Part shown: positions 1 to 33,130 of the stretch, one piece after another
How the letters are laid out: every line of letters begins with the position of its first letter
How positions within the stretch are numbered: position 1 is the stretch's first letter
Assembly: GCA_017525225.1 (NCBI GenBank)
Contig: JAFXTB010000160.1
Coordinates: 1-33,130, forward strand
Length of the DNA: 33,130 nucleotides
Source of the DNA: Kiritimatiellia bacterium
GTDB lineage: Bacteria > Verrucomicrobiota > Kiritimatiellia > RFP12 > UBA1067
Direction: 5' to 3'
Notes under the pieces: model-generated
What the model was told of the DNA's origin: nothing
Databases searched by the model: none
Seen by the model: only the letters and a program-made list of their open reading frames with translations
Made by a program: the position numbers and the translations under genes

Positions 1-2334
1 GAGGCGAACGAACTCGTCGTGTTCCCGACTGGAGCCGGATCGAACCTCTACGTCAACGCCTCGTCGAACGGAGCGGAATACGTCAAGGCGTTCTGCGACC
101 TCGACGACGACGGGGAGTTCTCCGCCGCGACGGACATCCTGCTCGTCCGCCACATTCCGCCGGGCGCGGTGGCGCACATCGATCTCGTCTTCGGCGACGT
201 TGACGGTGATGGCGTGAGCGACGAGCAGGAGCGCTCAGACAGGACGGATCCGTACAGCAGCAAGAATTTCAAGTTCAGCGAAACCAAGGTGTCATATACG
301 GATGTGGACCATGGACATGGCTATACGAACATCATAGCGTTGTCGCAAACTCCTGACGGATGGGATTCGAACGAGGCTATGGCAATGTTCTCGTCTGCGA
401 CATTCACGAATGTCGTCACTGCCACCGTAACCAACAGCGCGGTGTACGTGAAATGCCTGCGCGACCTCGATGGCGACGGCGAACTGGATGTCGGCGAGGA
501 ACAGATGGTCGTCACGATCCTCACTGCGGCCAACAACGGCAAGGTCACAAGCGTGACCATCGGAGACTATGATGGCGACGGGGTTCCCGACTCGCAGGAG
601 ATTCTTGATGGGACTAATCCGCATAATGCGAAGAACTTTCGCGTCCGCCGCTGGATAGACGTTGCGACTAGCGATCCCGTCGTCTCGTGTACCAATTATC
701 TGGCCGCGTCGCCCTTGCAATCTGGCTGGCAACCGACGGCGGTGGTAACATCTTTCGTCTGTACTTCCGCGTCCGTGTACATCGAGGAGACTGCGACAAA
801 TGGATTTGTCTATGTAAAATGCCTACGTGACTTCAATCACGACGGCTCGTACGATGAAGCGGATGACGTGCTTTATACGGTGTCGTTAACGGCACGGTCT
901 GACAACAGGCATGTGATAGGGGTGGGCGATCATGATGGTGACGGCGTGTTTGACAGCGAGGAGGTCGCCGAAGAAACAAATCCGAAAAACGGTATGGATT
1001 ACTGCATGAGCCTGAACGCGACCGTCGCTGGAATCTTTACGCCGCCCAACGGTCTTTCTGTAGTTGCGTACTTTGGCGAGACCGCGAATGTCCTTTATGG
1101 GCCCTGTGTACAGAGCAACGCGACCTTAACGGTGGACTTCGGACATCTGTCCACAACGTCCCGCGGCAAGGTTTCGTTCATGTTCTGGGAAGATGTGAAC
1201 GTGAATGGTATCAGGGACGCAGATGAACGTAAGACTGTTTGCGGATTTCGCGTCAGCGGACATTCCATGTGCACGACAAACGTCCTTGAACTGGGTGATT
1301 TCGATGCAGATGGCGACGGGATGCTGGATGACTGGGAAGTCGCACACGGGCTTTCTCCGTCCAATGCGGCCGATGCCGTGCATGATGCCGATGGCGACGG
1401 ATTTATCAACCTGTACGAATACATCTCGGGGACAGACCCCAACGACGCGTCAGACAACGGCGAAGGGACAGCGCTCTATGCCGCGACGCATGGTGTTGAC
1501 GATCGGATAGCGATCGCATCCACCTCCACGTCCGTTTCTGGGCCATTTTATGCCAATTATCCATGGGAGGGCAACGGGGTAACGGATGACATCCATAATG
1601 TTTCTTTTGTGTACAATACCAATTGCTGGATGCATGGAGTGGACATGACGTGCGTGTCTGTTTGGGAGGATAGCCCGCCAGGAGAATGGCGTATCGCTTA
1701 CACCGCTATAACGCCGCAACATGTGATCTCAGCGACGCACGTATCGTTGCAGAACGGTGTCCGCATGACATTCCAAACGCAGGCGGGTGAAGTGATTGTT
1801 CGCACGCTTGTGGCACAGACATTTGTTCCTGGCGTTGCCGACAACGATTTCTGGATCGGACTCCTTGACACGCCACTTCCGCCGAGCATCAAGCCGGCTC
1901 GGTTCTTGCCACCTTACTATGCAAGACATATTGGCCTTGGCAGAAAACTGCCGTTGGTCCGTATTGGGCGGGACAAGACCTGTAATATTCAGGACATAAT
2001 ATACCTTGCTCCGTCTGAACGAAACCAACGAATGTGTTGTTTGCAATATTCAGCCAACGCATCACGATTTAACTATAGGCGTGGACCGTTGAGAATGGAT
2101 TCAGGCCATCCCATGTTTCTTCTTTTCGACAACGAGTTGGCCTTTGTCTGCCCAACAAGGGGGTTCTATTTTTCGGATAATCAGGCAACTGGCTTTCTAT
2201 GTGCTTACTACAAACGACTCATACAAAGGGTCATCGACGGATTGAGCTTACAAGCAGGACAGGAGCCGATGACTATAGAGGATTTTGACTTGTCGGAATA
2301 TCTAGTTTATGAAGGAACAGGAGGTACGCCATGA
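1..2334 (+). CDS. TSP3/EF-hand-repeat surface protein with trypsin-like C-terminal domain (5' partial)
   Basis: The reading frame is open from base 1, so the N-terminus lies outside the window; residue numbers here count from the GTG at 19. Calcium-binding DxDxDG loops of thrombospondin-3 / EF-hand type occur near residues 60, 183, 304, 430 and 457, each followed by an acidic helix and a 'TNP/TDP' turn. They separate beta-rich segments that repeat phrases such as 'VYVKCLRDLDGDGE'. The last ~230 residues differ: His574 in 'SATHV', Asp610 in 'DNDFWIGLLD' and Ser695 in 'RMDSGHP' have the order and spacing of an S1-type His-Asp-Ser triad. Secretion is inferred because the signal peptide would lie upstream. 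The stop overlaps the next ATG (ATGA), so the two are probably co-translated. Repeat architecture is certain; peptidase activity is not. Confidence 0.8.
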   Translation, partial: EANELVVFPTGAGSNLYVNASSNGAEYVKAFCDLDDDGEFSAATDILLVRHIPPGAVAHIDLVFGDVDGDGVSDEQERSDRTDPYSSKNFKFSETKVSYTDVDHGHGYTNIIALSQTPDGWDSNEAMAMFSSATFTNVVTATVTNSAVYVKCLRDLDGDGELDVGEEQMVVTILTAANNGKVTSVTIGDYDGDGVPDSQEILDGTNPHNAKNFRVRRWIDVATSDPVVSCTNYLAASPLQSGWQPTAVVTSFVCTSASVYIEETATNGFVYVKCLRDFNHDGSYDEADDVLYTVSLTARSDNRHVIGVGDHDGDGVFDSEEVAEETNPKNGMDYCMSLNATVAGIFTPPNGLSVVAYFGETANVLYGPCVQSNATLTVDFGHLSTTSRGKVSFMFWEDVNVNGIRDADERKTVCGFRVSGHSMCTTNVLELGDFDADGDGMLDDWEVAHGLSPSNAADAVHDADGDGFINLYEYISGTDPNDASDNGEGTALYAATHGVDDRIAIASTSTSVSGPFYANYPWEGNGVTDDIHNVSFVYNTNCWMHGVDMTCVSVWEDSPPGEWRIAYTAITPQHVISATHVSLQNGVRMTFQTQAGEVIVRTLVAQTFVPGVADNDFWIGLLDTPLPPSIKPARFLPPYYARHIGLGRKLPLVRIGRDKTCNIQDIIYLAPSERNQRMCCLQYSANASRFNYRRGPLRMDSGHPMFLLFDNELAFVCPTRGFYFSDNQATGFLCAYYKRLIQRVIDGLSLQAGQEPMTIEDFDLSEYLVYEGTGGTP

Positions 2335-2978
2335 AACTTCACGTTTGGGTCATGGGAATCTTTCTTGCCTGCGGTGCAAACGCTGCCAACATTGAATGGG
2401 GTGGTTTTTGTTTTGTGGAAGACTCGTATTTTATGTATGGTTCGGGTTTGGTGTGCAGGGATTCCTCTGGATGGTGGCTTTTTGACGCGACGATTGGAAT
2501 TCAGATTGAGGTTCTCGCCGGCAGTGAATATGGTTTGAAATTTTATAACGACTGTAACTATGTCTCCCAAAACTGGATTCGTGCCAACGATGGAGACATA
2601 GTGCGTTATGATACCACGCGAGACCTCGGCTCAGAACGATATCTTACCGCATATGGCATTGACAACAATGACTATATAGGGCCAACTGAAATTATTGTTC
2701 AGCCTGATAGTTCCATGTATTTAGCCTTTGTCTATCAAGCGACAGCATCCATGGATATATATGGGTGGGTGGAATTGACCGTTGATTCAAACGGAAATCT
2801 TCGCGTGGCCAACAGTGCCTATGATCTCGAAGGTGGCCCCATGGTCGTGGGCGGCGGTGCTTGGAATGGTAACATCCCCGAACCGTCCGGCGGCATTCTG
2901 CTCCTTATCGGCGTGGCGGTGCTGGGGCTTAGGCGGCGAGCAATCCGTCCAATTGCGCATAATACTCTCCGCAAGTGA
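2331..2978 (+). CDS. PEP-CTERM sorting-domain secreted protein
   Basis: A 215-residue protein with a short signal peptide (MKLHVWVMGIFLACGANA, probable cleavage after Ala-Asn-Ala). At the C-terminus 'IPEPSGGILLLIGVAVLGLRRRA' has the PEP-CTERM plan: a PEP motif, a hydrophobic segment and an Arg-rich cytoplasmic end. Such tails are known substrates of exosortases, which remove the anchor and release or attach the protein to the surface matrix. No exosortase is in this window. The middle is beta-rich, aromatic and Gly/Asp-rich with no recognised domain. The start is supported by an AGGAGGT Shine-Dalgarno nine bases upstream, and it overlaps the preceding gene by four bases. An 18-residue extension follows the Arg cluster, longer than usual for these tails. 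Confidence 0.82.
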   Translation: MKLHVWVMGIFLACGANAANIEWGGFCFVEDSYFMYGSGLVCRDSSGWWLFDATIGIQIEVLAGSEYGLKFYNDCNYVSQNWIRANDGDIVRYDTTRDLGSERYLTAYGIDNNDYIGPTEIIVQPDSSMYLAFVYQATASMDIYGWVELTVDSNGNLRVANSAYDLEGGPMVVGGGAWNGNIPEPSGGILLLIGVAVLGLRRRAIRPIAHNTLRK

Positions 2979-3057
2979 GCACGTACCCACGCCATCCTCC
3001 ATTAACCATTTTACATTTTATTCGTCGTTTGGTGGGGAAATTACGACCGAAAAATGG

Positions 3058-3063
3058 TATAAT
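3058..3063 (+). promoter_or_regulatory. -10 element upstream of the GH127 gene
   Basis: A consensus TATAAT preceded by TGG (extended -10 context) lies 83 bases before the glycosidase ATG. No good -35 hexamer stands 16-18 bases upstream. The same GGTATAAT context recurs before several genes here, which supports the call. Confidence 0.5.
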
Positions 3064-3145
3064 CATCGTCAAACCATTTGGACAAGAAAGCATCGGCAAC
3101 CGTAAAGTGGTTGGTGCAGCGTCCCAAGATCAACGGAAAGAAGAC

Positions 3146-5101
3146 ATGAACATGACACGAAAGACCGAAAAAAGGACTGCGCAACCTCGGATCAGGGGAA
3201 TGCTGGTGGCGATATTGGCGGCAAGCGGCGCGTTGGCGGCAGGTGGCGCGCTGGAGACGCCGAACATGCTGACGGGCATGGGCGACGTGAGGTTGAAGGG
3301 ACGCCTTGGCGAGTGCCTGGACACGATGATTGCGCGGCATGTCATCGGCACGGATGTCGATTACGTCACCGCGCCGTTCCTGGAGAAGACCGAGACGAAG
3401 CGGTGGTGGCAGACCGAGTTCTGGGGAAAGTGGATGCATGCGGCCATGCCGTATCTTGCCTACACGAAATCGGAAACGCTGAAGGCGTCCGTGGAGCGTG
3501 GCATCGACCGGATTCTTTCGTCGCAGGAAAAAAGCGGCTACATCGGCAACTATCCCGACGAACTGCGCTGCGGCGAGGGCTGGGACGTGTGGGGCATGAA
3601 GTACACGATGATGGGTCTGATGCATTATTATGACGGGGAACGGGGAACGGGGAACGGGGAACGGGCGCTTGCGGCGGCAAGGCGGCTGTGCGACTATGTG
3701 ATTGCGGAGCTGGGACCGAACGGAAGGCGCGGCCGTGAACTGTGGCAGACAGGCAACTGGTCCGGCTTCGCCAGCTCGTCCATCCTGGAACCCGTGATGT
3801 GGCTCCATCGGCGTACAGGCGATAAGAAGTACCTTGATTTTGCGACGTATCTCGTGAAGGGCATGACCGAGCCGGAGGGCGGGCCGCGTCTCGTGGACCT
3901 CGCGCTCAAGGGAATTTCGGTCGCTGATCGCAACGGCTACGGCAACAAGCCCGAAACGCATGGTGGATACGTGATGAAGCACAACCGCCGGAAGGCCTAC
4001 GAGATGATGAGCTGCTACCAGGGCCTGCTCGAATACTACGAGGTCACGGGACGCAAGGATCTTCTCGAAGCGGCGGTGAAGACGGGCGAGGACATCGCGA
4101 AGGAGGAGATCAACCTCGCCGGCGGCTGCGCCTCCTCCGAAATCTGGTTCCACGGCGCGCGCAAGCAGCATCTGCCGTATATCCATCTTCAGGAGACGTG
4201 CGTGACTACGACCTGGATGCGCTTCTGCGAGAAGCTGCTGGAGCTGACGGACGACCCGAAATGGGCGGACGAGCTTGAGAAGACCTTCTGCAACGTGTAT
4301 CTTGCGGCGATGAAGCCGGATGGCTCGGAGTTCGCGGCCTATACGCCGCTCTCGGGCAACCGCTACCATGGGCACCACCATTGCTACATGCATGCCAACT
4401 GCTGCTCGTCCAACGGTCCGCGCGGCTTTCTGTGCTACCTCAAGAAATTCTTCCGCGTGAAGGACGACGTGCCAGCGTTCAACTTCTATTCGTCCGCGCT
4501 GGTCGAGGGCCGTCTCTCGAATGGCAGGAAAGTGGCGTTCGACATGTATTCGCTCTATCCGCGCGAAAACATGGTGCGCATAGTCAGCCACACCGAGGGT
4601 GTGGGCGTTCTGCCGCTGAAGGTGCGCATCCCGGCGTGGAGCGCAAAGACCGTGGTGAAGGTAGCCGGCAAGACGCTGGAGGGCGCGAAGGCGGGAAGCT
4701 ACTTCACGATCCGGCGCGACTGGCAGCTGGGCGATGTGGTGGAAATCCTGTTCGACATGCCTGTGGTGGCGCATGTGTCGAACCACCATGTCGCCTTCAC
4801 GCGTGGGCCGGTGCTGCTTGCCCGCGACAGCCGCTTTGACGATGGCGACATGATGGAACCCTTCCGCCGGGGCTTGAAGGACGGGCAGGTCCTGCCGTCG
4901 TTCGCCGCCGTGCGTACGCCGGGCGACGAGATCTGGATGGCCTTCACCGCTACGCTGCCGATTGGTTCGCATACCGAAAATCCGGAGGCGCGCCTGCCCA
5001 CGACCGTGTCGTTCTGCGACTATGCGTCCGCAGGAAATGAATGGCGGCGCGACAACTACTACCGTACATGGTTCCCGATAGAGTACGGCCCGAACGAATG
5101 A
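3146..5101 (+). CDS. GH127-type (DUF1680) glycoside hydrolase, putative beta-L-arabinofuranosidase
   Basis: A 651-residue protein with an N-terminal export signal (basic stretch, then 'GMLVAILAASGALAAGG'). It has the (alpha/alpha)6 barrel pattern of DUF1680/GH127, including 'HGGYVMKHNRRKAYEMMSCY'. The family's zinc-cysteine site is visible: Glu350 and Cys352 in 'QETCVTTTW', and Cys419-Cys420 in 'NCCSSNGPRG'. In the characterised enzyme HypBA1 the equivalent Glu and three Cys bind zinc, and one Cys of the pair is the nucleophile. It probably trims arabinofuranoside-type residues from plant or bacterial glycans outside the cytoplasm; the exact substrate is inferred from the family. The start at 3146 was chosen because it has a GGAAAG Shine-Dalgarno and lies downstream of the -10 at 3058; an upstream in-frame ATG at 2975 lies before that promoter. 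A 7-nt repeat adds residues near 163-173. Confidence 0.85.
   Translation: MNMTRKTEKRTAQPRIRGMLVAILAASGALAAGGALETPNMLTGMGDVRLKGRLGECLDTMIARHVIGTDVDYVTAPFLEKTETKRWWQTEFWGKWMHAAMPYLAYTKSETLKASVERGIDRILSSQEKSGYIGNYPDELRCGEGWDVWGMKYTMMGLMHYYDGERGTGNGERALAAARRLCDYVIAELGPNGRRGRELWQTGNWSGFASSSILEPVMWLHRRTGDKKYLDFATYLVKGMTEPEGGPRLVDLALKGISVADRNGYGNKPETHGGYVMKHNRRKAYEMMSCYQGLLEYYEVTGRKDLLEAAVKTGEDIAKEEINLAGGCASSEIWFHGARKQHLPYIHLQETCVTTTWMRFCEKLLELTDDPKWADELEKTFCNVYLAAMKPDGSEFAAYTPLSGNRYHGHHHCYMHANCCSSNGPRGFLCYLKKFFRVKDDVPAFNFYSSALVEGRLSNGRKVAFDMYSLYPRENMVRIVSHTEGVGVLPLKVRIPAWSAKTVVKVAGKTLEGAKAGSYFTIRRDWQLGDVVEILFDMPVVAHVSNHHVAFTRGPVLLARDSRFDDGDMMEPFRRGLKDGQVLPSFAAVRTPGDEIWMAFTATLPIGSHTENPEARLPTTVSFCDYASAGNEWRRDNYYRTWFPIEYGPNE
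3634..3665 (+). repeat. Heptanucleotide microsatellite (CGGGGAA x4.6) inside the GH127 gene
   Basis: Four exact CGGGGAA units plus CGGG run head-to-tail within coding sequence and encode 'DGERGTGNGER'. Because 7 is not a multiple of 3, gain or loss of one unit would shift the frame. The present number adds 21 bases relative to one unit, which keeps the frame. Confidence 0.9.
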
Positions 5102-5115
5102 GAGGCGTCGGCGCA

Positions 5116-6324
5116 ATGTTCAGGAAGATAGGCCTGATCGGCCAGCTTGCCGTAGCCATCGCGCTGGGCGCGGTGGTCGGCGCGTATGCGCCAGGCTGCA
5201 TCATTCGCGCGCTCAACTCCTTCAGCGGCACTTTCGGCCAGTTCATCAAGTTCGTGGTGCCTTTCATCATCGTTGGCCTGGTGACGCCCGCGATCGTAGA
5301 TACGGGAAGAAGCGCGGGCAGGCTGCTGCTGCTGGTGATGGGGATCGCGTACGCCTCTACCATTCTGTCCGGGGCGTTCGCATACGTGGTGTCGAGCATG
5401 GTGTTCCCGATGGTGATGGACGCTTCGACAGCCGCTGCGGCTGGCGTCAGGGATCTCTCGGCGTATTTCATCGTCAAGATACCGCCGGTGATGGACGTCA
5501 CGACGGCGCTGGTGACGGCGTTCATGTTCGGCCTTGGCATGAGCGCCGTGAGGGCGGAGCCGCTTGTCCGCGCATTCAACGCCCTGCGCGACGTGGTGGA
5601 GCTTACGATCCGTCGCGCCGTGGCGCCGCTGCTGCCGCTGTACATCCTGGTCGTCATAGCCGATCTCACGGCGAGCGGGCGGCTGCTGGCGGTTGGTGGA
5701 CCCTGTCTGAAGATAATGGGCCTGGCGATGGCCGTAACCTCGGCCGTGCTCGTGATCCAGTACGTGCTGGCCGGGCTGGTGGCGCGTCGCAATCCGCTCA
5801 AGGCGCTCTGGACCATGATGCCGGCCTATCTGACGGGCTGGGGCTGCTGTTCCTCGGCGGCGACGATTCCCGTATCGCTGCGCCAGGTGCGAGCGAACGG
5901 CGTCTCTGGCGAAACGGCCGATCTCGTGGTGCCGCTGTGCGCCAACGTCCATCTGGCGGGCAGCATGGCCAACATGGTAGTATACACCGCCGGGTTCCTC
6001 GCCATGGCCGGCGAGCCCATCGGGCTTACGGCGTACGTGGAGTTCATCTTCATGGTGAGCATCGTGGCCGTGGCGTCCCCGGGGATTCCCGGCGGCGTGG
6101 TGCTGGCCTCCGCAGCCATCGCGGAGACTACTCTTGGCTTCACGCCGGAGCGCTACGCGCTCGTGATCGCCACCTACATGGCCCTTGACGGGATGGGGAC
6201 GGCCTGCAACCTCACGGGCGATGGCGCCATCGCGCTCGTCGTCGACCGCTTCCGCTGCCAACAATCAACAATCAACAATCAACAACCAACAATCAACAAT
6301 CAACAACCAACCACTAACGACTAA
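5116..6324 (+). CDS. Dicarboxylate/amino-acid:cation symporter (DAACS/SLC1 family)
   Basis: An integral membrane protein of about 402 residues with repeated hydrophobic helices ('LAVAIALGAVVGAY', 'FIKFVVPFIIVGLVTPAIV'). It shows SLC1 signatures: a serine-rich re-entrant loop 'SSAATIPVSLRQVRANGVS', the helix-7-like segment 'ANVHLAGSMANMVVYT', and near the C-terminus 'DGMGTACNLTGDGAIALVVDR'. Family members couple uptake of glutamate, aspartate, serine or C4-dicarboxylates to Na+ or H+; the substrate cannot be read. ATG 5116 is preferred because a GAGAGG lies upstream; ATG 5098 would overlap the glycosidase stop by ATGA and is also possible. The natural C-terminus has been overwritten by a 7-nt repeat array: the last ~20 residues are repeat-encoded Gln/Asn/Thr ('QQSTINNQQPTINNQQ'). 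Confidence 0.85.
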   Translation: MFRKIGLIGQLAVAIALGAVVGAYAPGCIIRALNSFSGTFGQFIKFVVPFIIVGLVTPAIVDTGRSAGRLLLLVMGIAYASTILSGAFAYVVSSMVFPMVMDASTAAAAGVRDLSAYFIVKIPPVMDVTTALVTAFMFGLGMSAVRAEPLVRAFNALRDVVELTIRRAVAPLLPLYILVVIADLTASGRLLAVGGPCLKIMGLAMAVTSAVLVIQYVLAGLVARRNPLKALWTMMPAYLTGWGCCSSAATIPVSLRQVRANGVSGETADLVVPLCANVHLAGSMANMVVYTAGFLAMAGEPIGLTAYVEFIFMVSIVAVASPGIPGGVVLASAAIAETTLGFTPERYALVIATYMALDGMGTACNLTGDGAIALVVDRFRCQQSTINNQQPTINNQQPTTND

Positions 6325-6404
6325 CGACTAACCACTAACGACTAACGACTAACCACTAACCACTAACGACTAACCACTAGCCACTAACCACTAACGACTA
6401 ACCA
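6258..6404 (+). repeat. 21-unit heptanucleotide array spanning the symporter stop and the rdgB start
   Basis: Exactly 147 bases can be split into 21 seven-base units of consensus YYAACNA: CCAACAA/TCAACAA in the first third, then CTAACGA and CTAACCA, with one CTAGCCA. The array holds the symporter stop (TAA 6322-6324). Its final A is the first base of the rdgB ATG, so no ordinary Shine-Dalgarno precedes rdgB. Confidence 0.93.
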
Positions 6405-6967
6405 TGAAAAAACTTGTCGTCGCCACTCACAACCCGAACAAGATCCGCGAGATCGGAGAGATCCTGCCCGGCTGGGAGATCGTGGCCGAGGATTCCGGCG
6501 CAGAGGAGACGGCGGATACGTTCGTCGGCAATGCGCGCATCAAGGCGCAGTCCATCGCGCCGCGCCATCCAGGTGCGTGGGTGATGGCGGATGATTCGGG
6601 ACTTGAGGTGGCGGCGCTCGGAGGCGAACCGGGCGTAAGGAGCGCGCGCTATGCCGGACGCGACGGCGATTCCGCCGCCAACAACGCCCTGCTGCTGAAG
6701 AACCTCGACGGCGTCACGGATCGCCGGGCGCGGTTCACCTGTGCGCTGGTGCTCATCGACCCTGCAGGAAACGAGCATGTCGTGACGGGACACTGTCCGG
6801 GGCGCATCCGCCTGGAGACATCTGGGAAGGGCGGTTTTGGCTACGATCCGCTCTTCGAGCCGGAAGGTCATACGCGGACCTTTGCAGAGCTTGCGCCGGC
6901 GGAGAAGAATGCGATCTCGCACCGCGGCCGGGCCCTGGCCCAGCTGCGCGGACTGCTGGAGAGATGA
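6404..6967 (+). CDS. rdgB: RdgB/HAM1 XTP/dITP diphosphatase
   Basis: A 187-residue house-cleaning nucleotide pyrophosphatase that hydrolyses ITP, dITP and XTP to monophosphates and keeps deaminated purines out of DNA and RNA. The family signatures are all present: 'ATHNPNK' (residues 7-13), 'ADDSGLEV' (62-69, catalytic Asp), 'GFGYDPLF' (about 147-154) and 'SHRGRAL' near the C-terminus. The length is normal. The ATG directly follows a 7-nt repeat array, so the usual ribosome-binding site is missing; initiation may depend on coupling to the upstream symporter or on the unstructured C/A-rich leader. Confidence 0.95.
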   Translation: MKKLVVATHNPNKIREIGEILPGWEIVAEDSGAEETADTFVGNARIKAQSIAPRHPGAWVMADDSGLEVAALGGEPGVRSARYAGRDGDSAANNALLLKNLDGVTDRRARFTCALVLIDPAGNEHVVTGHCPGRIRLETSGKGGFGYDPLFEPEGHTRTFAELAPAEKNAISHRGRALAQLRGLLER

Positions 6968-6970
6968 ACC

Positions 6971-7141
6971 ATGGCCGATGGCGACTATGAACGGCGCACG
7001 GCGCGCGAAGCCGAGCTGAAGCGACTGGAGCGGATTCTCAAGGAGTCCCGCGCACATCCGGACGGTGCTTCTTCAAGATGTCCGGCAGGAGACATCAAGC
7101 AGGAGAGACCTTGCCTTCAAGGACCATTTTTGGTATCATAA
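6971..7141 (+). CDS. Small hypothetical protein (56 aa)
   Basis: A short frame beginning three bases after the rdgB stop, preceded by GAGATG, a weak ribosome-binding site. The first half is charged and helical ('AREAELKRLERILKESR'); the second half has two Cys. It ends inside the -10 region of the next gene's promoter (TATCAT 7134-7139). I recognise no family. It could be a genuine small protein co-transcribed with rdgB or chance. Confidence 0.35.
   Translation: MADGDYERRTAREAELKRLERILKESRAHPDGASSRCPAGDIKQERPCLQGPFLVS
7111..7139 (+). promoter_or_regulatory. Sigma70-type promoter of the Tat oxidoreductase gene
   Basis: TTGCCT (7111-7116), a 17-base spacer ending in TGG, then TATCAT (7134-7139). 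Transcription would start near 7146, about 28 bases before the ATG at 7174. Confidence 0.65.
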
Positions 7142-7173
7142 ATGCGTTCGCAAGCCATTCAAGGAACGATAAA

Positions 7174-8538
7174 ATGTCTCTAGATACAAACCGTCGCAGT
7201 TTCCTCAAGGGCGCCGCAGTCGGCGCAGCCTTCATGCCGTCGTTCAGCATCCTCCATGCCGAAGACGCCACAATAGGCCCGAAGGACGACCAGATCAACG
7301 TGGCGCTCATCGGGTTCGGCGCCGAGGCGCGCGTGCTGTCGGCCTCCCTCGTGCGCATTCCAGGCGTGCGCGTGCGGGCCGTCTGCGACATCTGGAAGTT
7401 CCAGTGCCAGCAGGCCAAGCAGTTCTTCAAGAACTACGGCATGCAGATAACGACGTACGAAGACTACCGCGAGATGCTCGACAAGGAGGACAAGAACATC
7501 GACGCCGTGGTAGTGGCCACGCCGGACTGGATGCACTGCGAACATACCTGCTACTGCCTCAGGAAAGGCAAGCATGTGTACTGCGAGAAGGAGATGTCCA
7601 ACCAGCTGGAGCTGGCGGCGGAGATGTGCCGCGTCCAGAAGGAGACCGGCAAGCTGCTGCAGATCGGCCATCAGCGCCGCTCCAATCCGCGCTACCGCCA
7701 CTGCTTCGAGAACGTGGTGCCCAACATGCTCGGCCGCGTCACCACCGCGTACGCCCAGTGGAACCGCACGCTCGCGCCGTTCTTCGCGGTGAAGCGTCCG
7801 CCGAAGCAGGAGATCCTCACGAAGTACGGCTACGAGAACCCTGAGCAGTATCTCAACTGGCGCTGGTTCTACAAGTATGGCGGCGGCTCGATGGTGGATC
7901 TCGGCTCGCACCAGATAGACCTCTTCATCTGGGCGTGGGGCGTGCCGCCGTCGTCCGTGACGGCGATCGGCGGCAAGGACGCGTTCACGCCGCGCCGCCA
8001 GGCATACGACCGCGTGATGTGCCTCTATGAGTTCCAGATGCCGGACGGCACGAAGAACGAGGCGTACTACCAGGTGATATCGTCCAACGCCCGCGGCGGG
8101 TTCTACGAGCAGTTCATGGGTGTTAACGCCTCGCTGACCATAGCCGAGATATCCGCGCGCGGCAACACCGTGCAGCGCGAACTGCGCGCAGGCGGCCTTT
8201 CGGACGCCGACTGGCAGAAGTTCATCGACAAGGGCTGGATCCTGCCGTCCGAGGGCGACAAGATCAAGAAGGAGGTCACGAAGGACATAGCCGTCGACAC
8301 GCGCATCTCCGCGCAGGCGACCGGCAACGCCCTGGGTGTTTCGATGAACAAGCCCGCGCACATGCCGCACCTCGAGAACTTCTTCGCGGCCTGCCGCCAT
8401 GGCGCGAAGCTCAACTGCCCGGCGGAGCTCGCGTACGAGAGCGCCGTGGCGGTGCTGGCGGCGAACGTCTCGGCTGATTCGCACAAGACGCACTACTTCA
8501 AGCCCGAAGACTTCAAGGTTCCTCCGCGCAAGGCGTAG
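7174..8538 (+). CDS. Tat-exported Gfo/Idh/MocA family oxidoreductase
   Basis: A 454-residue NAD(P)-dependent sugar or polyol oxidoreductase of the Gfo/Idh/MocA type. The N-terminus carries a twin-arginine signal ('TNRRSFLKGAAVGAAF'), so it should fold with its cofactor and leave the cytoplasm, as glucose-fructose oxidoreductase does. The Rossmann motif is 'VALIGFGAEA'. 'HVYCEKEMSNQ' stands where the family usually has an E-K-P motif, so Pro is replaced by Glu. The C-terminal domain has 'GGGSMVDLGSHQIDLFIW', typical of these secreted dehydrogenases. The start at 7174 has an AAGGAA ribosome-binding site and fits the promoter; upstream in-frame codons do not. Many PVC-group bacteria carry large paralogous sets of such proteins, probably for polysaccharide breakdown. 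The substrate is unknown. Confidence 0.88.
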   Translation: MSLDTNRRSFLKGAAVGAAFMPSFSILHAEDATIGPKDDQINVALIGFGAEARVLSASLVRIPGVRVRAVCDIWKFQCQQAKQFFKNYGMQITTYEDYREMLDKEDKNIDAVVVATPDWMHCEHTCYCLRKGKHVYCEKEMSNQLELAAEMCRVQKETGKLLQIGHQRRSNPRYRHCFENVVPNMLGRVTTAYAQWNRTLAPFFAVKRPPKQEILTKYGYENPEQYLNWRWFYKYGGGSMVDLGSHQIDLFIWAWGVPPSSVTAIGGKDAFTPRRQAYDRVMCLYEFQMPDGTKNEAYYQVISSNARGGFYEQFMGVNASLTIAEISARGNTVQRELRAGGLSDADWQKFIDKGWILPSEGDKIKKEVTKDIAVDTRISAQATGNALGVSMNKPAHMPHLENFFAACRHGAKLNCPAELAYESAVAVLAANVSADSHKTHYFKPEDFKVPPRKA

Positions 8539-8575
8539 CGCAGGCGATCCGCCGCCACGGGGCACCGGGGCCGCC

Positions 8576-9271
8576 ATGCTGCATGTCATAGCCACACCGA
8601 TCGGCAATCTGGGGGATCTGAGTCCTCGGGCCCTGGAGGCGTTCAGGGCGGCATCCCTCATCGCATGCGAGGATACGCGCCGCACATGGCAGCTGCTGGC
8701 GCATTTCGGCGTGCCACGTCCCGAGATGGTCTCCTACCGGCAGGGGAACGAGGAGCGTGTCGGTGCCGCGATCGTGGACGCGCTTCGCGCCGGCCGCGAA
8801 GTGGCGCTCTGCTCCGATGGTGGATATCCCGCCATCTCCGACCCTGGATACAGGCTTATGCGCCGCTGTGCCCAGGAGGGAATCCCCTACGAGGTCATAC
8901 CCGGGGCGAGCGCCGTGAACGTGGCGCTCTTGATGAGCGGCCTTTCCACGAGCTCCTTCACATTCAAGGGCTTTCCGCCGCGCGGCCCGGGCGCGCTGCG
9001 CAACTGGTTCGCGGAGGAGAGGGACCGCGAGCATACGCTGATCCTCTTCGAAAGCCCGTTCCGCATCGCGGCCACGCTGCAGGCGGCCTTCGATGTCCTT
9101 GGCGACCGCGAGGCCGCCGTGTGCCTTGAGCTGACGAAGATGCACGAGCGCGTCTCGCGCGGCTATCTCTCCGATCTCGCGAGGGAATATGCGTCCGCCA
9201 AGGTCAAGGGCGAGGCCGTTCTCGTGGTGGCGGGCTGCAATCCGAAGTTCACGCGCGCCATGCCGCAATGA
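8576..9271 (+). CDS. rsmI: RsmI, 16S rRNA (cytidine-1402 2'-O)-methyltransferase
   Basis: A 231-residue tetrapyrrole-methylase-fold protein. 'IATPIGNLGDLSPRA' at the N-terminus, 'ACEDTRRT', 'SDGGYPAISDPGYRLM' and 'PGASAVNVALLMSGL' are the hallmark RsmI blocks. It methylates the ribose of C1402 in the decoding centre using S-adenosylmethionine. 'FTFKGFPPRG' and 'FESPFRI' also match. The ATG at 8576 begins exactly at the conserved N-terminus; the upstream extension is the tail of the previous gene's region. The 3' end overlaps convergent nadD by 23 bases. Confidence 0.93.
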   Translation: MLHVIATPIGNLGDLSPRALEAFRAASLIACEDTRRTWQLLAHFGVPRPEMVSYRQGNEERVGAAIVDALRAGREVALCSDGGYPAISDPGYRLMRRCAQEGIPYEVIPGASAVNVALLMSGLSTSSFTFKGFPPRGPGALRNWFAEERDREHTLILFESPFRIAATLQAAFDVLGDREAAVCLELTKMHERVSRGYLSDLAREYASAKVKGEAVLVVAGCNPKFTRAMPQ

Positions 9272-9767
9272 GCGAGGCTACGGCCGGCGGTACCATGCCC
9301 GATATGTCTTCGCCGGCTGCCAGGCGCCTGCGTATCTCCGTGGATGATTCGCTCGTGCGCGGATATGCCACGAACGTGGCAAGCGTCTTGAGGGTGGGCC
9401 AGTCGCGCCAATGGGGCATTCCGGCGAGCGAGTCCTCGCCCACGATGAAGAAGAACGACGCGTCCGGAATGGCTTCCTTGAGCGCGCGTACGGTGTCTAT
9501 CGTATAGGACACCCCGCCGCGCCTCAGCTCGATGTCGCAAGGCTCCAGCTCTGGATGCGGCCTGCATGCCGCCACCACCATCTCCCAGCGCTGAGCGTCG
9601 GTGAAGCCGGTTCCATCGGCATCGGCGCCTATCTTGAACGGGCTTGTCTTTGCCGGCACCACCAGCACCCGTTCGAGCGAGTGCTCGGCCGCCGCCCTAC
9701 ACGCTATGCCGATGTGGCCGCAATGCACGGGGTTGAAGCTTCCGCCATAGATTCCGATGCGCTTCAT
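9249..9767 (-). CDS. nadD: NadD, nicotinate-nucleotide adenylyltransferase
   Basis: A 172-residue nucleotidyltransferase that makes NaAD from NaMN and ATP in NAD synthesis. The HxGH motif stands in 'GGSFNPVHCGH' (residues 8-18). 'RWEMVVAAC', 'SYTIDTVRALKE' and 'FFFIVGEDSLAGMPHW' follow, with 'SSTEIRRRLAAGEDI' near the end (the ISSTxIR motif). It is slightly shorter than common NadD proteins (about 190-215 aa). The start codon overlaps the stop of the upstream ABC ATPase by four bases (ATGA), so the two form an operon. The 3' end overlaps convergent rsmI. Confidence 0.93.
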   Translation of the reverse strand: MKRIGIYGGSFNPVHCGHIGIACRAAAEHSLERVLVVPAKTSPFKIGADADGTGFTDAQRWEMVVAACRPHPELEPCDIELRRGGVSYTIDTVRALKEAIPDASFFFIVGEDSLAGMPHWRDWPTLKTLATFVAYPRTSESSTEIRRRLAAGEDISGMVPPAVASLIAAWRA

Positions 9768-10762
9768 CGTTCGAAGAATACGGTCTTTGAGAGATCCGCC
9801 ACCACTGCCACCTTGTCGCCGTGCGAGAAGGGGCAGCTACCCTGAACGCGCGCGAGCACTGGAAGCTGACGCCCGTCCAGCACCACATGCACGATCGTCT
9901 CCGCGCCGAGCGGTTCCAGGATGTCGACGGTGGCGGGAAGTTCACCCGCCGCGCCACTCGGCTGCACGATCCGCACGTGTTCTGGACGAAGCCCGGTGAT
10001 GCGGCCGAGGTCGAGGACGCCTGGAGGCAGCAGGTTCATCGGTGGAGTGCCTATGAACGATGCTACGAACGGGTTGGCGGGCCTGTCGTACACCTCGAGC
10101 GGCGGGGCGGCCTGCTGGATGCGCCCGCCCTCCATCACCACGATGCGCTGGCCCATGGTCATGGCCTCGGTCTGGTCGTGGGTGACGTATATCATGGTGG
10201 TGCCGAGCCTGTGGTGCAGGCGCACTATCTCCGCGCGCATCTCCACGCGCATCTTCGCGTCCAGGTTCGACAGCGGCTCGTCGAAAAGGAACACGGCGGG
10301 CTCTCGCACTATCGCCCGCCCGACCGCCACGCGCTGTCGCTGCCCTCCGGAGAGGGCCTTGGGAAGACGGTCGAGGTAGGGCACGAGCCCCAGCGTCTCC
10401 GCGGCGGCATCCACGCGGCGGCGGATGTCGTCCCTGTCGAAATGGCGAAGCTTGAGGGCGAAGGACATGTTCTCGCGCACGGTCATGTGCGGATAGAGCG
10501 CGTAGTTCTGGAACACCATGGCGATGTCCCGATCCTTTGGCGGAAGGCGCGTCACATCCCTGTCGCCTATGAGTATCCGCCCGGATGTAGGAAGCTCCAG
10601 CCCCGCCACCATGCGCAGGGTCGTGGACTTGCCGCAGCCCGACGGCCCTACCAGGACGAGGAACTCGCCTGGCGGCACCTCTAGCGAGAAGTCGTCCACC
10701 GCCGGCTTGTCGCCGTGCGAATATACCTTGCGGACATGCTGGAACGATACACCCTGCATCAC
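9764..10762 (-). CDS. MalK/UgpC/MsmK-type sugar ABC transporter ATPase
   Basis: A 332-residue nucleotide-binding protein of the CUT1 sugar-importer class. Walker A 'GPSGCGKSTTLRMVAG', Q-loop 'MVFQNYALYPHMTVREN', signature 'LSGGQRQRVAVGRA', Walker B 'VFLFDEPLSNLDA' and the H-loop 'VTHDQTEAM' are all intact. A C-terminal TOBE/OB regulatory domain follows ('GLRPEHVRIV'). No permease or binding-protein gene adjoins it: the neighbour nadD is unrelated, and the permeases across the tRNA are Opp/Dpp-type, which use other ATPases. It may be a shared ATPase that energises several sugar importers, as MsmX does. A TAAAAT lies on its strand just upstream, near the back-to-back tRNA promoter. Confidence 0.92.
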   Translation of the reverse strand: MMQGVSFQHVRKVYSHGDKPAVDDFSLEVPPGEFLVLVGPSGCGKSTTLRMVAGLELPTSGRILIGDRDVTRLPPKDRDIAMVFQNYALYPHMTVRENMSFALKLRHFDRDDIRRRVDAAAETLGLVPYLDRLPKALSGGQRQRVAVGRAIVREPAVFLFDEPLSNLDAKMRVEMRAEIVRLHHRLGTTMIYVTHDQTEAMTMGQRIVVMEGGRIQQAAPPLEVYDRPANPFVASFIGTPPMNLLPPGVLDLGRITGLRPEHVRIVQPSGAAGELPATVDILEPLGAETIVHVVLDGRQLPVLARVQGSCPFSHGDKVAVVADLSKTVFFER

Positions 10763-10786
10763 GGCGATATTTTATCACATTCGGGG

Positions 10787-10816
10787 TTGCTTTGCGACCC
10801 GAAAAAGTGGTACAAT
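10787..10816 (+). promoter_or_regulatory. Promoter of the tRNA-Ser / permease transcription unit
   Basis: TTGCTT (10787-10792), an 18-base spacer ending in TGG, then TACAAT (10811-10816), 18 bases before the tRNA. It stands back-to-back with the ABC ATPase gene. Confidence 0.6.
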
Positions 10817-10834
10817 ATCACCCACTTCAACCAC

Positions 10835-10925
10835 GGAGGGGTGTCCGAGTGGTCGATGGTGCAACCTTGGAAAGGTTGTGTGGGCTTTTGGTCCACCGGG
10901 GGTTCGAATCCCCCCCCCTCCGCCA
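10835..10925 (+). tRNA. tRNA-Ser (anticodon GGA)
   Basis: Acceptor arm GGAGGGG pairs with CCCCTCC (10915-10921), followed by discriminator G and an encoded CCA. The anticodon arm CAACCTTGGAAAGGTTG presents GGA for serine UCC/UCU codons. A long class II variable arm follows (TGTGGGCTTTTGGTCCACC), as serine tRNAs require. The T arm has five GC pairs around TTCGAAT. Its 3' end is only 33 bases from the start of a permease gene with no terminator between them, so they may share a transcript. Confidence 0.95.
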
Positions 10926-10943
10926 GCCGCAATGCCGGCTGGC
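10922..10943 (+). other. Stem-loop abutting the tRNA 3' end
   Basis: GCCAGCCG (10922-10929) pairs perfectly with CGGCTGGC (10936-10943) around a 6-base loop. The left arm is the tRNA discriminator plus CCA, so this fold competes with the mature tRNA end. No T-run follows, so it is not an ordinary terminator; a processing signal is possible. Confidence 0.55.
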
Positions 10944-10958
10944 CGAATGGAAGAACCG

Positions 10959-11915
10959 ATGCTACGCTACGCAGCCAGAAGACTCTTGGAACTGATCCCG
11001 ACGACGTTCGGGATACTGGTGCTGACATTCATCCTCTTCCATGTCGTAGGTGGTTCCCCGGCCGAGGTGATACTCGGAAAGAACGCCACAAAGGAGTCGA
11101 TCGCGGCATTCAACCACAAGTACGGCTACGACCGTCCGCTGCTGGTCAACTTCAGGGACGAGCGGCCTTTCTGGGACTCGCAGTTCCTCAACTTCGTGCG
11201 CCAGCTCGCGCGCGGCGACCTGGGGATGTCCACGGAGTACGACGAACCGGTGGCGGACGTGCTCAAGCGCGGCGTGGGGCCGTCGCTCTCGCTCACCGTT
11301 CCGATCCTCGTGATGGGCACGCTGGTGGCGCTCTCGCTCGCGCTGTTCTGCGCGGCCTTCCGGGGCCGCGCGCCCGACCGCGCGGTGCTTGTGATGTCCA
11401 CCGTGCTGATGAGCGTCAACTACGTGGTGTGGGTGCTGGCCGGGCAGTTCGTGCTGGCGTACAGGTGCGGGCTCTTCCCGATATGGGGCTACGAGAACGC
11501 GTTCTACCTCGTGTTGCCGGTGGGGATAGGCGTCTTCTCGTCGCTTGGCGTAGACGTGCGCTTCTTCCGCACCGCGATCCTGGACGAGATATACAAGCCG
11601 TACGTGCGAACGGCCCGCGCCAAGGGCCTTTCCGGCGCTGCCGTGCTGGTGAGGCACGTGCTGCGCAACGCCCTCATCCCCATCGTCACATACGTGTCGC
11701 TGGCAATCCCCTATCTGTTCACTGGGTCGCTGATGCTGGAGTCGTTCTTCGGCATACCCGGCCTTGGCAACGTGTCGCTCAACGCCATCCATTCGGCCGA
11801 CATGGCCGTGGTGCGGGCCGTGGTGGTGCTGGGTGCGCTGCTGTACCAGGGTGTGAACCTTGCGACCGATCTGGCGTATGCCTGGCTTGATCCGAGAGTG
11901 AGGCTTGGAACATGA
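10959..11915 (+). CDS. Opp/Dpp-type ABC transporter permease, DppB-like
   Basis: A 318-residue inner-membrane permease. The N-terminus 'RYAARRLLELIPTTFGILVLTFILF' is the classic start of DppB/OppB/YejB proteins. 'YDRPLLVNF', 'GDLGMSTEY' and the EAA-type loop 'VRTARAKGLSGAAVLVRHVLRNALIP' also match, as does 'LMLESFFGIPGLGN'. The family imports peptides, nickel, opines or some oligosaccharides. ATG 10959 is chosen because GGAAGAA lies just upstream; ATG 10947 is four codons longer. It overlaps the next permease by ATGA. No substrate-binding protein or cognate ATPase is adjacent. Confidence 0.9.
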   Translation: MLRYAARRLLELIPTTFGILVLTFILFHVVGGSPAEVILGKNATKESIAAFNHKYGYDRPLLVNFRDERPFWDSQFLNFVRQLARGDLGMSTEYDEPVADVLKRGVGPSLSLTVPILVMGTLVALSLALFCAAFRGRAPDRAVLVMSTVLMSVNYVVWVLAGQFVLAYRCGLFPIWGYENAFYLVLPVGIGVFSSLGVDVRFFRTAILDEIYKPYVRTARAKGLSGAAVLVRHVLRNALIPIVTYVSLAIPYLFTGSLMLESFFGIPGLGNVSLNAIHSADMAVVRAVVVLGALLYQGVNLATDLAYAWLDPRVRLGT

Positions 11916-12769
11916 AGGGCGTGTGGAAGAGGCTGGGGCTGGGCGGCAGGCTGTGCCTCGCGGTGATCGCGGCGTATTTCGCGCTTGCGGTCTTCGGCGA
12001 GGTGCAATACCGCGTGGCGCATGCCCGCGATGTGACGCCCGCCTACAACGTCGTCCACGAGGATGCCCGCTACCAGCCGCCGTCATGGGCGCATCCGATG
12101 GGTACCGACAACCTCGGGCGCGACGTGGCGCTCCGTCTCGTGCAGGGTTCACGCATTGCGTTCCACGTGGGCATCATGACCTCGCTGATCGCCATTCCGC
12201 TGGGCGTGCTGCTGGGGCTTCTCGGCGGGTACTTCGGCGGCAAGGTGGATTCCTTCGTCGTGTGGCTGTGCGCCACGGTCGCATCGATGCCCGGGCTTCT
12301 CTTCATCCTTGCGATCTCGATGGTCGTGGGTCAGGGGTTGCTCGGCATCTACCTCGGCATAGGCCTGACCACGTGGGTGGGCGTGTGCCGCACCATCCGC
12401 GCCGAGGTGATGAAGCACAAGGACCGCGCCTACGTGCAGGCCGCGCGCGTGCTGGGCTATTCGCACGCCCGGATAATGTTCCGGCACCTCCTTCCGAACG
12501 TGGCGCACATGATACTGATCCAGTTCTCCATCCGCTTCCCGTCGGCAGTGTCCACCGAGGTGTTCATCTCGTTCCTGGGCATCGGCGTGCAGGGCGAGCC
12601 GAGCTGGGGCGTGATGATCAACAACGCGCGCCTCAGGCTCTGGCAGGGTGTCTGGTGGGAGATGACGTTCGTCACTGCCGCCATATTCGTGCTGGTGCTG
12701 GTATTCAACCATCTTGCCGACGAGTTGCGCGACATCCTCGACCCGGCCCTGCGCAACGAGTCCCGCTAG
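11912..12769 (+). CDS. Opp/Dpp-type ABC transporter permease, DppC-like
   Basis: A 285-residue partner permease. After one N-terminal helix and a periplasmic loop come 'HPMGTDNLGRDVALRLVQGSR', the defining DppC/OppC block, and the cytoplasmic loop 'VQAARVLGYSHARIMFRHLLPN' that contacts the ATPase. 'FISFLGIGVQGEPSWGVMI' near the end is also diagnostic. The four-base overlap with the DppB-like gene indicates translational coupling and 1:1 assembly. The gene ends five bases before the stop of convergent HAD gene, leaving no room for a separate terminator. Confidence 0.92.
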   Translation: MKGVWKRLGLGGRLCLAVIAAYFALAVFGEVQYRVAHARDVTPAYNVVHEDARYQPPSWAHPMGTDNLGRDVALRLVQGSRIAFHVGIMTSLIAIPLGVLLGLLGGYFGGKVDSFVVWLCATVASMPGLLFILAISMVVGQGLLGIYLGIGLTTWVGVCRTIRAEVMKHKDRAYVQAARVLGYSHARIMFRHLLPNVAHMILIQFSIRFPSAVSTEVFISFLGIGVQGEPSWGVMINNARLRLWQGVWWEMTFVTAAIFVLVLVFNHLADELRDILDPALRNESR

Positions 12770-12774
12770 GCCGG

Positions 12775-13419
12775 TCAGGCGGCGCGCAGGACGATCTGCA
12801 CGGCGGCGCGAAGCGAATCTGCCACGGGGACGGATGCCGTCTCGAGCCGCGCGCGCGACTGGTGGCCGCCTTCCACGAGTATGCATCTGGCTCCCAGCTC
12901 CCGTGCCACATCCGCATCATGCAGGGTGTCTCCGATGAAGAAGAGCGTTCCGGCGGCGCGTGCGCCTAGGCTGGACACCAGCTCATGGCCGCGCGAGAGC
13001 TTGGTCGCGCCGTCCAGGTTGTCCACGCCGAATATCTCGTCGAACATGCCGGCGATGCCGGCGGCGGCGACGTCGCGCCGCAGCAGGTCTTCGCGCAGGG
13101 CGCTGAGGATCGACTGCCCTGTTCCGGCTGCGTGCGCGTCCGCGAGCGCCTGGACCGCATCCGTCCGCAGCTCCTTCGGCTCGTCGTCCACGAACCTGTG
13201 GAAATCCACGCAGATGCGGTCCCAGTCCTCATGCGCCAGGTCCACGCCAAGCTCTGCATAGAAGGGGCGCACCGGGAAGCCGAAATGTTCCCTGTAGTAC
13301 TGGCGTGTGGTGGGCGGCAGCCCGCGCACGCCAAGCATGCGGTTCAGTGCACGCACGGCGGAATCCACGTCGTCGAGCAGCGTACCGTTCCAGTCCCAGA
13401 TGATGTATGGTTCCGCCAT
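12775..13419 (-). CDS. HAD-superfamily phosphatase-like hydrolase (DxNGT variant)
   Basis: A 214-residue HAD hydrolase of the phosphoglycolate-phosphatase-like group. Motif I reads 'IWDWNGTLLDD' (residues 6-16): the nucleophile Asp is present, but the usual second Asp (general acid/base) is Asn. This 'DWNGTLLDD' variant is seen in a known HAD subgroup, so it is probably a natural subfamily trait. A late 'FFIGDTLHDADVARELGARC' gives the metal-binding acidic motif. It probably dephosphorylates a small sugar or glycolate phosphate. The start has an AGGTGA ribosome-binding site that overlaps the stop of the upstream secreted-protein gene, five bases away. Confidence 0.85.
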   Translation of the reverse strand: MAEPYIIWDWNGTLLDDVDSAVRALNRMLGVRGLPPTTRQYYREHFGFPVRPFYAELGVDLAHEDWDRICVDFHRFVDDEPKELRTDAVQALADAHAAGTGQSILSALREDLLRRDVAAAGIAGMFDEIFGVDNLDGATKLSRGHELVSSLGARAAGTLFFIGDTLHDADVARELGARCILVEGGHQSRARLETASVPVADSLRAAVQIVLRAA

Positions 13420-13424
13420 GTCCG

Positions 13425-15236
13425 TCACCTGATCGTCATGTACGTCGCCATTCTCCTGGCGGACGACGAGATGCTGAAGCTTTCCAGTCCTGCCCCGCCC
13501 TTGTTGATCCCGGTTCCGGAGAGACGCCAGTCGCTGAAACGGATTACAAGATATTCGCCGATGCCGAGCGACACGCCGTCGAGCGCAGCGGTTCTGGGGC
13601 CGCCACGCCAGCAATCCGCGCCACCATCGTTGTAGGTCGTCGTGTATGGAGGTGTGAATTCAAGGGCCTTTACGGTCTTCCAGTCTCCCGGCGCCGCGGT
13701 GTCCACCAGCTCGTTGGTGACCAGATATTCCACGGTGTTGGTCATCGGGATCGTGTTCCTGTAGTTCCATTGCACACCGGCGCAGGTCAGGCTGAAACCG
13801 ACGCGCGGAGTCCTGGTATCGTTGAGGAAGGCTATGCCGAAGTGCCCGTCGCGCTCCTTAGCCGCCCTGAATCCGAGCGCCATGCCCATGTCGGGCTCGT
13901 TCACGGAGGATACTGCGAAGAAGCCCGTGTAGGTGGACCCCGTGGTTCCGCGGTAGATGTCGCCGGCGAGTTCGCCCCTGTCGTTGTATCCCATCCAGTA
14001 CGGCATGGGCCACACGCCGTTGTACCAGTCGGTCTTTGCCGTGATGACGGCAAGTTCGGCGAAGTCGGTCTCGTATGTGCCGCCGTCGAGTGTCGAGATG
14101 GGTACGGCGCGCAGGATCGGCATCAGCGGCGGATTGGCGAGGTCGAGCGCGAAGGGGATAGACTCTTCGGAATCGTCGGACGCATCCACGGCGAGGGCCG
14201 TCAGCGTGACGAAGGCCTCCACGGCCGGCATGCCGTTCGTGGCGAAGAAAGTCCCGGATGTCTCCGCCGTGGCAAAACGGTCCAGGACGAGATGTCCCGG
14301 ATCGCAACCTTCCAGGATATGGACGGAGTCCAGGAATATCCGGCCCTCCTGGCTTGCGTTGTTCATCTTGTTCGTGGGGGAGTTCACGTAGATGCGGTCG
14401 CCGGAAGCGAGGAAGGGAAGGGGTACGAGGTGTTCGGACATTTCCGTGCCTGGCTGCAACACGGCGAGGATGTTCGTTTGTCCTCCTGACGAGACGCGTG
14501 TCACCGGCATGTCGGCGCCGCTGCTGGAATGGCGCGAGAGGCGAAGGCGCAGCGTCCTGCCAGCACCGAGGCATCCGTCTGGAACCTGGAACGAGAGCCA
14601 GCCCAGGTACTTGGAGGAGCCCACCTGGACGATGCCGGTCGCCCCGGCGGCTATGTAGCACGTTTCGCATGTCCAGTCGGCATTGGTGTCGGCATTGGCG
14701 TTGAATGAGTTGTCCAGGGCGATGGCATTCCCCTTGCCCTCCAGCTTCGAGAAATCTTCGGAGAAGATGGCCGTTCCATCCGAGGCACCGTCGAGGCGGT
14801 TGGTGTAGAAGCTTAGCCTGTATCCTCTTGCGCCCGCCACGGGCGGCCATGACGCGGAGAATGAGCCGACCAGCATGTTGGTGACGGCGATGTCCTCGGG
14901 CGTTGCGAGCCTGGTGGTCTCGTAGTCTGCCGAGAATGAGGCCAGCCTCGCGCTCCCCGTCCCCGTGACGGTGAAGCTGTTCTGCGAATATGATATCGAC
15001 AGCGTCGCACCGTCCGATAGGTTTGTGCCGGAGGCTGTGAACGAAGCGACCGGCGCCGGGTAGGCAGGTGATTTCCACTGGCTTGCGGAGATCGTCCAGC
15101 CGTTGGTGTTCTCGCCTGCGATGAAGTCCGTTTTTTCAGACACGTGCATGGCTCCAAAGGCAGCCTGGCTCGCCATCAAGGACGCCATTCCGATTGCTTT
15201 TGCGGCACCGCCTGCTAGGGAAATCGTAAATTTCAT
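13425..15236 (-). CDS. Large secreted beta-rich protein of unknown function
   Basis: A 603-residue protein with a signal peptide ('GMASLMASQAAFGA'). Residues around 110-145 ('TPEDIAVTNMLVGSFSASW', then 'GARGYRLSFYTN') look like a fibronectin type III strand pattern. The remainder is beta-rich, with Asn/Ser/Thr-rich loops and a C-terminal segment that resembles lamin-tail or lectin-like sandwich folds ('LGIGEYLVIRFSDWRLSGTG'). No catalytic motif was recognised, and there is no PEP-CTERM tail. This organisation is common in surface or extracellular glycan-binding proteins of PVC bacteria; that role is inference. It is probably transcribed from the minus-strand promoter at 15243-15271 together with the HAD gene. 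Confidence 0.72.
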   Translation of the reverse strand: MKFTISLAGGAAKAIGMASLMASQAAFGAMHVSEKTDFIAGENTNGWTISASQWKSPAYPAPVASFTASGTNLSDGATLSISYSQNSFTVTGTGSARLASFSADYETTRLATPEDIAVTNMLVGSFSASWPPVAGARGYRLSFYTNRLDGASDGTAIFSEDFSKLEGKGNAIALDNSFNANADTNADWTCETCYIAAGATGIVQVGSSKYLGWLSFQVPDGCLGAGRTLRLRLSRHSSSGADMPVTRVSSGGQTNILAVLQPGTEMSEHLVPLPFLASGDRIYVNSPTNKMNNASQEGRIFLDSVHILEGCDPGHLVLDRFATAETSGTFFATNGMPAVEAFVTLTALAVDASDDSEESIPFALDLANPPLMPILRAVPISTLDGGTYETDFAELAVITAKTDWYNGVWPMPYWMGYNDRGELAGDIYRGTTGSTYTGFFAVSSVNEPDMGMALGFRAAKERDGHFGIAFLNDTRTPRVGFSLTCAGVQWNYRNTIPMTNTVEYLVTNELVDTAAPGDWKTVKALEFTPPYTTTYNDGGADCWRGGPRTAALDGVSLGIGEYLVIRFSDWRLSGTGINKGGAGLESFSISSSARRMATYMTIR

Positions 15237-15242
15237 GGCGAC

Positions 15243-15271
15243 ATATTATCAAAACACACCAATCGGCGCAA
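15243..15271 (-). promoter_or_regulatory. Minus-strand promoter of the secreted-protein gene
   Basis: On the minus strand TTGCGC, a 17-base spacer, then TAATAT. The -10 ends six bases before the ATG, so the transcript would be leaderless or nearly so; a start further downstream cannot be excluded. Confidence 0.5.
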
Positions 15272-15336
15272 GCGGACAATTGAGAAAACTGCCATCCGCC
15301 ATCGTTTTCGCCATTGCATTTTGTTTCTCGGCATGG

Positions 15337-15365
15337 TTGACCGCGTTCCTGCGAGAAGGTATAAT
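15337..15365 (+). promoter_or_regulatory. Promoter of pheS
   Basis: TTGACC (15337-15342), a 17-base spacer, TATAAT (15360-15365): the best sigma70-like promoter in the window. The start of transcription would be near 15372, giving a short leader with no room for a Phe attenuator. Confidence 0.8.
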
Positions 15366-15390
15366 ATCAGCCTGTCTTACAGGGGAAACC

Positions 15391-16437
15391 ATGACACTTG
15401 AAGAACTTGAAAAGGGCAAGGCCGAATCGCTGGCGGAAATCGCGGCGGCGGCCGACGCCGCGGCGGTCGAAAGGCTGCGCGTGAAGTATGTGGGCCGCAA
15501 TGGTTCCATACCGGCGCTCATAAAGGGCATGAAGGACGTGCCCAAGGAGGAGCGTCCTGCGTTCGGCAAGGCCGTGCAGGCCTGGCGCGCCGAGGTTGAG
15601 GCGGCGCTTGCGGCGAAGGTAGCCGCACCGGCGGCAGGCGGATCGTCCGCGACGCTCGATCCAACACTTCCAGGGCGCTGGTTCGAGCCGGGCGCCGAGC
15701 ATCCGCTTTCTCGCGTCATCGCCGAGACAGCGCGCATCTTCGGCCATCTTGGGTTCACGGTGGCCGACGGACCGGACATAGAGACGCGCTTCAACAATTT
15801 CACCGCGCTCAATACGCCGCCGCACCATCCTTCGCAGGATCGTCGCGACACGTTCTGGCTCGAGACGCCCGAGTTCGAGGGCGGCGAGGGTACTCCCGAG
15901 GATCTGCTTCTCAGGACGCAGACCTCGCCCGTGCAGATCCGCACGATGCTCCAGAACAAGCCGCCTGTGCGCGTGATCTGCCCTGGCCGCACCTACCGGC
16001 GCGACACCACCGACGCCACGCATTCTGCCAACTTCCACCAGATAGAGGGGCTGTACGTGGATTCGAAGCCGGTGTCGCTGGCGGACCTCAAGAGCGTGCT
16101 GGCGTACTTCGCGCGCGAGATGATGGGCGATTCAGTGACGGTCCGGTTCCGTCCGCACTTCTTCCCGTTCACCGAACCTTCGGTGGAGGTGGACTTCTCG
16201 TGCCATGTTTGCAAGGGCAAGGGTTGCGCCGTGTGCAAGCAGTCCGGCTGGATCGAGGTTGCCGGCGCAGGCATGGTGGACCCGCGCGTTTTCAGGTTCG
16301 TGGGTTGGAATCCCGACGAGGTGAGCGGCTACGCTTTCGGCTTCGGGGTGGAGCGCATTGCGATGATAAAGTACGGCATACCGGACATACGGTGGCTCTA
16401 CGAGAACGACGTCCGCTTTCTGGAGCAGATCGCCTGA
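15391..16437 (+). CDS. pheS: Phenylalanine-tRNA ligase alpha subunit
   Basis: A 348-residue class II aminoacyl-tRNA synthetase subunit. The N-terminal coiled coil ('LEELEKGKAESLAEI') carries 'RLRVKYVGRNGSIPALIKGM', typical of PheS tRNA-binding helices. Motif 2 reads 'CPGRTYRRDTTDATHSANFHQIEG', followed by 'VRFRPHFFPFTEPSVEVDF'. A Cys4 cluster 'CHVCKGKGCAVC' sits in the insertion before 'AGMVDPRVF', and motif 3 is 'GFGVERIAMIKYGIPDIR'. PheS charges tRNA-Phe only as an (alpha-beta)2 tetramer with PheT, yet pheT does not follow here. ATG 15391 has an AGGGGAA ribosome-binding site and sits behind the promoter at 15337. Confidence 0.96.
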   Translation: MTLEELEKGKAESLAEIAAAADAAAVERLRVKYVGRNGSIPALIKGMKDVPKEERPAFGKAVQAWRAEVEAALAAKVAAPAAGGSSATLDPTLPGRWFEPGAEHPLSRVIAETARIFGHLGFTVADGPDIETRFNNFTALNTPPHHPSQDRRDTFWLETPEFEGGEGTPEDLLLRTQTSPVQIRTMLQNKPPVRVICPGRTYRRDTTDATHSANFHQIEGLYVDSKPVSLADLKSVLAYFAREMMGDSVTVRFRPHFFPFTEPSVEVDFSCHVCKGKGCAVCKQSGWIEVAGAGMVDPRVFRFVGWNPDEVSGYAFGFGVERIAMIKYGIPDIRWLYENDVRFLEQIA

Positions 16438-16448
16438 TGCGGCGGCAC

Positions 16449-16477
16449 TTGCCCGTGCGCCTGCAATCTGGTATAAT
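16449..16477 (+). promoter_or_regulatory. Promoter of the discoidin-like / prenyl synthase / hemL operon
   Basis: TTGCCC (16449-16454), 17 bases ending in TGG, TATAAT (16472-16477). It begins 12 bases after the pheS stop and gives a leader of about 57 bases before ATG 16541. Confidence 0.7.
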
Positions 16478-16540
16478 TCGACAGTGTCTTGAACGACGAA
16501 ACAGACTTTGAGTAAAAAAACAAAGAAAGGAAAATCCGAT

Positions 16541-17209
16541 ATGAGGAAGATCACGATGTTCGGGCTGGTCGCGTTTGCCGCTGCCGCCCTGGTGGCCGAG
16601 GACAGGGTCGCCATCAAGTTCGAGCTGCCTGCCCCGCATTCGAGCGGCACGCCCAAGGAGGTGAAGGGCGAGAATCTGGAGCCCGATCCCGGCCCCGGCA
16701 AGCTCCGTCCGCCGATCATGGTGCCGCCGGGCTACGACAAGAAGCTCACGACCGAGAACACGAAGGTCACCACGAGCGAGGAGGCCGTGACGGGCGACAA
16801 CGAGTACGTCGTCGATGGCGACAAGACCCCCGACGCCACATCCATGCTCCAGCTGCCGGGCGGTCTGCAGTGGGTGCAACTCGACCTCGGTGCCGAGCAT
16901 GAGCTGACTGCTGTGTGCGTCTGGCACGACCAGGGCGACGAGCGCGTGTACAGGGACGTGATAGTGCGCGTCTCGAACGACGAGAAGTTCGTCGAGGGCG
17001 TGGTGACGATCTTCAACAACGACCACAACGATTCCGCCAAGCTCGGCAAGGGCAAGGACAAGGAGTACCGCGAGCGCAACGACGGGCGGCCGATGTCCGC
17101 GATGGTCGACGGCAAGCCCACGAAGGCCCGCTACGTGCGCTGCTACTCGGCCGGATCGTCGTCCGAGCCGGTCAACAACTACATCGAGATCGAGGTGTTT
17201 GGAAAGTAA
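16541..17209 (+). CDS. Secreted discoidin (F5/8 C)-like domain protein
   Basis: A 222-residue protein with a short signal peptide ('MFGLVAFAAAALVAED'). A proline-rich linker ('LEPDPGPGKLRPPIMVPPG') leads to a C-terminal jelly-roll pattern: 'VQLDLGAEHELTAVCVWHD', then 'DVIVRVSNDEKF', 'ARYVRCYSAGSSS' and 'NNYIEIEVFG'. This matches galactose-binding, discoidin-like modules that bind glycans. ATG 16541 has AAGGAAAA upstream; an in-frame TTG at 16508 would add 11 basic residues and is less likely. The stop overlaps the next start (TAATG). Confidence 0.78.
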   Translation: MRKITMFGLVAFAAAALVAEDRVAIKFELPAPHSSGTPKEVKGENLEPDPGPGKLRPPIMVPPGYDKKLTTENTKVTTSEEAVTGDNEYVVDGDKTPDATSMLQLPGGLQWVQLDLGAEHELTAVCVWHDQGDERVYRDVIVRVSNDEKFVEGVVTIFNNDHNDSAKLGKGKDKEYRERNDGRPMSAMVDGKPTKARYVRCYSAGSSSEPVNNYIEIEVFGK

Positions 17210-17832
17210 TGTCCGTAAGGGACATAGCACTCGATTTCTGCGGACGCGGCGGCAAGAGATTGCGGCCGCGTCTTTGCAGGGCCGTGTTCGAGCGCTGCGG
17301 GGGAGTGGGCGATATCGGGCCGGTTTGCGACGCCGTGGAGTGTTTCCACAAGGCGTCGCTCGTGCATGACGACATCCAGGACTGCGACGAGACTCGCTAC
17401 GGCCGTCCCACCGTGTGGAAGGAGCATGGCGTGGCGCTGGCGATAGCCGCCGGCGACTGGCTCGTGGCGCACGGTTACCAGCTCATCGCGCGGAGCGGAT
17501 TCGCCGCCGTCCAGGTCATGCTGGCGGCGACGGTGGATTCGCACGTGATGCTGTGCGAGGGCCAGGGCGACGATCTGCAGGGTGGTGACTACGTGGACGT
17601 GTGTGCGCGCAAGACGGGCGAGGCGTTTGCGCTCGCGGCCCGGCTTGGTGCGCTCGCGGCCGGCGCCGACGATGCGCCGTTCCATCGCTATGGACTCGTA
17701 TACGGCATCCTCTTCCAGATAAACGACGATCTGGCAGACGGCGTCGCCGCAGAAGGTCTCATGGAACTGAAGAAGAGATACGAGGACGAGGAGTCCGCGG
17801 CCCGCATCGGATGTGGCCTTGGCGCCTGGTAG
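17209..17832 (+). CDS. Short trans-polyprenyl diphosphate synthase-like protein
   Basis: A 207-residue prenyl synthase. The substrate-binding 'GGKRLRP' lies at residues 14-20, the first Asp-rich motif is 'DDIQDCDETRYGRP' (DDxxD, with the following Arg and Pro), 'ARKTGEAF' matches the KT motif, and the second Asp-rich motif is 'QINDDLAD'. All magnesium and pyrophosphate ligands are therefore present. Normal family members have about 290-350 residues. This one starts only 13 residues before GGKRLRP and stops about 30 residues after DDLAD, so it lacks N- and C-terminal helices. It could be a compact enzyme or a degraded one. It overlaps the upstream stop by one base and precedes hemL in the same operon. 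Confidence 0.8.
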   Translation: MSVRDIALDFCGRGGKRLRPRLCRAVFERCGGVGDIGPVCDAVECFHKASLVHDDIQDCDETRYGRPTVWKEHGVALAIAAGDWLVAHGYQLIARSGFAAVQVMLAATVDSHVMLCEGQGDDLQGGDYVDVCARKTGEAFALAARLGALAAGADDAPFHRYGLVYGILFQINDDLADGVAAEGLMELKKRYEDEESAARIGCGLGAW

Positions 17833-17873
17833 GGCCTGCCATGCCGCGCACGTGCAAGGGAGGAATGATCGCC

Positions 17874-19151
17874 ATGAAGCATGCAGAGGTGTTCAGAAGG
17901 GGATGTCGCGTGATCCCGGGCGGCGTCAATTCGCCGGTGAGGGCGTTCAACGGCGTGGGCGGCACGCCGGTGTTCGTTGTGCGCGGCAGGCGGCAGAAGG
18001 TGGAGACGGCCGAAGGCCGCTGGCTCACGGACTACTGCTGCAGCTGGGGCGCGATGATCCTCGGCCACGCCCATCCGGAGGTTACGCGGGCGTTGCGTGA
18101 ACGCGCGGCGAAGGGCACAACCTTCGGCATCGCCACGCCCGACGAGGTGGTGTTCGCCGAGAGGCTCGTGTCGCTCGTGCCCGGCATGGAGATGGTACGC
18201 GCGGTCTCCAGCGGCACGGAGGCCGTGATGACGGCCATCCGCCTCGCGCGTGGCGTCACCGGCAGGCCGCTCGTCCTGAAGTTCGACGGCTGCTACCACG
18301 GCCATTCCGACGCGATGCTTGTGAAAAGCGGCAGCGGCGTGCTGACGATGGGGGCATCCTCCTCGCTTGGCGTGACGCCTGGCGCCGTGGAGGATACGCT
18401 TGTCGTGCCATACAACGACCTTGAAGCCGTGGAGGCCGCCTTCAAGGTGCATGGCCAGCGGATCGCCGCAGCGATAGTCGAGCCTGTCGCCGGCAACATG
18501 GGGCTGGTGCCGCCGCGGGAAGGTTTTCTGAAGGGGCTTCGCTCGATCACGGCGAAGCATGGCGCGCTTCTGGTCTGCGACGAGGTCATCAACGGTTTTC
18601 GCTTCGGCCTTTCCACGTATTCGGCGCTGTATGGCGGAGTCTCGCCCGACATCGTCACGCTTGGGAAGGTGATTGGCGGCGGACTGCCCCTCGCGGCCGT
18701 GGGCGGGCGGCGCAGATGGATGAAGCAGCTTGCGCCAACGGGACCCGTCTATCAGGCCGGCACGCTCAGTGGCAACCCGCTCGCCGTCGCCGCCGGGCTG
18801 AAGACTTTGGAGATACTAGAGCGCGACCTACCGTACACGCGGATGGCCGAGCTCGGCAGCGCACTGGCTGTGGGAGCATCCACGATAGCGGCCGAACACG
18901 GGCTGCCCATCCGCTGCCAGAGCTTCAACGGGGTGTTCACGTTCTTCTGCACCGAGCAGCCGGTAACGGATCTCGCCTCGGCCAAGATGGCGGATACGCG
19001 GCTCTACGCGCGGATGTTCCATGGCCTTCTAGACCGCGGCATCTACCTTGCCCCGTCGCAGTTTGAATGCAACTTCATCTCCGCCGCGCACACGGCTAGG
19101 GATGTGGATGCTCTTCTGGACCGGTTCGACGACGTGTGCGGAAGACTGTGA
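17874..19151 (+). CDS. hemL: Glutamate-1-semialdehyde 2,1-aminomutase
   Basis: A 425-residue PLP enzyme that converts glutamate-1-semialdehyde to 5-aminolevulinate in the C5 haem pathway. 'IPGGVNSPVRAFNGVGGTPVFV' opens the protein, 'SSGTEAVMTAIRLARG' and 'KFDGCYHGHSDA' bind the cofactor and substrate, and the Schiff-base lysine is Lys265 in 'LGKVIGGGLP'. 'AGTLSGNPLA' completes the set. The length is exactly typical. ATG 17874 has GGGAGGA about ten bases upstream; ATG 17865 is too close to it. The gene lies 41 bases after the prenyl synthase. Confidence 0.96.
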   Translation: MKHAEVFRRGCRVIPGGVNSPVRAFNGVGGTPVFVVRGRRQKVETAEGRWLTDYCCSWGAMILGHAHPEVTRALRERAAKGTTFGIATPDEVVFAERLVSLVPGMEMVRAVSSGTEAVMTAIRLARGVTGRPLVLKFDGCYHGHSDAMLVKSGSGVLTMGASSSLGVTPGAVEDTLVVPYNDLEAVEAAFKVHGQRIAAAIVEPVAGNMGLVPPREGFLKGLRSITAKHGALLVCDEVINGFRFGLSTYSALYGGVSPDIVTLGKVIGGGLPLAAVGGRRRWMKQLAPTGPVYQAGTLSGNPLAVAAGLKTLEILERDLPYTRMAELGSALAVGASTIAAEHGLPIRCQSFNGVFTFFCTEQPVTDLASAKMADTRLYARMFHGLLDRGIYLAPSQFECNFISAAHTARDVDALLDRFDDVCGRL

Positions 19152-19512
19152 TTCTCTTGCCATTTTGGGGCGCATGCGATTTTCGTAGGGCATAAACCAC
19201 GGAAAACACGGAGACCCGTGTTCACGGGACACCGAAATCAGCACGAATGAGGCCTCTGGGTGTCTTGCTGGCAGGTGTCCATCTTCTATCTACCGATATT
19301 CGTAGGGGCAATCATCGGCTGAAATGCGTGAAACATCCATTCTACAGCCGTTTCCGTGCCGTACAAGGGTACGCTTCCGAGTGTTCCGTGGTTGAACCAA
19401 CCTAACAGAATCTGTCCGCCATGCCAGTGTTGTCAGATTGGCGGTAAGTTGTCGTATAATCGTGTAAGACCACGCCGTGGAATACGAGTAACACATGGAC
19501 GGGGAAACAAGA
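19152..19512 (+). other. Intergenic region with a short hairpin and a promoter
   Basis: No coding gene is evident. CCCGTG-TT-CACGGG (19215-19228) is a perfect small inverted repeat within a stretch of CACGGA-type repeats that looks like decayed dispersed sequence. The rest shows no clear feature apart from the promoter given separately. Confidence 0.5.
19430..19460 (+). promoter_or_regulatory. Probable promoter of the lipoprotein gene
   Basis: TTGTCA (19430-19435), 19-base spacer, TATAAT (19455-19460). The spacer is longer than optimal. The -35 lies in TTGTCAGATT, the same ten bases that open the four-copy element at 20257 and 31369. Confidence 0.5.
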
Positions 19513-20253
19513 ATGAAACCGATGAAAAAGATGATTGCCATGTCAATAGTGTGTCTGATGTTGGCGGGCTGTCCCGGTTGCCTTTCCTATTCGCACTACA
19601 GGTATTCCAAGCGGGCCGAGGCGGCGCGGACGCTACCTGTGGGAACGGTTGCGAGGCCTGGGCGAATCTATTTCGCGAACTTCCCTGAAAATAGGCTGGC
19701 GGTGGACATCATTTGCGGATGGCATCACAATGTTGGCCATGCGTCATTGGTGACACGCGACAAAATGGGACTGATCAAGCAATATGACTATGGCTGGCTT
19801 CTGGGACATGAAGAAGGCTGGCGGCCAGAATACGCGATAGGATATGTGGACAAGGACCTAAGCTATGGGACGGTGAGGCGTAAGGTATTTCCTGCCGAGC
19901 AGTCTGCCAGGGCGACGAATGATATGGAAATTGCACGAATGGTGCTTGATGGCATGGGGATCGATGAAGATGGTACGCCTCTTTATGGCAATAAGATTGA
20001 GATCTGGGCGAAGGATGTCGATGACATCGGCATTGCCGAACGCTACATGGAACATTTCGCCTACGATGAGAATCGCGGGTCGATGCTGTGGCGATGCTGG
20101 CAGATCGGCGGTTACCGTTGCGGCAATATCACGCGGCAGGCCTTCGATGCGGCTCGCGGTGAAGGGCATTTCCTTGATCTGCTCTGGGGTGGATTTCCCG
20201 GTGCCGACGCGCCCAGCATCGGAACCGAGAAAACGGTATATGTAAAGGAATGA
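19513..20253 (+). CDS. Lipoprotein, possibly a permuted NlpC/P60-like (LRAT-type) hydrolase
   Basis: A 246-residue protein with a type II signal: a Lys/Met-rich start, a hydrophobic run and the lipobox LAGC, so it should be lipid-anchored. Downstream 'WHHNVGHASLVTRD' and, later, 'GGYRCGNITRQAFDAA' give a His-then-Cys order like that of circularly permuted papain-fold enzymes (LRAT / DUF830 group), where His comes first and the Cys lies in a late helix. That assignment is a guess from two motifs. ATG 19513 has GGGGAA upstream; ATG 19495 adds six residues with a weaker site. The first copy of the four-copy intergenic element begins four bases after its stop. Confidence 0.62.
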   Translation: MKPMKKMIAMSIVCLMLAGCPGCLSYSHYRYSKRAEAARTLPVGTVARPGRIYFANFPENRLAVDIICGWHHNVGHASLVTRDKMGLIKQYDYGWLLGHEEGWRPEYAIGYVDKDLSYGTVRRKVFPAEQSARATNDMEIARMVLDGMGIDEDGTPLYGNKIEIWAKDVDDIGIAERYMEHFAYDENRGSMLWRCWQIGGYRCGNITRQAFDAARGEGHFLDLLWGGFPGADAPSIGTEKTVYVKE

Positions 20254-20256
20254 TAT

Positions 20257-20358
20257 TTGTCAGATTTCGGCCTCTCCAACTCCTGCCGTATATCATCGTA
20301 CCATTAGGCATATTCCGGCTGAGAGAGTCCGGGCAGGTCTGCGGGCGGAAATTTTCGC
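20257..20358 (+). repeat. Four-copy intergenic element, copy 1
   Basis: Copy 1 has core 20289-20316 (TATATCATCGTACCATTAGG followed by CATATTCC) and extends at both ends. It shares TTGTCAGATTT at the left and GGTCTGCGGGC plus ATTTTCGC at the right with copy 4. It lies between the lipoprotein stop and kinase 1. Confidence 0.88.
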
Positions 20359-20371
20359 TTTTATTTTCCGC

Positions 20372-20400
20372 TTTCAAGAAAGCGTCTCGTTTGGTAATAT
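20372..20400 (+). promoter_or_regulatory. Possible promoter of the kinase 1-sigma operon
   Basis: TTTCAA (20372-20377), 17 bases, TAATAT (20395-20400) with TGG before it. The -35 is weak; it sits just after intergenic copy 1. Confidence 0.4.
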
Positions 20401-20440
20401 AGTGACGCAACCGTTGAACGTAGGACGCTGGGAAACAAAA

Positions 20441-23059
20441 ATGCAGCAGATTGCTGAATATAAGCTTGAGTGCGAGATAGGCCGCGGCGCATACGGCACG
20501 GTATACCTTGCCGTCGGGCAGGACGGCGAACGCGTGGCGGTGAAGATCTGTTGCCGCGACGCGGTCGGCGACGAGCGTTACCAGCGCGAGCTGCGCGGAG
20601 CGAAGCTCTATAGCGCGATTCCGCCGCAGAATGGGCTTGTCCGCATGAGGGAACTCGCGGAGACGGACTGGGGCTTCTACACGGTGATGGATCTCGCGGA
20701 AGACGAATTCGGCCGGAAGATTTCCGGAGATGCCTCCTATAGGCCCAAGACCCTGGCCAGCGTCATCGCCGGTGAGAAGGCGTTGCCGCTCGACGAATGC
20801 GTAAAGCTCGGCATAGCGCTTGCGAAAGGACTCGCAACGCTTCAGCGCCATCACCTGCTGCATCGCGACATCAAGCCCGGGAATGTGATTTATGTCGCGG
20901 GATGTCCCGTTCTCTCCGATCCGGGGCTCGTCGTCGAGGAATCCGAGGCGGCGTCGAAAGTCGGAACGCCGCCCTACGCTCCCCCAGAGGGCTTCACCGG
21001 AACCGCCAGCGACATCTTCAGCCTCGGCCTCACACTCAAGGCGGCTAGTTTCGGTCGGCAGATCGAAGACCTCGACAAAGGTCCTGCGCTTGAGGCTGAC
21101 ACCGGCGCGAAGTTGTTTCCCGCATGGTGGCGCATCCTCAACAAGGCAACCGATCCTACTCCGTCCCGTCGCTACCAGTCCGCAAAGGCATTGGTAAAAG
21201 ACCTTGAAAGACTTCGTTGGAGAATGTCGTGGACGTTGCTTAGGCGTTCATGGCTGTTCTACACTGTGGTGGGGATCCTTCTTTCGTGTGCTGTCGCATA
21301 TATGTATGTGGTATTTCGCAAAACGAATGGGATTGAGGCCGAGATCAAGCCGCTGAAGGAGTTCAAGAACGGCATGGAAGAGCAGATTGAACGCTCGAAG
21401 CGCGAAGCGATTGAGAAGGTCGCAAAAGCAAAGGAAGGCCTTGATGGTTTCACGTCGCACTTGAACGAAATGGTGGAGGAGCGCAAGAGGAATGCCGAGA
21501 GGATTAAACGGGATTCCTTTTGGGTTTCTTCACATGCTTTCAATGCATACACCGATGGCATCTCCGATAATGCGAGACTAGAGAAAAAGATAGCGTGCGG
21601 CATTGCTGAAATCAAGGCAATCAACAAAGCGAACTCAGAGCAGCTCCAGGCATCTTTAAACCAGATCACCAACATTGCGGCAAAAGAAGAAGCGTTAGAC
21701 CGGAAAATCGACTCGTTGCACAAGCAGGCCGAAGAGAAGCGGAGAAAAGATCTCGATGACAAGGAAGAGTATCTTCAAGCAAAAATACTCAACGAGAATA
21801 GAGTCGAATTGCATAAGTCATTGCAAAATACCGTCGCCGATTTGAACACCGCCGAGACGAACATGCTTGAGAGAATCAATCGGGATTGGTTCTGGGATTT
21901 GCATAACAGCGGTACGTGCAGACTTGATTCTGAATCCATCATAGATTGCATAAAACGCTCCATTGCCGTAAAGGAGGCGAGGATATATTTCGATTATGGT
22001 CCTGACCCTGACCGGAAAAAATCGCTTGTAAAATGGTACAACGAGCACTTTGAAAACTTTGTCAAACACGAGGAGATCCACGCATTGGCGCGACAGAAGT
22101 TTGCCCATCTGATGAAACTGGCTGATGAAAAGACCCAAGATGGCCTTGACGACTCGGCAGAACTTCTCGAGCTGCGTTGGTGTTTCTTCAGAGATAATTT
22201 CTATTACAATCACCTTATAAACACAACGCATCTCGACTGGCTGTTGAAGACCAGCTTCTCGGATCGAGTGCAGTTTGATTATGAGTTTTATGATGCCAGA
22301 AACTTCTGTCTCAGGCTGGAATCCTATATGGATTTGTTTAGACGCGAGATAACCACAATTGCCGAGGAGGACAAGGAACTCGGTGGGAAACTTCGGTCAG
22401 ATTTCGACAAACTTGGTAAACTCCTAGCAAAAGAATCCTCATGTCAAAAAGACATTGACGTTTTGCATGAAAAGGCCAGCAAAAAGAAGCAAAATGGCCT
22501 TGATGACATGGAAGAGTTTCTGCAAGCGCAGAAAATCGCTGAAGAGGTAAAAACATTCCATAAAAAAGAACTAGAGCCACTTGCCAGCAAGCTATATTGC
22601 CGCATGCGCGATTATAAGCACAAGAAATCAAAGTGGAGCGATCTGTATGGATACCGGCATTATAGTCTTGATGTGGAATTGGCAAGGCAAGGTATAACCG
22701 AAGTATCCAAACTTAGCAAAGAGATTGCGTCCATGTTGCAGACGGAATTGGATAAGCTTATCAAAGGCAATACGAGGGCGGCGCCGCTGCAACGTGAAAT
22801 TGACCTACTGCGCAAAAGAGCCAAGGGGAAACTGCGCAATGGACAAGACGATGAGGAGGAATGTCGCAAAGCAAAAGAGATTTACGAGAAGGAATTGAGA
22901 CTCTATAACTATGAGATAAGGAATCAGGTGGAACTTGACATCTTGGATTCATTGGTAAGCGATGTGTGGCGCAGGTCGGTGTCGCCGGATAGATGGGCGG
23001 ATAAGAGCCGAAATGGGCTATGGCGCATTGAGCAGAGAAAAGAGGGAGAAGGAAAATGA
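20441..23059 (+). CDS. Transmembrane Ser/Thr protein kinase with tandem-repeat ectodomain (kinase 1)
   Basis: A 872-residue Hanks-type kinase. The glycine loop is 'GRGAYG' (14-19), the ATP lysine Lys35, the helix-C Glu probably Glu50, the catalytic loop 'HRDIKPGN' (141-148), and the metal motif is DPG (160-162) rather than DFG. 'PPE' replaces APE, and helix-F Asp191 is present. A transmembrane helix lies near 270-292. The remaining ~580 residues, presumably outside the membrane, are helical and carry four related segments near 423, 549, 672 and 787 ('IDxLHxxA...GLDDxEE' pattern), spaced about 115-125 residues apart. ATG 20441 is chosen because kinase 2 starts at the same 'MQQIAE' with a similar leader. 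The gene overlaps the sigma-factor ATG by four bases. The ectodomain is lower in GC than the kinase domain. Confidence 0.9.
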   Translation: MQQIAEYKLECEIGRGAYGTVYLAVGQDGERVAVKICCRDAVGDERYQRELRGAKLYSAIPPQNGLVRMRELAETDWGFYTVMDLAEDEFGRKISGDASYRPKTLASVIAGEKALPLDECVKLGIALAKGLATLQRHHLLHRDIKPGNVIYVAGCPVLSDPGLVVEESEAASKVGTPPYAPPEGFTGTASDIFSLGLTLKAASFGRQIEDLDKGPALEADTGAKLFPAWWRILNKATDPTPSRRYQSAKALVKDLERLRWRMSWTLLRRSWLFYTVVGILLSCAVAYMYVVFRKTNGIEAEIKPLKEFKNGMEEQIERSKREAIEKVAKAKEGLDGFTSHLNEMVEERKRNAERIKRDSFWVSSHAFNAYTDGISDNARLEKKIACGIAEIKAINKANSEQLQASLNQITNIAAKEEALDRKIDSLHKQAEEKRRKDLDDKEEYLQAKILNENRVELHKSLQNTVADLNTAETNMLERINRDWFWDLHNSGTCRLDSESIIDCIKRSIAVKEARIYFDYGPDPDRKKSLVKWYNEHFENFVKHEEIHALARQKFAHLMKLADEKTQDGLDDSAELLELRWCFFRDNFYYNHLINTTHLDWLLKTSFSDRVQFDYEFYDARNFCLRLESYMDLFRREITTIAEEDKELGGKLRSDFDKLGKLLAKESSCQKDIDVLHEKASKKKQNGLDDMEEFLQAQKIAEEVKTFHKKELEPLASKLYCRMRDYKHKKSKWSDLYGYRHYSLDVELARQGITEVSKLSKEIASMLQTELDKLIKGNTRAAPLQREIDLLRKRAKGKLRNGQDDEEECRKAKEIYEKELRLYNYEIRNQVELDILDSLVSDVWRRSVSPDRWADKSRNGLWRIEQRKEGEGK

Positions 23060-23685
23060 CATACCGACACTTCAACAACGAAACGACGCGATCCAGCGTG
23101 CTGAGGGCTGTCGCGAACACGGAGAACGAGGCGGCATGGCAGCGGCTGTTCGACCTCTATGCCGGATTCGTCTTCTCCATCGCACGCAGCAAGGGTCTTA
23201 AGCCAGAGGATGCCGACGACATCGTGCAGGTCGTATTCATGGATCTCGCGCGGAATCTCCCGACATTCCAGTACGACCGCGCGAAGGGCAGGTTCAGGTC
23301 GTATCTCACGGGGCTGGTGCATTGGCGCGTCATGGACAGGCTCAAGGCGGGGAAGCGCGACGCGGAGCTCAAGGAGTCGTTCTTGGAGGAGGCCAAGGCG
23401 TCCGCCACCGCCGATGACAACGACTTTGCAGAACGCGAATGGCAGGCGGCGGCTATGGAAGAGGCGTTGCGCCGGATGAAACCGGATGTTCGGCCCGAGC
23501 ATTACGCGGCGTTCGTCGCGAGCGCGGTGGAGGGACAGGATACCGAGGCCGTGATGAAGCTCTACGGTCTTTCCCGCGACAACCTGTACCAGATTCGCGC
23601 GCGCCTCACGGCGAAGCTGCGCGAGACGACGGCGGCGGTCATCGCCGAGATGGATTCTCCCGATGCGCCTGGTCCTCGGCCTTGA
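23056..23685 (+). CDS. ECF-type RNA polymerase sigma factor
   Basis: A 209-residue sigma-70 family protein. Region 2 is visible as 'LFDLYAGFVFSIARSKGL' and 'EDADDIVQVVFMDLARNL', with 'RFRSYLTGLVHWRVMDRLKAGKR' forming the -10 recognition helix. Region 4 ends in a helix-turn-helix, 'AVMKLYGLSRDNLYQIRARLTAKLRE'. There is no sigma-3 domain, which defines the ECF class. Its ATG overlaps the kinase stop (ATGA) and has GGAGAAGGAAA upstream, so the two are translationally coupled. Kinase-partnered ECFs are known (for example Vibrio EcfP with PknT), where phosphorylation activates the sigma factor. The 3' end overlaps the convergent ATP-grasp gene by 47 bases. Confidence 0.9.
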   Translation: MTYRHFNNETTRSSVLRAVANTENEAAWQRLFDLYAGFVFSIARSKGLKPEDADDIVQVVFMDLARNLPTFQYDRAKGRFRSYLTGLVHWRVMDRLKAGKRDAELKESFLEEAKASATADDNDFAEREWQAAAMEEALRRMKPDVRPEHYAAFVASAVEGQDTEAVMKLYGLSRDNLYQIRARLTAKLRETTAAVIAEMDSPDAPGPRP

Positions 23686-24574
23686 TCGCATCGGCGACCA
23701 TTGAAACGAGCCCGTGTTCGTTCTTCTCGTCTAACCACGCCCATTGGCCGTTGGGATTCAACTCAAGGAACCACAGTTCGCCGTCCTTGCGGATGAAGTC
23801 GAAACGTCCGAACCTGTAGCCGGTCTCATCCATGAAGCCCCTGATGGCGCGTTCGTCTTCGGGCGAGAGTTCGCAGCACGGCCACGAAATCGGATTCACG
23901 AAAAGCGCCTTGCGTGAGTCTTCGCCGCCGAACGAATCGCGCGGCGCGTTTGCCGCGTATGTTTTGCCGTCGATGTATACGACAGTCACCTCCTCCTCCC
24001 CCGCAATCCTCTCCTGGACGAACCACGGATAGGAAAGGTCGAGGGCGGACGGGACGACCTCCTTCACGAAGAATACCTTGCCTTTTCCAATAGGGGTTTG
24101 CGTCAGTGCCTTGACGACCCATCTTCCACGTTTGAGTTCTTCTGGTAGTTCGCCGTGGAAAATATGCCATGGCGCAACGCGAAAATGCCGTTTGGCGACG
24201 AGTAGTTGGCGTAGCTTGCCGTACTTGTTGTTCTGGCTGCGCACCAGCGCGGTCAACCCGCGGCTTTGGCATTCGCGGAAGAAATCGTTGAAAAGTTCGT
24301 CGGTTTCCTCTCTCCGCCAATTCTCGACGCACCCAAACTTTGGAACGTCAATCAGATCGAAATACATGGGCTTACGAAGATAGAACGACGTTAGTGTCTT
24401 GTCGGTAATCTCCTTCCCGGAAACCTTGTCAGCGACGCGAAACCCATTGGCGTGGAAATCCCACGCAAAGTATTCTGGTTTGTCTATGTTGAAGCGCAGG
24501 ACATCGTTTGGGTCTAGCTCTTGCATTACGATGTCCGTTGTTTTATCTTGGCTGCAAGTGGAAATGAAAATCAT
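23639..24574 (-). CDS. MvdD/graspetide-type ATP-grasp peptide ligase
   Basis: A 311-residue ATP-grasp ligase of the RiPP (microviridin MvdC/MvdD and grasp-with-spasm) class. The N-terminus 'MIFISTCSQDKTTDIVMQEL' and the later 'SFYLRKP' have the pre-ATP-grasp pattern of these maturases. 'NKYGKLRQLLVAKRHFRVAPW' and 'WFVQERIAGEEEVTVVYIDG' follow. The metal-binding signature 'RFDFIRKDGELWFLELNPNG' continues into 'QWAWLDE', which I regard as diagnostic for this group. Such enzymes use ATP to join Asp/Glu side chains of a precursor to Ser/Thr (ester) or Lys (amide) side chains. GAGGAAT precedes the ATG by seven bases. It lies directly downstream of a 47-codon precursor candidate and an ABC exporter on the same strand. 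Confidence 0.88.
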   Translation of the reverse strand: MIFISTCSQDKTTDIVMQELDPNDVLRFNIDKPEYFAWDFHANGFRVADKVSGKEITDKTLTSFYLRKPMYFDLIDVPKFGCVENWRREETDELFNDFFRECQSRGLTALVRSQNNKYGKLRQLLVAKRHFRVAPWHIFHGELPEELKRGRWVVKALTQTPIGKGKVFFVKEVVPSALDLSYPWFVQERIAGEEEVTVVYIDGKTYAANAPRDSFGGEDSRKALFVNPISWPCCELSPEDERAIRGFMDETGYRFGRFDFIRKDGELWFLELNPNGQWAWLDEKNEHGLVSMVADAIKAEDQAHRENPSRR

Positions 24575-24604
24575 GGGCTATTCCTCGTGATGGAAAATAT
24601 GTGA

Positions 24605-24632
24605 CATGGGGCTGGCGTTGGCCAGCCCCATG
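24605..24632 (-). terminator. Strong intergenic hairpin between precursor and ligase genes
   Basis: A perfect 12-bp stem (CATGGGGCTGGC with its complement) and a 4-base loop lie 19 bases after the precursor stop and 30 bases before the ligase start. No T-run follows on the minus strand, so it is more likely a partial attenuator or mRNA-stabilising 3' structure than a full terminator. Confidence 0.6.
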
Positions 24633-24651
24633 CCTTGTTTGACCTTTAGTC

Positions 24652-24795
24652 TCAATCGCTTGAGCGTTGATCATCAGGGACAAAGCCGGATCCCGCTGGT
24701 CCGAGGCAGTATGTTGCCATGGTGGACCAGTTGACGCTTCCCTCGCCAACAGGGCTGAGTCTTGCGACGTCGGTCGCGATTTCATTTGGTGTCAT
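24652..24795 (-). CDS. Putative graspetide precursor peptide (47 aa)
   Basis: A 47-residue peptide between the ABC exporter and the ATP-grasp ligase. The start has an AAGGAAAC ribosome-binding site at ideal distance within a clean A-rich leader. The N-terminal part (MTPNEIATDVARLSPVGEG) is helical and could serve as leader. The C-terminal part is rich in hydroxyl residues (Ser24, Thr25, Thr28, Ser36) and ends in Asp41, Asp42 and Asp47, the side-chain partners that graspetide ligases join. Cys30 is also present. The canonical microviridin PFFARFL leader motif is absent. An in-frame ATG further upstream lies inside the exporter gene and is less likely. Size, position and residue bias support the call; modification is inferred. 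Confidence 0.72.
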   Translation of the reverse strand: MTPNEIATDVARLSPVGEGSVNWSTMATYCLGPAGSGFVPDDQRSSD

Positions 24796-24817
24796 TTTTT
24801 GTTTCCTTTTTTTGTTT

Positions 24818-24850
24818 TTGGTTAACCAATGCAGCGGACACCCGTCCGCT
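24818..24850 (-). promoter_or_regulatory. Two inverted repeats upstream of the precursor
   Basis: TTGGTTAACCAA (24818-24829) is a perfect 12-bp palindrome. AGCGGAC-ACCC-GTCCGCT (24833-24850) is a 7-bp stem-loop overlapping the exporter stop. They lie 22-55 bases before the precursor ATG and could be an operator or an mRNA processing site. No T-run follows. Confidence 0.45.
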
Positions 24851-26522
24851 ACAAGATCGTATACGAGGGTTGTTCTGGAATCTGACAAAAAATCTTTTCG
24901 TCGCAGAGGTCTATGAGCGCCGGGTCGTGGCTGACGACAAGGACGATGCGCCCGAGCGCGAGACGGCGGAGCAGTTTCCCGAATGTCTCACGTGCGTCCG
25001 CATCGAGATGGTTGGTCACTTCATCCAGGACAAGAATGTCCGGCTTGCGCACGAGTGCGCGCGCGATGGCGAGGCGTTGCATTTCGCCTCCCGAAAGAGA
25101 CTGCCCATTGAGTCCGACTCGCGTGTCCAGCCCGTTGGGCAGCCTTTCGACTACTTCGCCGAGTCCGCTGAGCATCACCGCCTCTTTTATGCATTCCTCT
25201 GTAAATGCCGGATCGCGCAGTGTGATGTTGTCGCGCACGGTGCCTGAAACGAGGAGACTATCCTGGAAAACGGCACCAATGCTTCTTCTGAATGCGTATG
25301 CGTCAAGCGTCTTCAGTTGCTGTCCGTTTACGAGAATTTCGCCGGACTGTGGTTCTAGGGCTGCTGTGGCAAGCTTGAGAAGCGTAGTCTTGCCCGTGCC
25401 GTTGTCCCCTACAAGCGCGACAACCCTGCCGACACGGAAGATGGCCGAGAAATCCTTGATGACAGGCCTTGCGTCAGAACCCGGATAGGCGAATGTCACG
25501 TTGCGGAATTCGATACTTTCGATGGAATCCAGGCGACGGCCCCGCAATATTGGCGGCTCGCGATTGAGTATTTCACCGAGCGAGTCGATGCCCTCGCGGA
25601 GCGCGGCGGTCTCGGGAAGAAGCGAGACGATTCCCTGCACTGACTGCATCGCCGTAAGGAAGAGCATCTGATACACGACCACGTCGCCTACGGGAATTAA
25701 TCCTTTGGTGACGAACATACCGGCGAGGCCGAGTACGGCGACTTCGCCGGCAACGAGGATTGAATTGAGGATGGCTCCGAATGCCACGGTCAGGCGGTCC
25801 ATCGCGCAGTTTCCGTCCTTGAGGGCGGCAAGCGACTTGCGCGGTGAATCGGCGAATCGGTGTCCGGCCGCGAGTATCTGCAGAAAAGGCAACGAGTGGA
25901 AGAAGTCGAACAGCACGGCGAAGGCCCCGTCGCTTCTCTTTCGTACGGCGTGGGATGTTGTGGCGAAGTGGCGTGAGAATGGAAGAAAGAGGACTATCGA
26001 GAACGGAATAAACGCCATGAACGCAAATCCGAGCGCGGGAGAACGCGAATACAATGCGAAGCCAGCGGCGAACATCGTGACGATGGCGGTGAGAAGGTGC
26101 GGGTAGAGTCCGGTAACGAACCCGCCGACCGCATACGTATCGCGTGTGAGTTTTGCGACGAATGTACCCTCGGCGAGAGGTGATAGCTCTGGCGGGGGAA
26201 GGTCCATGATGGCGCAAATGGTCTTTTCTTGCAGCTTCAGTTCGATGCTGCGCGCCCGCGAAAGGATGAACCGCTGGAGGCAGGGCGTCATGATCGCCCG
26301 GATGAACAGCAACACACAGAGCGTGACAAACGGCGCGACTGGCGACATCCTGCCGACGAGCGAGTCGATGAATCGCCCCGTGGCAAAAGGAACGGCGATT
26401 CCGGCGACGGTCAGCGCGATCAGGAGTGGAGAATATGCAAACACAATCGCCGGGGACGACAGTATGGTAGAAGCAAGGAAACTTATCCTGCCGAAGTTCG
26501 ACTTTTTCTTGTCAGTATCCAT
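24849..26522 (-). CDS. ABC exporter (membrane domain fused to ATPase), likely RiPP exporter
   Basis: A 557-residue half-transporter. The first ~330 residues contain hydrophobic helices ('VFAYSPLLIALTVAGIAVPF') of the ABC-exporter membrane type. The ATPase domain begins near residue 337 ('IEFRNVTFAYPGSD') with Walker A 'GDNGTGKTTLL', Q-loop 'GAVFQDSLL', signature 'LSGGEMQRLAIARAL', Walker B 'ILVLDEVTNHLD' and H-loop 'VVSHDP'. No C39 peptidase domain precedes the membrane part, so it would not itself cleave a leader. ATG 26522 was chosen because the protein begins like other exporters there; the open frame continues upstream across an intergenic repeat and the promoter of the divergent gene, which is implausible. 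It is the first gene of the precursor/ligase operon. Confidence 0.88.
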   Translation of the reverse strand: MDTDKKKSNFGRISFLASTILSSPAIVFAYSPLLIALTVAGIAVPFATGRFIDSLVGRMSPVAPFVTLCVLLFIRAIMTPCLQRFILSRARSIELKLQEKTICAIMDLPPPELSPLAEGTFVAKLTRDTYAVGGFVTGLYPHLLTAIVTMFAAGFALYSRSPALGFAFMAFIPFSIVLFLPFSRHFATTSHAVRKRSDGAFAVLFDFFHSLPFLQILAAGHRFADSPRKSLAALKDGNCAMDRLTVAFGAILNSILVAGEVAVLGLAGMFVTKGLIPVGDVVVYQMLFLTAMQSVQGIVSLLPETAALREGIDSLGEILNREPPILRGRRLDSIESIEFRNVTFAYPGSDARPVIKDFSAIFRVGRVVALVGDNGTGKTTLLKLATAALEPQSGEILVNGQQLKTLDAYAFRRSIGAVFQDSLLVSGTVRDNITLRDPAFTEECIKEAVMLSGLGEVVERLPNGLDTRVGLNGQSLSGGEMQRLAIARALVRKPDILVLDEVTNHLDADARETFGKLLRRLALGRIVLVVSHDPALIDLCDEKIFCQIPEQPSYTIL

Positions 26523-26612
26523 TCTTGCATAACATACGATGCCGTCACAGAAATCTGACATTGACATCTTCGATAAAGTAGCAAAACATCCGATGTTGGT
26601 GGTGGTCTGGTT

Positions 26613-26701
26613 GGGCACGATTGCGAAGAAAATGGCTAATCGTGCCCGATTTGAGCATGATTTTCTGGGCACGATTACGAAGAAAAAGGCTAATCGTGCC
26701 C
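26613..26701 (+). repeat. Tandem pair of 35-nt imperfect-palindrome repeats
   Basis: Two units at 26613-26647 and 26667-26701, 54 bases apart. Each has perfect arms GGGCACGATT and AATCGTGCCC around a 15-base loop (GCGAAGAAAATGGCT and ACGAAGAAAAAGGCT). They lie between the divergent exporter operon and the AAA ATPase gene, just before the latter's -35. Confidence 0.9.
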
Positions 26702-26709
26702 GTTTGCCG

Positions 26710-26738
26710 TTGACTTGTCTCAAGTGAAATGATATAAT
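26710..26738 (+). promoter_or_regulatory. Promoter of the AAA ATPase gene
   Basis: TTGACT (26710-26715), 17 bases, TATAAT (26733-26738), close to sigma70 consensus, about 15 bases from transcript start to ATG 26760. Confidence 0.78.
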
Positions 26739-26759
26739 TTTTCGCGCAGGAGTGAAAAG

Positions 26760-28193
26760 ATGAAAGATTTCTTTGGAAGAGATGAATTGTTGGACGCTTT
26801 GAAGACACTGTGGGCAAAGCGCGTTTCTTCGCTTGTCACATGTCGTGGGAGACGGCGCATCGGGAAGTCTACTCTCATTGAGGAATTCGCTTCTCGCAGC
26901 GGAGCGTTCTTCATCAAGATCGAAGGTTTGCGTCCCAAGGCGGGGCTTGCGAACAGGGACGAACTCGCATATTTCGCATCCTCCCTTGCAAGGCAGACTG
27001 GGTGCGACAAGACGCCGCCGGAAGATTGGCTCTCGGCATTTTCGCGACTCGACCGCGAGATTCCCGATGGAAGGCGCGTAGTCGTTCTTCTGGACGAGAT
27101 ATCGTGGATGGGATATTACGACAAGACGTTTCCTGAAGTACTCAAGACGGCATGGGACGATCTGTTCAAGAAACATCCGAAGTTGGTTCTTGTCCTTTGC
27201 GGAAGCGTGTCGATGTGGATCAAGGAAAACATTATCGACAATGGTGCGTTTGCCGGGCGTCGATCATACGATCTGATGGTACCGGAACTGCCGCTTGCCG
27301 ACTGCGTGAAATTCTGGGGAAAGTCAGCCAAGCGGGGGAACGCCAATGACATCCTTGATGTCCTTTCCGTGACCGGAGGCGTGCCAAGATATCTCGAAGA
27401 GGTCAATCCGGCGCTTTCCGCCGATGAAAACATCAGGCGTCTTGCCTATCTTCCGAAGAGCGTCCTCGCGGAAGACTTCGAGGATATGATTCGCGATGTC
27501 ATTACGGGCGAACCTGATGTTCGGGCGGATATCCTGCGCGCGCTCGTCGGAGCGCCGAAGAACGTGTCCGAGATATCCGAAGCGATCGGGAAGAAGAAGA
27601 ACGGACATCTGTCTTCCGCGCTTGAGGAACTGGCCGAGGCAGGCTTCATCGTCGCCGACCAAGGAATCAACCCCGAAACGGGCAAGCCGGCCAACTCGCT
27701 TCGATACAGGCTGAAGGACAACTACGCGCGGTTCTATCTCCGCTATATCGAGCCGGTTGCCCGCATGGTGGACAGTGGCGCTTTCGCGTTCACGTCGCTT
27801 GAACAGCTGGGAGGGTGGAGTGCCGTGAAGGGGTTCGCGTTCGAGAATCTCGTGGTAAACAATTTTCGTGAGTTTCTCGCACCCTTGGGCCTGGAACGCT
27901 CCTTGGTCCTCTCTGCCGCGCCGTTTCGCAGGGACAGCCGTTCGGGAAACGGCGGCACGCAGGTGGATCTCATGCTGCAGACGGCTCTCGGCGTCTATTT
28001 CGTGGAGATCAAGCGACAAGCGGAGATCGGACGAGAGGTCATAGAGGAAGTCGCCGAGAAGGTGAGGCGGGTCCGCGTGCCGCGCGGGAAGGCGGTCAAG
28101 ACCGCGCTTGTATACAGCGGTCATCTCGCCCCCATTGTGGAAGCGCAAGGCTACTTCAACGCTGTGATTGACATGCAAGACATTCTCTTCTGA
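26760..28193 (+). CDS. AAA ATPase with nuclease-like C-terminal domain (DUF234-type)
   Basis: A 477-residue 'archaeal-type' STAND/AAA ATPase. The N-terminus 'FFGRDELLDALKTLW' and Walker A 'RGRRRIGKST' (29-38), Walker B 'VVVLLDEISWM' (about 106-116) and sensor-like 'LCGSVSMWIKENI' are clear. 'SVTGGVPRYLEEV' and a winged-helix region ('NVSEISEAIGKKKNGHLSSALEEL') follow. The C-terminus contains 'QVDLML' and 'VYFVEIKRQ' (about 400-420), a PD-(D/E)xK nuclease-like core. These genes occur in many scattered copies and their function is poorly understood; conflict or selfish roles have been proposed. AGGAGTG precedes the ATG by about seven bases. Confidence 0.85.
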   Translation: MKDFFGRDELLDALKTLWAKRVSSLVTCRGRRRIGKSTLIEEFASRSGAFFIKIEGLRPKAGLANRDELAYFASSLARQTGCDKTPPEDWLSAFSRLDREIPDGRRVVVLLDEISWMGYYDKTFPEVLKTAWDDLFKKHPKLVLVLCGSVSMWIKENIIDNGAFAGRRSYDLMVPELPLADCVKFWGKSAKRGNANDILDVLSVTGGVPRYLEEVNPALSADENIRRLAYLPKSVLAEDFEDMIRDVITGEPDVRADILRALVGAPKNVSEISEAIGKKKNGHLSSALEELAEAGFIVADQGINPETGKPANSLRYRLKDNYARFYLRYIEPVARMVDSGAFAFTSLEQLGGWSAVKGFAFENLVVNNFREFLAPLGLERSLVLSAAPFRRDSRSGNGGTQVDLMLQTALGVYFVEIKRQAEIGREVIEEVAEKVRRVRVPRGKAVKTALVYSGHLAPIVEAQGYFNAVIDMQDILF

Positions 28194-28205
28194 ACCGCGT
28201 CACGG

Positions 28206-28240
28206 GCCGTATGTTATCGTGCCATTAGGCAGATTCCGGC
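28206..28240 (+). repeat. Four-copy intergenic element, copy 2
   Basis: Copy 2 has core 28210-28237, 28 bases identical to copy 3. It starts 16 bases after the AAA ATPase stop and precedes kinase 2. The right-hand part diverges quickly. Confidence 0.88.
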
Positions 28241-28324
28241 GGGTACGGAGGTTGACTCCATTGTCGGCGATGCTTTTCAGGGAACCAACCAGGACAGTGC
28301 AGTTCGTTTAAGAGGGACAACAAA

Positions 28325-29689
28325 ATGCAACAGATTGCTGAATGTAAGCTTGAATGTGAGATAGGCCGCGGCGCATACGGCAAGGTATACCTTGCCGTCA
28401 TGCCGGACGGCGAACGCGTGGCGGTGAAGATCTGCCAGCGCGAGGACATCGGTGACGAGCGTTACCAGCGCGAGCTGCGCGGCGCGAAGCTCTACCGGTT
28501 GATTCCGCCGCAGGAGGGGCTTGTCCGCATGAGGAACCTCGTCGAGAAGGACTGGGGTTTCTACACGATCATGGATCTTGCTGACGACGAGTTCGGCGGT
28601 TCTCCTGGCTCTCCGGAAGCCTACCGCCCCAAGACGCTTGCAAGCGTCATCAAAGGCGAGAAGGCGCTGCCGCTGAAGGAATGCGTCAAGCTCGCCATTG
28701 CGCTTGCAAAGGGACTTGCCGCGCTTCAGCGTCACCATCTCCTGCACCGCGACATAAAGCCGGGGAACGTGCTGTACGTCAAAGGCAAGCCCGTGCTTTC
28801 AGATCCCGGCCTTGTCGTCGAGGAGTCCGCATCGGTCTCTACCGTCGGCACTCCGGAATATATTCCGCCTGAAAGGAAGTTCACGGCCGCGGCAAGCCAC
28901 ATATACAGCCTCGGCCTCACACTCAAGGCGGCGAGCTTCGGCCGGCAGGTCGAAGACCTCGACAAGGGGCCTGCGATGGAGGCCGACACGGGCGAAGCGT
29001 GCTTCCCCGCATGGTGGCGCATCCTCAACAAGGCGGCAGACCCCGTTCCGTCGCAGCGCTACCAGTCCGCCAAGGCGCTTCTGAAAGACGTCGAGATGCT
29101 CCGGCTCAGGATGGTGGCGTCGTCGGTCTGTCGTTCATGGATGCTTTATGCGGCGATGGCACTTCTTCTGCCGTTGGTTGGGGTATACATATATAGGTTT
29201 TCCCGCGAAAGGGACAGACTCACGTCCGCACTGGAGACTGCTTCCCGCGAACTTGACGCGGCTTCCCGCGAAAGGAAGCGGCTGGAACCAGAGATTAAAC
29301 GGGTGAAAAAGTTTGAGGACGTCAGGAAACGTCTGGACGACATGTCGGCGAAGGACCCGTTGGCCTGGTCGTGGTTCAAGGGATCGTATTTCTGCCGCAC
29401 GGATGAATCGTACATGCAAAAGCTGAAAAGGGCGGAGGAGAAGGATCCGGCGATTGCTGCGAAGATGCGTGGCATTATCGAAACGCTGCAGAAGATCGAC
29501 AAGAAGGGTGAAGAGAACAACCGGCGGATAAAGGCACTGCAAGAAGAAGCCGCGACGGGACAGGGCGCTGCCGAGAAGTACAATCAGGCCGAAATGCTCT
29601 CTCGGGCGAACGCCAAGCTTGTCCAGGCCTGGCTGTCGCATGTGGAGCAGTTCACGTTGCTGGAGGATGAAGTCAAGGCGAAGGAGTGA
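28325..29689 (+). CDS. Transmembrane Ser/Thr protein kinase (kinase 2, paralogue of kinase 1)
   Basis: A 454-residue kinase whose first ~290 residues closely match kinase 1, at both protein and DNA level. Lys35, Glu50, 'HRDIKPGN' (141-148) and DPG (160-162) are retained. At the helix-F position, however, the Asp (Asp191 in kinase 1) is His192 ('SHIYSLG'); this Asp normally anchors the catalytic loop, so activity may be reduced. A membrane helix lies near 272-293. The outer part is a ~160-residue coiled-coil-rich region containing only one copy of the kinase 1 repeat pattern ('RRIKALQEEA' region). No sigma factor follows. The start has GGGACAAC upstream and matches kinase 1. Confidence 0.9.
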   Translation: MQQIAECKLECEIGRGAYGKVYLAVMPDGERVAVKICQREDIGDERYQRELRGAKLYRLIPPQEGLVRMRNLVEKDWGFYTIMDLADDEFGGSPGSPEAYRPKTLASVIKGEKALPLKECVKLAIALAKGLAALQRHHLLHRDIKPGNVLYVKGKPVLSDPGLVVEESASVSTVGTPEYIPPERKFTAAASHIYSLGLTLKAASFGRQVEDLDKGPAMEADTGEACFPAWWRILNKAADPVPSQRYQSAKALLKDVEMLRLRMVASSVCRSWMLYAAMALLLPLVGVYIYRFSRERDRLTSALETASRELDAASRERKRLEPEIKRVKKFEDVRKRLDDMSAKDPLAWSWFKGSYFCRTDESYMQKLKRAEEKDPAIAAKMRGIIETLQKIDKKGEENNRRIKALQEEAATGQGAAEKYNQAEMLSRANAKLVQAWLSHVEQFTLLEDEVKAKE

Positions 29690-29710
29690 GGCTCTTTGTG
29701 TCGTAGAGTG

Positions 29711-29755
29711 CGCTATGTTATCGTGCCATTAGGCAGATTCCAGCTGAGAGGGCCG
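29711..29755 (+). repeat. Four-copy intergenic element, copy 3
   Basis: Copy 3 core 29714-29741 is identical to copy 2 over 28 bases, followed by AGCTGAGAGGGCC, close to copy 4's GGCTGAGAGAGCCC. It begins 24 bases after the kinase 2 stop. Confidence 0.88.
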
Positions 29756-29760
29756 GACAA

Positions 29761-29825
29761 TCCCGTTCGGGAAAATCAGCTTCAGATTTGCTCCGTTTTC
29801 GTACTGTTTATCCCGTTCGGGATAA
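29761..29825 (+). promoter_or_regulatory. hipB: Two palindromic operators upstream of hipBA
   Basis: TTATCCCGTTCGGGATAA (29808-29825) has 8-bp arms around a TT centre, and TCCCGTTCGGGA (29761-29772) repeats its core 50 bases upstream, nearly five helical turns. The E. coli HipB operator is TATCC-N8-GGATA; here the form is TATCC-N6-GGATA. The second ends eight bases before the -35, consistent with autorepression. Confidence 0.72.
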
Positions 29826-29832
29826 TTTCTGG

Positions 29833-29861
29833 TTGAATCGTAATTCAGAATGTGATAAAAT
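29833..29861 (+). promoter_or_regulatory. Promoter of the hipBA operon
   Basis: TTGAAT (29833-29838), 17 bases, TAAAAT (29856-29861). It places transcription start near 29868, which rules out the GTG at 29852 as hipB start. Confidence 0.65.
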
Positions 29862-29896
29862 ACGGTCCAAAAATCGGTCTAATCAGGATAATGCTT

Positions 29897-30127
29897 ATGA
29901 TTCAGGTAGACAGCATGGTGGAAATCGCCGATTCTGTGCGTAAGGCACGTAAGGAGCAAGGAGTGTCTCAGACGGTTCTTGCTCAGCTTTCCAATGTTGG
30001 TCTTCGTTTTCTTTGTGAGGTTGAACATGGAAAAAGCACGGTGAGGTTCGACAAATTGCTGTCCGTCCTGACTTCGCTTGGAATTACGCTGCGGCTAGAA
30101 ATGCCATCGGAGTCTTCAAATGCATGA
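29897..30127 (+). CDS. hipB: HipB-like antitoxin (XRE helix-turn-helix)
   Basis: A 76-residue DNA-binding antitoxin. The XRE fold is seen as 'ADSVRKARKEQGVSQTVLAQLSNVGLRFLCEVEHGK', with the recognition helix around 'NVGLRFLCEVE', and 'TVRFDKLLSVLTSLGITLRL' forming the dimerising end. HipB binds and neutralises HipA and represses the operon. ATG 29897 has AGGA eight bases upstream; ATG 29915 (AGGT) is possible, and the longer GTG start would lie in the promoter. It overlaps hipA by eight bases. Confidence 0.87.
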   Translation: MIQVDSMVEIADSVRKARKEQGVSQTVLAQLSNVGLRFLCEVEHGKSTVRFDKLLSVLTSLGITLRLEMPSESSNA

Positions 30128-31361
30128 ATCGCTGAAAGTCTATCTGAAGAACAGCTTCGTAGGGTGGTTCTCCCATGAGACGGTCGGCGATGAGTATTCG
30201 TTTGAGTATGACAAGGACTATCTTGCGCACCCGGTCGAGGGCGCGCTTTCCTTTGCGTTGCCATTGACAGACGGGAAGTTCGATTCCACGCATGCCTTCA
30301 ACTTCTTCTCGAACCTGCTGCCTCCTCGTGTCGTCCGGCAACGGCTTGGCGCAAGTCTCCATTTGTCGCAGCATAACGTGTTTGGATTCCTCAAGGCCAT
30401 CGGCGGGGACTGCGCTGGTGCCGTGTCGCTCTATCCCTCATGGGCTAAACCGACACCACAGGATGTAGAGCATGTACGAGAGCTTTCCGAGGAAGAGGCC
30501 GTACGGATATTGAAATCACTCAAGCGCCGGCCGTTGTATGCAGCCGGAGAGGAGGGATACCGTTATTCCGGCGCTGGCGCACAGGACAAGCTGATTGCCA
30601 GGGTTGTGGACGGCAAGGTCATTTTGCCGCTCTACGGAACTCCTTCGACGCATATCATAAAGCCGCCGGCGGATGGATTTGAAGATTCGGTTATCAATGA
30701 ATGCTTTTGCCAGTGCCTTGCATCGAGAGTCGGACTTCCCGCATCGCGTGCTGAAATCATAATGCTTGGCGGCGAGGGGTACTATGTTTCGGAACGCTAT
30801 GATCGCGAAGTTGTCTCGGGCAAGCCAATTCGTCTGCATCAGGAGGACTTCTGTCAGTTGCTTTCCGTCGATCCTGAGATGAAGTACGAAGCGGATGGCG
30901 GTCCGTCGATAGCGGACTGCATCTCCGTCATGCGCCGCATGAGGATGACCGCGACGAGTCAGCTCGCGTTTATCGATTCAATAGTGTTCAACTACATTAT
31001 CGGTAACGCCGACGCGCACGCGAAGAACTTGTCGGTCGTTTACCACGGCAAAAGCGCCGTGCTGGCACCGCTCTACGATCTGGTGTCCACCGTAGTCTAT
31101 CCTGAACTGTCAAGGGAGATGGCGATGGGTATTGGCGGCGAGATGCGGTTTGTGGCGATAACCCGTGCAAACTTCTCCAGGATGGCCAGCGGTTGCGGCA
31201 TTTCGCCGAAACTCGTGCTGTCGCGCCTTGATGCTCTTTGTGGCCGCGTAACCACTGCGGCTGAACGCCTAGCCGAGGAATTCAACGCTTCCTGGCCGAG
31301 CGGTATGTACGGAAAGATCATAGAGACGATAACGTCACACGTCGCGCAAGTGGCGTCCTGA
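30120..31361 (+). CDS. hipA: HipA-family serine/threonine kinase toxin
   Basis: A 413-residue full-length HipA. The N-terminal domain (couple_hipA; 'HPVEGALSFALPLTDGKF', 'FNFFSNLLPP') precedes the PI3K-like kinase. The ATP loop is 'YSGAGAQDKLIARV' and 'STHIIKPP' holds the ATP-binding Lys. The catalytic loop is 'GNADAHAKN' (295-303) and 'LAPLYDLVST' holds the metal-binding Asp. E. coli HipA phosphorylates glutamyl-tRNA synthetase and induces growth arrest; HipA homologues may target other synthetases. The exact target here is unknown. It overlaps hipB, an operon arrangement typical of toxin-antitoxin modules. Confidence 0.93.
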   Translation: MHESLKVYLKNSFVGWFSHETVGDEYSFEYDKDYLAHPVEGALSFALPLTDGKFDSTHAFNFFSNLLPPRVVRQRLGASLHLSQHNVFGFLKAIGGDCAGAVSLYPSWAKPTPQDVEHVRELSEEEAVRILKSLKRRPLYAAGEEGYRYSGAGAQDKLIARVVDGKVILPLYGTPSTHIIKPPADGFEDSVINECFCQCLASRVGLPASRAEIIMLGGEGYYVSERYDREVVSGKPIRLHQEDFCQLLSVDPEMKYEADGGPSIADCISVMRRMRMTATSQLAFIDSIVFNYIIGNADAHAKNLSVVYHGKSAVLAPLYDLVSTVVYPELSREMAMGIGGEMRFVAITRANFSRMASGCGISPKLVLSRLDALCGRVTTAAERLAEEFNASWPSGMYGKIIETITSHVAQVAS

Positions 31362-31368
31362 CGTAATC

Positions 31369-31464
31369 TTGTCAGATTTATCGCCCCCCTGCCGTATATT
31401 ATCGTGCCATTAGGCAGATTCCGGCTGAGAGAGCCCGGACAGGTCTGCGGGCAGAGATTTTCGC
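31369..31464 (+). repeat. Four-copy intergenic element, copy 4
   Basis: The longest match to copy 1: TTGTCAGATTT at the left, core 31395-31422, then GGCTGAGAGAGCCCGGACAG and GTCTGCGGGC, ending in ATTTTCGC. It starts eight bases after the hipA stop. TGCC-ATTA-GGCA inside the core could form a tiny hairpin. Confidence 0.88.
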
Positions 31465-31492
31465 GAGATTTCCGACCCGCCGGCCTGATTTT

Positions 31493-31503
31493 TATGATAT
31501 ACT
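31493..31503 (+). promoter_or_regulatory. Possible -10 of the zinc-ribbon/LRR gene
   Basis: Overlapping TATGAT (31493-31498) and TATACT (31498-31503) are -10-like, but no convincing -35 lies upstream. If used, the leader before ATG 31901 is nearly 400 bases. Confidence 0.35.
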
Positions 31504-31504
31504 A

Positions 31505-31900
31505 GTGGCGCTTCGGCGAAGTGGGGGCATCCTCGTTTCGCTGCGGCAAAACAGATTTCTCGCGCAGGGATGGTCGCGCATTCCGCGACCGCCGGGAGGG
31601 ACGCGCCCCGTCGCGTCCGCTACCAACCCTGCGGACATGGGAAGCGTCGGATGGAAGCCTGAGAAACTTCACCGGAAAGACGCACGAAGAAGACGCTGCC
31701 ATACAGTGCAGTTTCGCCTCCTTTGATGTATCAATCCGGGCTCTCTCAGGCGCCTCATCCGATGCATCGGAGGAGGTTTCCGTTTTCCGCCCCCGCCGAT
31801 GTCTGGAAAGGAGCGCAAGCTCCCAGGGAGACTAGGCTTGTAGTCACTCTCGCGGGATGTCGGGCTGAAGACAGTGCGAGATCGAAACAGAGGTTGCAAG
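31505..31900 (+). ncRNA. Long structured leader or standalone RNA before the zinc-ribbon/LRR gene
   Basis: About 395 bases without a convincing gene. Besides GC-rich hairpins at 31572-31618, it has TCCGATGCATCGGA (31758-31771), GGAGC-GCAA-GCTCC with a GNRA-type loop (31810-31823), GACTA-GGCTTG-TAGTC (31830-31845), and an interrupted hairpin 31848-31881 with outer TCTCGC/GCGAGA and inner TGTC/GACA stems. Such dense pairing suggests a functional RNA. It does not look like tmRNA, RNase P or 4.5S RNA to me. Confidence 0.45.
31572..31618 (+). repeat. Paired GC-rich REP-like hairpins
   Basis: GGTCGCG-CATTC-CGCGACC (31572-31590) and GGACGCG-CCCCGT-CGCGTCC (31599-31618) are perfect 7-bp inverted repeats nine bases... 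apart (8 nt between). GGGACGCGCCCCGTCGCGTC-type sequence is a common dispersed REP-like unit in GC-rich genomes, which I state from memory. Confidence 0.6.
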
Positions 31901-33130
31901 ATGGCAGAGTTCACGTTCAACTGTCCGCAATGCGGCGCGCCAATAGAGGCCGACGATTCAATTCGTGGGCAAGTGGCCGAATGCCCGTATTGCGGCAAGG
32001 GGATCGTTGTTCCCAGAAGTAATATGCAAGCTGGCATTAAGCAAGAAAGTGATCATAAAGAAATTACCACAAAATGTCCACATTGCGGAACTTTGTATGA
32101 AGTCGTAGAAAGTTTTCTGGGGCAAGAAGTCATATGTGAAATTTGTGGTAAGAACTTTGTTGTTACCGATGTTAAACCGTCTGCTTTTGATTCCGGTACC
32201 GACATGTCTGCGCAGGAAAGTGTTGAGGAAGGGGCGATCCGTAAAGAATGCGCAAAGGCCATTGTTCATGGGAAAACACTGGCAACTATTGCAAAGGACA
32301 AAACAGTTGCGCTATGGAAGAGCGGCACGAAAGGCAAGGTCATTATCAGCGAAACGATCTTGATCGTTATTGGGATCGTTATTGGTATGTTGATACCTAT
32401 ACTCAGAAGTAATAAGAGCAACTCCATGACGAATATTGATCGGGATGCTACTAACCAAAGTGTTTCCCGAAGGGGGGGGATGGCGTCATCTTATCGCGGC
32501 ACAATGGAACAGGGGCGTCTTGCCGACAAGGGCGAATATAAAGTCGACGACTACACATGGTCGTATTCAATTAGCAACGGTAATGTAACCATTAAAAGTG
32601 TGGCTCCTAAAATGGGCAGCATTAAAATCCCATCAAAGATTGGAAAATATTATGTGACGAGCATCAGTGATTGGGCGTTCTATGGTTGTAGCGGTCTTAC
32701 GAGCGTGACGATACCTAACAGCGTGACGAACATAGGAGACTGGGCCTTTACAGATTGCGGAGGCTTGAAGAGTTTAGCGATCCCCAACAGCGTAAAGAGT
32801 ATTGGTCTAGTCGCTTTTAGAGGATGCACTAATCTTATGAGCGTCACTGGGGGGAAAGGCGTGATGCATATTTCATATGGTGCATTCAAAGATTGTTGCA
32901 AGCTTGCTAAGAATGACTTTATAATGGTAGGAAGCATGCTTTGTGACTATGTTGGGTCGGATAAGAATATAACAATACCTAAAGGGGTGACATACATCGG
33001 AGGCGGAGCGTTTGAAGAATGCAAGAACTTAACGAGCGTGATAATACCAAATTCTGTAACGCATATCGGAGACCGTGCATTTAGCTCTTGCGATGGCTTG
33101 ACGAGCATAACGATCCCATCCTCCGTGACA
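31901..33130 (+). CDS. Zinc-ribbon / transmembrane / leucine-rich-repeat (BspA-type) protein (3' partial)
   Basis: The frame is open from ATG 31901 to the edge (410 codons), with AGAGG upstream. Two similar treble-clef zinc ribbons come first: Cys8/11/28/31 and Cys59/62/79/82, both CxxC-N16-CxxC. A hydrophobic helix follows near 148-168 ('ILIVIGIVIGMLIPIL'). From about residue 250 the protein is a row of BspA-type LRR_5 repeats of about 23 residues ('LTSVTIPNSVTNIGDWAF' pattern). Repeats of this type are common in surface proteins of gut bacteria and protists. The zinc ribbons should be cytoplasmic and the LRRs outside, so it might link the inner and outer faces. The DNA is lower in GC than the left half. 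The 3' end is missing. Confidence 0.85.
   Translation, partial: MAEFTFNCPQCGAPIEADDSIRGQVAECPYCGKGIVVPRSNMQAGIKQESDHKEITTKCPHCGTLYEVVESFLGQEVICEICGKNFVVTDVKPSAFDSGTDMSAQESVEEGAIRKECAKAIVHGKTLATIAKDKTVALWKSGTKGKVIISETILIVIGIVIGMLIPILRSNKSNSMTNIDRDATNQSVSRRGGMASSYRGTMEQGRLADKGEYKVDDYTWSYSISNGNVTIKSVAPKMGSIKIPSKIGKYYVTSISDWAFYGCSGLTSVTIPNSVTNIGDWAFTDCGGLKSLAIPNSVKSIGLVAFRGCTNLMSVTGGKGVMHISYGAFKDCCKLAKNDFIMVGSMLCDYVGSDKNITIPKGVTYIGGGAFEECKNLTSVIIPNSVTHIGDRAFSSCDGLTSITIPSSVT

Follow-up and report, generated by a model that had tools for sequence, protein, structure and literature searches.

The window, a 33,130-nucleotide stretch of DNA from an uncultured gut bacterium of the Kiritimatiellia, carries a probable graspetide cassette. 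In the absence of expression or chemistry data, the cassette is likely to be transcribed by a neighbouring ECF sigma factor under kinase control, within a regulon that would also take in a small RNA and a few proteins that are secreted or lie at the surface. This model is built on observed gene content, homology, fold, synteny, RNA structure and a promoter motif that co-occurs with the sigma gene; ester chemistry, recognition of the promoter by the sigma factor, kinase control and the purpose of the peptide are inferred. We read the locus as an envelope-signal regulon of which the graspetide is one output. Graspetides are mainly known as protease inhibitors, from few phyla, and to our knowledge little has been established about what switches them on. 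Here the cassette is accompanied by a promoter signature of its own, a sigma factor, a kinase and an RNA candidate; trigger, regulon and product are therefore each testable with few genes.

The cassette comprises the following features, all on the minus strand:
24849..26522 (-), ABC exporter, 557 aa, with a membrane domain and an ATPase and without a peptidase domain; 5' of the precursor in most relatives
24796..24850 (-), 5' leader of the precursor, with the hairpin AGCGGAC-GGGT-GTCCGCT and a TTGGTTAACCAA palindrome; conserved in most relatives (z -2.6)
24652..24795 (-), graspetide precursor, 47 aa, with leader MTPNEIATDVARL and core TMATYCLGPAGSGFVPDD
24575..24651 (-), strong hairpin in the precursor-ligase gap, -35.4 kcal/mol, z -6.6, found in 19/19 loci compared
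23639..24574 (-), graspetide-synthetase-like ATP-grasp ligase, 311 aa, identified by sequence models and fold comparison

An earlier note on this DNA had proposed a graspetide operon of three same-strand genes at 23639-26522. The genes lie as it placed them. Its range takes in the cassette but not the co-travelling regulatory genes, and the sigma, kinase, promoter and RNA context escaped it. It had also described the exporter as lacking a peptidase domain, and a domain search indeed matched ABC_membrane and ABC_tran, without a C39 peptidase match; removal of the leader therefore needs another protease. The suggested PVC-type origin was correct, the relatives being MAGs of Kiritimatiellae, Lentisphaerae or Verrucomicrobia.

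The HMM search that the note had proposed for the ligase matched RiPP ATP-grasp models in NCBIfam, namely TIGR04187 (GRASP_SAV_5884; the best match, E 3e-22), MvdC (3e-15), MvdD (1e-6) and grasp-with-spasm (7e-6), all under their curated cut-offs; the RimK model of NCBIfam and the ATP-grasp model of Pfam gave no match. Scoring 79 bits where the cut-off is 350, the ligase stands outside the curated TIGR04187 subfamily, and membership was rejected. The signature FLELNPNGQWAWLDE, by which the note had recognised the enzyme, occupies residues 269-283 and is nearly invariant among 20 homologues. A microviridin assignment was also rejected: the leader lacks PFFARFL, the MvdC and MvdD scores are under cut-off, and the genome encodes a single such ligase instead of an MvdC+MvdD pair.

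When the predicted fold of the ligase was searched with Foldseek, 31 graspetide-synthetase chains ranked ahead of the first RimK, and VIA-align gave graspetide synthetases Z scores of 18.1-21.0 and RimK 17.5, just 0.6 under the lowest-scoring graspetide synthetase. The AlphaFold model is of moderate quality (pLDDT 72), and identity to solved graspetide synthetases is about 17-22%. Given the small Z margin, structure alone separates the ligase only modestly from RimK, and the sequence evidence carries the weight. A RimK-like identity was rejected on sequence, structure being a weak separator; grouping with RimK, which would have refuted the graspetide reading, was seen neither in the model search nor in either structure ranking.

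An equivalent small ORF lies 5' of the ligase in 20 relatives, and the leader codons have a pN/pS of 0.47 vs 0.72 and 1.04 in two shifted frames. Judged from sequence, the predicted precursor is for these two reasons more than a chance ORF; the sequence pairs are not independent, so the pN/pS values are indicative only. The absence of a conserved small gene at this place, the other outcome named as a refutation, is thus ruled out. Across relatives the leader MTPN[DE]IATDI..L is conserved and the core varies, retaining T-x(1-2)-T-x-[STC]-x(3-12)-DD in 21/21 precursors. The note had the peptide ending in Ser/Thr plus Asp; the actual arrangement is paired Thr with Asp-Asp near the C terminus. One precursor (L008) is broken by a TGA. 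The locus fits three criteria for a graspetide, having an ATP-grasp ligase related to graspetide synthetases, an adjacent precursor with a conserved leader and a variable core, and hydroxyl and carboxyl residues in conserved register. The hairpin that follows the precursor in every locus compared would be expected if the precursor transcript exceeds that of the ligase.

The label "graspetide" is well supported, because ligase families, fold ranking and a conserved small gene with a T/DD core in 20 relatives agree, and the earlier reading is supported; the chemistry, ester linkages included, rests on inference without mass-spectrometry data. The product of the cassette is very probably a peptide closed into rings by ester links. 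After binding the short leader, the ligase would use ATP to activate the side chains of the two C-terminal Asp residues and connect these with core Thr (or Ser), producing ester rings, and the exporter would export the finished graspetide. It is improbable that the enzyme instead forms an amide or imide bond, or adds an amino acid as RimK-like enzymes do, so that the product is not an omega-ester graspetide. Its fold is common to RimK, LysX and similar ligases and it scores under every curated cut-off, but RiPP macrocyclases are what both the sequence models and the best structural matches point to. Thr and Asp-Asp are retained in the core, where a single precursor of the 21 (L086) has a Lys, and the annotated neighbours of the ligase showed no isoaspartyl methyltransferase.

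The graspetide cassette resembles microviridin MdnA/MdnB/MdnC, plesiocin PsnA/PsnB, CdnC and PruB in ligase fold and related families, short adjoining precursor, core Thr/Asp and exporter. Its leader reads MTPN[DE]IATDI in place of the PFFARFL of microviridin; it further differs from these systems in the short leader, the core T-x(1-2)-T-x-[STC]...DD, an exporter without peptidase, and sigma and kinase genes as neighbours.

A two-box motif, TGTCAGAT-N14/15-CGTA (equivalently TGTCAG-N16/17-CGTA), occurs at four places in the window:
24862..24887 (-), ECF-type promoter TGTCAGAT-N14-CGTA before the precursor, inside the 3' end of the exporter gene
26535..26560 (-), same motif before the ABC exporter
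19431..19456 (+), same motif before a putative lipoprotein gene (19495-20253)
31370..31396 (+), same motif before the full-length RNA element

From such promoters the sigma factor would most likely drive the exporter and the precursor-ligase pair; its other targets would be the small RNA and a few proteins destined for the surface or for secretion. In the relative's locus L011, a gene for a trypsin-like protease lies behind the motif. A motif search of the 4.2-Mb genome returned 5 sites, including these four, and none with the reversed motif. Among relatives, the motif lies 5' of the precursor in 21/21 loci (degenerate in L086) and 5' of the exporter in 14 of the 17 whose DNA includes the exporter start. 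We rejected the idea that the motif merely reflects conservation of the exporter reading frame, because three loci (L023, L079 and L086) retain it without an overlapping exporter gene. The boxes keep a near-fixed spacing, which we take to be SigW-like, around unrelated spacer sequences. In 115 relatives, the strict motif was present in 12/14 genomes with a close sigma homologue vs 11/101 others (Fisher 1.5e-8; the test ignores phylogenetic relatedness and MAG gaps, and its counts include one genome too many, without material effect), and the reversed motif matched once. The sigma gene is within 13 kb of 23/32 motif sites, a cut-off chosen post hoc, and some sites are on contigs other than that of the sigma gene.

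The putative regulatory genes lie on the plus strand:
20438..23059 (+), membrane Ser/Thr kinase with a long extracytoplasmic part; its stop overlaps the sigma gene start
23056..23685 (+), ECF sigma factor; its 3' end overlaps the 3' end of the convergent ligase gene
28325..29689 (+), second membrane Ser/Thr kinase

The sigma factor matched TIGR02937 with 61.9 bits (cut-off 42.9) and Pfam region 2, meeting the ECF criterion. Its gene is directly convergent on the ligase in 14/20 relatives and within about 9 kb in 3 more; these sigma-near loci include L023, where ligase and sigma identities are 48% and 43%. Two other loci (L006 and L022) have no sigma gene within the available DNA around the cassette, and sigma-kinase pairs occur without a nearby ligase in G033, G065, G091, G052 and G048, which makes the cassette one target of the sigma factor at most. 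In L079 the sigma factor is 42% and the ligase 77% identical, which indicates that parts of the locus can move apart. G179 and G406, which belong to other families of the phylum, have distant loci in which a sigma-kinase pair likewise lies close to a graspetide ligase. The sigma-kinase pairs near L140 and L141 may be there by coincidence, the genomes concerned holding 4 and 6 homologues.

These distributions leave room for the cassette to be real and its link to sigma factor, kinase and RNA to reflect nothing more than co-location on a mobile or variable genomic island, with independent transcription. The ligase is patchy (5/60 genomes, its own included, with relatives at 77-88% identity spread over two families), the window holds tandem or decayed RNA-element copies and duplicated kinases, and sigma-kinase pairs exist without the cassette. 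We nevertheless regard co-residence alone as unlikely, since one two-box motif with near-fixed spacing and unrelated spacers stands before the exporter, the precursor, the RNA element and further genes, is enriched in genomes that encode this sigma factor, and in part lies on contigs apart from the sigma gene.

Under the regulon model, the membrane kinase adjoining the sigma gene would probably sense an envelope signal and then switch the sigma factor. Kinase control is inferred, and its probable status rests on precedent in another group, ECF43, which is activated by kinases (PknT/EcfP, PknS/EcfK; PMC13147305). As in ECF43, a membrane Ser/Thr kinase gene adjoins the ECF sigma gene; unlike in ECF43, the outputs here would be a graspetide and a small RNA. 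Region 2.2 reads DADDIVQ, keeping acidic residues that most ECF43 members have lost, and the sigma factor is therefore not shown to belong to that group, in which a phospho-acceptor Thr motif takes the place of these residues; at one position there, a negative charge is retained by 15.8% of ECF43 members as well (PMC13147305). In the kinases, the kinase domain is conserved and the extracytoplasmic parts vary greatly. Set beside a variable core under a constant leader, this variability suggests that kinase-ECF loci of Verrucomicrobiota-type gut bacteria might produce a hypervariable graspetide and a new small RNA from a dedicated promoter, and that the kinase could be sensing this graspetide as a signal made by the locus itself. 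The pairing of core and sensor is conjectural, and we offer the idea as a long shot.

Surveys of graspetide gene neighbours list cluster regulators and transporters (PMC8939145, PMC13097080). Table 1 of the former names neither a sigma factor nor a Ser/Thr kinase, and the main text of the latter lacks the words sigma, kinase, Verrucomicrob- and Kiritimatiell-. Titles and abstracts on Kiritimatiellae and RiPPs mention no graspetides, the accessible part of the literature naming graspetides together with Verrucomicrob- reports none there, and no open-access paper with both graspetide and rumen was found. The chemistry is of a known kind; control by sigma factor, kinase and promoter appears to be new for graspetides, none having been found described.

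A structured element of ~95 nt often lies 3' of the promoter motif, with several copies in the window:
31398..31492 (+), putative small RNA of three hairpins, the last terminator-like with a T run
20292..20383 (+), second copy, before the kinase gene, with a decayed terminator and promoter boxes about 6 bases wider apart
29717..29828 (+), partial, decayed copy
28214..28240 (+), short remnant before the second kinase

No Rfam covariance model matched the element at E below 1. Multiple and partial copies within one window, together with a small covariation energy term, would also suit a repeat, or a fragment of a transposable element, with a promoter on it by chance, a doubtful reading that still deserves weight. 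It fits poorly with only four copies in the genome, with a three-hairpin structure in which 8 pairs have both partners altered in one sequence or more, with the terminator-like last hairpin, and with a start whose distance from the promoter is constant even among copies outside the model-building set. The distribution of the candidate small RNA follows that of the sigma factor, its model being present in 12/14 genomes with a close sigma homologue vs 6/101 others.

The earlier note had described three same-strand genes as a putative graspetide (ester-linked RiPP) operon, and all three were found on the minus strand, each where it had been placed:

24849-26522, minus strand, ABC exporter
24652-24795, minus strand, gene for the 47-aa precursor
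23639-24574, minus strand, ATP-grasp ligase

As also claimed, the exporter lacks a peptidase domain: the domain search hit a membrane domain and an ATPase domain and none for a peptidase. The assembly to which the window belongs, as contig 58, totals 4.2 Mb and carries one ligase copy. Titles in the records of relatives name Kiritimatiellae, Lentisphaerae or Verrucomicrobia MAGs, or uncultured bacteria, and ruminant gut is the source of several; a single Selenomonadaceae title probably reflects a binning error.

The comparison of the ligase with graspetide HMMs, proposed as a check, gave matches in NCBIfam to the RiPP ATP-grasp models TIGR04187 (3e-22), MvdC (3e-15), MvdD (1e-6) and grasp-with-spasm (7e-6), every one below its curated cut-off, and one weak, unrelated match (0.14). 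Using phmmer, we found the PDB proteins AMdnB, MdnB, PruB, CdnC and MdnC. An AlphaFold2 model built from 20 homologues (pLDDT 72, pTM 0.73) retrieved graspetide synthetases in rows 1-31 of the Foldseek results, followed by RimK, and VIA-align scored graspetide synthetases at Z 21.0 to 18.1 and the best RimK at Z 17.5. The GRFDFI motif, as well as E271 and N273 in the LELNPNGQW stretch, are invariant across the family, and in the phmmer alignments AMdnB and MdnB have identical residues at these positions. In terms of its inferred chemistry, the system represents a new family of a known kind, the graspetides.

A conserved small gene lies upstream of the ligase in all 18 of the 20 genome-collection loci that extend far enough, and in the homologous loci L079 and L086, which bears out the small gene claimed for the window; together with the window's own gene, these form a precursor set of 21. 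Distinct cores are fewer than 21, because L006 and L022 encode an identical peptide and the L013 and L017 precursors differ by a single residue. The L008 precursor (L008 3827-3961) has an in-frame TGA within its core and is probably inactive; the frame and the DD motif go on past this codon. The leader contains about 13 conserved residues. The core pattern T-x(1-2)-T-x-[STC]-x(3-12)-DD matched all 21 sequences, the same ones from which it was derived, with a variable spacing of 7 to 13 residues between the second Thr and the first Asp. From the two Thr and two Asp, we infer a suggested two ester rings per peptide. A small gene also lies upstream of more divergent ligases from other parts of the phylum; its product ends in DDW in L136-L139 (ligases at 36-42% identity) and has an Asp-rich end in L140 and L141 (25-29%). 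The L136-L139 precursors form a separate type that conserves a YNW motif besides the DDW ending; no sigma or kinase match was found near their ligases.

Between precursor and ligase, all 19 loci compared have a strong hairpin whose stem is kept while sequences differ (z -6.6 in the window). In the precursor 5' leader a hairpin is conserved, and a TTGGTTAACCAA palindrome (window 24796-24850) stands directly before the precursor start; most relatives conserve this palindrome, and L023 and L086 carry other short ones in its place.

The end of an ECF sigma factor gene (23056-23685, plus strand; TIGR02937 score above cut-off) falls within the 3' end of the ligase on the opposite strand, and the sigma gene overlaps the stop of a membrane Ser/Thr kinase gene (20438-23059, plus strand). 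This convergent sigma/ligase order recurs in 14 of 20 relatives (L007-L013, L015-L017, L019, L023-L025). In L018 and L021 the distance to the sigma gene is a few kilobases, and in L020 about 8 kb; L014, on a short contig, has kinase genes only, and neither gene was found within the stretch examined in L006 and L022. Ligase, sigma gene and kinase form a one-strand row in L086, and the sigma-kinase pair is also found elsewhere without any nearby ligase. Within the family, kinases beside the sigma gene are 67-79% identical over the kinase domain; past the membrane segment, both their length (<50 to 580 residues) and their sequence vary.

Both exporter and precursor are preceded by TGTCAGAT-N14/15-CGTA. 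With a spacer of N13-16, this motif occurs five times in the window's own genome, four of them in the window (reversed control, 0). A stricter motif ending in CGTATA was found in 23 of 115 genomes (reversed control, one match): 12/14 of those whose sigma homologue is close (E below 1e-90) versus 11/101 others (Fisher 1.5e-8), or 17/24 versus 6/91 when more distant homologues are counted too. These two comparisons take related genomes as independent, and were computed with 116 genomes where 115 is correct, which makes no real difference. In genomes having the sigma gene, 23 of 32 motif sites lie within 13 kb of it, a cut-off set post hoc with the data already seen. Judged from their translations without a family search, genes behind the motif include one for a secreted trypsin-like protease in L011 and others for Sel1-repeat-like proteins; a gene for a BspA-like protein lies further downstream in the window. 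A putative lipoprotein gene (window 19495-20253) also follows the motif; it had no match in NCBIfam and a sub-threshold match only in Pfam.

Behind many motif sites, always at the same distance, stands an element of three hairpins, the last of them terminator-like, that contains an invariant GAGAGAG. It has no match in Rfam, and we regard it as a candidate for a new small RNA preceded by an ECF-type promoter. The own genome has four copies, all in the window and two of them partial:

31398-31492, RNA element copy
20292-20383, RNA element copy
29717-29828, RNA element copy
28214-28240, RNA element copy

In an alignment of 13 sequences, both bases are changed in one sequence or more at 8 of the 22 predicted pairs; with a small covariation energy term (-0.6), support for the structure is moderate. 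The model of the element was found in 18/115 relatives, including 12/14 with a close sigma homologue. Its training copies were selected for having the promoter; most copies outside that set also have it (L107-L110, L112-L115), and no matching promoter accompanies those of L111, L117 and L121. The element and the exporter promoter are divergent in L008, L010, L020 and L021.

Kinase-linked ECF sigma control is absent from the neighbours in Table 1 of PMC8939145 and unmentioned in the main text of PMC13097080; because this comparison does not cover the supplements of either paper, the loci themselves may already be within those data sets. Most likely, the kinase would receive an envelope or outside signal and activate the sigma factor, which would drive the exporter, precursor-ligase, RNA and surface proteins; the ligase would close the ester rings before export. 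Kinase activation of ECF factors has precedent (PMC13147305). The sigma factor here retains acidic residues in region 2.2, and its activation switch may therefore differ from the one in that paper. Protease inhibition by the peptide, whose target is not identified, is suggested solely by other graspetides (PMC13097080).

In L140 and L141, from other families of the phylum, the distant graspetide ligases have a kinase gene and an ECF sigma gene no more than about 6 kb away, and L140 additionally has an exporter homologue. In the window, HTH and HipA genes (29852-31361), a toxin-antitoxin-like pair, lie between a second kinase and the RNA element, and a HipA homologue adjoins the kinase-sigma pair in L072.

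Follow-up and report, generated by a model that had tools for sequence, protein, structure and literature searches.

The window analysed here is a 33,130-nucleotide stretch of DNA from a Kiritimatiellia bacterium, in which a first-pass annotation had proposed that a 47-residue open reading frame at positions 24652–24795 may be the precursor of a new graspetide group or one with a divergent leader. The locus raises the question of whether this frame is a graspetide precursor at all, whether it belongs to a group of its own, and which of its residues would close the rings.

Identification and distribution of the precursor gene

The precursor gene lies on the minus strand, which the annotation had left out, where positions 24795 to 24652 form a single open frame of 47 residues and a stop codon. 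It encodes the peptide MTPNEIATDVARLSPVGEGSVNWSTMATYCLGPAGSGFVPDDQRSSD, with a leader of approximately residues 1–19 and a core of approximately residues 20–47. The length and the residue numbers given earlier for the candidate ring residues (S24, T25, T28, C30, S36, D41, D42 and D47) are correct. A purine-rich AAGGA is located about 9 bases 5' of the ATG. Translation from another frame, which the annotation had raised against its own reading, is excluded: the plus strand of 24652–24795 contains no open frame and the frames of the relatives agree. The frame and its start are further supported by their conservation among these relatives.

The frame is followed on the same strand by a gene for an ATP-grasp ligase (23639–24574, 311 amino acids), and we searched for this protein in 161 genomes of the order. 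Matches were found in 26 genomes, of which 23 are full length and three are broken by contig ends. An upstream precursor frame is present at all 23 full-length loci (22 identified by script and the one in G121 from its reading frames), and the gene order exporter–precursor–ATP-grasp is kept in 19 of them. A profile (A1) built from 19 precursors matched 24 of the 161 genomes, exactly once each, namely the 23 with full-length loci and G084, where the match lies just upstream of the ligase fragment. The window precursor, itself one row of the profile, matched with E = 1.1e-20 in its own genome. As most matches are rows of the profile, this search mainly demonstrates the absence of second precursor copies. 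The other two ligase fragments (G023 and G070) have no precursor, and their contigs end inside the ligase gene. In G057 (the same record as L054; L029:3736-3970), an in-frame TGA falls within the core, after its Thr part and ahead of its Asp part, despite open ligase and exporter genes, which reflects either a broken gene or a sequencing error. The cluster is absent from G049, the other searched member of the window's genus (genome 84% complete).

A pattern scan of one genome per species (84,980 species) yielded 79 loci among the best 80 of 441 confirmed stretches. Within these best 80, 23 loci (L052–L074) belong to the window's family; most derive from rumen or gut bins, and many carry the label Kiritimatiellae or Verrucomicrobia. 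Two more, from Verrucomicrobiaceae (L075) and Puniceicoccaceae (L076), show 45–46% identity and eight others (L078–L081 and L083–L086) 29–36%. Three are fragments of near relatives (L077, L082 and L105), and the remaining rows are more distant graspetide-type ligases. The L053 cluster, 85% identical, sits inside a bin labelled Selenomonadaceae and is probably on a misbinned contig.

Conservation of the leader and the core

Neither the window precursor nor any of the 19 alignment rows matched a family in NCBIfam, and the same 19 rows gave just three single-member matches in Pfam (E 0.099–0.16); assignment to a known precursor family was rejected after these scans. A MAFFT alignment of the 19 precursors, made without any assumption on residue 30 (two rows carry an extra residue after M1), revealed that M1, T2, P3, T28, D41 and D42 are invariant and A7 and T25 nearly so, and that residue 30 is Ser, Thr or Cys in all 19 rows.

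The annotation had expected a variable leader, but the leader, M-[ST]-P-x-[DE]-I-A-T-x-I, is the best-conserved part of the precursor. In all rows M is followed by T-P, S-P or A-P and then by an acidic residue two positions past the proline (N-E or N-D after Pro3, and across the relatives P-x-[DE]). This motif is unlike published leader motifs, and the PFFARFL leader, correctly reported as missing from the window precursor, is missing from its relatives too. Candidate precursors of the next relatives begin with SPVDVAENI and SPSDVAKNI (L075 and L076), TPADFATTP and TPSDFAATP (L081 and L085) and LTPADLSQAP (L080), and no clear candidate was seen in L084 or L086. L078–L080 share a block, ST(S/T)EFHLPAYDWNKQTRHD, and have core ends of GQPKDSQNDxND or similar; together with L083 they carry a different precursor type, that is, a second core plan within the window ligase branch.

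The core was compared in a table of 26 precursors (the window and L052–L076; two cores are identical). T28 and the Asp pair are present in all 26, while T25 is Thr in 22 and Met, Leu or Val in four, each of which has Ser or Thr at position 24 or 26. The number of residues between T28 and D41 is 6 in six rows, 10 in twelve, 11 in seven and 12 in one. The kept core is T25xxT28-x-[S/T/C]30-x(3-9)-D41D42. When the G084 precursor, which has T28-F-C30 and the Asp pair, is included as the 27th, residue 30 is Ser in 12, Cys in 9 (8 of the 26) and Thr in 6. The script that anchored the 26-row table required Ser, Thr or Cys at this position, so support for residue 30 comes from the MAFFT alignment and inspection. 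On the ligase tree (see below), residue 30 of the 26 precursors has changed at least nine times, always to Ser, Thr or Cys, and at least five of these changes are between Cys and non-Cys. A shuffle test retrieved this conservation in 0 of 20000 trials, against a background of 19% Ser, Thr or Cys in variable core positions; the shuffled cores were not re-anchored and kinship was ignored, so the case leans on the tree count and the MAFFT alignment. Judging from these comparisons, conservation of residue 30 by drift is unlikely.

These results sort the ring residues suggested by the first-pass annotation. T25, T28, D41 and D42 are kept, as its proposed alignment of homologues was expected to show for the C-terminal residues, but Ser36 sits in a loop that varies in length and sequence, and Asp47 is replaced by Gly, Gln, His, Arg or Tyr in many relatives. 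The arrangement, described as unrecognised, is indeed not TxxT-plus-EE, yet it resolves to TxxT-x-[STC]...DD, a TxxT plan in which DD replaces EE and residue 30 is added. Cys30 had been mentioned as an afterthought, as a further possible site; its position is always nucleophilic, and it is in fact the most interesting residue of the core.

The ATP-grasp ligase forms a separate branch

The ligase matches four graspetide-maturase models, with every score far under the curated NCBIfam cut-off. The best match is TIGR04187 (GRASP_SAV_5884; E = 3.3e-22, 79.1 bits versus a cut-off of 350), followed by MvdC (E = 2.9e-15, 56 versus 425 bits), MvdD (28 versus 475) and GRASP_w_spasm (25.5 versus 230). 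Relatives from Streptomyces and Actinomadura (L096 and L088) score above the TIGR04187 cut-off, at 396 and 376 bits. A comparison of the ligase profile with solved chains gave five matches, all of them graspetide ligases: AMdnB (1.5e-18), MdnB (2.7e-16), CdnC (9.8e-13), MdnC (7e-11) and PruB (9bou; 1.1e-10).

An AlphaFold model was built from a 48-row alignment (A3; pLDDT 92.2, pTM 0.89), and its fold is nearest to AMdnB, PruB, MdnB and MdnC. The first 28 Foldseek matches of the model are all graspetide ligases, as are the eight best in VIA-align (Z 16.3–13.1, rmsd 1.8 to 5.4 Å over 135–191 residues), where RimK comes next (Z 12.5). Superposition is limited to model residues ~93–308, with a whole-chain Foldseek rmsd of about 15–17 Å; the N-terminal domain either appears to occupy another position or was modelled incorrectly. 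In all 48 ligases, the far ones included, eighteen residues do not vary, among them R27, R67, K120, Q123, K155, Q187, D219, R221, D259, E271 and N273. The invariance of some of these (e.g. K120, K155, D219, R221, D259, E271 and N273), given their putative roles, is consistent with an active ATP-grasp enzyme.

A phylogeny of 54 ligases (53 of the 79 loci and the window, leaving out fragments and some far rows) grouped the window with L052–L074 (24 rows, support 100/96), and this group was joined with L075 and L076 (100/100). The 34 near rows are split from the 20 far rows, which include L088 and L096, by a fully supported long branch (100/100); the tree has long branches among its deep rows, for which the tool issued a warning. 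The ligases of the window's family form a branch of their own that is mainly verrucomicrobial. Among all alignment columns compared, ligase residue D92 best follows residue 30 of the precursor (Asp in 8 of 8 Cys30-type loci versus 2 of 18 others, uncorrected for kinship), and D92 is a possible determinant of Cys use that we offer as a lead only.

Gene neighbourhood

On the minus strand, the precursor lies between an upstream ABC exporter gene (24849–26522, 557 amino acids, with a membrane domain and an ATPase and no peptidase domain listed) and the downstream ligase gene. A plus-strand gene for an ECF sigma factor (23056–23685, 209 amino acids; TIGR02937, E = 5.6e-17, above cut-off) converges on the ligase gene with a 47-base overlap. 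Its start is in turn overlapped by 4 bases by a plus-strand gene for a Ser/Thr protein kinase with a long C-terminal region (20441–23059; Pkinase, E = 1.4e-20). The next best match of the sigma factor within its own genome has 30% identity. A second Ser/Thr kinase (28325–29689, plus strand), whose membership of the cluster is uncertain, shares 76% identity with the first across the kinase domain; the pair lies on either side of the graspetide genes, and within the genome each matches only the other at E 1e-20 or better (kinase domain). Beside it lies a HipA-like gene (30120–31361; HipA_C 1.8e-48, Couple_hipA 1.2e-21).

Gene context was counted by running tblastn with the window proteins against 23 loci, the window among them, and several misses fall at contig ends. 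The exporter is in order in 19 of the 23, with a weak opposite-strand match in two more. The sigma factor is present in 19 (one a 27-residue fragment and four at 42–45% identity) and missing in four within the available sequence, some at contig ends. The kinase was found in 17 loci and is missing within the available sequence from the other six, some at contig ends, one of which has a 61-residue piece of it. A lipoprotein-like frame between the third promoter-like site described below and the kinase gene (19513–20253, plus strand) is absent from the 22 other loci. It was considered as a leader peptidase and rejected, having just a weak, sub-cut-off Dioxygenase_C match and this restricted distribution.

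Promoter-like sites and RNA hairpins

A promoter-like site, TGTCAGATT-N13-CGTAT, occurs before the precursor (24861–24887, minus strand, within the 3'-terminal part of the exporter gene), before the exporter (26534–26560, minus strand) and before the lipoprotein, kinase and sigma factor genes (19431–19457, plus strand). The pattern TGTCA...CGT is typical of ECF promoters. Across the 4.2-Mb genome, a search allowing up to one mismatch returned three sites, all exact and all within the cluster, while the backward control returned none and simple arithmetic predicts ~0.03 exact sites by chance. Using regular expressions, the site was detected immediately ahead of the precursor in 22 of the 23 loci, some with small letter or spacing changes, and the 23rd (G157) has a looser site farther upstream. 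All 19 in-place exporters are preceded by the site, 14 by regular expression and five with one mismatch. In G156 and G024 the precursor site is present without an overlapping exporter coding sequence, so it is not kept merely for the exporter protein that it overlaps elsewhere.

As the exporter, the precursor and the kinase–ECF pair share this promoter type, the sigma factor next door is the natural candidate for the cluster's switch: most likely it turns the cluster on and is itself probably switched by the kinase. A literature search on kinase–ECF promoters gave no usable match. Within the window genome the sigma system seems to serve the cluster alone. Sites with up to one mismatch are found in 67 of the 161 genomes, including genomes that lack graspetide genes, where they precede other genes; in sister genomes these include genes for an HtrA-like trypsin-PDZ protease, MreB and a Sel1-repeat protein. 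The sigma system thus reaches beyond the graspetide and may be a regulon for envelope functions or stress, with the graspetide cluster attached to it. In G103, G029 and G077 (L032:797-2372, L223 and L236), the site precedes an HtrA-like secreted protease, identified by Trypsin_2 and PDZ domains in the G103 copy and by shared sequence in the other two. Since known graspetides inhibit serine proteases, a link between the product and this putatively co-regulated protease is worth considering. Frames with recurring words (LRTWEASDGSLRNFTGKT and similar) were also noted at window positions 31521–31835 and in L227, L247, L250 and L043; in the other genomes they lie shortly after a promoter-like site and represent a dispersed repeat or a small gene family.

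Two hairpins are predicted in the RNA of the minus strand. One is located in the 5' untranslated region of the precursor (24830–24853), near the expected transcript start, and is followed by TTGGTTAACCAA. Most base pairs of its stem are preserved among the loci, and some show changes on both sides (one pair goes from CG to TA in three rows, and another from AT to GC, CG or TA in one or two rows), in a comparison whose simple rule did not properly locate two distant rows. The other, obtained by folding, is a strong G+C-rich hairpin between the precursor and ligase genes (24606–24631), and a counterpart is found in the 23 folded loci. Putative roles in protecting the mRNA and maintaining a high precursor-to-enzyme ratio would fit both hairpins. 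An RNA-family search with the two returned no family, its single match being irrelevant (E 0.58). Two near-identical 35-base inverted repeats (GGGCACGATTxCGAAGAAAAxGGCTAATCGTGCCC; 26613–26647 and 26667–26701) precede an ATPase gene (26760–28193) and have no further copy in the genome when up to three mismatches are allowed.

The proposed product and its alternatives

The locus shows three features of the graspetide class: a microviridin-type ATP-grasp ligase beside the precursor, donors (Ser, Thr or Lys in the class) and acceptors (Asp or Glu) conserved towards the C terminus of the peptide, and a conserved N-terminal leader. The class is further characterised by macrolactone or macrolactam links between side chains. 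We consider it probable that precursor and ligase constitute a graspetide system of a distinct, mainly verrucomicrobial branch that operates, in full, as follows. The leader would dock on the ligase, which would phosphorylate D41 and D42 on their side chains. These acids would then be attacked by the side chains of T28 and of residue 30 (Cys in the window), producing two nested rings in a hairpin, and T25 (or S24) may provide a third link in members with an extra terminal acid. A protease encoded outside the operon would remove the leader near G17-x-G19, and the ABC exporter would ship the product; no leader peptidase for the precursor was found. For the window itself, we tentatively propose the first native thioester graspetide, linking Cys30 to D41 or D42 (an omega-thioester), in a rumen-type bacterium and from a cluster under its own kinase–ECF sigma pair, and we hold this to be possible and rather less than an even bet.

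A short frame with no Pfam or NCBIfam family match might be dismissed as a chance reading frame, but it stands in frame before the ATP-grasp gene at all 23 full-length loci (with the in-frame TGA in one relative). This conservation refutes the chance reading, to which we give practically no credence, and the frame very probably encodes a graspetide precursor, as the annotation had supposed; the ATP-grasp neighbour and the core and leader shared by relatives support this. The enzyme could instead resemble RimK in function and add an amino acid or other group to the peptide, given that the two enzyme types have a common fold and that RimK is next in the structural ranking. Set against this, the maturase models that match are those of graspetides, only graspetide ligases pass the profile threshold among solved chains, and paired conserved donors and acids in the precursor fit side-chain cross-linking, which makes a RimK-like activity very improbable.

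Which donors form the rings is less settled. TxxT-type plans are the classical ones, and a graspetide in which T25 and T28 are joined to D41 and D42, with residue 30 kept for another reason such as hairpin packing, would agree with Thr in 22 of 26 precursors at position 25 and in all 26 at position 28. However, T25 is replaced by Met, Leu or Val in the other four, whereas residue 30 is Ser, Thr or Cys in all 26 and in G084, and we regard this pairing as an unlikely, if possible, one. A somewhat better case, still short of even, can be made that sulphur takes no part in cyclising the Cys-type cores, so that Cys30 is free, in an intermolecular disulphide or otherwise modified, with one ring only. 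The main text of PMC13097080 names Ser, Thr and Lys as graspetide donors, calls thioesters non-native and reports no native graspetide thioester. On the other hand, ATP-grasp ligases accept altered donors and can form thioesters with changed substrates, as described in passages of PMC12291112 and PMC13097080, and Cys has been exchanged with Ser or Thr at residue 30 at least five times on the ligase tree. Cys30 is moreover the sole cysteine in six of the nine Cys30 precursors (the window, L053, L054, L055, L058 and G084; further cysteines are present in L052, L071 and L066). An internal disulphide is therefore impossible in these six, and a general disulphide role was rejected. Under the reading that we prefer, with T28 and residue 30 as donors, Cys30 may act natively as the donor of a thioester.

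Comparison with known graspetide systems

The proposal of a new graspetide group apparently holds, and the family may yet coincide with one of the 43 numbered groups, which are defined by core consensus and by place in the ligase network. No group described in main-text sections of PMC13097080 fits the family, and "Verrucomicrob" is absent from that main text. The main text of PMC8939145, which lists 174 families drawn from a March 2016 genome set, does not mention Verrucomicrobia. Its leader motif Phhx(1,2)h (Pro with two hydrophobics), reported there for about half of the precursors, does not fit the window leader. Among the records listed by searches of the graspetide and ATP-grasp literature on Kiritimatiellae, Verrucomicrobia and thioesters, none reports the family in its title or the start of its abstract, and the precursor family seems undescribed so far.

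If the proposed system is real, graspetides extend to rumen and gut Kiritimatiellae and other Verrucomicrobiota, a clade unnamed in the main texts of PMC8939145 and PMC13097080. A new leader type should define a new ligase specificity, and ring closure by Cys in some members would be new for graspetides, with thioester rings providing chemically reactive handles. That Ser, Thr and Cys replace one another at a single donor position amounts to a natural experiment on donor choice: as the same ligase family has apparently encountered each of them, its native pairs, such as the Ser-type L057 and L060 and the Thr-type L068, would allow thioester, Ser-ester and Thr-ester formation to be compared. 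A closed ECF regulon would also offer a way to predict when such clusters switch on.

Like the microviridins (MdnA with MdnB and MdnC), the window has a short precursor beside an ATP-grasp ligase of the same fold (MdnB, Z 16.0; MdnC, Z 15.5), and microviridin cores contain a TxxT element, as does the window core. Unlike them, it has no PFFARFL leader, its acids are DD, residue 30 is Ser, Thr or Cys in the family, and there is one ligase rather than two, 22–28% identical over the superposed part. Plesiocin (PsnA and PsnB) has a nested two-ring layout with adjacent acids, set in TT...EE repeats. The hairpin with two nested rings expected for the window product, with its two adjacent acids, resembles this layout, but its T-x-[STC]...DD element occurs once. 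Plesiocin is also the hairpin example given in the main text of PMC13097080.

The branch-1 graspetides of CPR bacteria (Makarova et al. 2022, PMC8939145) are described in the main text by TxxxTx(6-10)Dx(1-4)D and share with the window two donors and two Asp acceptors; they differ from it in that the window has TxxT spacing and an adjacent DD pair, and in that their leaders carry the Phhx(1,2)h motif. The actinobacterial ligases of the TIGR04187/SAV_5884 type provide the best NCBIfam match and, with PruB from Streptomyces coelicolor, the second structural match (Z 16.1). The window ligase nevertheless scores 79 against the 350 bits of that family, its precursor belongs to no NCBIfam family, and a fully supported long branch separates its own branch from the far rows, which include two ligases above that cut-off.
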